Shown in pieces: positions 1 to 39,191 of a stretch of 39,191 bases of DNA; position 1 is the stretch's first letter; every line of letters begins with the position of its first letter. Both the position numbers and the translations under genes were made by a program. The notes under the pieces are model-generated. The model was given only the letters and a program-made list of their open reading frames with translations. It had not been told where the DNA came from and did not search any database. Source of the stretch: a virus; the IMG/VR virus record IMGVR_UViG_3300038309_000019, positions 1 to 39,191 of that record. One strand, given 5' to 3'.

Positions 1-70
1 TGCTGTAACTTCCGCGCAACCATCAAAAAGACCTGTACTAACCAAATGTATAGAAACGGCTGGTCAAGTT

Positions 71-2164
71 ATGTCAGGGACTTTTAAGAAAGTAGTATTC
101 AAATTTAATTCTTTTAGGATTCTAAAAGACCCTTCAGAACTTGAAGAACTAAATAAGCATCCGATTCTAGCAATAGATATTGAAGGTACTGGTTTACGTT
201 TTGAATCTGATCGTATGCTTACAGTCGCCTTCTCTTGGACCGATAAAGATGCTGTTGTTGTTCCGTATGACCAGATATACCATAATCCGATGATGCAAGA
301 AGTATGGAAACAAGCTCTTAAAAAATTCTTTCAGACGAATAAATCAAAATACGTTATGCATAATGGCCTATTTGATGGAAAGTTCTTAGTGCATGAACTA
401 TTTATGGAACATAAAAATGATCACTTAGGTCGGGTAGAAGGAGTTAATAGTATCCCTTTTGAGGATACTATGCTTATGTACTATCTATGTGCTAATAGTA
501 CGGCTAGACCTGAAAAAGGTTTGAAAGTCTTAACTAAAGAGTATACTGGAGACTATGCTCTAGATATGACAGATAACTTATCACTTCCACTGGATGAGTT
601 AGCAAAGTACAATGGTACAGATACCTGTGCTACTTTTTGGCTGTATGAGAAACTGGTTAAGCAACTTAAAGAGGAAGAACAAGAAGCACCATATGAGGAG
701 ATCATAAAACCATCAACTAAGTACCTTCTTAATATGATGCTAGCTGGACTTCCATTGCATATTGATAAAGTTAAAGATGCTTATAATGATGTAGATGAAA
801 TCTTTACAGAGGCTAAGAATCTCTTATGGAATAACTACTACGTCAAAGAAGCGGAAGAGGAATTAAGAGAAAAAGCAGCAGAAAAATACAATAAGACCCA
901 TAAAGTCAAACAATTGACAGCTGAGGACTTCTCTGATATCCAATTTAATCCTGCATCTTCCCAACAGAAACAATTACTCCTATTTGATATTATGGAATAT
1001 GAGGTTACTGAGTATACCAAATCTGGAGCTCCGGCAACAGGCCGTGCTGTTCTCAAAGAATATTTATCTGAAGAGCATGATGAGGAACGTAAGGAAGTCC
1101 TTGAGGGTCTTATTACTGTAAGTCAAACAGGAATTATCCTATCAACATTCCTAAAGACTTTTGAGGAACTTTGGGCTTCCGTTGAGGATGATAATCCAAT
1201 TGGAAGACTATATGGAAATCAAAACCTCGGTGGAACACAAACAGCACGATTAAGTTCCTCAAATCCTAACTTTGCGAATATGCCTAGTGGCTCTAAATTC
1301 GGTAAGCTTATTAAGGGTTGTTTTGTAGCCCCAGAGGGTTGGTTATTTGCTGGCTCAGATTTTGGAGCTCTAGAAGATCGTGTGGGAGCAATCCTAGCTA
1401 ATGATCCCAATAAACTTAAAGAATTCTCTGATGGCTACGATGGGCATAGCTTACGTTGTTCTGTCTTCTTTAAGGAAGAACTGGAAGAGCGTGGATTATT
1501 CCTAGATCCTACTGACCCTTCTTCTATCAATCGTATCAAAGAGGAGGCTTCTGATCTACGAGATGATAGTAAACCTATCTCATTCCTAAAACAGTATGGC
1601 GGCGGCATCTCTAAGATCATGAAAGTTATGGGATGTGGTAGAGAACGCGCTACAGCGATTAATGATTCATACGATGAACTTTATTCTGCAACCCTAAAAT
1701 ACTCACAGAAAAATGCAATGTTTGCAAGACAGCATGGGTATGTTATCGGTGCATACGGCATCAAACTGCGTACTCCGGGTATCTATTCAGCAGATGATGG
1801 AATTAGGTCTAGTGAAGAACGCTCACTAAATAATATGACAGTACAGTCTTGGGGACTTCTAACAAACCGTGCTGGCATTAAAATGCAAGAAGCAATTGAA
1901 CGTGACCGTATGGAAGATAAAGTCATCCTTATAAATCAAATTCATGATGCTTTGTACTTACTTATTAGAGACGATCCAGAGGTCATTAAATGGACTAATG
2001 ATAACCTAATTAAGTATATGGTAGAGGATTTTGTGGAAGACCAACCAATCCCACTAACAGCAGAATTAGATATTGGATATTCTTGGAAGAATCAAATTAC
2101 ACTTCCAAACGGTATCGGTATTGCAGAAATTAAAGAGCATAGACAAAAGTTAGATGCAGCTTAA
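71..2164 (+). CDS. Family A DNA polymerase with 3'-5' exonuclease
   Basis: Replicative phage DNA polymerase of the Pol I (family A) type, with no 5'-3' exonuclease domain. Proofreading motifs are visible: ExoI D36/E38 in IDIEGTG, ExoII N98/D102 in HNGLFD, ExoIII Y180/D184. Polymerase motif A has D430 (SDFGALEDR), motif B has R497, K501 and Y509, and motif C reads QIHDAL (D626), with Ala in place of the common Glu after the catalytic Asp. The start is doubtful. ATG 71 lacks the AAAGGA-like site seen before almost every other gene here, and the same frame is open back to base 2 with plausible coding sequence, so the true start may lie before the window. The flap exonuclease at 15911 would supply the missing 5' nuclease. 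Function is secure; only the N-terminus is uncertain. Confidence 0.95.
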   Translation: MSGTFKKVVFKFNSFRILKDPSELEELNKHPILAIDIEGTGLRFESDRMLTVAFSWTDKDAVVVPYDQIYHNPMMQEVWKQALKKFFQTNKSKYVMHNGLFDGKFLVHELFMEHKNDHLGRVEGVNSIPFEDTMLMYYLCANSTARPEKGLKVLTKEYTGDYALDMTDNLSLPLDELAKYNGTDTCATFWLYEKLVKQLKEEEQEAPYEEIIKPSTKYLLNMMLAGLPLHIDKVKDAYNDVDEIFTEAKNLLWNNYYVKEAEEELREKAAEKYNKTHKVKQLTAEDFSDIQFNPASSQQKQLLLFDIMEYEVTEYTKSGAPATGRAVLKEYLSEEHDEERKEVLEGLITVSQTGIILSTFLKTFEELWASVEDDNPIGRLYGNQNLGGTQTARLSSSNPNFANMPSGSKFGKLIKGCFVAPEGWLFAGSDFGALEDRVGAILANDPNKLKEFSDGYDGHSLRCSVFFKEELEERGLFLDPTDPSSINRIKEEASDLRDDSKPISFLKQYGGGISKIMKVMGCGRERATAINDSYDELYSATLKYSQKNAMFARQHGYVIGAYGIKLRTPGIYSADDGIRSSEERSLNNMTVQSWGLLTNRAGIKMQEAIERDRMEDKVILINQIHDALYLLIRDDPEVIKWTNDNLIKYMVEDFVEDQPIPLTAELDIGYSWKNQITLPNGIGIAEIKEHRQKLDAA

Positions 2165-2184
2165 ATACACATAAAGGAAAACAC

Positions 2185-2343
2185 ATGGCAAAAAATGAAT
2201 TACTTCCGGGAACAGTATACCGAATGTGTGTACATGGTGCCTATATTGCTGGAAGTTACGCTAAAAAATTAATTGGATCGGTACTATACTTCTGGCATGT
2301 TAAAGGAATAACTATGCTTACCTGTATCAGAGGAGAACACTAG
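2185..2343 (+). CDS. Small hypothetical protein, 52 aa
   Basis: Unrecognised 52-residue ORF. It starts at ATG 2185 after a good AAAGGA site and stops one base before the next ATG. It has three cysteines and a mildly hydrophobic middle, but no confident membrane segment or motif. The spacing and ribosome site make it a likely real early-type phage gene. No function can be inferred. Confidence 0.6.
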   Translation: MAKNELLPGTVYRMCVHGAYIAGSYAKKLIGSVLYFWHVKGITMLTCIRGEH

Positions 2344-2344
2344 T

Positions 2345-2503
2345 ATGGAAATTACAGACTTTCTGGAAATGTTACGAAACCTAGTTACCACACTTGGTGA
2401 AGAGAAGACCCGTGAACTTCTCAAGTACTGGAACTGGTCTGATGTAGATATTGATGATCTTATGGTATACGTAAGGGATCTTTACTCTAAGGGCACCAAA
2501 TGA
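2345..2503 (+). CDS. Small hypothetical protein, 52 aa
   Basis: Unrecognised acidic 52-residue ORF, probably helical, with WNW and several Asp/Leu repeats. AGAGGAG lies just upstream of ATG 2345. Its stop overlaps the next start as ATGA, so the pair is probably translationally coupled. No family is recognised. Confidence 0.6.
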   Translation: MEITDFLEMLRNLVTTLGEEKTRELLKYWNWSDVDIDDLMVYVRDLYSKGTK

Positions 2504-2667
2504 AGCCCGAGTTTTACCACAATATACGTAGGTTGTATGGACAGCACGTATGGTTATCCAATGATCAAGTTGAATGGACCAGAGGGGTCCTAGTGAAAGC
2601 ACATTTAGAGGGTACAATAACTTTTGAATCCTCTAAGGGTGCTAGATATGACTACATGAAACTGTAG
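2500..2667 (+). CDS. Small hypothetical protein, 55 aa
   Basis: Unrecognised 55-residue basic ORF beginning inside the stop of the previous gene (ATGA overlap at 2500-2503). It is the last gene before the promoter-containing gap at 2668-2723. Supported by coupling and codon use only. Confidence 0.55.
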   Translation: MKPEFYHNIRRLYGQHVWLSNDQVEWTRGVLVKAHLEGTITFESSKGARYDYMKL

Positions 2668-2694
2668 GATATAAGCCAAACATAAGCTCTATTA

Positions 2695-2703
2695 TGTTAT
2701 AAT
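2695..2703 (+). promoter_or_regulatory. Extended -10 promoter upstream of the sigma-factor block
   Basis: TGTTATAAT is a perfect extended -10 (TGn-TATAAT; hexamer 2698-2703) in the only gap between 2667 and 2724. There is no good -35 hexamer 17 bp upstream. TAAGCT occurs at 2683-2688, as it does near the other two plus-strand promoters. Transcription would begin about 2710 and read 2724 onward. Confidence 0.6.
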
Positions 2704-2723
2704 TTCAATATAAAGGATACTAT

Positions 2724-3002
2724 ATGAGAGTATTGATTAAGTACAAGATTTTTGGAAACCCTAAGGACTACTCCCAGTATGAAGATGTAGAGGATATTAA
2801 TGATATAAAGCGTATTGTATCTCAATGTATTGGAAATGCCTATACTATCCTAGTGCGAGATGACGGTTTGGCGGTAGAAATTTCAGACAGCACTTCAGTA
2901 AAAACCGAAGTATACAATCAAATGCCTTTATTGCTAGATTGGATCTTAGGTGATACTCATGAATTTCCTAAAGGGGGAGAATATGTTAAAGCAAGCATCT
3001 AA
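2724..3002 (+). CDS. Hypothetical protein, 92 aa
   Basis: Unrecognised soluble 92-residue protein, first gene after the promoter at 2695-2703, with AAAGGA six bases before ATG 2724. Alternating beta/alpha-like patterning and an acidic centre are visible, but no motif. Its 3' end overlaps the next small ORF by 20 bases. Confidence 0.7.
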   Translation: MRVLIKYKIFGNPKDYSQYEDVEDINDIKRIVSQCIGNAYTILVRDDGLAVEISDSTSVKTEVYNQMPLLLDWILGDTHEFPKGGEYVKASI

Positions 3003-3168
3003 AGTATATGGAAAGATCAAGTACTATACTGGAGTTTTCTTTAAACTCTACTGGCCTTTAATCTGGAGTGATATCAAAGAAGTGAGTGTAAGCATCTGGA
3101 ATGCCATTAAAACTTTTGCAAAATGCGTAAAGGATTGCTATGTCAACAAGCAATGTAAAGACTGCTAA
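2983..3168 (+). CDS. Small basic hypothetical protein, 61 aa
   Basis: Unrecognised 61-residue protein rich in Lys, Tyr and Trp, ending in a Cys-rich tail (C-x3-C-x5-C-x2-C pattern near the end). Start 2983 is chosen over upstream in-frame GTG 2950 and ATG 2959 because AAAGGGGGAG precedes it at proper spacing. An amphipathic stretch around FFKLYWPLIW could associate with membrane. It overlaps the sigma gene by 29 bases. Confidence 0.6.
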   Translation: MLKQASKVYGKIKYYTGVFFKLYWPLIWSDIKEVSVSIWNAIKTFAKCVKDCYVNKQCKDC

Positions 3169-3856
3169 TCCAAGCACTATTATCGGGAATAAGAAAGAGA
3201 TCCAAATTGGACTTAAAACTGATGGCTACCCTCAAACTGCAAAGTACATAGATGGTATCATCGGACTTGCTAAAAAATTGACAATCAAATATGGTCAATC
3301 AGCACATTTGGATGATTTCATTCAAGAGGCTTTAATTACTGCAACAAAACTTGAGCAAACCTCTTGGGATTCTGCTCGATCAAATTCATTCTACACATAC
3401 ATCGTTAAGCCCATCAAAAATCAGATTCAGCATGTATTTGGTAATCGCAATAGACGACATAAGAAATATAAGATTATCCAAAAATTCATTGAGACTTATT
3501 CAACAGAGAATCTTGGTAGATATCCAGATGTTTCTACCATCTCTAATGGGACTAAGCTTTCCCATTTTGAGATTATGAGTATCTATTATGATAAACATAA
3601 TACAATTCAATTATCTGCTCTAGACGATGAATTTGTAGCTACTGATAATGAAGATGATGAGTCTTGGATTCTTAGTTATATTCAAGCGATTCCAGCAGAA
3701 ACACATAGAGTAGTGCTAAGTCTTATCTATGAGGATGGTCTTGATATTAGAACTGTAGCTACTAAACAGGGCATTAGTCAGACAGAATGTCTTAAGATCC
3801 ACGACGCTGGCATTGAGGCTGTCAAAAAATTGCTAGTTAAGGATGGACTTCTATGA
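3140..3856 (+). CDS. Phage-encoded sigma-70-family RNA polymerase sigma factor
   Basis: Probable sigma factor that redirects host RNA polymerase. Residues about 33-105 resemble sigma region 2: a helical core with DDFIQEA, then SFYTYIVKPIKN and a basic RNRRHKKYK end. Residues 122-150 carry a region 3-like LGRYPD...SHFEI stretch. Residues 184-232 form a region 4 helix-turn-helix (IPAETHRVVLSLIYEDG, then TVATKQGISQTECLKI). At 238 aa it is compact, like alternative sigmas. AAAGGA precedes ATG 3140. It sits at the start of the nucleotide-metabolism block, behind an extended -10 promoter. The family is inferred from motif layout; the exact subgroup and target promoters are unknown. Confidence 0.8.
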   Translation: MSTSNVKTANPSTIIGNKKEIQIGLKTDGYPQTAKYIDGIIGLAKKLTIKYGQSAHLDDFIQEALITATKLEQTSWDSARSNSFYTYIVKPIKNQIQHVFGNRNRRHKKYKIIQKFIETYSTENLGRYPDVSTISNGTKLSHFEIMSIYYDKHNTIQLSALDDEFVATDNEDDESWILSYIQAIPAETHRVVLSLIYEDGLDIRTVATKQGISQTECLKIHDAGIEAVKKLLVKDGLL

Positions 3857-3897
3857 ATATTTCTGATATGAAATATGAGGATCATAGTTATAAGTAG
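3853..3897 (+). CDS. Possible 14-aa peptide coupled to the sigma gene
   Basis: ATG 3853 overlaps the sigma-factor stop as ATGA and opens a 14-codon frame ending TAG at 3897. It is too short to support by composition. It may instead be a reinitiation peptide or simply leader sequence to the next membrane gene. Confidence 0.2.
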   Translation: MNISDMKYEDHSYK

Positions 3898-3913
3898 ATA
3901 AAAAGGATAATCT

Positions 3914-4048
3914 ATGGGACAAGTATTACTAATCTTTATGGTAGTCATAATTGTGTGCTATGTAGTTGCGTACGTGGTTGATAACTACATAATTGAGCCT
4001 GTATTTAGAGGCTTATCTAAGACTAAGGAGACTAATGAAAGAACTTAA
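3914..4048 (+). CDS. Single-pass membrane protein, 44 aa
   Basis: A 44-residue protein with one strongly hydrophobic segment at about residues 4-24 and a short polar, basic/acidic C-terminus. AAAAGGA precedes ATG 3914. It overlaps the thyX start by 14 bases. It fits the pattern of tiny membrane peptides wedged between enzymes in this phage. Function unknown. Confidence 0.6.
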   Translation: MGQVLLIFMVVIIVCYVVAYVVDNYIIEPVFRGLSKTKETNERT

Positions 4049-4904
4049 GTACGTAAAGAAAGTAGATCAAGAGGATAATCTATTTGGTGATGGAATTGCT
4101 AATGTCTCTCTATGGGATTTTAGTAGAGCAAATTTAAATGAGGATAGCAGAATTGAGGCTATTACACAAGTAGCATCTGTATGTTATGCTAACCCTAATG
4201 TTGTCGGAAAGGAAAGTCTATATAACCGATTAATGGCAGAATCAATCGGACTCCCTAGTTCTAGTTTTGAATTTGTACCAATGCTAATCTCTGGGAGTCT
4301 AATTGATCTTGGGTTTCCATACAGGCAACCAAACATGTGGAAATATGGTGAGTTAGTTGTTGATGGTGATAACAAGTATCTACTAACTAACTTCAGAGCA
4401 GCTTTATATGATAAAGAATTTGGTGGGACAGACTACACTACTTACTTTAACACTGAAAGTGAGTGCGAGATCATCTCTAAATACTTTAAAGTATTCTTAT
4501 CAAAACTTGATATGGTAACACGAACACAGTATATCAGGCATCGTGTTAACTGGCAAGAACTATCTCGGAGATACGTTTCAGGCAAAAAAGTAGATTTTGA
4601 GTTTTACGTGTCTGAAGGTATGAAGAATATTGTAACAGATACATATGATCCTGAATTGGAGGCTGGAGATTCATACGATACACAAGAGTTAATTTCTCTA
4701 TGTGTTCAGCATTACTTTAATGCTCTAGATGCTGGCATACAACCTCAAGAGGCTCGTCGTATTCTTCCTCAAGCCTGCTATACAACAGTTTGGTCTGCAT
4801 GGCAACCAAAGCAGTTAAAGAATTTTACTAATCTAAGATCTGATAAACATGCCCAATGGGAGATCCGACAACTATCAGATGCTAAAATTAGGCTACTAGC
4901 ATGA
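4035..4904 (+). CDS. thyX: Flavin-dependent thymidylate synthase ThyX
   Basis: Converts dUMP to dTMP using FAD, NADPH and methylene-tetrahydrofolate. The 289-aa protein shows the ThyX layout: SLYNRLMAES...SSFEF near residues 61-80, the RHR signature at 168-170 followed by QELSRRY, and a C-terminal EARRILPQ...NLRSDKHAQWEIR block matching the substrate-binding helix region. The canonical RHR-x7-S spacing is one residue shorter here (RHR, six residues, then S177). Start 4035 is chosen over upstream in-frame TTG 3993 because AAGGAG lies five bases before it. Its ATGA stop couples it to a 21-aa membrane peptide. Confidence 0.9.
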   Translation: MKELKYVKKVDQEDNLFGDGIANVSLWDFSRANLNEDSRIEAITQVASVCYANPNVVGKESLYNRLMAESIGLPSSSFEFVPMLISGSLIDLGFPYRQPNMWKYGELVVDGDNKYLLTNFRAALYDKEFGGTDYTTYFNTESECEIISKYFKVFLSKLDMVTRTQYIRHRVNWQELSRRYVSGKKVDFEFYVSEGMKNIVTDTYDPELEAGDSYDTQELISLCVQHYFNALDAGIQPQEARRILPQACYTTVWSAWQPKQLKNFTNLRSDKHAQWEIRQLSDAKIRLLA

Positions 4905-4966
4905 CAGCAGTATATCTATTAATATCTGTTGTTCTTGTCTACATTTTAAGTAAAGGAACTAAATGA
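4901..4966 (+). CDS. 21-aa transmembrane micropeptide
   Basis: A 21-residue ORF, almost entirely one hydrophobic helix (about residues 2-17) with a short SKGTK tail. It is locked by four-base ATGA overlaps at both ends, to thyX and to the pyrophosphohydrolase gene, which strongly suggests coupled translation. A site (AAAGG) for the downstream gene lies inside it. It could be a real micropeptide or a coupling device. No function is known. Confidence 0.5.
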   Translation: MTAVYLLISVVLVYILSKGTK

Positions 4967-5430
4967 ATCAAAATTATGATGTAATAAAAGAAGTAATGGA
5001 ATGGAATCAAGAACGCAATCTTGATACTCAAGGATTTGATGTTGAGAGGGAGTCAGCATTTATTATGGAAGAACTTTTAGAGGTTTTCTGTTTTGGTGAT
5101 GCGAAAGAATGCGGACGAGAATTTGCAGCCTCAATCATTGAGGTGTACCGTAAATATGAAAAAGGAGATTCTGATGATCACGAGCTGATGGCAACATTCA
5201 GAGGATTAATGACTCCTGATAGTATTGCTGATGCTTTCGGAGATATTATTGTATTTGCCATCGGATCTCTTACAAAAATCTGTAATGACAATCCACAACT
5301 AGGATCTCCTTACGATATTATGCGTAACATCACAGAAGCAAACAAACAAAAAGGAAAAAAGACTGATGCCAAAGGGAAAATCATTAAAGATAAAAGCACA
5401 TTTAAAGAGCCTGTTCACGAAAAGCAGTAG
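4963..5430 (+). CDS. MazG/phosphoribosyl-ATP pyrophosphohydrolase-like protein
   Basis: A 155-aa all-alpha NTP pyrophosphohydrolase-type protein that would hydrolyse (d)NTPs to monophosphate plus pyrophosphate. Residues about 30-40 carry an acidic helix (MEELLEVF), about 88-93 give DAFGDI as the second metal helix, and the C-terminal EANKQKGKKTDAKGKIIKD segment matches the N-x-x-K...G-K-x-x-K tail of phage MazG/PRA-PH-like proteins. It is coupled by ATGA to the preceding micropeptide. With ThyX, the nucleotidase at 5536 and the DUF5664-like gene at 6122, it forms a dNTP-pool block. Substrate is not predictable from sequence. Confidence 0.7.
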   Translation: MNQNYDVIKEVMEWNQERNLDTQGFDVERESAFIMEELLEVFCFGDAKECGREFAASIIEVYRKYEKGDSDDHELMATFRGLMTPDSIADAFGDIIVFAIGSLTKICNDNPQLGSPYDIMRNITEANKQKGKKTDAKGKIIKDKSTFKEPVHEKQ

Positions 5431-5439
5431 TAGAAAACT

Positions 5440-5458
5440 AGTGGAGCTTTATTCCACT
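5440..5458 (+). other. Small hairpin in the 5431-5535 gap
   Basis: AGTGGA / TCCACT form a six-base perfect stem with a seven-base loop, ten bases after the pyrophosphohydrolase stop. There is no following T-run, so it is not a clear terminator. The gap also contains a GTG-initiated 31-codon open frame (5441-5535) without a ribosome site. I see no supported gene in it. Confidence 0.3.
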
Positions 5459-5535
5459 TGTGGTCTTCAGGCAAAACAAGATGCATGTGTTAGAGCATTG
5501 CATAAAACAGATCCATTTCTGTTTGAAGGATATTA

Positions 5536-6093
5536 ATGGATCGTATTGTATATATAGACTATGATTCTACTCTTGTAGATTTCTTAGATGCTTGGCTTGA
5601 AGAAATCTATGAGACCAAGGGAATCCGAATTCGGCATGATCAGATTAAATCATTTCATGATCCTATTCTAGAAGTACACGCTGACATATTTATGGAGTCC
5701 GATCTGTATGCTAAGCGTATTAGACCGTTCCTTGGTGCAGAATCTCTGATTGCTGAGTTACAAAAAGAGTATAAGGTTCAGATTCTCACCCACACACACC
5801 CTAAAGCTAGGCTCGCAAAAGAGAAACATATTGCTAAATACTTTCCAAATATTCCTGTAATTCACACACAAGAACCTAAATGGAAGTTTAGTCAAAATGG
5901 TGTTCTAATTGATGATGGTCTGCATAACATTGAAGGGCAATTGGATAATACTGAGCAATTAGCTATCCTATTTAATCCGGGAAATCGTTACTACCATAGT
6001 CAAACTGATCGTGAACATGAACGTTTACACTTAGCGACCTCATATGAAGACATTAAAGATCTTCTTTTGGGTGACTTTTATGTTAGGTACTAA
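5536..6093 (+). CDS. 5'(3')-deoxyribonucleotidase, HAD superfamily
   Basis: HAD-fold phosphatase of the NT5C type that would dephosphorylate dNMPs. Motif I is D8-Y-D10-S-T12, with D8 the nucleophile and D10 the acid/base. Motif II is T85 in ILTHTHP. The metal-binding motif is LIDDGLHN (D126/D127), followed by ILFNPGNR. Its 185-aa length fits the small cap-1 deoxyribonucleotidase family. GAAGGA precedes ATG 5536. It lies between two predicted nucleotide hydrolases, which suggests a role in recycling monophosphates from host DNA or clearing unwanted dNMPs. Confidence 0.8.
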   Translation: MDRIVYIDYDSTLVDFLDAWLEEIYETKGIRIRHDQIKSFHDPILEVHADIFMESDLYAKRIRPFLGAESLIAELQKEYKVQILTHTHPKARLAKEKHIAKYFPNIPVIHTQEPKWKFSQNGVLIDDGLHNIEGQLDNTEQLAILFNPGNRYYHSQTDREHERLHLATSYEDIKDLLLGDFYVRY

Positions 6094-6121
6094 ATCCAAA
6101 TTCTATACTAAAGGAGTGTAT

Positions 6122-6430
6122 GTGGATAAACCAGCTTCGGGATTGATGAAATTTGATGATGCAAAAATTAGAGTAGAACTTATTGATCCTAATTTTATAT
6201 TAGGTATTAGTAAGATTTTAACTTTCGGTGCAAAAAAATACGCAGCAAATAATTGGAAAAAGGGTAGTACAGATGAAGACCAACAGCGGTATCTAGGTGC
6301 TGCACTAAGACATCTACTAGCCTATATGGATGGGCAAAAGATTGATCCAGAGAGTGGTGAGTCTCATTTGTACCATTTGGGTTGTAATCTAATGTTTCTA
6401 GATTACTTTGATCGTCAACAAAAAGCATAA
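6122..6430 (+). CDS. dATP/dGTP diphosphohydrolase N-terminal-like protein (DUF5664)
   Basis: A 102-aa protein matching the stand-alone DUF5664 / dGTP_diPhyd_N pattern: KFDDAKIRVELIDP, FGAKKYAANNWKKG, RYLGAALRHLLAYMDG, ESHLYHLGCNLMFL. The helical bundle with conserved Glu/His resembles all-alpha NTP pyrophosphohydrolases. GTG 6122 is preferred as start because AAGGAG lies five bases upstream; in-frame ATG 6044 and ATG 6080 lie inside the nucleotidase gene with no ribosome site. In some Z-genome phages this domain accompanies MazZ-type enzymes. Here it sits close to, but separate from, the MazG-like gene. Biochemical role is inferred from the family name only. Confidence 0.7.
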   Translation: MDKPASGLMKFDDAKIRVELIDPNFILGISKILTFGAKKYAANNWKKGSTDEDQQRYLGAALRHLLAYMDGQKIDPESGESHLYHLGCNLMFLDYFDRQQKA

Positions 6431-6439
6431 AGGAAGTAT

Positions 6440-6673
6440 ATGAGTCAAAAGAACAAACTGGAAAATAAAAAACTTCGTAAGCATGTACGTAAGAGCTCAA
6501 AGTCAGACCGTAGTAATTTGCCTACTTATTGGGTGCATATCAAACATAAAATATCTGGATCTATTAAATTAGTATCTAGAAGTAAAGCTAAACGTCTAAC
6601 TTCCCCATTTGTAGTACTTAATGGTGTCCTAAGAAAGCGTGACAATATCGTATGGGAGATGGTAGATGCTTAA
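6440..6673 (+). CDS. Small basic hypothetical protein, 77 aa
   Basis: A 77-residue protein, very rich in Lys/Arg in its first 25 residues and again near 50-55, followed by a beta-like segment ending IVWEMVDA. AAAGGA lies five bases before ATG 6440. The charge suggests nucleic-acid contact, but no fold is recognised. It overlaps the following membrane gene by eight bases. Confidence 0.65.
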   Translation: MSQKNKLENKKLRKHVRKSSKSDRSNLPTYWVHIKHKISGSIKLVSRSKAKRLTSPFVVLNGVLRKRDNIVWEMVDA

Positions 6674-6863
6674 AGATAGAGTACTAGTACTTATTGCCTT
6701 AGCATTCCTATCTCTATCTACAGTGATGGCTATCATAGCTAAGGAACCATTGGTAATGGTAGCATATTTCCTAGCTAGTAGTATATGGTCTTCCACTATA
6801 CTCTTGATGGCTTATATCGGGATTCTACCAATCAACCAAAAGGAGAATAATGGCAGTAATTAA
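6666..6863 (+). CDS. Two-TM membrane protein, 65 aa
   Basis: A 65-residue protein with two hydrophobic helices (about 5-24 and 30-53) and a short polar C-terminus. It overlaps the preceding gene by eight bases and nrdA by 14 bases; the nrdA ribosome site (AAAGGAG) lies within its 3' end. Function unknown. Its position argues for coexpression with nucleotide reduction, not lysis. Confidence 0.65.
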   Translation: MLKDRVLVLIALAFLSLSTVMAIIAKEPLVMVAYFLASSIWSSTILLMAYIGILPINQKENNGSN

Positions 6864-8943
6864 ACGCAACGGATCTTATGAAGAATTTGATATCTCCAAA
6901 ATCCGTAAGCAAACTCAAGATTCCACAAATGGTCTCAAAGGCACTTCATACGAGGAGCTTGAACTAGACCTAAGTTTACGACTTGTTGGTGATATTACAT
7001 CAAGCGAAATTCAACAATCTCTTATCAAGGTAGCAGTGGATAAGATTGATATTGATGCACCAAACTGGTCGTTTGTAGCAGCTCGGCTGTTTCTATACGA
7101 TCTCTATCATAGAGTCAATGGGTACACTGGTTACGGAACACTAGAGGAATATTTTGATCTTTGTGAATCTGAAGGTAGAATCCAGAAGGATCTGAGGGAT
7201 AAATTTGATCTGGAAGAATTGGATGCATACATTGATTATGATCGTGATATGCAGTTTACATACCTAGGCATTAGAACACTATATGATCGGTATCTCCTAA
7301 AAAATGAATTAGGTGATCCGATCGAACTACCACAGCATATGTTTATGGCTATCGCAATGTTCTTAGCTCAAAACGAGAAGAAGCCAAATAAGTGGGCTAA
7401 AAAGTTCTATGATATGATTTCTAAATTTGAAGTCATGATGGCAACTCCTACGTTATCCAATGCTAGAACACTTTCTCCCCAACTATGTAGTTGTTTTGTT
7501 GGGTCTACTGCTGATAATCTAACGGATATTTTCGGTTCTTACGCTGATCAAGCACAACTATCTAAGTATGGTGGTGGAATTGGATGGGACTGGACAAGAG
7601 TTCGTGCTTTAGGTTCAACTATTGCTGGACATAAAGGTGCTGCTGCTGGTGTTATTCCAGCCCTTAAGATAGAAAATGATATTGCAAATTACGTAGATCA
7701 GCTTGGAACTCGTAAAGGTGCGATTAATGTGTATCTTGAGACATGGCATATGGACATCTATGATTTCCTAGACCTCAAAAAGAATTCCGGCGAAGAGCGT
7801 AGACGGGCTCATGATCTATTTACATCTGTATGGGCTTCTGATCTATTTATGGAACGTGTAGAAGCTGATGCTGATTGGACATTGTTTGATCCATATGATA
7901 CTCCAGATCTTTCAGAAGTATTTGGTGATGCGTTTAGACTAGCTTATGAGTCTTACGAAAATTCAAAAGGTATCAGAAAGAGAGTAGTTAAAGCGAAGGA
8001 GCTATGGAGAAAGATTATCATTTCTTATTTTGAAACCGGATCACCATTCTTAGGTTTTAAGGATACTGTAAATGATGCCCATATGAATCCACATAAAGGA
8101 CTTATTCGATCTTCGAACCTTTGTATGGAATACCTCCACTTTACTGATGAGAATAATATTGCCGTATGTAATCTTGCATCTGTTAATCTATCCAAAATTA
8201 ACTCTAAAGAGGACATTGATCGGATCGTACCAGTAGCTATGCGAGCTTTGGATAACGTCATTGACCTAAATTTTTATCCGGTAGAGAAGGCAAAAAATAC
8301 TCATTACAGTACACGATCTGTTGGTCTTGGTATCATGGGCGAAGCACAGATGGTTGCGGAAAAACAAATTGAATTTGGGTCAGAACAGCATGAAAAACTG
8401 ATTGATTCTGTACTTGGTAATATTCGATATGCTGCAGAGGGGGCGTCTCAAGATCTAGCTGAAGAGCGTGGAGTGTATCCTGCTTGGAAGGGATCTAAGT
8501 GGGAAGCTGAAGGTAAGTTAATGCGTAATGGCTACATTATGGCAATTGCACCTACAAGCTCTATCTCTATCCTAGTAGGTACTACTCAGTCTATCGAACC
8601 AATCTATAAGCGAAAATGGTATGAAGAAAACTTATCTGGGCTGATCCCTGTAGTTGCTCCTAACTTATCTCCAGATACTTGGGCATATTATACTCCAGCA
8701 TATGAAGTAGACCAAATGAAACTGGTTAAACTTGCAGCAATTAGGCAGAAATGGGTTGATCAAGGGCAAAGCTTGAATATCTTCGTTGATCCAGAAAAGA
8801 TTAGTGGCAAGTACCTAAGTGATCTGTATATGTACGCTTGGAAATTAAAGGTAAAAACAACATACTATCTTCGCAGTAAATCCCCAGAGGATACTGACAG
8901 TAGTGCAGTTGACAGATCAATGGAGTGTTCAGGATGTCAGTAA
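6850..8943 (+). CDS. nrdA: Class I ribonucleoside-diphosphate reductase, large subunit
   Basis: Reduces NDPs to dNDPs with NrdB. The 697-aa protein starts with a partial ATP-cone-like region (IKRNGSYEEFDISKI). Active-site residues align with E. coli NrdA: C215 and C440 as the redox pair, and N423-x-C425-x-E427 in NLCMEY as the thiyl-radical centre. The tandem tyrosines of the radical path (KTTYYLRS) and a C-terminal CSGC tail for thioredoxin/glutaredoxin exchange are present. AAGGAG precedes ATG 6850. It overlaps nrdB by ten bases. No glutaredoxin or thioredoxin gene is visible nearby, so a host reductant is probably used. Confidence 0.95.
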   Translation: MAVIKRNGSYEEFDISKIRKQTQDSTNGLKGTSYEELELDLSLRLVGDITSSEIQQSLIKVAVDKIDIDAPNWSFVAARLFLYDLYHRVNGYTGYGTLEEYFDLCESEGRIQKDLRDKFDLEELDAYIDYDRDMQFTYLGIRTLYDRYLLKNELGDPIELPQHMFMAIAMFLAQNEKKPNKWAKKFYDMISKFEVMMATPTLSNARTLSPQLCSCFVGSTADNLTDIFGSYADQAQLSKYGGGIGWDWTRVRALGSTIAGHKGAAAGVIPALKIENDIANYVDQLGTRKGAINVYLETWHMDIYDFLDLKKNSGEERRRAHDLFTSVWASDLFMERVEADADWTLFDPYDTPDLSEVFGDAFRLAYESYENSKGIRKRVVKAKELWRKIIISYFETGSPFLGFKDTVNDAHMNPHKGLIRSSNLCMEYLHFTDENNIAVCNLASVNLSKINSKEDIDRIVPVAMRALDNVIDLNFYPVEKAKNTHYSTRSVGLGIMGEAQMVAEKQIEFGSEQHEKLIDSVLGNIRYAAEGASQDLAEERGVYPAWKGSKWEAEGKLMRNGYIMAIAPTSSISILVGTTQSIEPIYKRKWYEENLSGLIPVVAPNLSPDTWAYYTPAYEVDQMKLVKLAAIRQKWVDQGQSLNIFVDPEKISGKYLSDLYMYAWKLKVKTTYYLRSKSPEDTDSSAVDRSMECSGCQ

Positions 8944-9971
8944 CGCTTAAACGAAAACAAATCTATAATCCATTAACCACTGAAAAGATTAATGAAGCAT
9001 TTGTTGCCGGAGGTAGCCCCTCTGGTATCATCAACTTTACTAAGCCTACAAATAAATGGTCTTTGAATCTTTGGGAGCAAATGCTTAAAAACACTTGGTT
9101 CCCACAAGAGACAGATATGAATCCAGATAAACGTGCTTACCCACTGTTATCTAACGATGAACATCGGATGTATGATCTTGCACTAGCACAATTGATCTTT
9201 AATGACAGTGAACAAACAAATAATCTTGCAGATAACATAAACCCATATGTTACAGATCCTGTTATTAATTCCTGCCTCGCACGTCAAACTTTTGAGGAGG
9301 CACTCCATTCACAGACATATGCTGTTATGGTTGAAGACATTTCCCCGAATACTGATCTAATCTATGAGCTCCATCGTAGTGATCCAGTGCTAGCAAAGAA
9401 GAATGCGTTTATTTCTAACATGTATGCAAGTCTAGCATCAGATAGCCCAACTCTAGAGACGTTTGCTTTAGCTTGTGTAGCTAATAATATCCTAGAGGGT
9501 ATTGTGTTCTTTGGCGGTTTTGTTGCTATCTGGAGTCTTGGAGATAAAATGCAAGGATCTGCTTCACAAGTATCCTTTATCTGTCGGGATGAGAAGACAC
9601 ACTTAGCCTTGTTCAAGAATGCTCACAATACATTACTGCGTCAGTATCCAGAGATTAGATCTGCATCCTTAGAAGATAGAGCAATCTCTATGATTCGTGA
9701 GGCAGCAGAAATTGAAATCGAGTGGACTAAATATATTACCAATGGTAAAATCTTAGGTTTCTCAGATACAGCTATTAGCTGGTACGTGAAAGATAAAGCT
9801 AACCAGATTAGTAGTAATCTTGGGTATGGTATTATCTTTGAAGATGTAGGAAAGTCTCCTCTGGTAGCACTAGAGAAAAAATATGAAGATCCTAATAACA
9901 CAAGGACTAACTTCTTTGAGGGTACTGTTAAGAACTACTCAAAAGGCTCTTTGAATATGGATGACTTCTAA
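8934..9971 (+). CDS. nrdB: Class I ribonucleoside-diphosphate reductase, small subunit
   Basis: Di-metal radical subunit partnering NrdA. Ligand motifs are present: Asp in IFNDSEQT, EEALHSQTY with the Glu/His ligands and the likely radical Tyr, a Glu in the NILEGIVFFGGF helix, and RDEKTHL with the last Glu/His ligands. The 345-aa length is normal. ATG 8934 is chosen over GTG 8925 because GGAG (8922-8925) lies at correct spacing; the start lies inside the nrdA Cys tail. The presence of the Tyr argues for an ordinary tyrosyl-radical subclass, but the metal (Fe or Mn) cannot be told. Confidence 0.94.
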   Translation: MSVTLKRKQIYNPLTTEKINEAFVAGGSPSGIINFTKPTNKWSLNLWEQMLKNTWFPQETDMNPDKRAYPLLSNDEHRMYDLALAQLIFNDSEQTNNLADNINPYVTDPVINSCLARQTFEEALHSQTYAVMVEDISPNTDLIYELHRSDPVLAKKNAFISNMYASLASDSPTLETFALACVANNILEGIVFFGGFVAIWSLGDKMQGSASQVSFICRDEKTHLALFKNAHNTLLRQYPEIRSASLEDRAISMIREAAEIEIEWTKYITNGKILGFSDTAISWYVKDKANQISSNLGYGIIFEDVGKSPLVALEKKYEDPNNTRTNFFEGTVKNYSKGSLNMDDF

Positions 9972-9980
9972 AGGAAAACT

Positions 9981-10169
9981 ATGCCATGTATTAAATGCTC
10001 AAATGGGAAGTGGAAATATGGTATGCGTGGTAGTTGTATCTATCCAACACGTAAGAAATGTGTTGAAGCCGCAGCTGCTATTCATGCCCAACAGAATAGA
10101 AAAGACAAAGTAGACAAGATTGTTGAATTAGTGTTAACACAAAAGGAGGATAAATGTTTCCCGACTTAA
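9981..10169 (+). CDS. Small Cys-containing phage protein, 62 aa
   Basis: A 62-residue protein with C3-x2-C6, C19 and C27, in the pattern PCIKCSNGKWKYG...GSC-IYPTRKKC-EAAAAIHAQ. The same YG-x2-G-x-C layout recurs in small phage proteins of unknown role and may bind zinc. AAAGGA precedes ATG 9981. It overlaps the next gene by 16 bases. No function assigned. Confidence 0.7.
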   Translation: MPCIKCSNGKWKYGMRGSCIYPTRKKCVEAAAAIHAQQNRKDKVDKIVELVLTQKEDKCFPT

Positions 10170-10366
10170 GACAAGAGAAAGCTGAAGAAATGGCAAGAGA
10201 TATACAATACGAACAGGATATGCGAAGTGACTCTGACTTCTTTCTGGAGCAGGTAAATATGGATATTCAGTTTGAGGATTGTCTACAAGAGTTCATCTCC
10301 TATTGTAAACGATATGACCGTAATCCAAGATTGGAACTTGAGAATATCGTAGATATGTTGACATAA
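10154..10366 (+). CDS. Acidic hypothetical protein, 70 aa
   Basis: A strongly acidic, probably helical 70-residue protein with no recognised family. ATG 10154 is preceded by an excellent AAAGGAGG site embedded in the previous gene. It is followed eleven bases later by the unusual start of the PIN-PhoH gene. Confidence 0.7.
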   Translation: MFPDLRQEKAEEMARDIQYEQDMRSDSDFFLEQVNMDIQFEDCLQEFISYCKRYDRNPRLELENIVDMLT

Positions 10367-10376
10367 AGGATTTATA

Positions 10377-11627
10377 ATTAGTAAGATAGTAATAGATACA
10401 AATGTATTATTAAATAATCCTGAGATCTTAGCTGATGAGTCAATCCATGCAGTAATACCTTATACAGTACTTCATGAGATTGATGGCTTAAAGAAAGATC
10501 CTGATCTTCGTAGGACCGCACAAACAGTTATTAAATACCTGTACCAAGGTCTTAAAAATAAAACTGTGGAAATTGTGGATATTCCACAAGAGAAACAGAC
10601 ACCAGATGAAAAGATTGTCCAAGCAGCAGCAGAACGTGATATACCAATTCTTACTGGTGATATTGGAGCAATGGCAATTGCGTATGCTTCGGGGGTTCCT
10701 ATCCTCGAGACGGAGGAATTGAATCCAGTTAGTGATCCTAACTACACTGGTTATGTCGAAGTATCTGGCGATCTAGACTATGATACACATTGGATTTCGG
10801 ATAAATCAAGACAACTTGTAGAATTCGAAGAGAAGTTTGATGTCTCTCTACAAGAGAATGAGTATGCCATTGTATATAGATTAGCTGAGAATATTGATAT
10901 CTGGGTTAGAAAGGGAGATTCAGTACTTAGAGTTCCTAAGAGTTCTAAGCCTTTTCGGGATGCTGGCATTCTTGTGGATCCTCTTGACGCAATTCAAGCA
11001 TGTGCATTAGACGCCGTATTTGACGCATCAGTACCACTAACAATCCTAGAAGGTGCTATTGGTAGTGGTAAGACAATCCTATCTTTATGCGGTGCTCTAG
11101 CTTGTGTTAGAGGACAGAAACGATTTAAAAGTTATCATAAAATTCTTGTAACACGCCCTAACATTGCAGCAGATCAGCGACTAGCTCTTGGTTTCCGTCC
11201 GGGAGAAGTTGAGAATAAATTTGGTGAATGGTTAGGTGGGATCATTTCAAACTTGAAATTCCTATATGAGCGCACTGATGCAGATCGTGAAGATGAGGCT
11301 GCAAAGAAAATCTTTGATGAATACTTTGAAATGTTACCATTGGAAACAATCCAAGGTGTTTCATTGCACGATTCAATCGTATTAGTAGATGAATACCAAC
11401 TACTAGACAACAATATTATGAAGATGGTGATATCGAGAATCGCAACAGGATCTAAAATCGTACTAATTGGTGATCCATATGATCAAACATATGGTATTAA
11501 CAGGGGTAGAGAAGGTTTTAGAAAGCTTCATGAGAAATTAGGATCTAGTCACTTGATGAACTATGTGCGCTTAGATAAGATTTACAGATCTGATCTTGCT
11601 AACTTTGTCAATGAAATCTATAAATAA
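10377..11627 (+). CDS. phoH: PIN domain-PhoH-like ATPase, apparent ATT start
   Basis: A 416-aa PhoH2-type fusion of an N-terminal PIN ribonuclease domain (acidic residues D7, E34, D77, D95) and a C-terminal PhoH NTPase (Walker A GAIGSGKT at about 226-233, Walker B IVLVDE at about 334-339). Such proteins act on RNA. The frame carrying the PIN domain has no ATG, GTG or TTG between the stop at 10359 and residue 64 (GTG 10566). Starting at 10566 would delete the first PIN strands. AAAGGA at 10365-10370 lies six bases before ATT 10377, the spacing used elsewhere here, so ATT (or ATA 10374) is the likely start. A mutation or sequencing error is the alternative. Confidence 0.85.
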   Translation: MSKIVIDTNVLLNNPEILADESIHAVIPYTVLHEIDGLKKDPDLRRTAQTVIKYLYQGLKNKTVEIVDIPQEKQTPDEKIVQAAAERDIPILTGDIGAMAIAYASGVPILETEELNPVSDPNYTGYVEVSGDLDYDTHWISDKSRQLVEFEEKFDVSLQENEYAIVYRLAENIDIWVRKGDSVLRVPKSSKPFRDAGILVDPLDAIQACALDAVFDASVPLTILEGAIGSGKTILSLCGALACVRGQKRFKSYHKILVTRPNIAADQRLALGFRPGEVENKFGEWLGGIISNLKFLYERTDADREDEAAKKIFDEYFEMLPLETIQGVSLHDSIVLVDEYQLLDNNIMKMVISRIATGSKIVLIGDPYDQTYGINRGREGFRKLHEKLGSSHLMNYVRLDKIYRSDLANFVNEIYK

Positions 11628-11636
11628 AGGAAATAT

Positions 11637-12320
11637 ATGACATACCTAGATCTATACAAGACAGACCCACAAATCCGTAGAGATATTATTGAAGATGGTA
11701 TTATCATTACTACAGTTGATGATAGAGATATTCTATCATTTTATCTAACAGATCAAGTTGAAAGACCGAGTTGGTACACTAACTTTGCTCAACTATCCTC
11801 AGAACTAACAGAAAATGATATTATTGAGATTATTCTAGTAACTCCCGGTGGTTATTTCGATGGTGGCAATCTTATTATTTCGGCAATGAATGCGTCACCA
11901 GCACAAGTTGTTGGGGTTATTCTTGGGGAGGTTGCAAGCATGGGAACACTTATAGCACTTAAATGTGATCAATTGATTATTGAACCTCAAGCTGAATTTA
12001 TGATTCACAATCCTAGTTACGGATATTCTGGTAAGCACCAAGAAGTTGAGGCCCATGTAACCTTTACCACAAAACAGCAGAAAAAGATGATGCAAGATAG
12101 CTATAAATATTTCCTAACCAAAAAGGAAATTAAAAGAGTCCTTAGGGGTGGTGATATTTGGCTAGATGCTTCTGAAATCTCTGCTAGATGGGATAATGTA
12201 TTAGCTGAGCGTAAAAAACTTGCCGATGCTGAACAGGCAGAGCAACTAGTATTAACTATTGATGCCTATAAAGAAGGTATTGCTAGTCTTGAAGCTCAAC
12301 TAAAAGCTCTACAAAAGTAG
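11637..12320 (+). CDS. ClpP-like serine protease
   Basis: A 227-aa ClpP/crotonase-fold peptidase. The triad is visible: S101 in EVASMGT, H124 in FMIHNP, D173 in GGDIWLDASE. The oxyanion loop TPGGYFDGG is near residues 69-77. After the catalytic core, a Glu/Lys/Leu-rich helix extends the C-terminus. It lies in the replication block, far from the head genes, and is not fused to a scaffold, so a prohead-protease role is unlikely. It may degrade host or phage regulatory proteins, perhaps with a host Clp ATPase; the partner is unknown. AAAGGA precedes ATG 11637. Confidence 0.8.
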   Translation: MTYLDLYKTDPQIRRDIIEDGIIITTVDDRDILSFYLTDQVERPSWYTNFAQLSSELTENDIIEIILVTPGGYFDGGNLIISAMNASPAQVVGVILGEVASMGTLIALKCDQLIIEPQAEFMIHNPSYGYSGKHQEVEAHVTFTTKQQKKMMQDSYKYFLTKKEIKRVLRGGDIWLDASEISARWDNVLAERKKLADAEQAEQLVLTIDAYKEGIASLEAQLKALQK

Positions 12321-12326
12321 ACTATT

Positions 12327-12348
12327 AGAGGTCCTTTAGGGGATCTCT
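12327..12348 (+). terminator. Hairpin after the ClpP-like gene
   Basis: AGAGGTCC and GGATCTCT pair over eight positions (one G-T wobble) around a six-base loop, seven bases past the protease stop. No T-run follows, so it is a weak intrinsic terminator or an RNA-processing/stability element within the operon. Confidence 0.35.
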
Positions 12349-12374
12349 AGATAATCTATAGAAAGGATTAATAG

Positions 12375-12551
12375 ATGTTTGAAGACCATGAACCAGAAAT
12401 TGTAGAATATAATAATGAAACGTATCTAGTATTTCGTCAGGACCCTAATATGAAGGGAAGTAAATACCTAGCAGTAAAATTAGAAGTGGCACCTCCAGCT
12501 TTGGAGGTTGCGTACTTTAAGACAAAATACGAATACGAGGAGGATCAATGA
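12375..12551 (+). CDS. Small acidic hypothetical protein, 58 aa
   Basis: Unrecognised 58-residue protein with a beta-like centre (YLVFRQDP...YLAVKLEV) and acidic ends. AAAGGA precedes ATG 12375. Its stop overlaps the helicase start as ATGA, and it contains the helicase ribosome site (GAGGAGG), so the two are coupled. Confidence 0.65.
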   Translation: MFEDHEPEIVEYNNETYLVFRQDPNMKGSKYLAVKLEVAPPALEVAYFKTKYEYEEDQ

Positions 12552-13795
12552 AGACAATAGGCTGGGAAGCATTAGCTCTAGCAAAACTAATAAAAGAACA
12601 AGATAAAACGCTACTAATAGATCTTAATGAGAGCCTATTTAGTAACCATACAAAAAACCTATTTAAGTCTATCCTAAAGCACTTCTCTGATACACATCAA
12701 ATCCCTTCTTTTCCTGTCCTTGAAGCTATTGTAAATGATAAAGCACCTAAAGCAATTAGACCAGTAGTACTTGGGCATATAGAGGCTATGAAGAAACTTG
12801 AGATCTCTGATATCAATACTAATGAGATCATATCGGGTCTTAGGGACAAACTTTTACTATCTACTATTGATAATAATATCAAATCCTTAACAGAAAAAGC
12901 TATGACAAAAGATACTGCTTCTGTCAGGGCTATTTTTAATACTATGGTAGAGCAATTAAATCTATCTGAGGTAAAACCTACTGACTTCTCTGAAGCTATG
13001 GATGCACCAGATATGTCAAAGATTATTACTTCTGGTATTGATGGATTAGATGATATTATCACTGGCGTTGCTGGATTAACAATCATTGCAGGCTCTAGTG
13101 GTGGCGGTAAGAGTCTATTGATGCTACAAGCAGCAGCTAATCAATTCTTAGCAGGACACTCAGTTCTATTTGTATCTTTAGAGTTATCCCCACAAGTTCT
13201 CGGTATGCGATTAAAAAGCTATCTAACTGGTATCCCATTTAATAAAATTATTAAGGGTGAATTATCAGAGGAGGAAAAGAAGATTGTTTCTGATACTATG
13301 AAAGGCTTCTTTGATAGGCCGAATAAGTTTAGAATCATCTATGATCCACTGGATAGTGAGGAATTGCTAACCCTTATCCATACAGAAAAATCCTTGTATG
13401 ATATAGATATTTGTTATATTGATTATATGAATCTTGTATCAGCACCAAAACACTCTTCTGGTGGTTGGCAGGCACTTACAGATCTTGCAAGGGATCTTCA
13501 TAGAATTTCAATGAGAATTGGTGTCATATCTGTAAGTGCTGCACAAGTAGACCTAGAGAAAGCACCTAAGAATGGTGAATACCCTATCATTCGCACACGA
13601 GGTTCTAAGGAATTAGAGTATAGTGCGACACTAATGATGTATGTACATACACCAGAGAAAGCAGAAGGATCAGAAATGGCTGAATCAGAACCGGCAGTAC
13701 TTTATATCCTCAAAAACCGAAATGCTCCTAGAGCGCAAATCCTTCTTGATAAGAAATTCCAATTCATGAAATTCGAATTTGTAATGGAGCTATAA
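12548..13795 (+). CDS. DnaB-family replicative helicase
   Basis: A 415-aa RecA-fold helicase that would unwind the fork together with the primase at 14551. Walker A is GSSGGGKS (182-189), followed by VLFVSLELS (motif H1a-like). Walker B is YIDYMN (290-295). A sensor-type SVSAAQVD segment and a C-terminal KNRNAPRAQ stretch match the arginine-finger region. The N-terminal 150 residues are helical, as in gp41/DnaB-type collar domains. It is coupled to the upstream 58-aa gene by ATGA and to the downstream gene by TAATG. Confidence 0.88.
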   Translation: MKTIGWEALALAKLIKEQDKTLLIDLNESLFSNHTKNLFKSILKHFSDTHQIPSFPVLEAIVNDKAPKAIRPVVLGHIEAMKKLEISDINTNEIISGLRDKLLLSTIDNNIKSLTEKAMTKDTASVRAIFNTMVEQLNLSEVKPTDFSEAMDAPDMSKIITSGIDGLDDIITGVAGLTIIAGSSGGGKSLLMLQAAANQFLAGHSVLFVSLELSPQVLGMRLKSYLTGIPFNKIIKGELSEEEKKIVSDTMKGFFDRPNKFRIIYDPLDSEELLTLIHTEKSLYDIDICYIDYMNLVSAPKHSSGGWQALTDLARDLHRISMRIGVISVSAAQVDLEKAPKNGEYPIIRTRGSKELEYSATLMMYVHTPEKAEGSEMAESEPAVLYILKNRNAPRAQILLDKKFQFMKFEFVMEL

Positions 13796-14007
13796 TGGTA
13801 GAAGATAAGATTCTTAAAACTTTGGCATTGCATCTAGCGACCAATGAGGTTTCTAGTGGTGTGTTTCCAACTCCTGAGACCTTTGGTGAGTTCGCAGATA
13901 TATTATTTGATGAATTAGTATACGCTGCAGCAAGAAACTATGATAGCCTGAAAGAGTGCTCAGAACTGCTAGATGCAATTAACTGGGAGGTCTATAATGA
14001 CGAATGA
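13795..14007 (+). CDS. Acidic hypothetical protein, 70 aa
   Basis: Unrecognised 70-residue acidic helical protein starting on the last base of the helicase stop (TAATG at 13793-13797), hence probably coupled. It carries the GGGAGG site for the next gene near its end and overlaps that gene by 11 bases. Confidence 0.65.
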   Translation: MVEDKILKTLALHLATNEVSSGVFPTPETFGEFADILFDELVYAAARNYDSLKECSELLDAINWEVYNDE

Positions 14008-14257
14008 CATCATTAATGGACTATTCGAGTTAATAGGAGGATTTCTCTTACTGCTGAATGTACTAGAGATCTATAAGCATAAAGAGATCAAGGGAATCCA
14101 TTGGGGTCCAACAGTATTCTTTACTGTATGGGGATTATGGAATCTACATTATTACCCGTCATTAGACCAATGGTTTAGTTTTGCAGGTGGATTAGTGATT
14201 GTTACAGTCAATAGTGTATGGTTATATCTAATCTGGAAATACAGAAAAAATAAATAA
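13997..14257 (+). CDS. Three-TM membrane protein, 86 aa
   Basis: An 86-residue protein with hydrophobic helices near residues 8-22, 33-48 and 57-78, a central KEIKGIHWGP turn and a basic C-terminus. Start 13997 is chosen for the GGGAGG site. Proteins with this short KGxxWxP pattern occur in diverse phages as uncharacterised membrane proteins; the turn is reminiscent of PQ-loop-type half-bundles, but that is speculative. It lies between helicase and primase, not with the lysis genes. Confidence 0.7.
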   Translation: MTNDIINGLFELIGGFLLLLNVLEIYKHKEIKGIHWGPTVFFTVWGLWNLHYYPSLDQWFSFAGGLVIVTVNSVWLYLIWKYRKNK

Positions 14258-14266
14258 AGGAATATC

Positions 14267-14467
14267 ATGGGCTTACGTTGTTATCTATTAGGGCATAAAT
14301 GGGAGCCTAAACATGTTTATCATTCTCGAGATACGTTATATAATGGTTGTGCCCCATCAACTGTAGTAACATCTAAATGTATAGTCTGTGGGGAAGTTAG
14401 AGATAAAGTCCTATATGGTGCTGGGTACGTAGAACTAAAGGAGTTACAACATGAGCCGAATAAGTGA
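14267..14467 (+). CDS. Small zinc-ribbon-like protein, 66 aa
   Basis: A 66-residue protein with C5, H10, C28 and a CIVC knuckle (C38-x2-C41), consistent with a small zinc site. AAAGGA lies five bases before ATG 14267. It overlaps the following ORF by 17 bases. No family can be named. Confidence 0.65.
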   Translation: MGLRCYLLGHKWEPKHVYHSRDTLYNGCAPSTVVTSKCIVCGEVRDKVLYGAGYVELKELQHEPNK

Positions 14468-14654
14468 ATTCTACCAAGAACAAAAACAAGAACAAATGGA
14501 ATTACAATTAGCCTATATGGAATACATGATGGAATATGAACAGGAATTTGATGATGTACAAAGATATAATCATAAGCAAGCTGAGAGACCTAAGAGTAAG
14601 CTACGAAGTAAGAGGGGACGAGGTAAATTGTACTTGCCTAAATCCAGAGCATAA
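14451..14654 (+). CDS. Gln/Glu-rich protein overlapping the primase gene, 67 aa
   Basis: A 67-residue ORF. The first half is Gln/Glu/Tyr/Met-rich and probably helical; the second half is strongly basic. It begins at ATG 14451 with AAAGGAG upstream, one of the better sites here, and runs 104 bases into the primase gene in another frame. The upstream 100 bases are covered by no other gene, supporting it as real. The basic tail is encoded by the shared DNA. Confidence 0.55.
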   Translation: MSRISEFYQEQKQEQMELQLAYMEYMMEYEQEFDDVQRYNHKQAERPKSKLRSKRGRGKLYLPKSRA

Positions 14655-15453
14655 CGATAAGAATCCTAGTTTTTCTATTAATACCCATACAGGCCTTTTT
14701 TACTGTTTTAGTTGTGGTTTTTCTGGACATATCCGTAGAGTTTGGGAAGATCTCAAAATTGACCCAGAAACTGAAAGATCAGCAGCATACTCCTCTCTGC
14801 TAGATCAGTGGGACACTGATGATACAGCAGAAGTAGAGGATCTTAGTTATCTATTACCTCCTATAGATCATTATGTTACTTACGATATTAGAGGAATTAG
14901 TTCAGAACTGCTGGAACAACTTGGTGTATACTACTGCAGTACTGGTAGATACAAAGGAAGGATTGTATTTCCTATTAAAGATATCTACGGAACTGTCCTA
15001 GGATTTGATGCTAGAATACACCAACCTTCAGGAAAACCTAAGATTGAGGCTAATTATCTTAATGCAAAATATCTTAGATCCTCTAAAATGAGTACAAAGG
15101 ATATACTGTATCCTTTAGATTTCATACATAATTCTGGTATGGCTATAGGAAAACCTATCATATTAACAGAAGGTGTATTTGATGCACTGTCCTACATTGA
15201 ATTAGGCTATGCAGCAGTATGCAATTTTGGACTATCTGGACCATCACCAACTAAAGTCGGCAGATTGCTTTCATTAAGCCCATCAGAAATTATTAATGGG
15301 TTTGATCCAGTGCAATCTGGATTTGATGGGTGGCAAAAAATTAAGGATAGTTGGAGACAGTATCTACCAATCGGAAAACCATTAAGCATCATAAAAGAAT
15401 TAAAAGATTCTGGATTTGATGACATTAACCAGTACCTACAAGAAGGTATGTAA
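14551..15453 (+). CDS. DnaG-like primase (CHC2 zinc finger plus Toprim)
   Basis: Synthesises RNA primers at the fork with the helicase at 12548. Numbered from ATG 14551, a CHC2 zinc-binding region spans about 27-55 (Cys residues in NCTC, the PEH histidine, then CFSC). The Toprim Glu is E207 in LTEGVFDALS. The expected DxD turn reads FDPVQ (251-255), so the second Asp is Val. Start 14551 is preferred because AGGA lies five bases upstream; in-frame ATG 14536 has poor spacing. The start lies within the 67-aa ORF at 14451. Function is likely, but the changed Toprim motif is notable. Confidence 0.82.
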   Translation: MMYKDIIISKLRDLRVSYEVRGDEVNCTCLNPEHNDKNPSFSINTHTGLFYCFSCGFSGHIRRVWEDLKIDPETERSAAYSSLLDQWDTDDTAEVEDLSYLLPPIDHYVTYDIRGISSELLEQLGVYYCSTGRYKGRIVFPIKDIYGTVLGFDARIHQPSGKPKIEANYLNAKYLRSSKMSTKDILYPLDFIHNSGMAIGKPIILTEGVFDALSYIELGYAAVCNFGLSGPSPTKVGRLLSLSPSEIINGFDPVQSGFDGWQKIKDSWRQYLPIGKPLSIIKELKDSGFDDINQYLQEGM

Positions 15454-15455
15454 CC

Positions 15456-15560
15456 ATAGTATGCTGTGAGCGTCGTTTTAAGACACCTAGAAGGGACGAA
15501 ATAACTTTAATAGACCTATGGGTCATCTTAAGGATAAAAACAGTCCTAGGGCAAATTTAG
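15456..15560 (+). CDS. Possible 34-aa ORF lacking a canonical start
   Basis: The frame ending at TAG 15558-15560 is open from 15432 but has no ATG, GTG or TTG. ATA 15456 follows AGAAGG by nine bases. The peptide has a CCERRFKTPRRDE basic core. Its TAG directly abuts the AAAGGA of the next gene, the arrangement typical of real genes here. It may be a gene with a rare start, or noncoding. Confidence 0.2.
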   Translation: MVCCERRFKTPRRDEITLIDLWVILRIKTVLGQI

Positions 15561-15571
15561 AAAGGAATATT

Positions 15572-15766
15572 TTGAGTACTATTTTAGATCGAATTAGTGA
15601 CATGGACACGGATGAATACAACAAGATAATGAGCTCGCCAATAGTAAATCCATACTTTGAAGCAAGCAAACAATTAGAGAAAGCAAAGAAGCTGTTAGAG
15701 AGATGTGAACCTTACATTTCCGATCAGGAACTATTTGACACCATCAAAGGCTTTATTAAAACTTAA
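15572..15766 (+). CDS. Small hypothetical protein, 64 aa
   Basis: Helical, charged 64-residue protein with no recognised family. TTG 15572 is preferred because AAAGGA lies five bases upstream. In-frame ATG 15518 would add 18 residues but lacks a ribosome site. It is the last gene before the strong promoter at 15793. Confidence 0.55.
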   Translation: MSTILDRISDMDTDEYNKIMSSPIVNPYFEASKQLEKAKKLLERCEPYISDQELFDTIKGFIKT

Positions 15767-15792
15767 GTAGATATATTAATGTAATTTCTATA

Positions 15793-15821
15793 TTGACAAT
15801 TAATAAGCTTTTTGTTATAAT
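15793..15821 (+). promoter_or_regulatory. Consensus sigma-70 promoter
   Basis: TTGACA (15793-15798), a 17-base spacer and TATAAT (15816-15821) match the sigma-70 consensus exactly, with an extended -10 TGT before the hexamer. TAAGCT is within the spacer (15804-15809). Transcription would start about 15828, leaving an 80-base leader before the exonuclease at 15911. It drives the exonuclease/recombination operon. Confidence 0.88.
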
Positions 15822-15910
15822 TTTACTTCAGGTCAGCAGGAATACATATATACTCTATAGGTAGTATTAATATTCTTCTTGTACCCGCATAGATAACTAA
15901 AGGGAGTATT

Positions 15911-16912
15911 ATGGGAATTAGATTAATAGTAGATAGTAAATTAATGGCATATAACACACAACACAGAAGCAAACCTATCGTGTCACTATTTGATGATCTA
16001 GCAAGGATTATAAAATACTTACATGATAAAACCACTGTAGGAGTTGTAGATGAAATCATATTTGTATATGATATTGGGAAGTCTACCTATAGACTTCAAT
16101 TGCTCCCCTCTTACAAAGGGCACAGGACTTATGGGAAAACTCATGAGGAGTTTAATAAAGATTATCAGGATATTACTCCAGACATTGCTAAGAATCTTGG
16201 GATAAATACTGTAGGAGTTCCGGGGGTAGAAGCTGATGACCTAGCAGGCATCTTGTTAGGGCTCCTAGAGAAAAAGAAAACCCTCTTTATTACAGCAGAT
16301 CAAGATTGGTTCCAATTTGTATTTGAGAGTAATAAAGCAGCTATATTTGATCCTAGGACTTACAAGCTATATACTAAAAGAAAAGTTATTGAGCATAGTG
16401 GCTGTACGACGTTAGGACACTTCTTAATGAAGAAGGCCTTACTTGGAGACACTAGTGATGGCCTACATGGAATTAAGTTCTTTGGTAAAACCTCATATAA
16501 TACTTGGGTTGCTGAAGTACTTAGTAAAATTCCATTGGATTCTATGAGTTATGACGAGCAGATTAGAACCTTAGATGCACTCTATCAGGATATTGGAGCT
16601 TCTAATAAAAGGCATACGATACATGAGCTTTATCAAGATGCTGGTATTGAGGACTTCAAGGGGTTATTTGATATTAATATCAAGCTTGGTAGGATTATGT
16701 CTGATACATCCCTATTGACCCCATATCAAGAATCTACACTTATGGAAGAAATTGGCAGTATAGAGAAATTTGATAAGATCGATGAAGACATCTGTGCTTC
16801 TACCATCGCTTCCAAGTTTTCTCAGCATACTAATGTATTTGGTGGAGCATTTGAATTGGAACCAGAAACTTATGATATCTATCGAGAGGTATGCAATGCA
16901 AGATCCAGATAA
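15911..16912 (+). CDS. 5'-3' exonuclease / flap endonuclease
   Basis: FEN-family nuclease that would remove RNA primers and 5' flaps, complementing a polymerase without this domain. Metal-binding acids are D8 (LIVDSK), D54 (FVYDIGKS), E107/D109/D110 (GVEADD), D130/D132 (TADQD) and D180/D183 (LLGDTSDGLHGIK, the helix-hairpin-helix region). The 333-aa length fits T4 RNase H/T5-type phage enzymes. AAAGGGAG precedes ATG 15911. It overlaps the next gene by 17 bases. Confidence 0.88.
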   Translation: MGIRLIVDSKLMAYNTQHRSKPIVSLFDDLARIIKYLHDKTTVGVVDEIIFVYDIGKSTYRLQLLPSYKGHRTYGKTHEEFNKDYQDITPDIAKNLGINTVGVPGVEADDLAGILLGLLEKKKTLFITADQDWFQFVFESNKAAIFDPRTYKLYTKRKVIEHSGCTTLGHFLMKKALLGDTSDGLHGIKFFGKTSYNTWVAEVLSKIPLDSMSYDEQIRTLDALYQDIGASNKRHTIHELYQDAGIEDFKGLFDINIKLGRIMSDTSLLTPYQESTLMEEIGSIEKFDKIDEDICASTIASKFSQHTNVFGGAFELEPETYDIYREVCNARSR

Positions 16913-17381
16913 GTTCAGCAATACACAACACACTGCTGGTAAGAGTGAGACAAGAGCCTTTACAACCCCAAGGGCTCTCCCTCTGAGACTAGCACAGCTA
17001 TTAGGGATAACAGAAGCTGAAGCCACACACCTAAGCCAGACATTTGGATTAGCAGTGTCCCAGTTGCTGGTAGAATCTGGTAGCGTTCATGTACCTTATA
17101 TTGGAGATCTTGTAACAGAACCAATTCCACCGCACCTATCATTTGGTAGTTCATTATCAATAAAATTTAAACAAACATACGGTGCTATCCTAGATGTGAT
17201 AAATGGTAATAGGTCAATGCCTAAATACGGGCAGACACAAGCTGATGAGTTAGTTTCTATGCTTCTTCCAGAACACTTAGAAGCTATCGAGAATCTTAGA
17301 GCTGAATATGCAGAGCTATACCCAGACGCAACCAAAAAGAAAGACTCACCATTCTATAGGACACAGTATGATCGTATTTAA
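16896..17381 (+). CDS. HU/IHF-like DNA-binding domain protein (tentative)
   Basis: A 161-aa protein. Residues about 30-75 show the HU-like pattern LAQLLGITEAEATHLSQTF...LLVESGSVHVPYIGDL (two helices, then the start of a beta-arm). The remainder is unrecognised and ends in a charged helix. Start 16896 is chosen because GAGAGG is six bases upstream; longer in-frame starts lie deep inside the exonuclease gene. Sitting between the flap exonuclease and the SbcC-like gene, it probably works on DNA. The family call is weak. Confidence 0.5.
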   Translation: MQDPDKFSNTQHTAGKSETRAFTTPRALPLRLAQLLGITEAEATHLSQTFGLAVSQLLVESGSVHVPYIGDLVTEPIPPHLSFGSSLSIKFKQTYGAILDVINGNRSMPKYGQTQADELVSMLLPEHLEAIENLRAEYAELYPDATKKKDSPFYRTQYDRI

Positions 17382-18993
17382 CCATTTAGAGATTTCAAAC
17401 TATAAAGCTATTAGCAAAGCCAGCCTAACCTTTGAAGCTGGTATCTATAGTGTAGTTGGGGAGAATAAAGATGGTTCTTATATATCTAATGGGGCTAGTA
17501 AAAGTACAATAGTCCAAGCAATCACAATGGCCTTATATAATAAGGATTTCTATGGGGCATCCTTAGATGCCGTAAGTAATAGATATACAAAGAAACCATA
17601 CAAATTGATATTAGATTTTAGTGTAGTTATTGGTGAATCAAAAGTAGACTACATCGTTACCAATGATAGATCTACAAAACGCATGACACTATCATCTAAT
17701 GGTAAGGTAATATCTGGAACTACAAAAGTACTAGCTGAGATTGAAAAGATTTTAGGTATGGGGTACAGTACCTTCAAGCTTACACATTTCATTACAGGAA
17801 ATACTGTAGCCCAATTAACGCAGAATCTATCACAACCTACGTTATTCAATGATATACTTCAAGTAGTTGAGTTACAGCAGTTAGATAAAGAACTTTTTAC
17901 AGTACTAAAAGAGGTACGCTCTGAGATCGCAGAACTAGATGCAAGTATTAGCACACTAGAATCTCAAGCATCATTAGAGAAGATCAAAGAAAAGTATGAT
18001 CTAGAGAGCCTATCTGAAGACTATGAAGTATATCAAGAGACTCTAAGTTCTAGAGTATTGGAACTAGAGAGTGCTAGGAATAAGATCACACCAAGACTTA
18101 AAGAATTAAAAGAACAACAAGCAGAGCTTAGGGTATACATACAAGAACTACAAGGAATCCTAAAATCTGGTGTATGTTCAGTATGTGGATCTATATTAGT
18201 AGATCCAAGTACAATTAAAGACATAACACAAAAATTAGAGTCCCATGAGCTATCAGAATCAGATGTACAAGTAGAGATAAATACACTGGAATCAAGATGG
18301 AGACCTGTAGAGTCTAGAATGCAAGCAGAGATCTTGGAGTTACGGGATAGACTTTCAAAGATTGAAAAAGAAGTTGAGATTGCAATAAATGTACAATCTG
18401 TATCAACTATAGATACAAGTGAATCTGAGGCTAAATTAAAAGCTACAAAAAAGCAAATCATAAAGCACAAGAAGCTTGAAGAATTCTTGTACTCTTCCAG
18501 AAAAGAAATCAAAGCTGGTAATGTAGTGAAGTCGATGCTCGATAGGTTCTTTGAGCTAGTGCAATTTAAAATCTCAGAGTACTCAGCATTAATAAATATG
18601 AGCCATTTTGAGGTATCTGTAGTAAATGATAGATTAGGTATGGGTATTGTAGTAAGTACAGTAGTTGATAATAAAAAGGTTGATACACCAATAGAGACCC
18701 TATCAAATGGTGAACGTACTAGACTCAGCCTATTGATTCTAATCTCTATGCTGGATGCCATGCGTATTGTGAGCAATTGTGAAACAAACTATCTAGTTTT
18801 TGATGAGGCTTCCAGTTCTTTTGATGCTTCTGGTATTAAAGAGCTTGAAATGCTATTCAATCATCTTAAGGGTCTTGGGCAGTCATGCTTTATTATTACA
18901 CATGGTAGTGAGATGGATGCAGTACCATTTGACTATAGATTGACAATGACAAAGAATTGTAACACCTCTACAGCAGTTATTACACAACTATAA
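17368..18993 (+). CDS. SbcC/Rad50/gp46-like recombination ATPase
   Basis: A 541-aa SMC-type ATPase that would pair with the SbcD-like nuclease at 20817 to process DNA ends. The P-loop region is at 31-47 and reads SNGASKST, so the usual Gly before the catalytic Lys is Ser. A coiled coil flanks a zinc-hook C270-x2-C273. The ABC signature is LSNGERTRLS (445-454), and Walker B is YLVFDEASSSFD (475-486). The length matches compact phage gp46-type proteins, not bacterial SbcC. ATG 17368 has AGGA seven bases upstream and overlaps the previous gene by 14 bases. Confidence 0.88.
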   Translation: MIVFNHLEISNYKAISKASLTFEAGIYSVVGENKDGSYISNGASKSTIVQAITMALYNKDFYGASLDAVSNRYTKKPYKLILDFSVVIGESKVDYIVTNDRSTKRMTLSSNGKVISGTTKVLAEIEKILGMGYSTFKLTHFITGNTVAQLTQNLSQPTLFNDILQVVELQQLDKELFTVLKEVRSEIAELDASISTLESQASLEKIKEKYDLESLSEDYEVYQETLSSRVLELESARNKITPRLKELKEQQAELRVYIQELQGILKSGVCSVCGSILVDPSTIKDITQKLESHELSESDVQVEINTLESRWRPVESRMQAEILELRDRLSKIEKEVEIAINVQSVSTIDTSESEAKLKATKKQIIKHKKLEEFLYSSRKEIKAGNVVKSMLDRFFELVQFKISEYSALINMSHFEVSVVNDRLGMGIVVSTVVDNKKVDTPIETLSNGERTRLSLLILISMLDAMRIVSNCETNYLVFDEASSSFDASGIKELEMLFNHLKGLGQSCFIITHGSEMDAVPFDYRLTMTKNCNTSTAVITQL

Positions 18994-19002
18994 GGAGCAA
19001 CT

Positions 19003-19701
19003 ATGGTAATTCCAGCCTATAAAATACAAAGGCTAATGGATATTAGAGATACCTCTATGAGTACAGCTAGCAAGATTAAAGCTCTTAAAGATCTTTGTGC
19101 AGATAAGGATATAAAGAATTTACTATCTCTAGCAAATCGCTATATCTACGTAGACGCTGCCCACAGTAAGTATTATATCATTAGTAACGATACTGATGTA
19201 AATGTCAATAATATCTTGAATGTATACTATAGTGGCTCTGATGGGATCTATATTACGCCTTATGAGCTATATGTAGTTAACCTATTGGAGAACACACTCA
19301 GCACTTTGGGTATTACAGTGAAAGTATTTGAAAGAGAGCTTAGAGAATTCTTAGGCTACACCTCATTATCTTTTAGTATTGACAATATCACAAAGTCTAA
19401 TAGTAAATGTCCTATCTGTGGAAAGTCTACCCATAGTGGTATATGCCGTAGCTGCTTAACTACAATCAGATTGTTTACTAAGTGCCGTAGAGAATCATTT
19501 GTTGTACCAATAACAACATTTAATTTTCCTAACGTGACAGTAGGGACGACAACATTACCATTTGAGATTAAATTTGATGATTGGGATGTACGAAAAGAAG
19601 GGGATGTATTGATCTTCAATCTTATGACTGGCTCCCATAATGGAGTTAAGCTTGACTATACGTTACCATTCGTTGAGTTTCAAAGACCAATCCATCTTTA
19701 A
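19003..19701 (+). CDS. Zinc-ribbon-containing hypothetical protein, 232 aa
   Basis: Unrecognised 232-aa protein with a treble-cleft-like zinc ribbon near residues 139-154 (CPIC...GICRSC), a helical N-terminal third and a beta-rich C-terminal third. AAGGAG precedes ATG 19003. It lies between the SbcC-like gene and ssb, so a role in recombination or replication is plausible by context only. Confidence 0.7.
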   Translation: MVIPAYKIQRLMDIRDTSMSTASKIKALKDLCADKDIKNLLSLANRYIYVDAAHSKYYIISNDTDVNVNNILNVYYSGSDGIYITPYELYVVNLLENTLSTLGITVKVFERELREFLGYTSLSFSIDNITKSNSKCPICGKSTHSGICRSCLTTIRLFTKCRRESFVVPITTFNFPNVTVGTTTLPFEIKFDDWDVRKEGDVLIFNLMTGSHNGVKLDYTLPFVEFQRPIHL

Positions 19702-19721
19702 ACTAAATTTAAGCTAACATA

Positions 19722-19730
19722 TGGTATAAT
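19722..19730 (+). promoter_or_regulatory. Extended -10 promoter upstream of ssb
   Basis: TGGTATAAT (hexamer 19725-19730) is an extended -10 in the 19702-19849 gap. The -35 region is poor. TAAGCT lies at 19710-19715, the same offset from the -10 as at 2683. It would give ssb its own transcript with a leader of about 110 bases containing a short ORF. Confidence 0.6.
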
Positions 19731-19756
19731 TATGTTACATTAAAATTGAGAGGGGA

Positions 19757-19798
19757 ATGAATGAAGTAAATAACGTGAACAATCGGAATCTAAAATAA
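19757..19798 (+). CDS. Possible 13-aa Asn-rich leader peptide
   Basis: ATG 19757 follows GAGAGGGG, a strong ribosome site, and opens 13 codons ending TAA at 19798; six of the 13 residues are Asn. It lies in the leader between the promoter at 19725 and ssb at 19850. It may set translation or message stability for ssb. Too short to prove by composition. Confidence 0.35.
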   Translation: MNEVNNVNNRNLK

Positions 19799-19849
19799 GT
19801 TGCAAATGCTAATCAAAATAATAAAACATAATATACAAAGGAAGTCCAA

Positions 19850-20440
19850 ATGGCAAAGAAAGTAGAAATCAAAAAAGCTCGTGGTAATACAATCGTAACT
19901 CCAGCAGGAAAAGCACTATTCGTTAGCGCACCTCAGGCAAGTCAGTTTGACGCTACAAAACAAGAAGCAAGTATTGTACTATCCGCTGATAACAAGAAAG
20001 TACTTGAAGCTCAACTGAAAGCATTTATTACAGAGAATGCACATGTTATCGGAATGGACCCAAAAGCCATTAGTATCCCTTTTAAAGAAGATACTGATTC
20101 TGATGGTAACTCTACAGGTTACTACCGCCTGAAAGCAAAAACGGGAATGAAGTATCCAGCACAGTTTGTAGGTGCTGATAATAAGCGTTTCACTCCAGAT
20201 GAGGACTACCAGCTGCCAAACGGCTCTGATATCCGTCTCTCACTAACACCTGAACTGATTGCTACTAGCATGTTCCAAGGTTTGACACTACGCCTCAATG
20301 GTATTAAAGTACTCAAACTTAGTGGTTCTTATGATCTTGGATTTTCTGATGATGATGAAGGAGATTACACATATGATGGAACCTCTCCAGATACTGCAGA
20401 AACAGCATCTACAACTACAGATGACGAATGGGAAGACTAA
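19850..20440 (+). CDS. ssb: Single-stranded DNA-binding protein
   Basis: A 196-aa phage SSB of the T7 gp2.5/DUF2815-like kind. A beta-rich OB-type core (about 1-155) contains KKARGNTIVTPAGKALF, a YYRLKAKTGMKYPAQF strand pair and LTLRLNGIKVLKL. The C-terminus after about 160 is a long Asp/Glu/Thr/Ser tail ending WED, typical of SSB tails that recruit polymerase and helicase. It has its own promoter, a leader ORF and a terminator hairpin, consistent with high expression. AAAGGA precedes ATG 19850. Confidence 0.82.
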   Translation: MAKKVEIKKARGNTIVTPAGKALFVSAPQASQFDATKQEASIVLSADNKKVLEAQLKAFITENAHVIGMDPKAISIPFKEDTDSDGNSTGYYRLKAKTGMKYPAQFVGADNKRFTPDEDYQLPNGSDIRLSLTPELIATSMFQGLTLRLNGIKVLKLSGSYDLGFSDDDEGDYTYDGTSPDTAETASTTTDDEWED

Positions 20441-20455
20441 TCCCATTCGTTTTAT
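20425..20455 (+). terminator. Intrinsic terminator overlapping the ssb stop
   Basis: CGAATGGGA (20425-20433) and TCCCATTCG (20441-20449) form a perfect nine-base stem with a seven-base loop, followed by TTTTAT. The loop contains the ssb TAA stop. It probably terminates most ssb transcripts, with read-through feeding the genes from 20467. Confidence 0.75.
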
Positions 20456-20466
20456 AAGGGGCCATA

Positions 20467-20808
20467 ATGGGTAAGTGTATAGTATACTTTAATCCGGCTG
20501 GATCTCATCTAATGGATATGATCGCTAATAAGCTAGTACAATTAGATGCCAAAAACTCAGATACGCTTCAAGTCTCTAATGAAATTTCAGAAGCACAGAT
20601 TGCAGTAGTTACACCTAACCAGATTAAGTATATCGAAGAGGTCTGTAATGCAGATAGTATTCCAATGATTATTCTATCTGATAATGAGATGCTACTGAGA
20701 GAATACTCTGCAGCAATTGATGTATCTCCACCACCAACGTCTGTGGCTGACATTCAGATTCTCTATTACCGAATCTTATCAGCCTATCGGTTGGTCTTTG
20801 GGTCATAG
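20467..20808 (+). CDS. Hypothetical protein, 113 aa
   Basis: Unrecognised 113-aa protein with an alternating beta/alpha pattern (KCIVYFNPAG, IAVVTPNQI, PMIILSDNE) suggesting a small Rossmann-like fold resembling response-regulator or flavodoxin-type topology, but no diagnostic residues. AAGGGG precedes ATG 20467. It follows the ssb terminator and precedes the SbcD-like gene. Confidence 0.7.
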   Translation: MGKCIVYFNPAGSHLMDMIANKLVQLDAKNSDTLQVSNEISEAQIAVVTPNQIKYIEEVCNADSIPMIILSDNEMLLREYSAAIDVSPPPTSVADIQILYYRILSAYRLVFGS

Positions 20809-20816
20809 GAGTTCCT

Positions 20817-21779
20817 ATGGCCTATAGTATAATTAGTGATCTGCATATAAACAGTTCAAATCTGCTGTATGAACAGAATCGTATAGAAGTTTTAGTCGAG
20901 ATTCTACTTCAAACTGAATCTGTTAATAGCATTCTAATCTTTAATGGTGATACGTTTGATCGTAACCGCCCTACTCTTGATGATATAAAAATCTTTTATC
21001 ATATGATTGACCGACTAAGTTCTATATATAGAATCTATATATCTGCCGGAAATCATGATTACTCCTGCTTCCATTATCTCCCCCATACAAATTTTACCTA
21101 CATTGATGGAATTCTAGATCTAGATGAGCATATTCGTATAGTATCTTGGAATAGTATCCATACATATACTAAAGGTAAATTTTCTGAGGATGCTCACGAC
21201 AAAATTCTAGTTACACATGCTAGATGTACAATTGAGCCTTATATTAAAGAGGAAGTAGATATCAAGAAGCTCTATACTAACCATAAAGCTGTTATCCTTG
21301 GGGATATACATAGACCTCTAAAACTGTCTGCTAATTGTATGTATACAGCTAGCCCCAGCTCTGTTACCTATGTAATACCTAAAGCTAAGCAGCATGGTTA
21401 TATTAAAGTCAGCAGTTCTTTGGAAATCTCAAGGCACTTCTTGGATATACCAAATAAAATTAAGCTAACATACAATAGTGTAGATGAATGCCTAATTGCT
21501 ATCAAAAATCTCAGTAAGACCAACTTATACAAATTATCGGTTAAAGATACTCCAGAAAATCTGGTAAGACTTCGAGATCTGAAAGATAAGAATATTATCC
21601 TAGATCCAATACCTCAAATTGGTAGATCTAAAGTTGATGATTCTTTCTCTGATATCCTTGAGCATCGAACATCAATTAAAGACCTTCTATATGGTTACAT
21701 GCGAGATAATCACAAATTCTCAGAAGCAATAATTTTAGAGGCTGATAAAAGACTTTCTCAGCTCCGAATTAAAACATAA
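20817..21779 (+). CDS. SbcD/Mre11/gp47-like nuclease subunit
   Basis: A 320-aa calcineurin-type metallophosphoesterase expected to form a complex with the SbcC-like ATPase at 17368 and resect DNA ends. Metal motifs: D8-x-H10 (SDLH), G44-D45 (NGDTFDR), G78-N79-H80-D81, H134 (VTHA) and G162-D163-I-H165. The C-terminal 120 residues form a capping/ATPase-binding region. TAGGAG precedes ATG 20817. The two subunits are separated by the zinc-ribbon gene, ssb and a 113-aa gene instead of being adjacent. Confidence 0.87.
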   Translation: MAYSIISDLHINSSNLLYEQNRIEVLVEILLQTESVNSILIFNGDTFDRNRPTLDDIKIFYHMIDRLSSIYRIYISAGNHDYSCFHYLPHTNFTYIDGILDLDEHIRIVSWNSIHTYTKGKFSEDAHDKILVTHARCTIEPYIKEEVDIKKLYTNHKAVILGDIHRPLKLSANCMYTASPSSVTYVIPKAKQHGYIKVSSSLEISRHFLDIPNKIKLTYNSVDECLIAIKNLSKTNLYKLSVKDTPENLVRLRDLKDKNIILDPIPQIGRSKVDDSFSDILEHRTSIKDLLYGYMRDNHKFSEAIILEADKRLSQLRIKT

Positions 21780-21787
21780 GGAGTATT

Positions 21788-22273
21788 ATGAGAGTACTAT
21801 CAATTGACCAGTCTCTTCGACAGAGTGGTATTACTATTTACACTAATGGTATGCTAGATAAGGCTTTGATTATTGGAGCACCAAAAGATATTAAAGACCC
21901 TACAGCACAGTTAATAGATGTAGCGTACAAACTTACAGCTTTATTTCTAAGCATTAAGCCAGACGTAATCTTGATGGAAGGACTTCCATACGGATCTGCT
22001 TCCACATCTGTGCGGGCTCTTGCAGCTTTATTTTTTAGAATCCAAGAAATTGCTACTCATCTTGGGATTGAATATAAAGTGTACCCACCAACCCAAGTAA
22101 AGAAGACTGCTGGGTCTGGTAAAGCGTCTAAACAGGATATGATTGATGCTCTACCAGAGGATGTAATTACATTCTTTAAAGATACCTGTGGGGTTAAAAA
22201 GACTACAGGATTATCAGATTTGGCTGATAGTTATTTTATTTGGCTAACGTACCAAAATGAACATAAGGAATAA
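21788..22273 (+). CDS. RuvC-like Holliday junction resolvase
   Basis: A 161-aa RNase H-fold nuclease. Acidic residues match the RuvC set: D7 (LSIDQSLRQSG), E64 (LMEGLP), D144 and D147 (SDLADSYFIW). A Lys-rich KKTAGSGKASK segment (105-115) corresponds to the DNA-contact loop. It would resolve branched replication or recombination DNA before packaging. AAGGAG precedes ATG 21788. Confidence 0.85.
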   Translation: MRVLSIDQSLRQSGITIYTNGMLDKALIIGAPKDIKDPTAQLIDVAYKLTALFLSIKPDVILMEGLPYGSASTSVRALAALFFRIQEIATHLGIEYKVYPPTQVKKTAGSGKASKQDMIDALPEDVITFFKDTCGVKKTTGLSDLADSYFIWLTYQNEHKE

Positions 22274-22276
22274 TTT

Positions 22277-23536
22277 GTGACACAAATAGAAAAACTCATT
22301 GAGAATCTTGAAGAGCAGTACAATCTTTCAATAGATTCCTTCATTACTTATTATGTTGAAGGGTATACACGTTCAGAGATAGCTGAAGCAATGAAGACAA
22401 CAGAATGGTCAATTAGACTGATTGCATCTGCACTGAACCTACGGTTTCAGAAAGAGCATCGAGCTAATGACTACTCACTCTACGTAACTAGATTTAGTGA
22501 GAGTGCTGAGAGTATGCTTCAGGAAAAACTAGCAGGAAAGTCGGAAGAGTGTGACTATCTATCTCGCCAGCTATTCAATAAAGAAAAGGCGCTTGTAGAA
22601 GCTAGGTATATGCTTAACTCATATCGTAAAGAGGTCAGAAAGCAAGGAGCTTCAGATAGTATAACTGGAGCTATTATCGAAGCTTTGGGTGATTCTCTAG
22701 AAAAACCTAGAGTATTGATGCCAGCAATTCCCCCATTAAATCGTCAGAACACTTGTGGGATTCAATTTGCATTGTTCTCAGATGTACATGCAGAATCCTC
22801 TATTTCTAATGATGATACAGGATTAGGTGATTACTCTTGGGAAGATACTGAGATTAGGATTGCAGAAGTATTTAGTGAAGTCAGCAATTTAAACTGTGGT
22901 GAAGATAGACTACTTGTAGTTCTAGCTGGGGACCTAATTGATGGCATTATTCACGATACCTTAGAGGCTACCACTAAACCTACAATGAAAGCTGTAGTAG
23001 ACTTAGTAGATATTTTTGCAGGACATATTAATGGTCTAGTAGATCGTTATGATGAAGTCTTTGTAGTTGTCGTGAATGGAAATCATTCAAGACTCTCCGA
23101 GAAAATCAAATCAAATGCAAAAGGTTATGATATTGAATATATTCTAGGGCATTTACTAGAGGCAAAACTTCATGATAAGGTGAATGTGACTATTAGCACT
23201 ACAGGTCTTGCAGCATTCTACCTAGAAGATAATACGTATATTGGTATTCATCATGGGGATTTATTTAGGGGAGCTACAAGTAATGACTTGAATGTATTGC
23301 AGAGATTTAAGCAAGTTTATGGACAAAGCCCTACGCATCTAATGCAAGGCCATCTACATAAATTTTCTGTTTCTGAATTACCAACTGGCGGCATCAAAAT
23401 TATTAATGGAGCTTTAGTAAATCCAAATGCTTATGCAGCAACTAGTGGATTTACCTTAGGGACTCCAAGCCAAACAGTCGGAGCTTTCACACATACTGGG
23501 AACATATTTAATATACTACCAGTATTCTTTAGGTAA
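22277..23536 (+). CDS. HTH plus calcineurin-like metallophosphoesterase
   Basis: A 419-aa protein with an N-terminal helix-turn-helix (about 21-55, GYTRSEIAEAMKTTEWSIRLIA), a charged helical linker (75-125) and a metallophosphoesterase domain from about 160: D169-x-H171 (SDVH), G218-D219 (AGDLIDG), G268-N269-H270 and a GHLHKF motif near residue 357. GTG 22277 follows AAGGAA. It differs from the SbcD-like protein by the HTH and the absence of an ATPase-binding tail, so it is a second, separate phosphoesterase or nuclease. Last gene of the plus-strand unit. Confidence 0.8.
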   Translation: MTQIEKLIENLEEQYNLSIDSFITYYVEGYTRSEIAEAMKTTEWSIRLIASALNLRFQKEHRANDYSLYVTRFSESAESMLQEKLAGKSEECDYLSRQLFNKEKALVEARYMLNSYRKEVRKQGASDSITGAIIEALGDSLEKPRVLMPAIPPLNRQNTCGIQFALFSDVHAESSISNDDTGLGDYSWEDTEIRIAEVFSEVSNLNCGEDRLLVVLAGDLIDGIIHDTLEATTKPTMKAVVDLVDIFAGHINGLVDRYDEVFVVVVNGNHSRLSEKIKSNAKGYDIEYILGHLLEAKLHDKVNVTISTTGLAAFYLEDNTYIGIHHGDLFRGATSNDLNVLQRFKQVYGQSPTHLMQGHLHKFSVSELPTGGIKIINGALVNPNAYAATSGFTLGTPSQTVGAFTHTGNIFNILPVFFR

Positions 23537-23555
23537 GGCTACCAGCGAGCCTTAC
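23533..23555. terminator. Convergent hairpin between the two transcription units
   Basis: GTAAGGCT and AGCCTTAC form a perfect eight-base stem with a seven-base loop. The plus-strand stop (23534-23536) lies in the left arm, and the minus-strand stop (23539-23541) spans the arm-loop border. Flanking T-runs are weak on both strands, so it is a plausible but not textbook bidirectional terminator. Confidence 0.5.
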
Positions 23556-23895
23556 TTCTCCGTACATCAATATGTACACGATCAGGATTTGAGTAGAGCC
23601 CAATGCCGTACTTATCTGGATATTTAGTATCTAGGTAGTTGTATACAGTTTGGGCATCTGCACCACTAACCACAACATCAGCTGCAATCCCTTTGGTATG
23701 CATACTGTTCTTAGCCCCACCAACAGATTTATTATGGTTATCACATCTACAACCAGAATTGATCGTAACTGCCACATTAAAATGGGCACGTAGATCTTCT
23801 AGAACCTCCAGTAGTTCGACATCTACTGCTTCAAATCCACAGCCACAACTACAGGCAAATTCATACCTACTAAAATTTGTACTAATATCTCCCAT
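23539..23895 (-). CDS. Peptidase M15 endolysin
   Basis: A 118-aa zinc D-Ala-D-Ala-carboxypeptidase-type enzyme that would cut peptidoglycan cross-links. Ligands are H66 and D73 (SMHTKGIAADV) and H108 (RVHIDVR). The N-terminal FSRYEFACSCGCGFEAVD segment and INSGCRCDNHNKSVGG loop are typical of phage M15A proteins. It ends the minus-strand unit, downstream of spanin and holin candidates. No signal peptide is visible, so a holin is needed. Confidence 0.87.
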   Translation of the reverse strand: MGDISTNFSRYEFACSCGCGFEAVDVELLEVLEDLRAHFNVAVTINSGCRCDNHNKSVGGAKNSMHTKGIAADVVVSGADAQTVYNYLDTKYPDKYGIGLYSNPDRVHIDVRRSKARW

Positions 23896-23903
23896 AATCT
23901 CTC

Positions 23904-24383
23904 CTAACTTTTTGTAGATACTCTGAATAGGTCAATTACCCATCGACTTTCTTCATAATTTCCAGTAAAAGCATAGAATTCAATCATCTCAAGCAGTAGC
24001 TTGTATTCTGTACTTTTTGGAAGTCTATTGATAGCCTCCATAAGCTTTGCCGATGGACGTCCTGTTTGAGGAATTCCAATTACTTGCTCGATCTTAGAGA
24101 TAGCTTTTTTCTTCCCATGTTTTGTAGCAAAATTAAGAAGAGCCCATCGGATAGTTGGATTATCTAGTAGATCAAGTTTTAAATGGAAGAAGAAGAATAC
24201 CATATAGAAGTTAATAGCTGCTTGTTGAACAACTAATTGACTCTCCCCATTTTCAAGCATTTTCCAGCCTTCCCATTTGCTAAAGTATTTTTTAGCAATC
24301 CCACAATATGTACCGTCATAATTTACTGAAAATACATCTAAAGCCTTAATATCATTTGATAATGATCCATATAGAAAATCCAT
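23904..24383 (-). CDS. GH108/peptidoglycan-binding-like lysis protein (tentative)
   Basis: A 159-aa helical protein. Layout resembles glycosyl hydrolase 108 plus its C-terminal peptidoglycan-binding part: YDGTYCGIAKKYF near residues 22-34, an aromatic VVFFFFHLKLD helix, then NFATKHGKKKAISKIEQVIGIPQTGRPSAKLMEAIN, and an R-x2-I-x-L end. The usual EGG(Y) catalytic Glu near the N-terminus is not apparent, so activity is doubtful. It lies next to the M15 endolysin, which supports a cell-wall role. The assignment is by pattern only. Confidence 0.45.
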   Translation of the reverse strand: MDFLYGSLSNDIKALDVFSVNYDGTYCGIAKKYFSKWEGWKMLENGESQLVVQQAAINFYMVFFFFHLKLDLLDNPTIRWALLNFATKHGKKKAISKIEQVIGIPQTGRPSAKLMEAINRLPKSTEYKLLLEMIEFYAFTGNYEESRWVIDLFRVSTKS

Positions 24384-24405
24384 AAATATCCTTTTAACTT
24401 CTTAC

Positions 24406-24900
24406 TTATTCTACTGTTAAGAATCCATGCAGAGTTGCATTCATTTTAAACCCAGTAGCTGATAGGTCATCTTGGACTCTAAATACAAAAGAGTCTTTAA
24501 TTTCAAATGGGCGTCCAGTCGATGCTATATTAGCACTCCACGTTGCAACAAATTGGCGTTCAGTCTTCCCTAAGGCTTCTGTACCTTCGATATGGTGAAA
24601 CATCATAATAAAATCTAAGGTTGTTTTAATAGTAGCAATCGTCACACCATCAATAATTACAGCAATACCATTTGTCAGTGGTGGTTGTGCGGCAAAATTG
24701 GCATCACTGAATGCAGTGGTGTCCTCAAGGTAAGTAGCAACTTCTCCAATATGTAATTTAAAACCACTAGGTACATTGTATGCAAAATCTACTGGAGTTA
24801 CTGATCCATCAACTCCCATATCAAAGCTATCTCCAGAGTCTAGAAGATATGTTGATATGGCCCGATTTGATGGAATAAATGTATTCATATAGTTAGGCAT
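24406..24900 (-). CDS. Beta-rich putative virion protein, paralogue 1 (164 aa)
   Basis: A 164-aa protein without transmembrane segments and a clear paralogue of the adjacent 24909 gene: both share MGV-x-GSVTPVDF, a central LTNG-x2-VIIDG and a C-terminal IKDS...R-x-QDDLSA block at equal spacing. Alternating hydrophobic strands suggest a jelly-roll-type fold, as in phage surface or decoration proteins. It lies between lysis and spanin genes. Function is inferred only from composition and location. Confidence 0.7.
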   Translation of the reverse strand: MPNYMNTFIPSNRAISTYLLDSGDSFDMGVDGSVTPVDFAYNVPSGFKLHIGEVATYLEDTTAFSDANFAAQPPLTNGIAVIIDGVTIATIKTTLDFIMMFHHIEGTEALGKTERQFVATWSANIASTGRPFEIKDSFVFRVQDDLSATGFKMNATLHGFLTVE

Positions 24901-24908
24901 GGTAATCC

Positions 24909-25406
24909 TTATTTAGCAATACGCTTAGTACCATGAAGCACGGCATAGAATTTAATACCAGCAGCCGAGAGATCATCCTGAATTCTTAATGTGATACTAT
25001 CTTTAATACATAAAGGTTTAGCTACAGTTCCTGCATTTGCATTCCAAATTGCAACCATTTGTCTTGTAAGCTTTCCTAAAACTTCTGTAGATGTTACCTC
25101 GTGCATAAACATAATTACATCTAGATTCGTTTTAAAGGTAGCAGCCACATTACCATCAATGATTACATCAACCCCATTTGTTAAGGCGGGGAGATTCAAA
25201 AATGTGGTATCATTGAAAGCAGTACCGGCTTCCATATACAAACTAATCTCACCTATTAGAATATCATATCCAGCTGGAGCTGATACAGTGAAATCTACTG
25301 GAGTTACTGAGCCATTAACTCCCATATCAATGCTAGAAGCTCCATCAGCAAAATAAGATAGAAAATAATCTTTTACGGTTATAGCCGTGTCTTTAAATTT
25401 AGCCAT
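24909..25406 (-). CDS. Beta-rich putative virion protein, paralogue 2 (165 aa)
   Basis: A 165-aa paralogue of the preceding-coordinate gene, with nearly identical length and the same conserved blocks (residues about 27-37, 75-90 and 133-150). N- and C-terminal ends differ most, and overall identity is moderate, so this is an old duplication. AAGGAT-type ribosome site upstream. Likely a structural or receptor-contact protein; no enzymatic motif is visible. Confidence 0.7.
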   Translation of the reverse strand: MAKFKDTAITVKDYFLSYFADGASSIDMGVNGSVTPVDFTVSAPAGYDILIGEISLYMEAGTAFNDTTFLNLPALTNGVDVIIDGNVAATFKTNLDVIMFMHEVTSTEVLGKLTRQMVAIWNANAGTVAKPLCIKDSITLRIQDDLSAAGIKFYAVLHGTKRIAK

Positions 25407-25415
25407 AGGTATCCT

Positions 25416-25646
25416 TTATTGGCAGACTTTTGCGTCTTCTTTGTATTGTTGAATACAACGATACATCTCTTCAACAATAGAACTTGCATTCATATCATTC
25501 AACTGATCCCTAGAGGCACATTTTGTTTTTGGTACATAACATTTTTGTGGGATCTTCACTTCGTATGGGACTTTAACATATTCTTTAGTCGTACAACCAC
25601 TAAAGCCCAAGATAACGAATAGAGTCAATAGTATGGAATACTTCAT
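25416..25646 (-). CDS. o-spanin-like outer-membrane lipoprotein (Rz1-type)
   Basis: A 76-aa lipoprotein. A short signal peptide (MKYSILLTLFVILG) ends in the lipobox-like FSG-C, giving an acylated Cys at residue 18. The mature part is short and contains four further Cys, including one near the end. Start 25646 is chosen for AAGGAAG six bases upstream; in-frame ATG 25667 lacks a site. It overlaps the i-spanin gene by 47 bases in another frame, the classical Rz/Rz1 arrangement. It would bridge to the i-spanin and fuse membranes at lysis. Confidence 0.75.
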   Translation of the reverse strand: MKYSILLTLFVILGFSGCTTKEYVKVPYEVKIPQKCYVPKTKCASRDQLNDMNASSIVEEMYRCIQQYKEDAKVCQ

Positions 25647-25956
25647 TACATTCTTCCTTAGTAACATTACGTTCTACAAATACAGGGACCTCTTTAATAC
25701 GATCCCGTACATCATATACTGTAATAGTTTTACGCTCTTTTAGGCGTTTTTCGTAGTCAACAGCCATAGCCTCTACTGTTTCATTTTGGATTTCAATTTG
25801 TTGTTCACAGAGGAGCTGCTCTGCTTTTACTCTTGCATTATCTGTAAGCATTAATTCTAGTTTTTCTTTATTCTCACTATATAGATAGCCAATAGTGAGA
25901 TTAATAAAAAATGATATTAAAGCTAAAGCTGCAAACATTTTTCCAAAAATCGTCAT
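25600..25956 (-). CDS. i-spanin-like inner-membrane protein (Rz-type)
   Basis: A 118-aa protein with one N-terminal transmembrane segment (about 8-26) and a long charged, coiled-coil periplasmic part, ending in EVPVFVERN and a short C-terminal segment for contact with the lipoprotein partner. AAAGGAG precedes ATG 25956. The overlap with the lipoprotein gene and position next to a holin candidate support the spanin call. Confidence 0.75.
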   Translation of the reverse strand: MTIFGKMFAALALISFFINLTIGYLYSENKEKLELMLTDNARVKAEQLLCEQQIEIQNETVEAMAVDYEKRLKERKTITVYDVRDRIKEVPVFVERNVTKEECNEVFHTIDSIRYLGL

Positions 25957-25970
25957 TAAAGCTCCTTTAG

Positions 25971-26177
25971 TTACCCAGTGTTCTTTGGGGTTGTAGCAAA
26001 GTGTCCTATAATAAGTGCACTAAATGTAGCTGATGCTGTACCTATGATTCCACTTAGATCAGATACGCTAATCCCATAGAGCTTAAGTCCAACAGCACTC
26101 AATGGCATTATGCACATCATTAGGAAAGATGCAAGTACATACCTACGGCGCTCCTTCAATTTATCTTCGATAGTCAT
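25971..26177 (-). CDS. Two-TM holin candidate, 68 aa
   Basis: A 68-aa protein with a charged N-terminus (EDKLKERRR), hydrophobic helices at about 13-34 and 41-61, and a short polar C-terminus, matching class II holin topology. AAGGAG lies five bases before ATG 26177. It sits directly upstream of the spanin pair and in the endolysin operon. Other membrane proteins in this region are alternatives for the holin. Confidence 0.55.
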   Translation of the reverse strand: MTIEDKLKERRRYVLASFLMMCIMPLSAVGLKLYGISVSDLSGIIGTASATFSALIIGHFATTPKNTG

Positions 26178-26186
26178 ACTATCTCC

Positions 26187-26576
26187 TTAGCGTTCTAGAT
26201 CCTTACGCATACTATTCACCAGTGATGTAAGTGATTGTACAGCATCCAGTGTTGCCTGATTAAGGTGCTTATTCTCTTTAAGATCTAGGTCAAATTGTTT
26301 CAGCCGTAAATCAAAAAGTTCCTTGGATACAAATTTCTTCTCAGCAGTATCAAGATCTAGAGCTTGACGCAAACGAGCCTCATAATCAGAGTCTTTATCT
26401 CTCATTTCATCAATTCGCTTCCACATAGTAGATCTTTCTTCCTTTATGTCCTCTTTGAGTTCTGCTACCGTTTTAGCATTAGCAATACCCTGATATTTTA
26501 TTGCGGACCATGCAGCAACCACTGTAACCACACCTCCAACAATAAAGAAAGCATCCTTTAATAATTCCATATCCAC
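26187..26576 (-). CDS. Membrane-anchored coiled-coil protein, 129 aa
   Basis: A 129-aa protein with one N-terminal transmembrane helix (about 8-27) followed by about 95 highly charged helical residues, probably coiled coil. GTG 26576 is preferred because AAGGAG lies five bases upstream; ATG 26570 is the alternative. It could be a lysis regulator (antiholin-like) or a membrane-tethered accessory. The 81-base gap upstream (26577-26657) shows no clear promoter. Confidence 0.6.
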   Translation of the reverse strand: MDMELLKDAFFIVGGVVTVVAAWSAIKYQGIANAKTVAELKEDIKEERSTMWKRIDEMRDKDSDYEARLRQALDLDTAEKKFVSKELFDLRLKQFDLDLKENKHLNQATLDAVQSLTSLVNSMRKDLER

Positions 26577-26657
26577 CGTATCTCCTTGAATTTTTAATGT
26601 GGTGTAAGCAAAAGCATCTATATACTCTAACTATTTTATTTTTGTAGGTTCTTTAGG

Positions 26658-26981
26658 CTACATCCTAAGTTTTTCATCTGCCTCATGAGCACCCTTACAA
26701 TGATCCTTATGATCAAATAGCCAGTTGAGAAACTTGCAACAGAGAGTAGCACACTTGGACCCTTCCTCACGTTTCCTGCCAATGATATCACTAATCGTAA
26801 TATCAGGGTTATACCCTAATGCTGCTGACCACAATTGGTCATGAGCGATTCCAAGATTACGAAGATAATATGTAGATTGCATACGACCTTGTACGATTTG
26901 GAATATACCCCATAGCAACAATACTGGCATAACACATAAGGTGATAAGCCATGTCATAACTGTCATTATAAGCATCCTCAC
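26658..26981 (-). CDS. Membrane protein with Cys-rich C-terminus, 107 aa
   Basis: A 107-aa protein with one strong N-terminal hydrophobic helix (about 4-30), then ALGYNPDITISDIIGRK and a cysteine cluster C77, C81, C82 and C94 around a FLNWLFDHKDHCK segment. GTG 26981 overlaps the upstream stop as GTGA. Similar N-P-D/E-x-T-I-S arrangements occur in uncharacterised phage membrane proteins near tail or lysis genes. Function unknown. Confidence 0.6.
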   Translation of the reverse strand: MRMLIMTVMTWLITLCVMPVLLLWGIFQIVQGRMQSTYYLRNLGIAHDQLWSAALGYNPDITISDIIGRKREEGSKCATLCCKFLNWLFDHKDHCKGAHEADEKLRM

Positions 26982-27346
26982 GCAAACACTCCAATGCGTT
27001 CAGGACGCATGTACTGTCGAACTACTCCGTCTTCATCGGTGTATTCGACTGGAACATCATACGGATAGACTAATTTGTATTTAGCAAGCGCAACAGGATC
27101 GGCAAACATTTCGTCGTATGTTCCGAGTGATTTGATTGAAGTCATGGAAGCGATAAGTGCTTCACCGTCGGCAGTGACGCGGGATAGTGCAAGCGATCCG
27201 TTTTCGTTCTTGACGATAGGAGTATGCCACACCGTGAAGGTTTTCTCGCCAGTCACTTCGTCGGTAACGATGTATTGGGGAGCTACCTGCTCCAACTCTG
27301 CGATAAGTGCTGGAATGTTCGGTGCGAACGTGATTAAGTCTTTCAT
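26978..27346 (-). CDS. Hypothetical protein, 122 aa, atypical composition
   Basis: A soluble 122-aa protein, not recognised, with a VTADGEALIASM centre and an acidic, proline-containing C-terminal third. Its DNA is visibly more GC- and CpG-rich than the flanking genes, a sign of separate origin. The start overlaps the upstream stop (TAATG). It lies directly after the fibre-tip gene, so a tail-fibre accessory or chaperone role is possible but unproven. Confidence 0.65.
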   Translation of the reverse strand: MKDLITFAPNIPALIAELEQVAPQYIVTDEVTGEKTFTVWHTPIVKNENGSLALSRVTADGEALIASMTSIKSLGTYDEMFADPVALAKYKLVYPYDVPVEYTDEDGVVRQYMRPERIGVFA

Positions 27347-27723
27347 TATTTAATCCTGTATTGGAAAGTAATAGATACAAGCTCAAGTGTATCTAGTGAT
27401 GGTGTTCCGGTAATAACAGCACCATCTATACCTGTACCTGCCAAAATTCTCCAACCATTGCCACGTCTATCCGAACCAGTACCACCTAAATCTCCCGTTA
27501 AGGTAAGATTTGAGGGAATAGGTAATGTAGCATATAACGTAGATAATGAAGAAGCAACAGTTGGTGTAATTGCTACTGCTCCAGATACCGTAACTACATT
27601 CCCAATTTTGGTGTACGTCCATTCACCATATGTAGCAACATTAGACGCAGTGATATTCGTGTCATTAGTAAGTATAGGAGTATAAGTCCCACTGTAAATA
27701 TCTTTTATACTAGGAAAGTTCAT
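27346..27723 (-). CDS. Tail-fibre tip-like protein, 125 aa
   Basis: The protein matches the C-terminal head module seen in many tail fibres: SGTYTPILTNDTNITASN...YTKIGNVVTVSGAVAITP, a glycine-rich middle, and a final ITFQYRIK strand. Here it is a separate gene following the long fibre, suggesting a detachable distal receptor-binding tip. ATG 27723 is preferred because GGAGG lies five bases upstream; ATG 27735 is the longer option. Confidence 0.7.
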   Translation of the reverse strand: MNFPSIKDIYSGTYTPILTNDTNITASNVATYGEWTYTKIGNVVTVSGAVAITPTVASSLSTLYATLPIPSNLTLTGDLGGTGSDRRGNGWRILAGTGIDGAVITGTPSLDTLELVSITFQYRIK

Positions 27724-27724
27724 T

Positions 27725-30235
27725 TTAGCCTCCATGTACTAATAGAATTTCTTCATCGGTAAGTGCTCTAGGATACCACTTGTCACTGATGAATTGCGCA
27801 GGTAGCCTTGATGATGTAACATCAGTTCTTACAGCACCTAGATTTACTGCGGTAGTATCGTCAATAACTGGCAAGTTTGTTGACACGGCTTTGGTTCCAA
27901 TTTTAGACCCTTGAAGAAATGTCTCTATTTGTCCAGACGTATATCGCAATGCTACTTTCATTACTTGTCCACTTAAATCAGGAATAGTTGAAATCCCAGA
28001 TTCAACCACACTACTCTGAACATACCGCACTACCAAATCACCTGCTGAGTTGAAATAAAGCCCAAACGAACTTGCGCTATCAGTATAAGTATTCATTACA
28101 TATCTTACTGCCCCTGTAGCAGTAAACTCTGGCACAAACTCCACAAGATACGTTGCACCATTAGTCAGGTCTGGAACATTGCCGTATGCCGGGTAGTAAA
28201 GGTTCATCGACAGGCGTGTAGCACTTGCGGAAGTTGTTACGTCAGCTAGGCGTGTTGCTGCGGCTGTAGTGGTTGGGATATAGCTTGTTGGGTAGTAGCC
28301 TTCTTCAACTTGGAATCCCCAAGCATAAGTATACCCAGTAAGCGTCACATCTAGAGATGTCGATAACGTGGCGGGTCTAATAAGCACCCTAGCAAATACA
28401 TTCCCGCTGTCGTTGTCTGTTACTTGAGTTGATATTCTAAACCAACCATTAGCCAGAGGTTCAACTTTAGCTACACCACTAGAATCGCCAGTGATGACTT
28501 CATTATCAAAATCGAAATAAACGGTGTGGGATACTGCTGTTGTTCCGCCTGTTACTCTAAACTCCAGTTGGCAGTATTGCGAAGTACCTTTTTTAAGATG
28601 CGCAGACATAGTATACGTAGTAGTCCCACTTGAAATTGCAGCATCATCTGAATATCTATATTCGGTGGACGCATTATCTATATCTTCTACTTTATCTGCC
28701 GTAATAGTACCATCTGGAGCTGCTACAGCATTTGGTGTTATTGTCGCTGTTCCAGTCCAATAAGTGTTATTTTCAAGATCACTAGAGTTCGGCAGTAAAT
28801 TCGTCCGCTCCTCCTCAACCAGCAGCTTAGGCGGTGCTGTCAGATTAGCAGGATTGTAGCTCATACGGGCTACGTCGATATCAGCTGTTTGCAGAGTACC
28901 AGTTGCATCGTAATAAGTACCAGTGGTTCCCCGTGATGTGAATGTTACATCGCTGGGAATGTATGGTGTTGGGAACGTTGATTCTTCTAGCTGCGCGCCC
29001 CATGCTATAACATTTCCAGAAAAACCAGAAATAGAACCACCAAGGCGTAACTGTGTATTAGTTTGCCCTGTATTATTAAGCGTCAATGCAGCAGAAATTC
29101 TATACCAACCATTTTTAAGTTTTTCTACTTTTGCCGTACCTGTATCATTTCTAGTGAATGATTCTGTACTAAACTCAAAATAGTGTGATTGGTCTTGAGT
29201 AGTTCCACCTATCGCAACAAGTCGAAGATTTACATATCCTGAAGTACCCTCTTTTGCAAATACGCTAGACGTAAAAGTTTGTCCGCTATCAGTTACAGAA
29301 TACACATACTGAACGACATCTGTTTGATCTATTCCTTCAATAGCATCAGCGGTAAATGAACCGTCGGGTGCGGTATCTACATTTGCGTAAGTTGTTGCAC
29401 CACTCTGTACCCACTCCTGAAAATCCTCACTATACGTCACAAGATTCGTACTACCAACAGCATTCACAAGTCCATTCTCTCCAAAAGCACCAGTGCCGTC
29501 AGCAGGAGCGGTTTTCCAGTTACCGTAACGGTCTATATAGTTTAGGTCACTAGGTTGGTCGAACGTTACGCTGCCAGTACCCTTGAACTCGAAGCCGTTC
29601 TGTAGGTCAAGGCTTGATAAAGGTTGCGTGATTCTACCGATAGCACCAGATTGGAGTGATAATGACATTGCTGCATCATTATCCGTAAAAGCATTGGTAT
29701 CACCATTACTTTCGTATAGGGATTTAATATCTGCTGCTGTTAGGCTATTACTTACCATAGCATATACAGATCCTGTCCATCTATACGTACTCGTATCACC
29801 ACCACTTGTTTCATCGGCAACTACAATATAAATTTTACTAGTTTCACCAGTTACTGGAAGGGAAGCATAAGTAGCTACCTCAATAACATCATCAACATAG
29901 CTAGGTAATTGAGCGGATGGTACTAGTCCAGAGGAATCCAAAGATGCATAACCATTGGCTACACCTTTATTTATAGCATCCTCTTTAAGATCTAATGCTG
30001 TCTGCTGTGCTGTAGATACTGGTTTATCAGCATCACTAGTATTATCTACATTCCCAAGCCCAACCTGAACAGATGTTACAGCATGAGGATTTGTTTGATC
30101 AGCCTCATGGGTAATGCGGGCATTATCTACAGCATCAATACCAGTTTGGATCTTATCTAGATTGTTATCATGATCAGTTGATGAGAGTGGGAATAGTACA
30201 TCCGATCTCTTTAGGAGATTTAAGTTATATGCCAT
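27725..30235 (-). CDS. Tail fibre with two carbohydrate-binding-like modules and a LamG-like end
   Basis: An 836-aa probable receptor-binding fibre. Residues 40-90 have the fibre-shaft pattern (NPHAVTSVQVGLGNVDNTSDADKP). Residues 264-428 and 479-656 are two copies of one beta-sandwich module: NLL/VxxSxDxxxx(W), APDGxxTAD, a central Y-x-L strand, LxNGWxRIS, AWGxQxEE and Y/TPTxYIP. Residues about 675-836 form a LamG/concanavalin-like domain ending WYPRALTDEEI. It would bind cell-surface polysaccharide. Local GC-rich stretches (around 28140-28300, 28800-29000 and 29450-29620) suggest mosaic exchange. Confidence 0.8.
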   Translation of the reverse strand: MAYNLNLLKRSDVLFPLSSTDHDNNLDKIQTGIDAVDNARITHEADQTNPHAVTSVQVGLGNVDNTSDADKPVSTAQQTALDLKEDAINKGVANGYASLDSSGLVPSAQLPSYVDDVIEVATYASLPVTGETSKIYIVVADETSGGDTSTYRWTGSVYAMVSNSLTAADIKSLYESNGDTNAFTDNDAAMSLSLQSGAIGRITQPLSSLDLQNGFEFKGTGSVTFDQPSDLNYIDRYGNWKTAPADGTGAFGENGLVNAVGSTNLVTYSEDFQEWVQSGATTYANVDTAPDGSFTADAIEGIDQTDVVQYVYSVTDSGQTFTSSVFAKEGTSGYVNLRLVAIGGTTQDQSHYFEFSTESFTRNDTGTAKVEKLKNGWYRISAALTLNNTGQTNTQLRLGGSISGFSGNVIAWGAQLEESTFPTPYIPSDVTFTSRGTTGTYYDATGTLQTADIDVARMSYNPANLTAPPKLLVEEERTNLLPNSSDLENNTYWTGTATITPNAVAAPDGTITADKVEDIDNASTEYRYSDDAAISSGTTTYTMSAHLKKGTSQYCQLEFRVTGGTTAVSHTVYFDFDNEVITGDSSGVAKVEPLANGWFRISTQVTDNDSGNVFARVLIRPATLSTSLDVTLTGYTYAWGFQVEEGYYPTSYIPTTTAAATRLADVTTSASATRLSMNLYYPAYGNVPDLTNGATYLVEFVPEFTATGAVRYVMNTYTDSASSFGLYFNSAGDLVVRYVQSSVVESGISTIPDLSGQVMKVALRYTSGQIETFLQGSKIGTKAVSTNLPVIDDTTAVNLGAVRTDVTSSRLPAQFISDKWYPRALTDEEILLVHGG

Positions 30236-30254
30236 TTAAGCTTCCTTCCAAAGT

Positions 30255-31352
30255 TTAATAACTACTGAAACCAGTAATCGTCCATGTGTGCGCTCTAAGA
30301 TACTGAGCTACCTCACCAATATAGGCGCTATTTACATTTTTCACCCTAAGTAAATCACCGATAATTTCAATTTGTACTCTAACTTGAATATATCCGTAAC
30401 CGACATAGTAACCAACAAAAGACATCCAAGGTACGGTAATATCAGCTTTATTTAAAATAAAGCTATAACTATTATGACTTCCATCAAAATTTACATTAAC
30501 AATCAACATTTGAATATTTGACGGTATTGTGTATATGTCATAAATCCTCTGGGACCCTATTGAAAACCACATTTCACTATCGGTATAGTGTTTTACAAAC
30601 GGTGTTCCTTTCTGACATACAAATAGCGTAGATGATGTATCTAATATTTTCTTAGTTCCGTTATATATAACAAAATCGCTATTACCAAACTCATCTCTAT
30701 TAGCAGATAGTGTATAACCGCTAAAACCTGTTGCTGAGTTAATTAATTGTAATTCAGTACCATCAGCACTAAAAAAAGTGGTGTCATCATTATTTATTTT
30801 ATTTGATAGATACAGAATACTGCTAAGGTCTGTACCACCTACAGTAAATGTGTTACTATCTATAAATACTTCACCACTATGTGTATTTCCTATAATCTCA
30901 CCATGTACAGTAAAATTATATACAATAATCTTAGCAGAGGTAATACTAGAATATACCCCATTTCCTATTACACCAATATTATATCCTGGTGTAATTTGGG
31001 CATCTACAGTGGCTATAGAATACGCAGGACTCCATATCATAGGCATATAGATATAAGTACTGGATCCCCAATTGTTTATTGGAATTGGTGCATCATTGAC
31101 TAATATTTGAAATGCTAGTGAATCTGGATGGCTTAGGATTTCCGTTATAAAAGCAGAGGGAAATTCACAGTACCAAAAATCAGAATATTGAATATTAGTT
31201 GCTTCATAAACTTTTGCTGATAATAATTCGCTTTTACTATGAAATAGGGTGGTAGATATAGGATCACCCTTCATAACTGATAGATCCTGTGCATCACTAG
31301 TTACATGTAAAATAGTATCTGATACTGTATCATTACCGATATATAAACTCAT
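30255..31352 (-). CDS. Tail protein following J, 365 aa
   Basis: A beta-rich 365-aa protein. Its N-terminus (MSLYIGNDT...ILHVTSDAQDLSVMKGD, then FHSK) resembles proteins encoded just after J in lambda-like marine phages. The rest shows many alternating strands and no catalytic motif. It begins on an ATGA overlap with the J-like gene. Probably a baseplate or side-fibre component; exact role unknown. Confidence 0.65.
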   Translation of the reverse strand: MSLYIGNDTVSDTILHVTSDAQDLSVMKGDPISTTLFHSKSELLSAKVYEATNIQYSDFWYCEFPSAFITEILSHPDSLAFQILVNDAPIPINNWGSSTYIYMPMIWSPAYSIATVDAQITPGYNIGVIGNGVYSSITSAKIIVYNFTVHGEIIGNTHSGEVFIDSNTFTVGGTDLSSILYLSNKINNDDTTFFSADGTELQLINSATGFSGYTLSANRDEFGNSDFVIYNGTKKILDTSSTLFVCQKGTPFVKHYTDSEMWFSIGSQRIYDIYTIPSNIQMLIVNVNFDGSHNSYSFILNKADITVPWMSFVGYYVGYGYIQVRVQIEIIGDLLRVKNVNSAYIGEVAQYLRAHTWTITGFSSY

Positions 31353-34300
31353 TTAATGTGGATCTCCCCATTATTAAAATCTATCTTCATAGTATATGTG
31401 GCTTCTTCATTACCCTCAACAGCGTTACTATCATATATAACACCAGCCCATGCCGTATTCATAGAAAGTTGATCAGTAGTAATAGATCCTGTAGTAATCT
31501 TTGCACCATCGATTGTTGTAGTATTAGTATTAATAGCAAGTGCCACATCTTTTAGCACCCATGCTGTACCATTCCACACCTTCTCTACATTATTTGTAAT
31601 AGTTACCCATGTATCACCAATATTATTAGCCGTTGGTGTACTATCTGTGTAAAATATAGAGGTCTTACCGTCTGCTAGATTATAGGCAGTAGTAATAGCA
31701 GTATCCTGAGAATCTTGCCATACAGCACCATCATACGTGTATAGATGATTTCCATCATTAGTATCAACCCATAAGTCCCCACTAGTCATCCCACTTGCTG
31801 GTTCAGTATCTTGATAGTAGGTTTTATTTTTAGTTTGTGCTAATGACAACGCAGCATTTGCAGTCGTATCATCTGTATAGCCAGAGTCATTTGTAAAATA
31901 GGAGACACCAATTACACCCAGCTCATTTGTCGTAATCGAGTTTGCAGCAATCTTACCTGCAACAATTGTACCATCAACAACCAAGTTACCATCTAAACCG
32001 ACTGTTTGAATCCCGTCAATATATCCAGTAATTAATATATCAGTTAGGACTGGTAAGTAACTAGCCGAGCCCTGTTGATTATATAATTCTGCAAGAATAG
32101 CATCAGGATCAATTGATGTACTGGCAGCAATACCAGTGGATGTATTTGGGTAATATGTACCAAAATTTCCATAAGTATCTACAAGCCTAAACCAATAGTA
32201 TCTTGTTGCAATTGCTGGAAGACCATCTCTTCTATAATTATGATTATTTGTTGTTGTTAGTAGAACTGCATTTGAGAAATCATTAATGGTACTTTCCCAA
32301 ATCTCTACATGACTAAAATAAGCATGAGCAACAAAGTCAATATAGAATTGAACACCAAATTGTTTACTATATACATCAATATTTAAAATGTCAGGGACAG
32401 CTGGAATATTGATTGTATCAGCAGTTACATAAGCACTATATGAACCATAAGCATCAATAGATGCTACTTCAAAGATAAAGTCCCCCGGAGGGAAAGGACC
32501 AGTATACGTATAAGTAGTCCCAGAGTAGTTTGAAATTATTTCTACACCATTAAGCTTGACAGAATAATATTTAATTCCATATAGTTCTGGTGGTGGAGAC
32601 CATTCTAATACGATTGAATCTTTCAATAGGGTTACATTAGTAATAATAGGTGTATTACCAACAATACTAGTTTCATATGATACTGTAACTGGAGCTACTT
32701 CCCCATTTACGGAGAATAAATATTCACCAGCTTCAAGTCCTGTAATCCTAAATGTACTGATTTTGGTAGTACCACCAAAAGTAAATCTAGTTTCATCTAT
32801 TTTGCGGTACCATACTTCCCATTCTAGTGCTGTACCTGACCATGCTAAGTTTACTACTGAGGTCCCAAGACCATCAGGTCCAATAATATATGAAGCATAA
32901 GCTTGGAGGTTCTCTACTTCAGCAATTGTAGATACTGTAGGAAGTTCAATAACATCAACATTATCGTCGTATACTTCTGGAATATACTCTAATGCAGAAA
33001 TCTGACGCTTCATATCAGATGCTCTAGTAATAGTATTGATTCTAAAGTATCTACTCTCTTGTCCCAATTCTCCAATTGTATATACATCACCATCTGATAA
33101 TCTAAATTCAGAGAACTGAACAGGGATTACATCTGTCTCAATATCAGCTGCTACTGTAAACTGCTGGGAATAGACAATATCAGTATTTGAATCTTTAATA
33201 TACATGATGTATGTTTTGCCGACTTCATAGAAGATAGATCTATCTAATCTGATTAACATAGTATCTGTAGTGCCTATGTATACACCATCCTCATAGACTC
33301 CAATCTCAAATACTGTTTCTTCTGTTGTAGGTGTAGTCCATATATAGTTTAGGCGTCCTGAGTATCCCCAATTAGGGACATCATGAGATATACGAACAAT
33401 GTCACCAATTGTACAGGCAATAGATTCTATATCAGCCTCCCATGATACGCTCATGGTCAATTTCTGATTTTGATTCAATAAGAATCTAGCATACTTAATG
33501 GCTTGTTGCTTATCTACACAACCAAATAATGTTAGTGCAGTCTTATGGACTTCTTGAGTAGCTTCATCAAAACCACTAGAGGTTACTTGTAGAGTTGTTC
33601 GCTCATAGTTTAGATCTCTATCAAAATACGTAATTTCAATAAGATTCGCACGCTCTCTAATAGGAATAAATGACTGAGTGAAACTATCTTTCAGCATATT
33701 ACCCATCGTAAACATGAAAGCTTGCGTTGGGGTTTCAGCTTTGGCTATAGCTACAGAATAGCTTGATCCAGATTGGATTACCATACCACGACCAAGAAGT
33801 GCAACCATATGGAGGGTATCACGAACTGTTTGTTGCTGATCTAAATAGATATGTACTTCATACCCATTAGCATCACAGAACGCTTCCCATTCTGCAAACT
33901 TTACTAAATCTATATTTGATAGATCAATACCAAGACCATATCTAGTATTTGTTAAAATGTCCTTACAAGCAACAGCAGGATTGCTAGATAGACTTCCTCC
34001 AATCTCCCCACGATCAACTGTACAAGTTACCAATGGCATAGCACCATTTAGTTGTTCTGTAGCAAGAGCTTTAACAGCTAATAGTGCTGTATTTGGGTAT
34101 GTAAAGTCGTCATAGATTACTTCAGTGAAAAAACTAAATGCTACAGTATCGACTACTTTAGTATTTGTAGACGCAACAGTATCTCTACGAACTCTAATAT
34201 CGTAAGCTTCAGGTGCTAGGTCATAAGCAACAAATCGTTGCTTAACAAGATCACGACTATTACCAGATAACTGTTGGACTACACCACCCGGAACTTCAGA

Positions 34301-35581
34301 GGCTGGCATATAAAATAAGTTAGCATCTTCAATGTGTGTACTGTCTTCTGGACCTTCTTGGTATAACCAACTTGGTATACTAGAGGAGGCATCATACGTA
34401 GCAGAAGTCCAATTAGATGCTGGGTACGCAACACCAAGTACTGTCTGATTAAGAGTACCAATTGAATATCCAGTTAATGTGTATGCTTGGATTCTTGCTG
34501 CAGATCCATCAGGAATTGTAGGATGATTATAGATTTTAACGTACTGACCATGAGCAACCCAGTCAAAATAGATATGCTCAGTCCCATCTTTATATTCAGA
34601 AGTAACTGGTGTTAGATCTTGCCAATCATTCAAACCAGATACACTATATTGAACAGTCACTGGTACAGTTACTTTAGCGATACTACCGTTATCCAGATAC
34701 TGACCAAGCCCATTCTGTGCAGTAACAACTACCTCTAAAGAGTCTACAATATTACTTGTAGTTGTTCGTGTAATATAATCAATAGAAAGTTCAGCATTAA
34801 CTCCGTTGTCTACCCGAGTATTATCAAAGGCGGGAATTAGTGTTTGGTCATTAGTACCAAGTCGTGTACTAATTTCTACACCAGTATACCTACTAGCATC
34901 TGTATTATTTATCTGAACATTTTTAATGGCATTAACAGGTCCTTCACAAACAGCATATAGTAAGTTAAGGATCTGATCATCACCACTAATGGTAACATAC
35001 TTAGAAATTAGTGTAGGAACTGCCCTAGTTTCTCCATAAACAACAGGAAGAACACCTCCGGGCTGCACTGGGTTTGCTTGAGTTCCCCAACCATAAGTTG
35101 GTGATGAGGCAACTCCACCAAGACCTCCCAATGCTGGATTAGGAGGTGGAAGTAGTTGCCCAATAAGGTATGAACCTGCAGTCATAATGATAGCAGAACC
35201 AGCAGCAGCTGCAATATCTCCAGTAAGCCCTAAAGCACTACCTACAGCACCACCATAAACATTGGCTACAACAATTAGGACAATCATTAGGACAGTACGA
35301 AGCAGTTTATTATCATCACCACCAGCAGGTTTTGATAAGAAAGCAATAGATTCGCCCGGTTTTATAATCCGCTCTAGATTATCCTCTTCATCCCCATTAA
35401 CTACAACAAGAAAGTCATACCCTTCTGGAAGATCTCTAATAAGATACTCATGTAGTGGCTTATAGCCATCCTCTATAGAGACCTCTTTGCTATTTAGAGC
35501 ATCAAATGGATTAAGAACATGAACAACAATTACTTTATCTTCAGTGTCTACTAATTCTGCTGGTAGAATTTCTCTTTCCAT
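31349..35581 (-). CDS. Central tail-tip protein J-like (with I-like N-terminus)
   Basis: A 1410-aa lambda J-type host-specificity protein. Residues about 15-90 form a ubiquitin-like domain (VVVNGDEED...IKPGESIAFLSKPAGG), as in lambda I. A hydrophobic region follows (95-150), then LPVVYGETRAVPTLISKYVT, which starts the J core (hub domains). FnIII-like domains occupy about 880-1150, and the C-terminus holds G-D-L-W-V/T repeats and a coiled/trimerising end. AAAGGAG precedes ATG 35581, which lies within the NlpC/P60 gene (31-base overlap). The tail tip contacts the receptor and is linked to fibre genes downstream. Confidence 0.88.
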   Translation of the reverse strand: MEREILPAELVDTEDKVIVVHVLNPFDALNSKEVSIEDGYKPLHEYLIRDLPEGYDFLVVVNGDEEDNLERIIKPGESIAFLSKPAGGDDNKLLRTVLMIVLIVVANVYGGAVGSALGLTGDIAAAAGSAIIMTAGSYLIGQLLPPPNPALGGLGGVASSPTYGWGTQANPVQPGGVLPVVYGETRAVPTLISKYVTISGDDQILNLLYAVCEGPVNAIKNVQINNTDASRYTGVEISTRLGTNDQTLIPAFDNTRVDNGVNAELSIDYITRTTTSNIVDSLEVVVTAQNGLGQYLDNGSIAKVTVPVTVQYSVSGLNDWQDLTPVTSEYKDGTEHIYFDWVAHGQYVKIYNHPTIPDGSAARIQAYTLTGYSIGTLNQTVLGVAYPASNWTSATYDASSSIPSWLYQEGPEDSTHIEDANLFYMPASEVPGGVVQQLSGNSRDLVKQRFVAYDLAPEAYDIRVRRDTVASTNTKVVDTVAFSFFTEVIYDDFTYPNTALLAVKALATEQLNGAMPLVTCTVDRGEIGGSLSSNPAVACKDILTNTRYGLGIDLSNIDLVKFAEWEAFCDANGYEVHIYLDQQQTVRDTLHMVALLGRGMVIQSGSSYSVAIAKAETPTQAFMFTMGNMLKDSFTQSFIPIRERANLIEITYFDRDLNYERTTLQVTSSGFDEATQEVHKTALTLFGCVDKQQAIKYARFLLNQNQKLTMSVSWEADIESIACTIGDIVRISHDVPNWGYSGRLNYIWTTPTTEETVFEIGVYEDGVYIGTTDTMLIRLDRSIFYEVGKTYIMYIKDSNTDIVYSQQFTVAADIETDVIPVQFSEFRLSDGDVYTIGELGQESRYFRINTITRASDMKRQISALEYIPEVYDDNVDVIELPTVSTIAEVENLQAYASYIIGPDGLGTSVVNLAWSGTALEWEVWYRKIDETRFTFGGTTKISTFRITGLEAGEYLFSVNGEVAPVTVSYETSIVGNTPIITNVTLLKDSIVLEWSPPPELYGIKYYSVKLNGVEIISNYSGTTYTYTGPFPPGDFIFEVASIDAYGSYSAYVTADTINIPAVPDILNIDVYSKQFGVQFYIDFVAHAYFSHVEIWESTINDFSNAVLLTTTNNHNYRRDGLPAIATRYYWFRLVDTYGNFGTYYPNTSTGIAASTSIDPDAILAELYNQQGSASYLPVLTDILITGYIDGIQTVGLDGNLVVDGTIVAGKIAANSITTNELGVIGVSYFTNDSGYTDDTTANAALSLAQTKNKTYYQDTEPASGMTSGDLWVDTNDGNHLYTYDGAVWQDSQDTAITTAYNLADGKTSIFYTDSTPTANNIGDTWVTITNNVEKVWNGTAWVLKDVALAINTNTTTIDGAKITTGSITTDQLSMNTAWAGVIYDSNAVEGNEEATYTMKIDFNNGEIHIK

Positions 35582-35952
35582 CTATATGCTCCTTTAATGG
35601 TAGTTCCAATGGTTGGACTATTAATCGGCACAATATGTGCTCCAACTTTAGTTAATGTATGGAGAATCTTTCCATCCCCAATATAAATTCCAAAGTGTTG
35701 TACTACTTTTGGATGCTCTGGTATATAAGCCATTGCAATAACATCAAAGACTTTAAGAGAATCTAAATCTATAGAAACCCATGAGTCTTTAATTTGCTTT
35801 AGGTATGTAAAAAATGCCTTATTGGAGTGATTCGGATCTACAGTAATAGTAGGGATCTCAATACCCAATTCTTGTTGGTAGATATGATGGATTAACTGAT
35901 AGCAAGAATACTGCGTAAACGGGATACCAACATATTTACCAAAATCATACAT
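35551..35952 (-). CDS. NlpC/P60 tail-tip peptidase (K-like)
   Basis: A 133-aa cysteine peptidase of the lambda K C-terminal type. Catalytic C17 (QYSCYQL), H86 (VQHFGIYIGD) and a third polar residue, H98 (ILHTL), are present. It lacks the JAMM domain found in lambda K. It may trim peptidoglycan during entry or process tail parts. The order L-K-J is as in lambda. Confidence 0.83.
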   Translation of the reverse strand: MYDFGKYVGIPFTQYSCYQLIHHIYQQELGIEIPTITVDPNHSNKAFFTYLKQIKDSWVSIDLDSLKVFDVIAMAYIPEHPKVVQHFGIYIGDGKILHTLTKVGAHIVPINSPTIGTTIKGAYRWKEKFYQQN

Positions 35953-36585
35953 TTAAACTACCTTTGTAAATCTAGTTCCTAAGCTTGGAAATGCTCCGAA
36001 ACGTCCACTATTATTTCTTGCTCTACAATCAGTAATAGTCTTATTACAGGTCGTAAGAGCACTTACTGCACCACACTCAGTACTCTTATACTTCCATCTA
36101 CAACTATTAGGGTACATAATTGTAATAGGAAAATTATAGTTAAATAGGTTTGTCCCACCCATAGTGAAAGATGCCCATTGACTATCTAAAGTATAGGATA
36201 TTACTTCAAAATTGTAGGAAACTTCAGGATTTGTATCAGCTAAGTTATTACTATTTACGACATACATAGTAACTTGTATATTCTGATGAGGATTTGATTT
36301 TAACCATGCATCATACAGCATAATATACTGCTCCATAACCCTATCTGTATTTCCAATCTTAAGGGTTAATGTAGCAGAATCGCCTTCAGCTGTCTCATTG
36401 ATATCATCAATATCAAAAGGGAAGGCAATCCAATCATATCCTCTCCATGAAATGTCTTCCGTGTTAGCAATGATCCTAACTGGTGTTGCGGTATTAGGGA
36501 TAGTAACTTCTAATAGAAGCAAGAATACACTATTAGATAGCAGTTTATTCTTTTCCATCATAGCTTCAGTACTTAGCTCAATCAT
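35953..36585 (-). CDS. Minor tail protein L-like, four-Cys cluster
   Basis: A 210-aa protein matching lambda gpL. The N-terminal beta domain (DISWRGYDWIAFPFDIDDINE, LTLKIGN) is followed by a C-terminal region with C162, C171, C180 and C187 and the GRFGAFPSLG end. The lambda protein binds an iron-sulfur cluster through such cysteines, and all four are kept here. It sits between M- and K-like genes as expected. AAAGGA precedes ATG 36585. Confidence 0.82.
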   Translation of the reverse strand: MIELSTEAMMEKNKLLSNSVFLLLLEVTIPNTATPVRIIANTEDISWRGYDWIAFPFDIDDINETAEGDSATLTLKIGNTDRVMEQYIMLYDAWLKSNPHQNIQVTMYVVNSNNLADTNPEVSYNFEVISYTLDSQWASFTMGGTNLFNYNFPITIMYPNSCRWKYKSTECGAVSALTTCNKTITDCRARNNSGRFGAFPSLGTRFTKVV

Positions 36586-36596
36586 CAGTTATCCTT

Positions 36597-36950
36597 TTAT
36601 ATCTCTACAATTGTAATAGATACATCAACAATATTAACGCCTTTAGCCCCTATAGTATACTTTAGTGGTTTATCAAAACGTACATAGTACGGTATAAGAT
36701 CTATAGGATGGTCAAATATGCACACATTATATTGCTTAAACGTATTATAGTGATTAAGAAGCAAATTAAATTCACTAACTAATAGTGGAGCAAACTTAAT
36801 TGTATACTTCTTACGATCTCTTGTATACCTTGCACGTACACGGACAGATCCATTCTCAAAAGGGGATGTAATAGCAAGATCTTCTGTTTCCGTATCAATG
36901 GATGCTATACGATCCATTAATGGGATCGCAGTAGGTGTTGGGGTCGCCAT
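36597..36950 (-). CDS. Minor tail protein M-like, 117 aa
   Basis: A 117-aa beta-rich protein directly downstream of the tape measure and upstream of L, the lambda position of gpM (distal tail hub). A FAPLLVSEFNLLLNHYNTF helix and DKPLKYTIGAKGVNIVDVSI strands fit this family. AAAGGAG precedes ATG 36950. Confidence 0.72.
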   Translation of the reverse strand: MATPTPTAIPLMDRIASIDTETEDLAITSPFENGSVRVRARYTRDRKKYTIKFAPLLVSEFNLLLNHYNTFKQYNVCIFDHPIDLIPYYVRFDKPLKYTIGAKGVNIVDVSITIVEI

Positions 36951-36962
36951 TTAGATTCTCCT

Positions 36963-39191
36963 TTATCTTGAAGCTGCTGTTTTAATTGCAGATCTAAGTC
37001 CTCGATTCTCTCTAAGACCTTTCATAACAAATGTTAATACTTTTGTATACTCATCACGATCATTAGTCTGCATCTCCTCGCTAACCTTTTCTAGGTCTAC
37101 TGGTTCTCCAGATTCATTGATAACGTTAATGACAACATTGGATGGTACAGATTGAACACCAAGAGACCCATCAATACGCTTAAGAGGCATAATAGCTTCT
37201 GGTCCGGCTTCACCCATCATTCCTGTTCCGCCCGCCATACCAAATAAAGTAGGGGAACTAACAACACTATTGGTAAAAGCACCCCCAGTAGCAAACTTTT
37301 GTACACCATTACCCCAAGCACTACCATTAGCGCTCATAAATAATCCACTAATTATATTACCAACAGCCCCAACCCAACTAGAATCAGACCCTCCACTACT
37401 ACTAGATGTAGTGCCTATATTATTTAAAGACTTACTTAGGCTATCTATAATTGGTTGGATAATCAATAGATCCAACATTTTCTGGTAGATAGTCTCTAGG
37501 ATATTTTGAGCTAGATTTCCAAAATCCAACCAATCCTCTGAGTTCATATCAAAGAAGCTACGCATTCCAGATTCTAGTTCTGCAAGTCCTGCTTTGGCAG
37601 TTTGGTACTGCCAAGTAGTTGCTTGTGTTGTCTTCTCTAATAAAGATAATTCAAGTTCCCGTAATTTTACATACTGCGTTAATGTAATAGCTCCACTATT
37701 AAGGTCTTCTTTATACTTTCTAAGTCGGGCTTCTCTACTCTGAGAGTATTGCTCACGCAGCTTATCAAGTTCAGTCTGGTACTCTAAGCTCTTCTCTACC
37801 TTACGAATATCAGCAGCATACTTTTCAAATGCTAAGTACTGCTTCTGCTTCTTTTCGTCTAGCTTAGCACGCTCCCTATCAATATCAAGGGCTACTTGTG
37901 CTAATTCTAGAGTAGTCTTTTTAATCTCTGCTTCTCTAGTTTCACTAGCCTCTACAGTCTTAAGTTTATCTAACTTATCCTGTAGGAGTTGCTGTTCTAC
38001 ATAAAGACTATCAATCTTTTGGATTTCACCATCAGCAACCTGCTGTTCTAATGCAGCTGTTTTAGATGTAACATCAAAAGCTTCTATTTGCTTCTTAACG
38101 CGTTCCTCAGTCTGAGCCTTAACAGCTTGTGTTGACTGTTCTAAATTCTGATAAGCAGGTACAACTTTCTCTTGTAGAATTCTTTGAATAGCAGAGATTG
38201 TTTTCTCTTCTTTACTATTAGCCCCAATACGTAGAAGTTCTAATTCATATATAGTCTGTTGCACTGATTGGTAATCAGATAGATTATTAATAGCTGATTT
38301 AATACTTTTTGTTCTTTGTGTTCCAGCATTAAGTTCAGCAGAGAGTCCTAAGGCTTGTTGTTTAAATCCATCAGTAATAATTTTTGTGTATTCACGCTGG
38401 GTCTCTAATTGTGCCTGAGCACTGTTAGTTGACGCAGCTTTAAGTCTAACACTTTTACCAATAAGATCTAAATCAACTTCAGAGAGTTTTACTATCCTTT
38501 CTTTAGTAGTTTCTAGCTCTTTTTGTTGCTCTATTCTCTTAGTTTGATCTGCTATACTTTTTCGTACTAACTTAACTTCTTCCTGTAATACAATAATTCT
38601 TGCTTTTTGGGCAGCACTTCTATCTTTTTCATCTATATATAACAATTTGTTTAATTGTGTAGTATAGAATATATTATCATTTTTCAGCTTATCTAATTGA
38701 TTTTGTGCTTGTTTCTCTTTAGTAACCTTAACTTCTGAATGTAATTCATCTTGTAAAAGTCTAATTCTGGTCTTAATATTAATAAGCTCTTTAGAATTAG
38801 TTGGATCAAGTTTGTTTAATTCAGCAATCGCTTGTTGTAGTTCGTATTCTTTTACTTGCCGTTTAATAATCTTATCTCGTTCAGCTGATGATGCTGTTAG
38901 ATATTCATAACTATCTTTGATCTGTTGAGCAAATCCACCAAAAAAGGATTTAGCGGATTCTCCGATAGGAGTGCCAAGATCAATGGCTACAGCTTTCATT
39001 TGGTTAATAGATTTTTCCCAAGATACGACAAAACTTTGAATGATAGTATCAGTACTTTGAAGCTGCCCTTCAACACCAGTCATTGATGTATTAATAAATT
39101 CAGAGAAGCTAGATGATTGCTGACGTAATAGTGATAATGAGTTACGAGCTAGAAGGTCCATTCCAGCTGTAACACTAGTAAACTCTTCATC
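36963..39191 (-). CDS. Tape measure protein, C-terminal part
   Basis: At least 742 residues of a tail length tape measure protein; the frame continues past the window end, so ATG 39161 is internal. The first 500 residues are Gln/Lys/Glu-rich helices with coiled-coil character. The C-terminus has the lambda H-type end: GSAWGNGVQKFATGG, SPTLFGMAGG, GEAGPEAIMPLKR and GSLGVQSV. A hydrophobic segment (IIQPIIDSLSKSL...GNIISGLFMS) precedes it. Confident by order and motifs. Confidence 0.9.
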   Translation of the reverse strand, partial: DEEFTSVTAGMDLLARNSLSLLRQQSSSFSEFINTSMTGVEGQLQSTDTIIQSFVVSWEKSINQMKAVAIDLGTPIGESAKSFFGGFAQQIKDSYEYLTASSAERDKIIKRQVKEYELQQAIAELNKLDPTNSKELINIKTRIRLLQDELHSEVKVTKEKQAQNQLDKLKNDNIFYTTQLNKLLYIDEKDRSAAQKARIIVLQEEVKLVRKSIADQTKRIEQQKELETTKERIVKLSEVDLDLIGKSVRLKAASTNSAQAQLETQREYTKIITDGFKQQALGLSAELNAGTQRTKSIKSAINNLSDYQSVQQTIYELELLRIGANSKEEKTISAIQRILQEKVVPAYQNLEQSTQAVKAQTEERVKKQIEAFDVTSKTAALEQQVADGEIQKIDSLYVEQQLLQDKLDKLKTVEASETREAEIKKTTLELAQVALDIDRERAKLDEKKQKQYLAFEKYAADIRKVEKSLEYQTELDKLREQYSQSREARLRKYKEDLNSGAITLTQYVKLRELELSLLEKTTQATTWQYQTAKAGLAELESGMRSFFDMNSEDWLDFGNLAQNILETIYQKMLDLLIIQPIIDSLSKSLNNIGTTSSSSGGSDSSWVGAVGNIISGLFMSANGSAWGNGVQKFATGGAFTNSVVSSPTLFGMAGGTGMMGEAGPEAIMPLKRIDGSLGVQSVPSNVVINVINESGEPVDLEKVSEEMQTNDRDEYTKVLTFVMKGLRENRGLRSAIKTAASR

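Follow-up and report, generated by a model that had tools for sequence, protein, structure and literature searches.

A possible AUU start codon for the PIN-PhoH gene of an uncultured phage

The IMG/VR virus record IMGVR_UViG_3300038309_000019 comes from an uncultured phage, and the window analysed here covers all 39,191 bases of it. No near relative of the whole window was found among phage genomes. The best protein identities are 37-39%, observed for PolA against Pectobacterium phages (e.g., Arno152 and Possum) and for NrdA against Pseudomonas phage hairong and others. Given these values and the lack of a near relative, the record stands for a group of phages not sampled so far.

The PIN-PhoH gene shares an operon with the NrdA, NrdB, and ClpP genes (Table 1). 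Its frame is open from 10362, directly after a TGA at 10359-10361, up to the TAA at 11625-11627. From 10355, the letters of the plus strand are ATGTTGACATAAAGGATTTATAATTAGTAAGATAGTAATAGATACA. Within 10355-10400, ATG TTG and a single A are followed by CAT, from which the PIN-PhoH frame runs through AAA GGA, TTT, ATA, and ATT to GAT ACA. The other 49 open reading frames listed as genes all have ATG, GTG, or TTG (49 of 49). The acidic protein encoded immediately upstream of PIN-PhoH had no match in family searches. A basic protein of 62 residues, MPCIKCSNGKWKYG..., is encoded at 9981-10169 and weakly matches PHROG 31267 (unknown function). PhoH is also found near ClpP in Vibrio phage RYC (L003).

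Table 1. Features of the PIN-PhoH locus and its surroundings.
Feature	Coordinates	Strand	Basis or remark
Acidic gene upstream, 70 residues, pI 4.2, strong Shine-Dalgarno	10154..10366	+	Stop overlaps PhoH Shine-Dalgarno
Shine-Dalgarno AAAGGA, overlapping the upstream gene's TAA (10364-10366)	10365..10370	+	Motif recurrence in window
ATA, sole other suitably placed near-cognate in-frame codon	10374..10376	+	Too close, 3 bases from Shine-Dalgarno
Putative PIN-PhoH start codon ATT	10377..10379	+	Shine-Dalgarno spacing, homologue starts, structure model
PIN-PhoH gene, 416 residues, PHROG 2765	10377..11627	+	PHROG and Pfam matches
PIN (RNase) domain, acidic residues D7, E34, D77, D95	10386..10697	+	Pfam PIN_4 3e-14; alignment
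First conventional in-frame start, GTG, no Shine-Dalgarno	10566..10568	+	Would remove D7, N9, E34 of PIN site
PhoH ATPase (RNA helicase) domain	10986..11621	+	Pfam PhoH 4e-28; Foldseek PhoH2 structure 3b85 E 7e-11
ClpP-like protease gene, downstream of PIN-PhoH; TAAAGGA junction with ATG	11637..12320	+	Homology

The match to PHROG 2765 (E 4e-72) aligns residues 3-414 of the query with 3-441 of 443, and identity to homologues is just 24-30%. The four acidic residues of the PIN domain are invariant in 21 aligned proteins, and the Walker A motif GxxGxGKT is conserved in the ATPase domain. An AlphaFold model has a mean pLDDT of 80.5, and its N-terminal part is a PIN fold. In Foldseek searches, the ATPase part matched PhoH2, whereas the PIN part matched PIN domains, e.g., 3ix7 and Shigella VapC. 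The NCBIfam PhoH2 model NF053827 matched just the ATPase half, and its score of 110 bits is far short of the cut-off of 680. Judged from these matches, the protein is PhoH2-like but outside the curated PhoH2 equivalog. The predicted product is most likely a complete RNase domain joined to an RNA helicase ATPase, as in PhoH2.

The initial annotation held that this frame has no ATG, GTG, or TTG between the stop at 10359 and GTG 10566, and reading the frame bears this out. Given the phage's codon usage, 68 codons without a start codon have a P of about 0.08. The gap itself is thus unremarkable, and the case is made by the coding signal upstream of the GTG together with PIN homology beginning at the ATT. 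The 63 codons of 10377-10565 score 0.317 bits per codon in the PIN-PhoH frame, where the 5th, 50th, and 95th percentiles of true genes of the phage are 0.13, 0.31 (median 0.310), and 0.47. The other five frames of this stretch have negative codon scores and contain stops. Residues D7, T8, N9, and E34, each encoded ahead of GTG 10566, do not vary across 21 homologues of just 24-29% identity, which rules out that homologues lack the PIN residues. In the AlphaFold model, the first beta strand comprises residues 2-6 (pLDDT ~89), right after the ATT codon. From codon usage, PIN residues, and the structure model, the region before GTG 10566 is translated. The coding signal and the PIN homology also sustain the earlier view that a complete PIN domain needs translation from about 10377. 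Gene finders restricted to ATG, GTG, and TTG would trim the PIN domain off PIN-PhoH.

Coding from about 10377, the lack of a conventional start, and the overlap of the Shine-Dalgarno sequence with the upstream stop are all read directly from the DNA. The AAGGA of this motif pairs with the 3' end of 16S rRNA. At 20 other AAAGGA sites in the window, the distance to the following ATG is 5-8 bases, with 5 and 6 the commonest values, and AAAGGA is the standard Shine-Dalgarno sequence of the phage. The spacing from AAAGGA 10365-10370 to ATT 10377 is 6 bases, in agreement with the annotated likeness to AAAGGA-ATG pairs elsewhere. Three TAAAGGA junctions are alike in build, leading from 9969 to ATG 9981, from 11625 to ATG 11637, and from 10364 to ATT 10377. 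Homologues start 5-9 codons before the DTN motif, mostly 5-7, and ATT 10377 lies six codons before it. In two homologues of T4 type (L026 and L036, MSK-x-x-x-DTN), ATG-Ser-Lys aligns with the ATT-Ser-Lys-Ile-Val-Ile-DTN of the window. The position of a start codon therefore belongs to the ATT, based on Shine-Dalgarno spacing, homologue starts, and the neighbouring junctions. That ATT 10377 alone is correctly placed for both the Shine-Dalgarno sequence and the homologues' start is well supported. The coding signal, the PIN site, and a first strand at residue 2 likewise place the start almost certainly at 10377. RNA structure at the start is nothing special (z 0.27). An internal promoter at the junction was considered and rejected: the boxes TTGACA 10358 and TATAAT 10373 are perfect, but they are just 9 bases apart. 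Promoter-like sites at a permitted spacing number 15, against 14.0 expected by chance, which is no excess. An ATG at 10377 would retain the TATAAT box (TATAATG).

Whether an ATT is used there is a separate matter, and the comparison of start codons proposed in the initial annotation, made with distant homologues, gave it no support. Among 60 distinct homologues with the PIN region, a simple rule (ATG, GTG, or TTG 3-12 codons before DTN) assigned ATG to 47, TTG to 9, and GTG to 1, i.e., a conventional start nearby in 57 of 60. The remaining three probably start further upstream, and none of the 60 supports an ATT start. Close relatives were sought via PhoH, PolA, and NrdB in viral contigs and via PhoH in genome contigs. 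DNA patterns from the start region and from Walker B were also used, and 25 kb were compared with phage genomes by megablast; none of these searches returned a close relative. No second copy of the PIN-PhoH locus was found in the collections searched, and the ATT is known from a single metagenomic record.

An ATG at 10377 in the working phage would explain this pattern. T 10379 would then be an assembly base error or a private, mildly harmful mutation. A T for a G at this position is the single base between ATT and ATG, at the exact expected place, and ATG is used at all 20 other AAAGGA start sites. True AUG-to-AUU switches are also rare, with 1 in 61,358 ancestral AUG starts, or about 1.6e-5 per start (PMC5622118). 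Residual assembly error is of a similar order, so the priors for a real ATT and for an error are close. Against an error, the window shows no further damage: each of the 49 other ORFs listed is open and has a usable start. Base errors that persist into the consensus of a 39-kb contig are, moreover, uncommon. An ATG in the working phage is a serious possibility, though a doubtful one. On balance, T 10379 is inferred to be genuine, and a real, working ATT start is cautiously favored.

The other explanations accept the DNA as it stands and differ in where or how translation begins. ATA 10374, one codon before the ATT, is near-cognate and in frame and lies seven residues before DTN, as the start does in Vibrio phage RYC. 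It is, however, just 3 bases from AAAGGA, where all other AAAGGA starts in the window are at 5-8, and initiation there is very unlikely. A real, working start at one or the other of ATT and ATA is reasonably probable. PhoH could instead be made from GTG 10566 or later with an incomplete PIN domain, since this GTG is the first conventional in-frame start and free-standing PhoH proteins are known (PHROG 170). The missing Shine-Dalgarno sequence, the upstream coding signal, and the PIN catalytic residues encoded there leave such a start extremely improbable, and it was rejected. A +1 frameshift near the stop, fusing the gene at 10154-10366 to PhoH, would suit the PhoH frame, which is +1 to the upstream gene; reading would enter at TTG ACA TAA. 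No known slippery site is present, though, a good Shine-Dalgarno sequence follows the stop, and no aligned PIN-PhoH protein has such an N-terminal extension. A fusion of this kind was rejected as exceedingly unlikely.

With initiation at AUU 10377, the initiator tRNA would pair imperfectly with the codon and initiation would be weak. A good Shine-Dalgarno sequence, AAAGGA at 6 bases, would make it possible. Since the upstream stop overlaps this sequence, termination brings ribosomes to a point about 10 bases upstream of the ATT, and ribosomes finishing the 70-residue gene may thus help to initiate at AUU through coupling. PIN-PhoH output would then be a small fraction of that of its neighbours NrdB and ClpP. 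Low-level production of PIN-PhoH from AUU 10377, aided by the Shine-Dalgarno sequence and the upstream ribosomes, is somewhat probable. In S. aureus reporters grown in poor medium, AUU and AUA starts gave about 10% of AUG (PMC13009471). IF3 discriminates against start codons of the AUU/AUA type (PMC5472188), and its inhibition of re-initiation is milder where an upstream Shine-Dalgarno sequence exists (PMC2268962). Known AUU/AUA starts of S. aureus carry extended Shine-Dalgarno sequences (PMC13009471), and the ordinary strength of the one at PIN-PhoH was counted against the AUU reading, as was the unremarkable RNA structure at its start.

A low dose has a possible reason. PhoH2, itself an RNase-helicase, has been called a toxin and is co-transcribed with a small partner, PhoAT (PMC7390352), and cyanophage yield was limited by a host PIN-PhoH operon (PMC5490813). 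A lytic phage might keep PIN-PhoH scarce via AUU, with the dose tracking host IF3 and translation of the upstream acidic protein, a possible antitoxin; this extended scheme is improbable. The window gene resembles PhoH2 and other PIN-PhoH proteins (mycobacterial PhoAT-PhoH2, PHROG 2765, and PhoH of T4-type phages) in domain order, PIN acidic residues, and Walker A, in an ATPase part like the solved 3b85, and in its full-length PHROG match. It differs in its ATT start and its low identity. As in PhoAT-PhoH2, a small gene lies upstream in the same operon (PMC7390352). By analogy, the 70-residue protein is a tentative candidate for a PhoAT-like partner.

Known genes with AUU starts include infC, pcnB, and staphylococcal cvfC1. 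In the window, a conventional start is absent and coding begins at an ATT after a Shine-Dalgarno sequence; PIN-PhoH possibly joins this class of near-cognate starts. E. coli infC, encoding IF3, likewise has its AUU after a Shine-Dalgarno sequence. There, the AUU completes a feedback loop, IF3 itself being the product, whereas PhoH has no known role in start selection. As PhoH is not an initiation factor, the autoregulatory logic of infC does not transfer, and the response of PhoH to IF3 or initiation fidelity suggested in the initial annotation would be an analogy with infC. A closer likeness of role is to E. coli pcnB and S. aureus cvfC1, ccpN, and infC, where a near-cognate start limits an RNA-acting or regulatory protein, as it may limit yield here. 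The starts of those genes are experimentally confirmed, and those of cvfC1 and ccpN are conserved among relatives and have extended Shine-Dalgarno sequences, whereas the window offers one record and an ordinary Shine-Dalgarno sequence. If T 10379 is real, this would be an AUU-started gene in a phage, of which a narrow search of open-access literature returned no example. It would also be a simple case of dose control by start-codon choice, for an RNase that may be toxic and whose operon is uniform in other respects. If T 10379 is an error, the value is one corrected gene model.

Viral contigs were scanned with the pattern SD-N4..8-ATN-(NNN)-AAR-N9-DTN. True PIN-PhoH genes gave just ATG starts, except for three from IMG/VR (L043, L058, and L086; e.g., L086 2457-2500) that read AATAAAGGAGTGAATATTTTGAAAAAAG, with an ATT and then a TTG. 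The adjoining TTG is the likelier start, and these were rejected as ATT starts. Another candidate, L096, lies inside a longer ORF and was likewise rejected. Six bacteria of the Silvanigrella group (L106, L111, L112, L114, L117, and L118) have only TTG near the start. Together with the TTG of the three IMG/VR genes, this suggests that weak starts may recur among PIN-PhoH genes.
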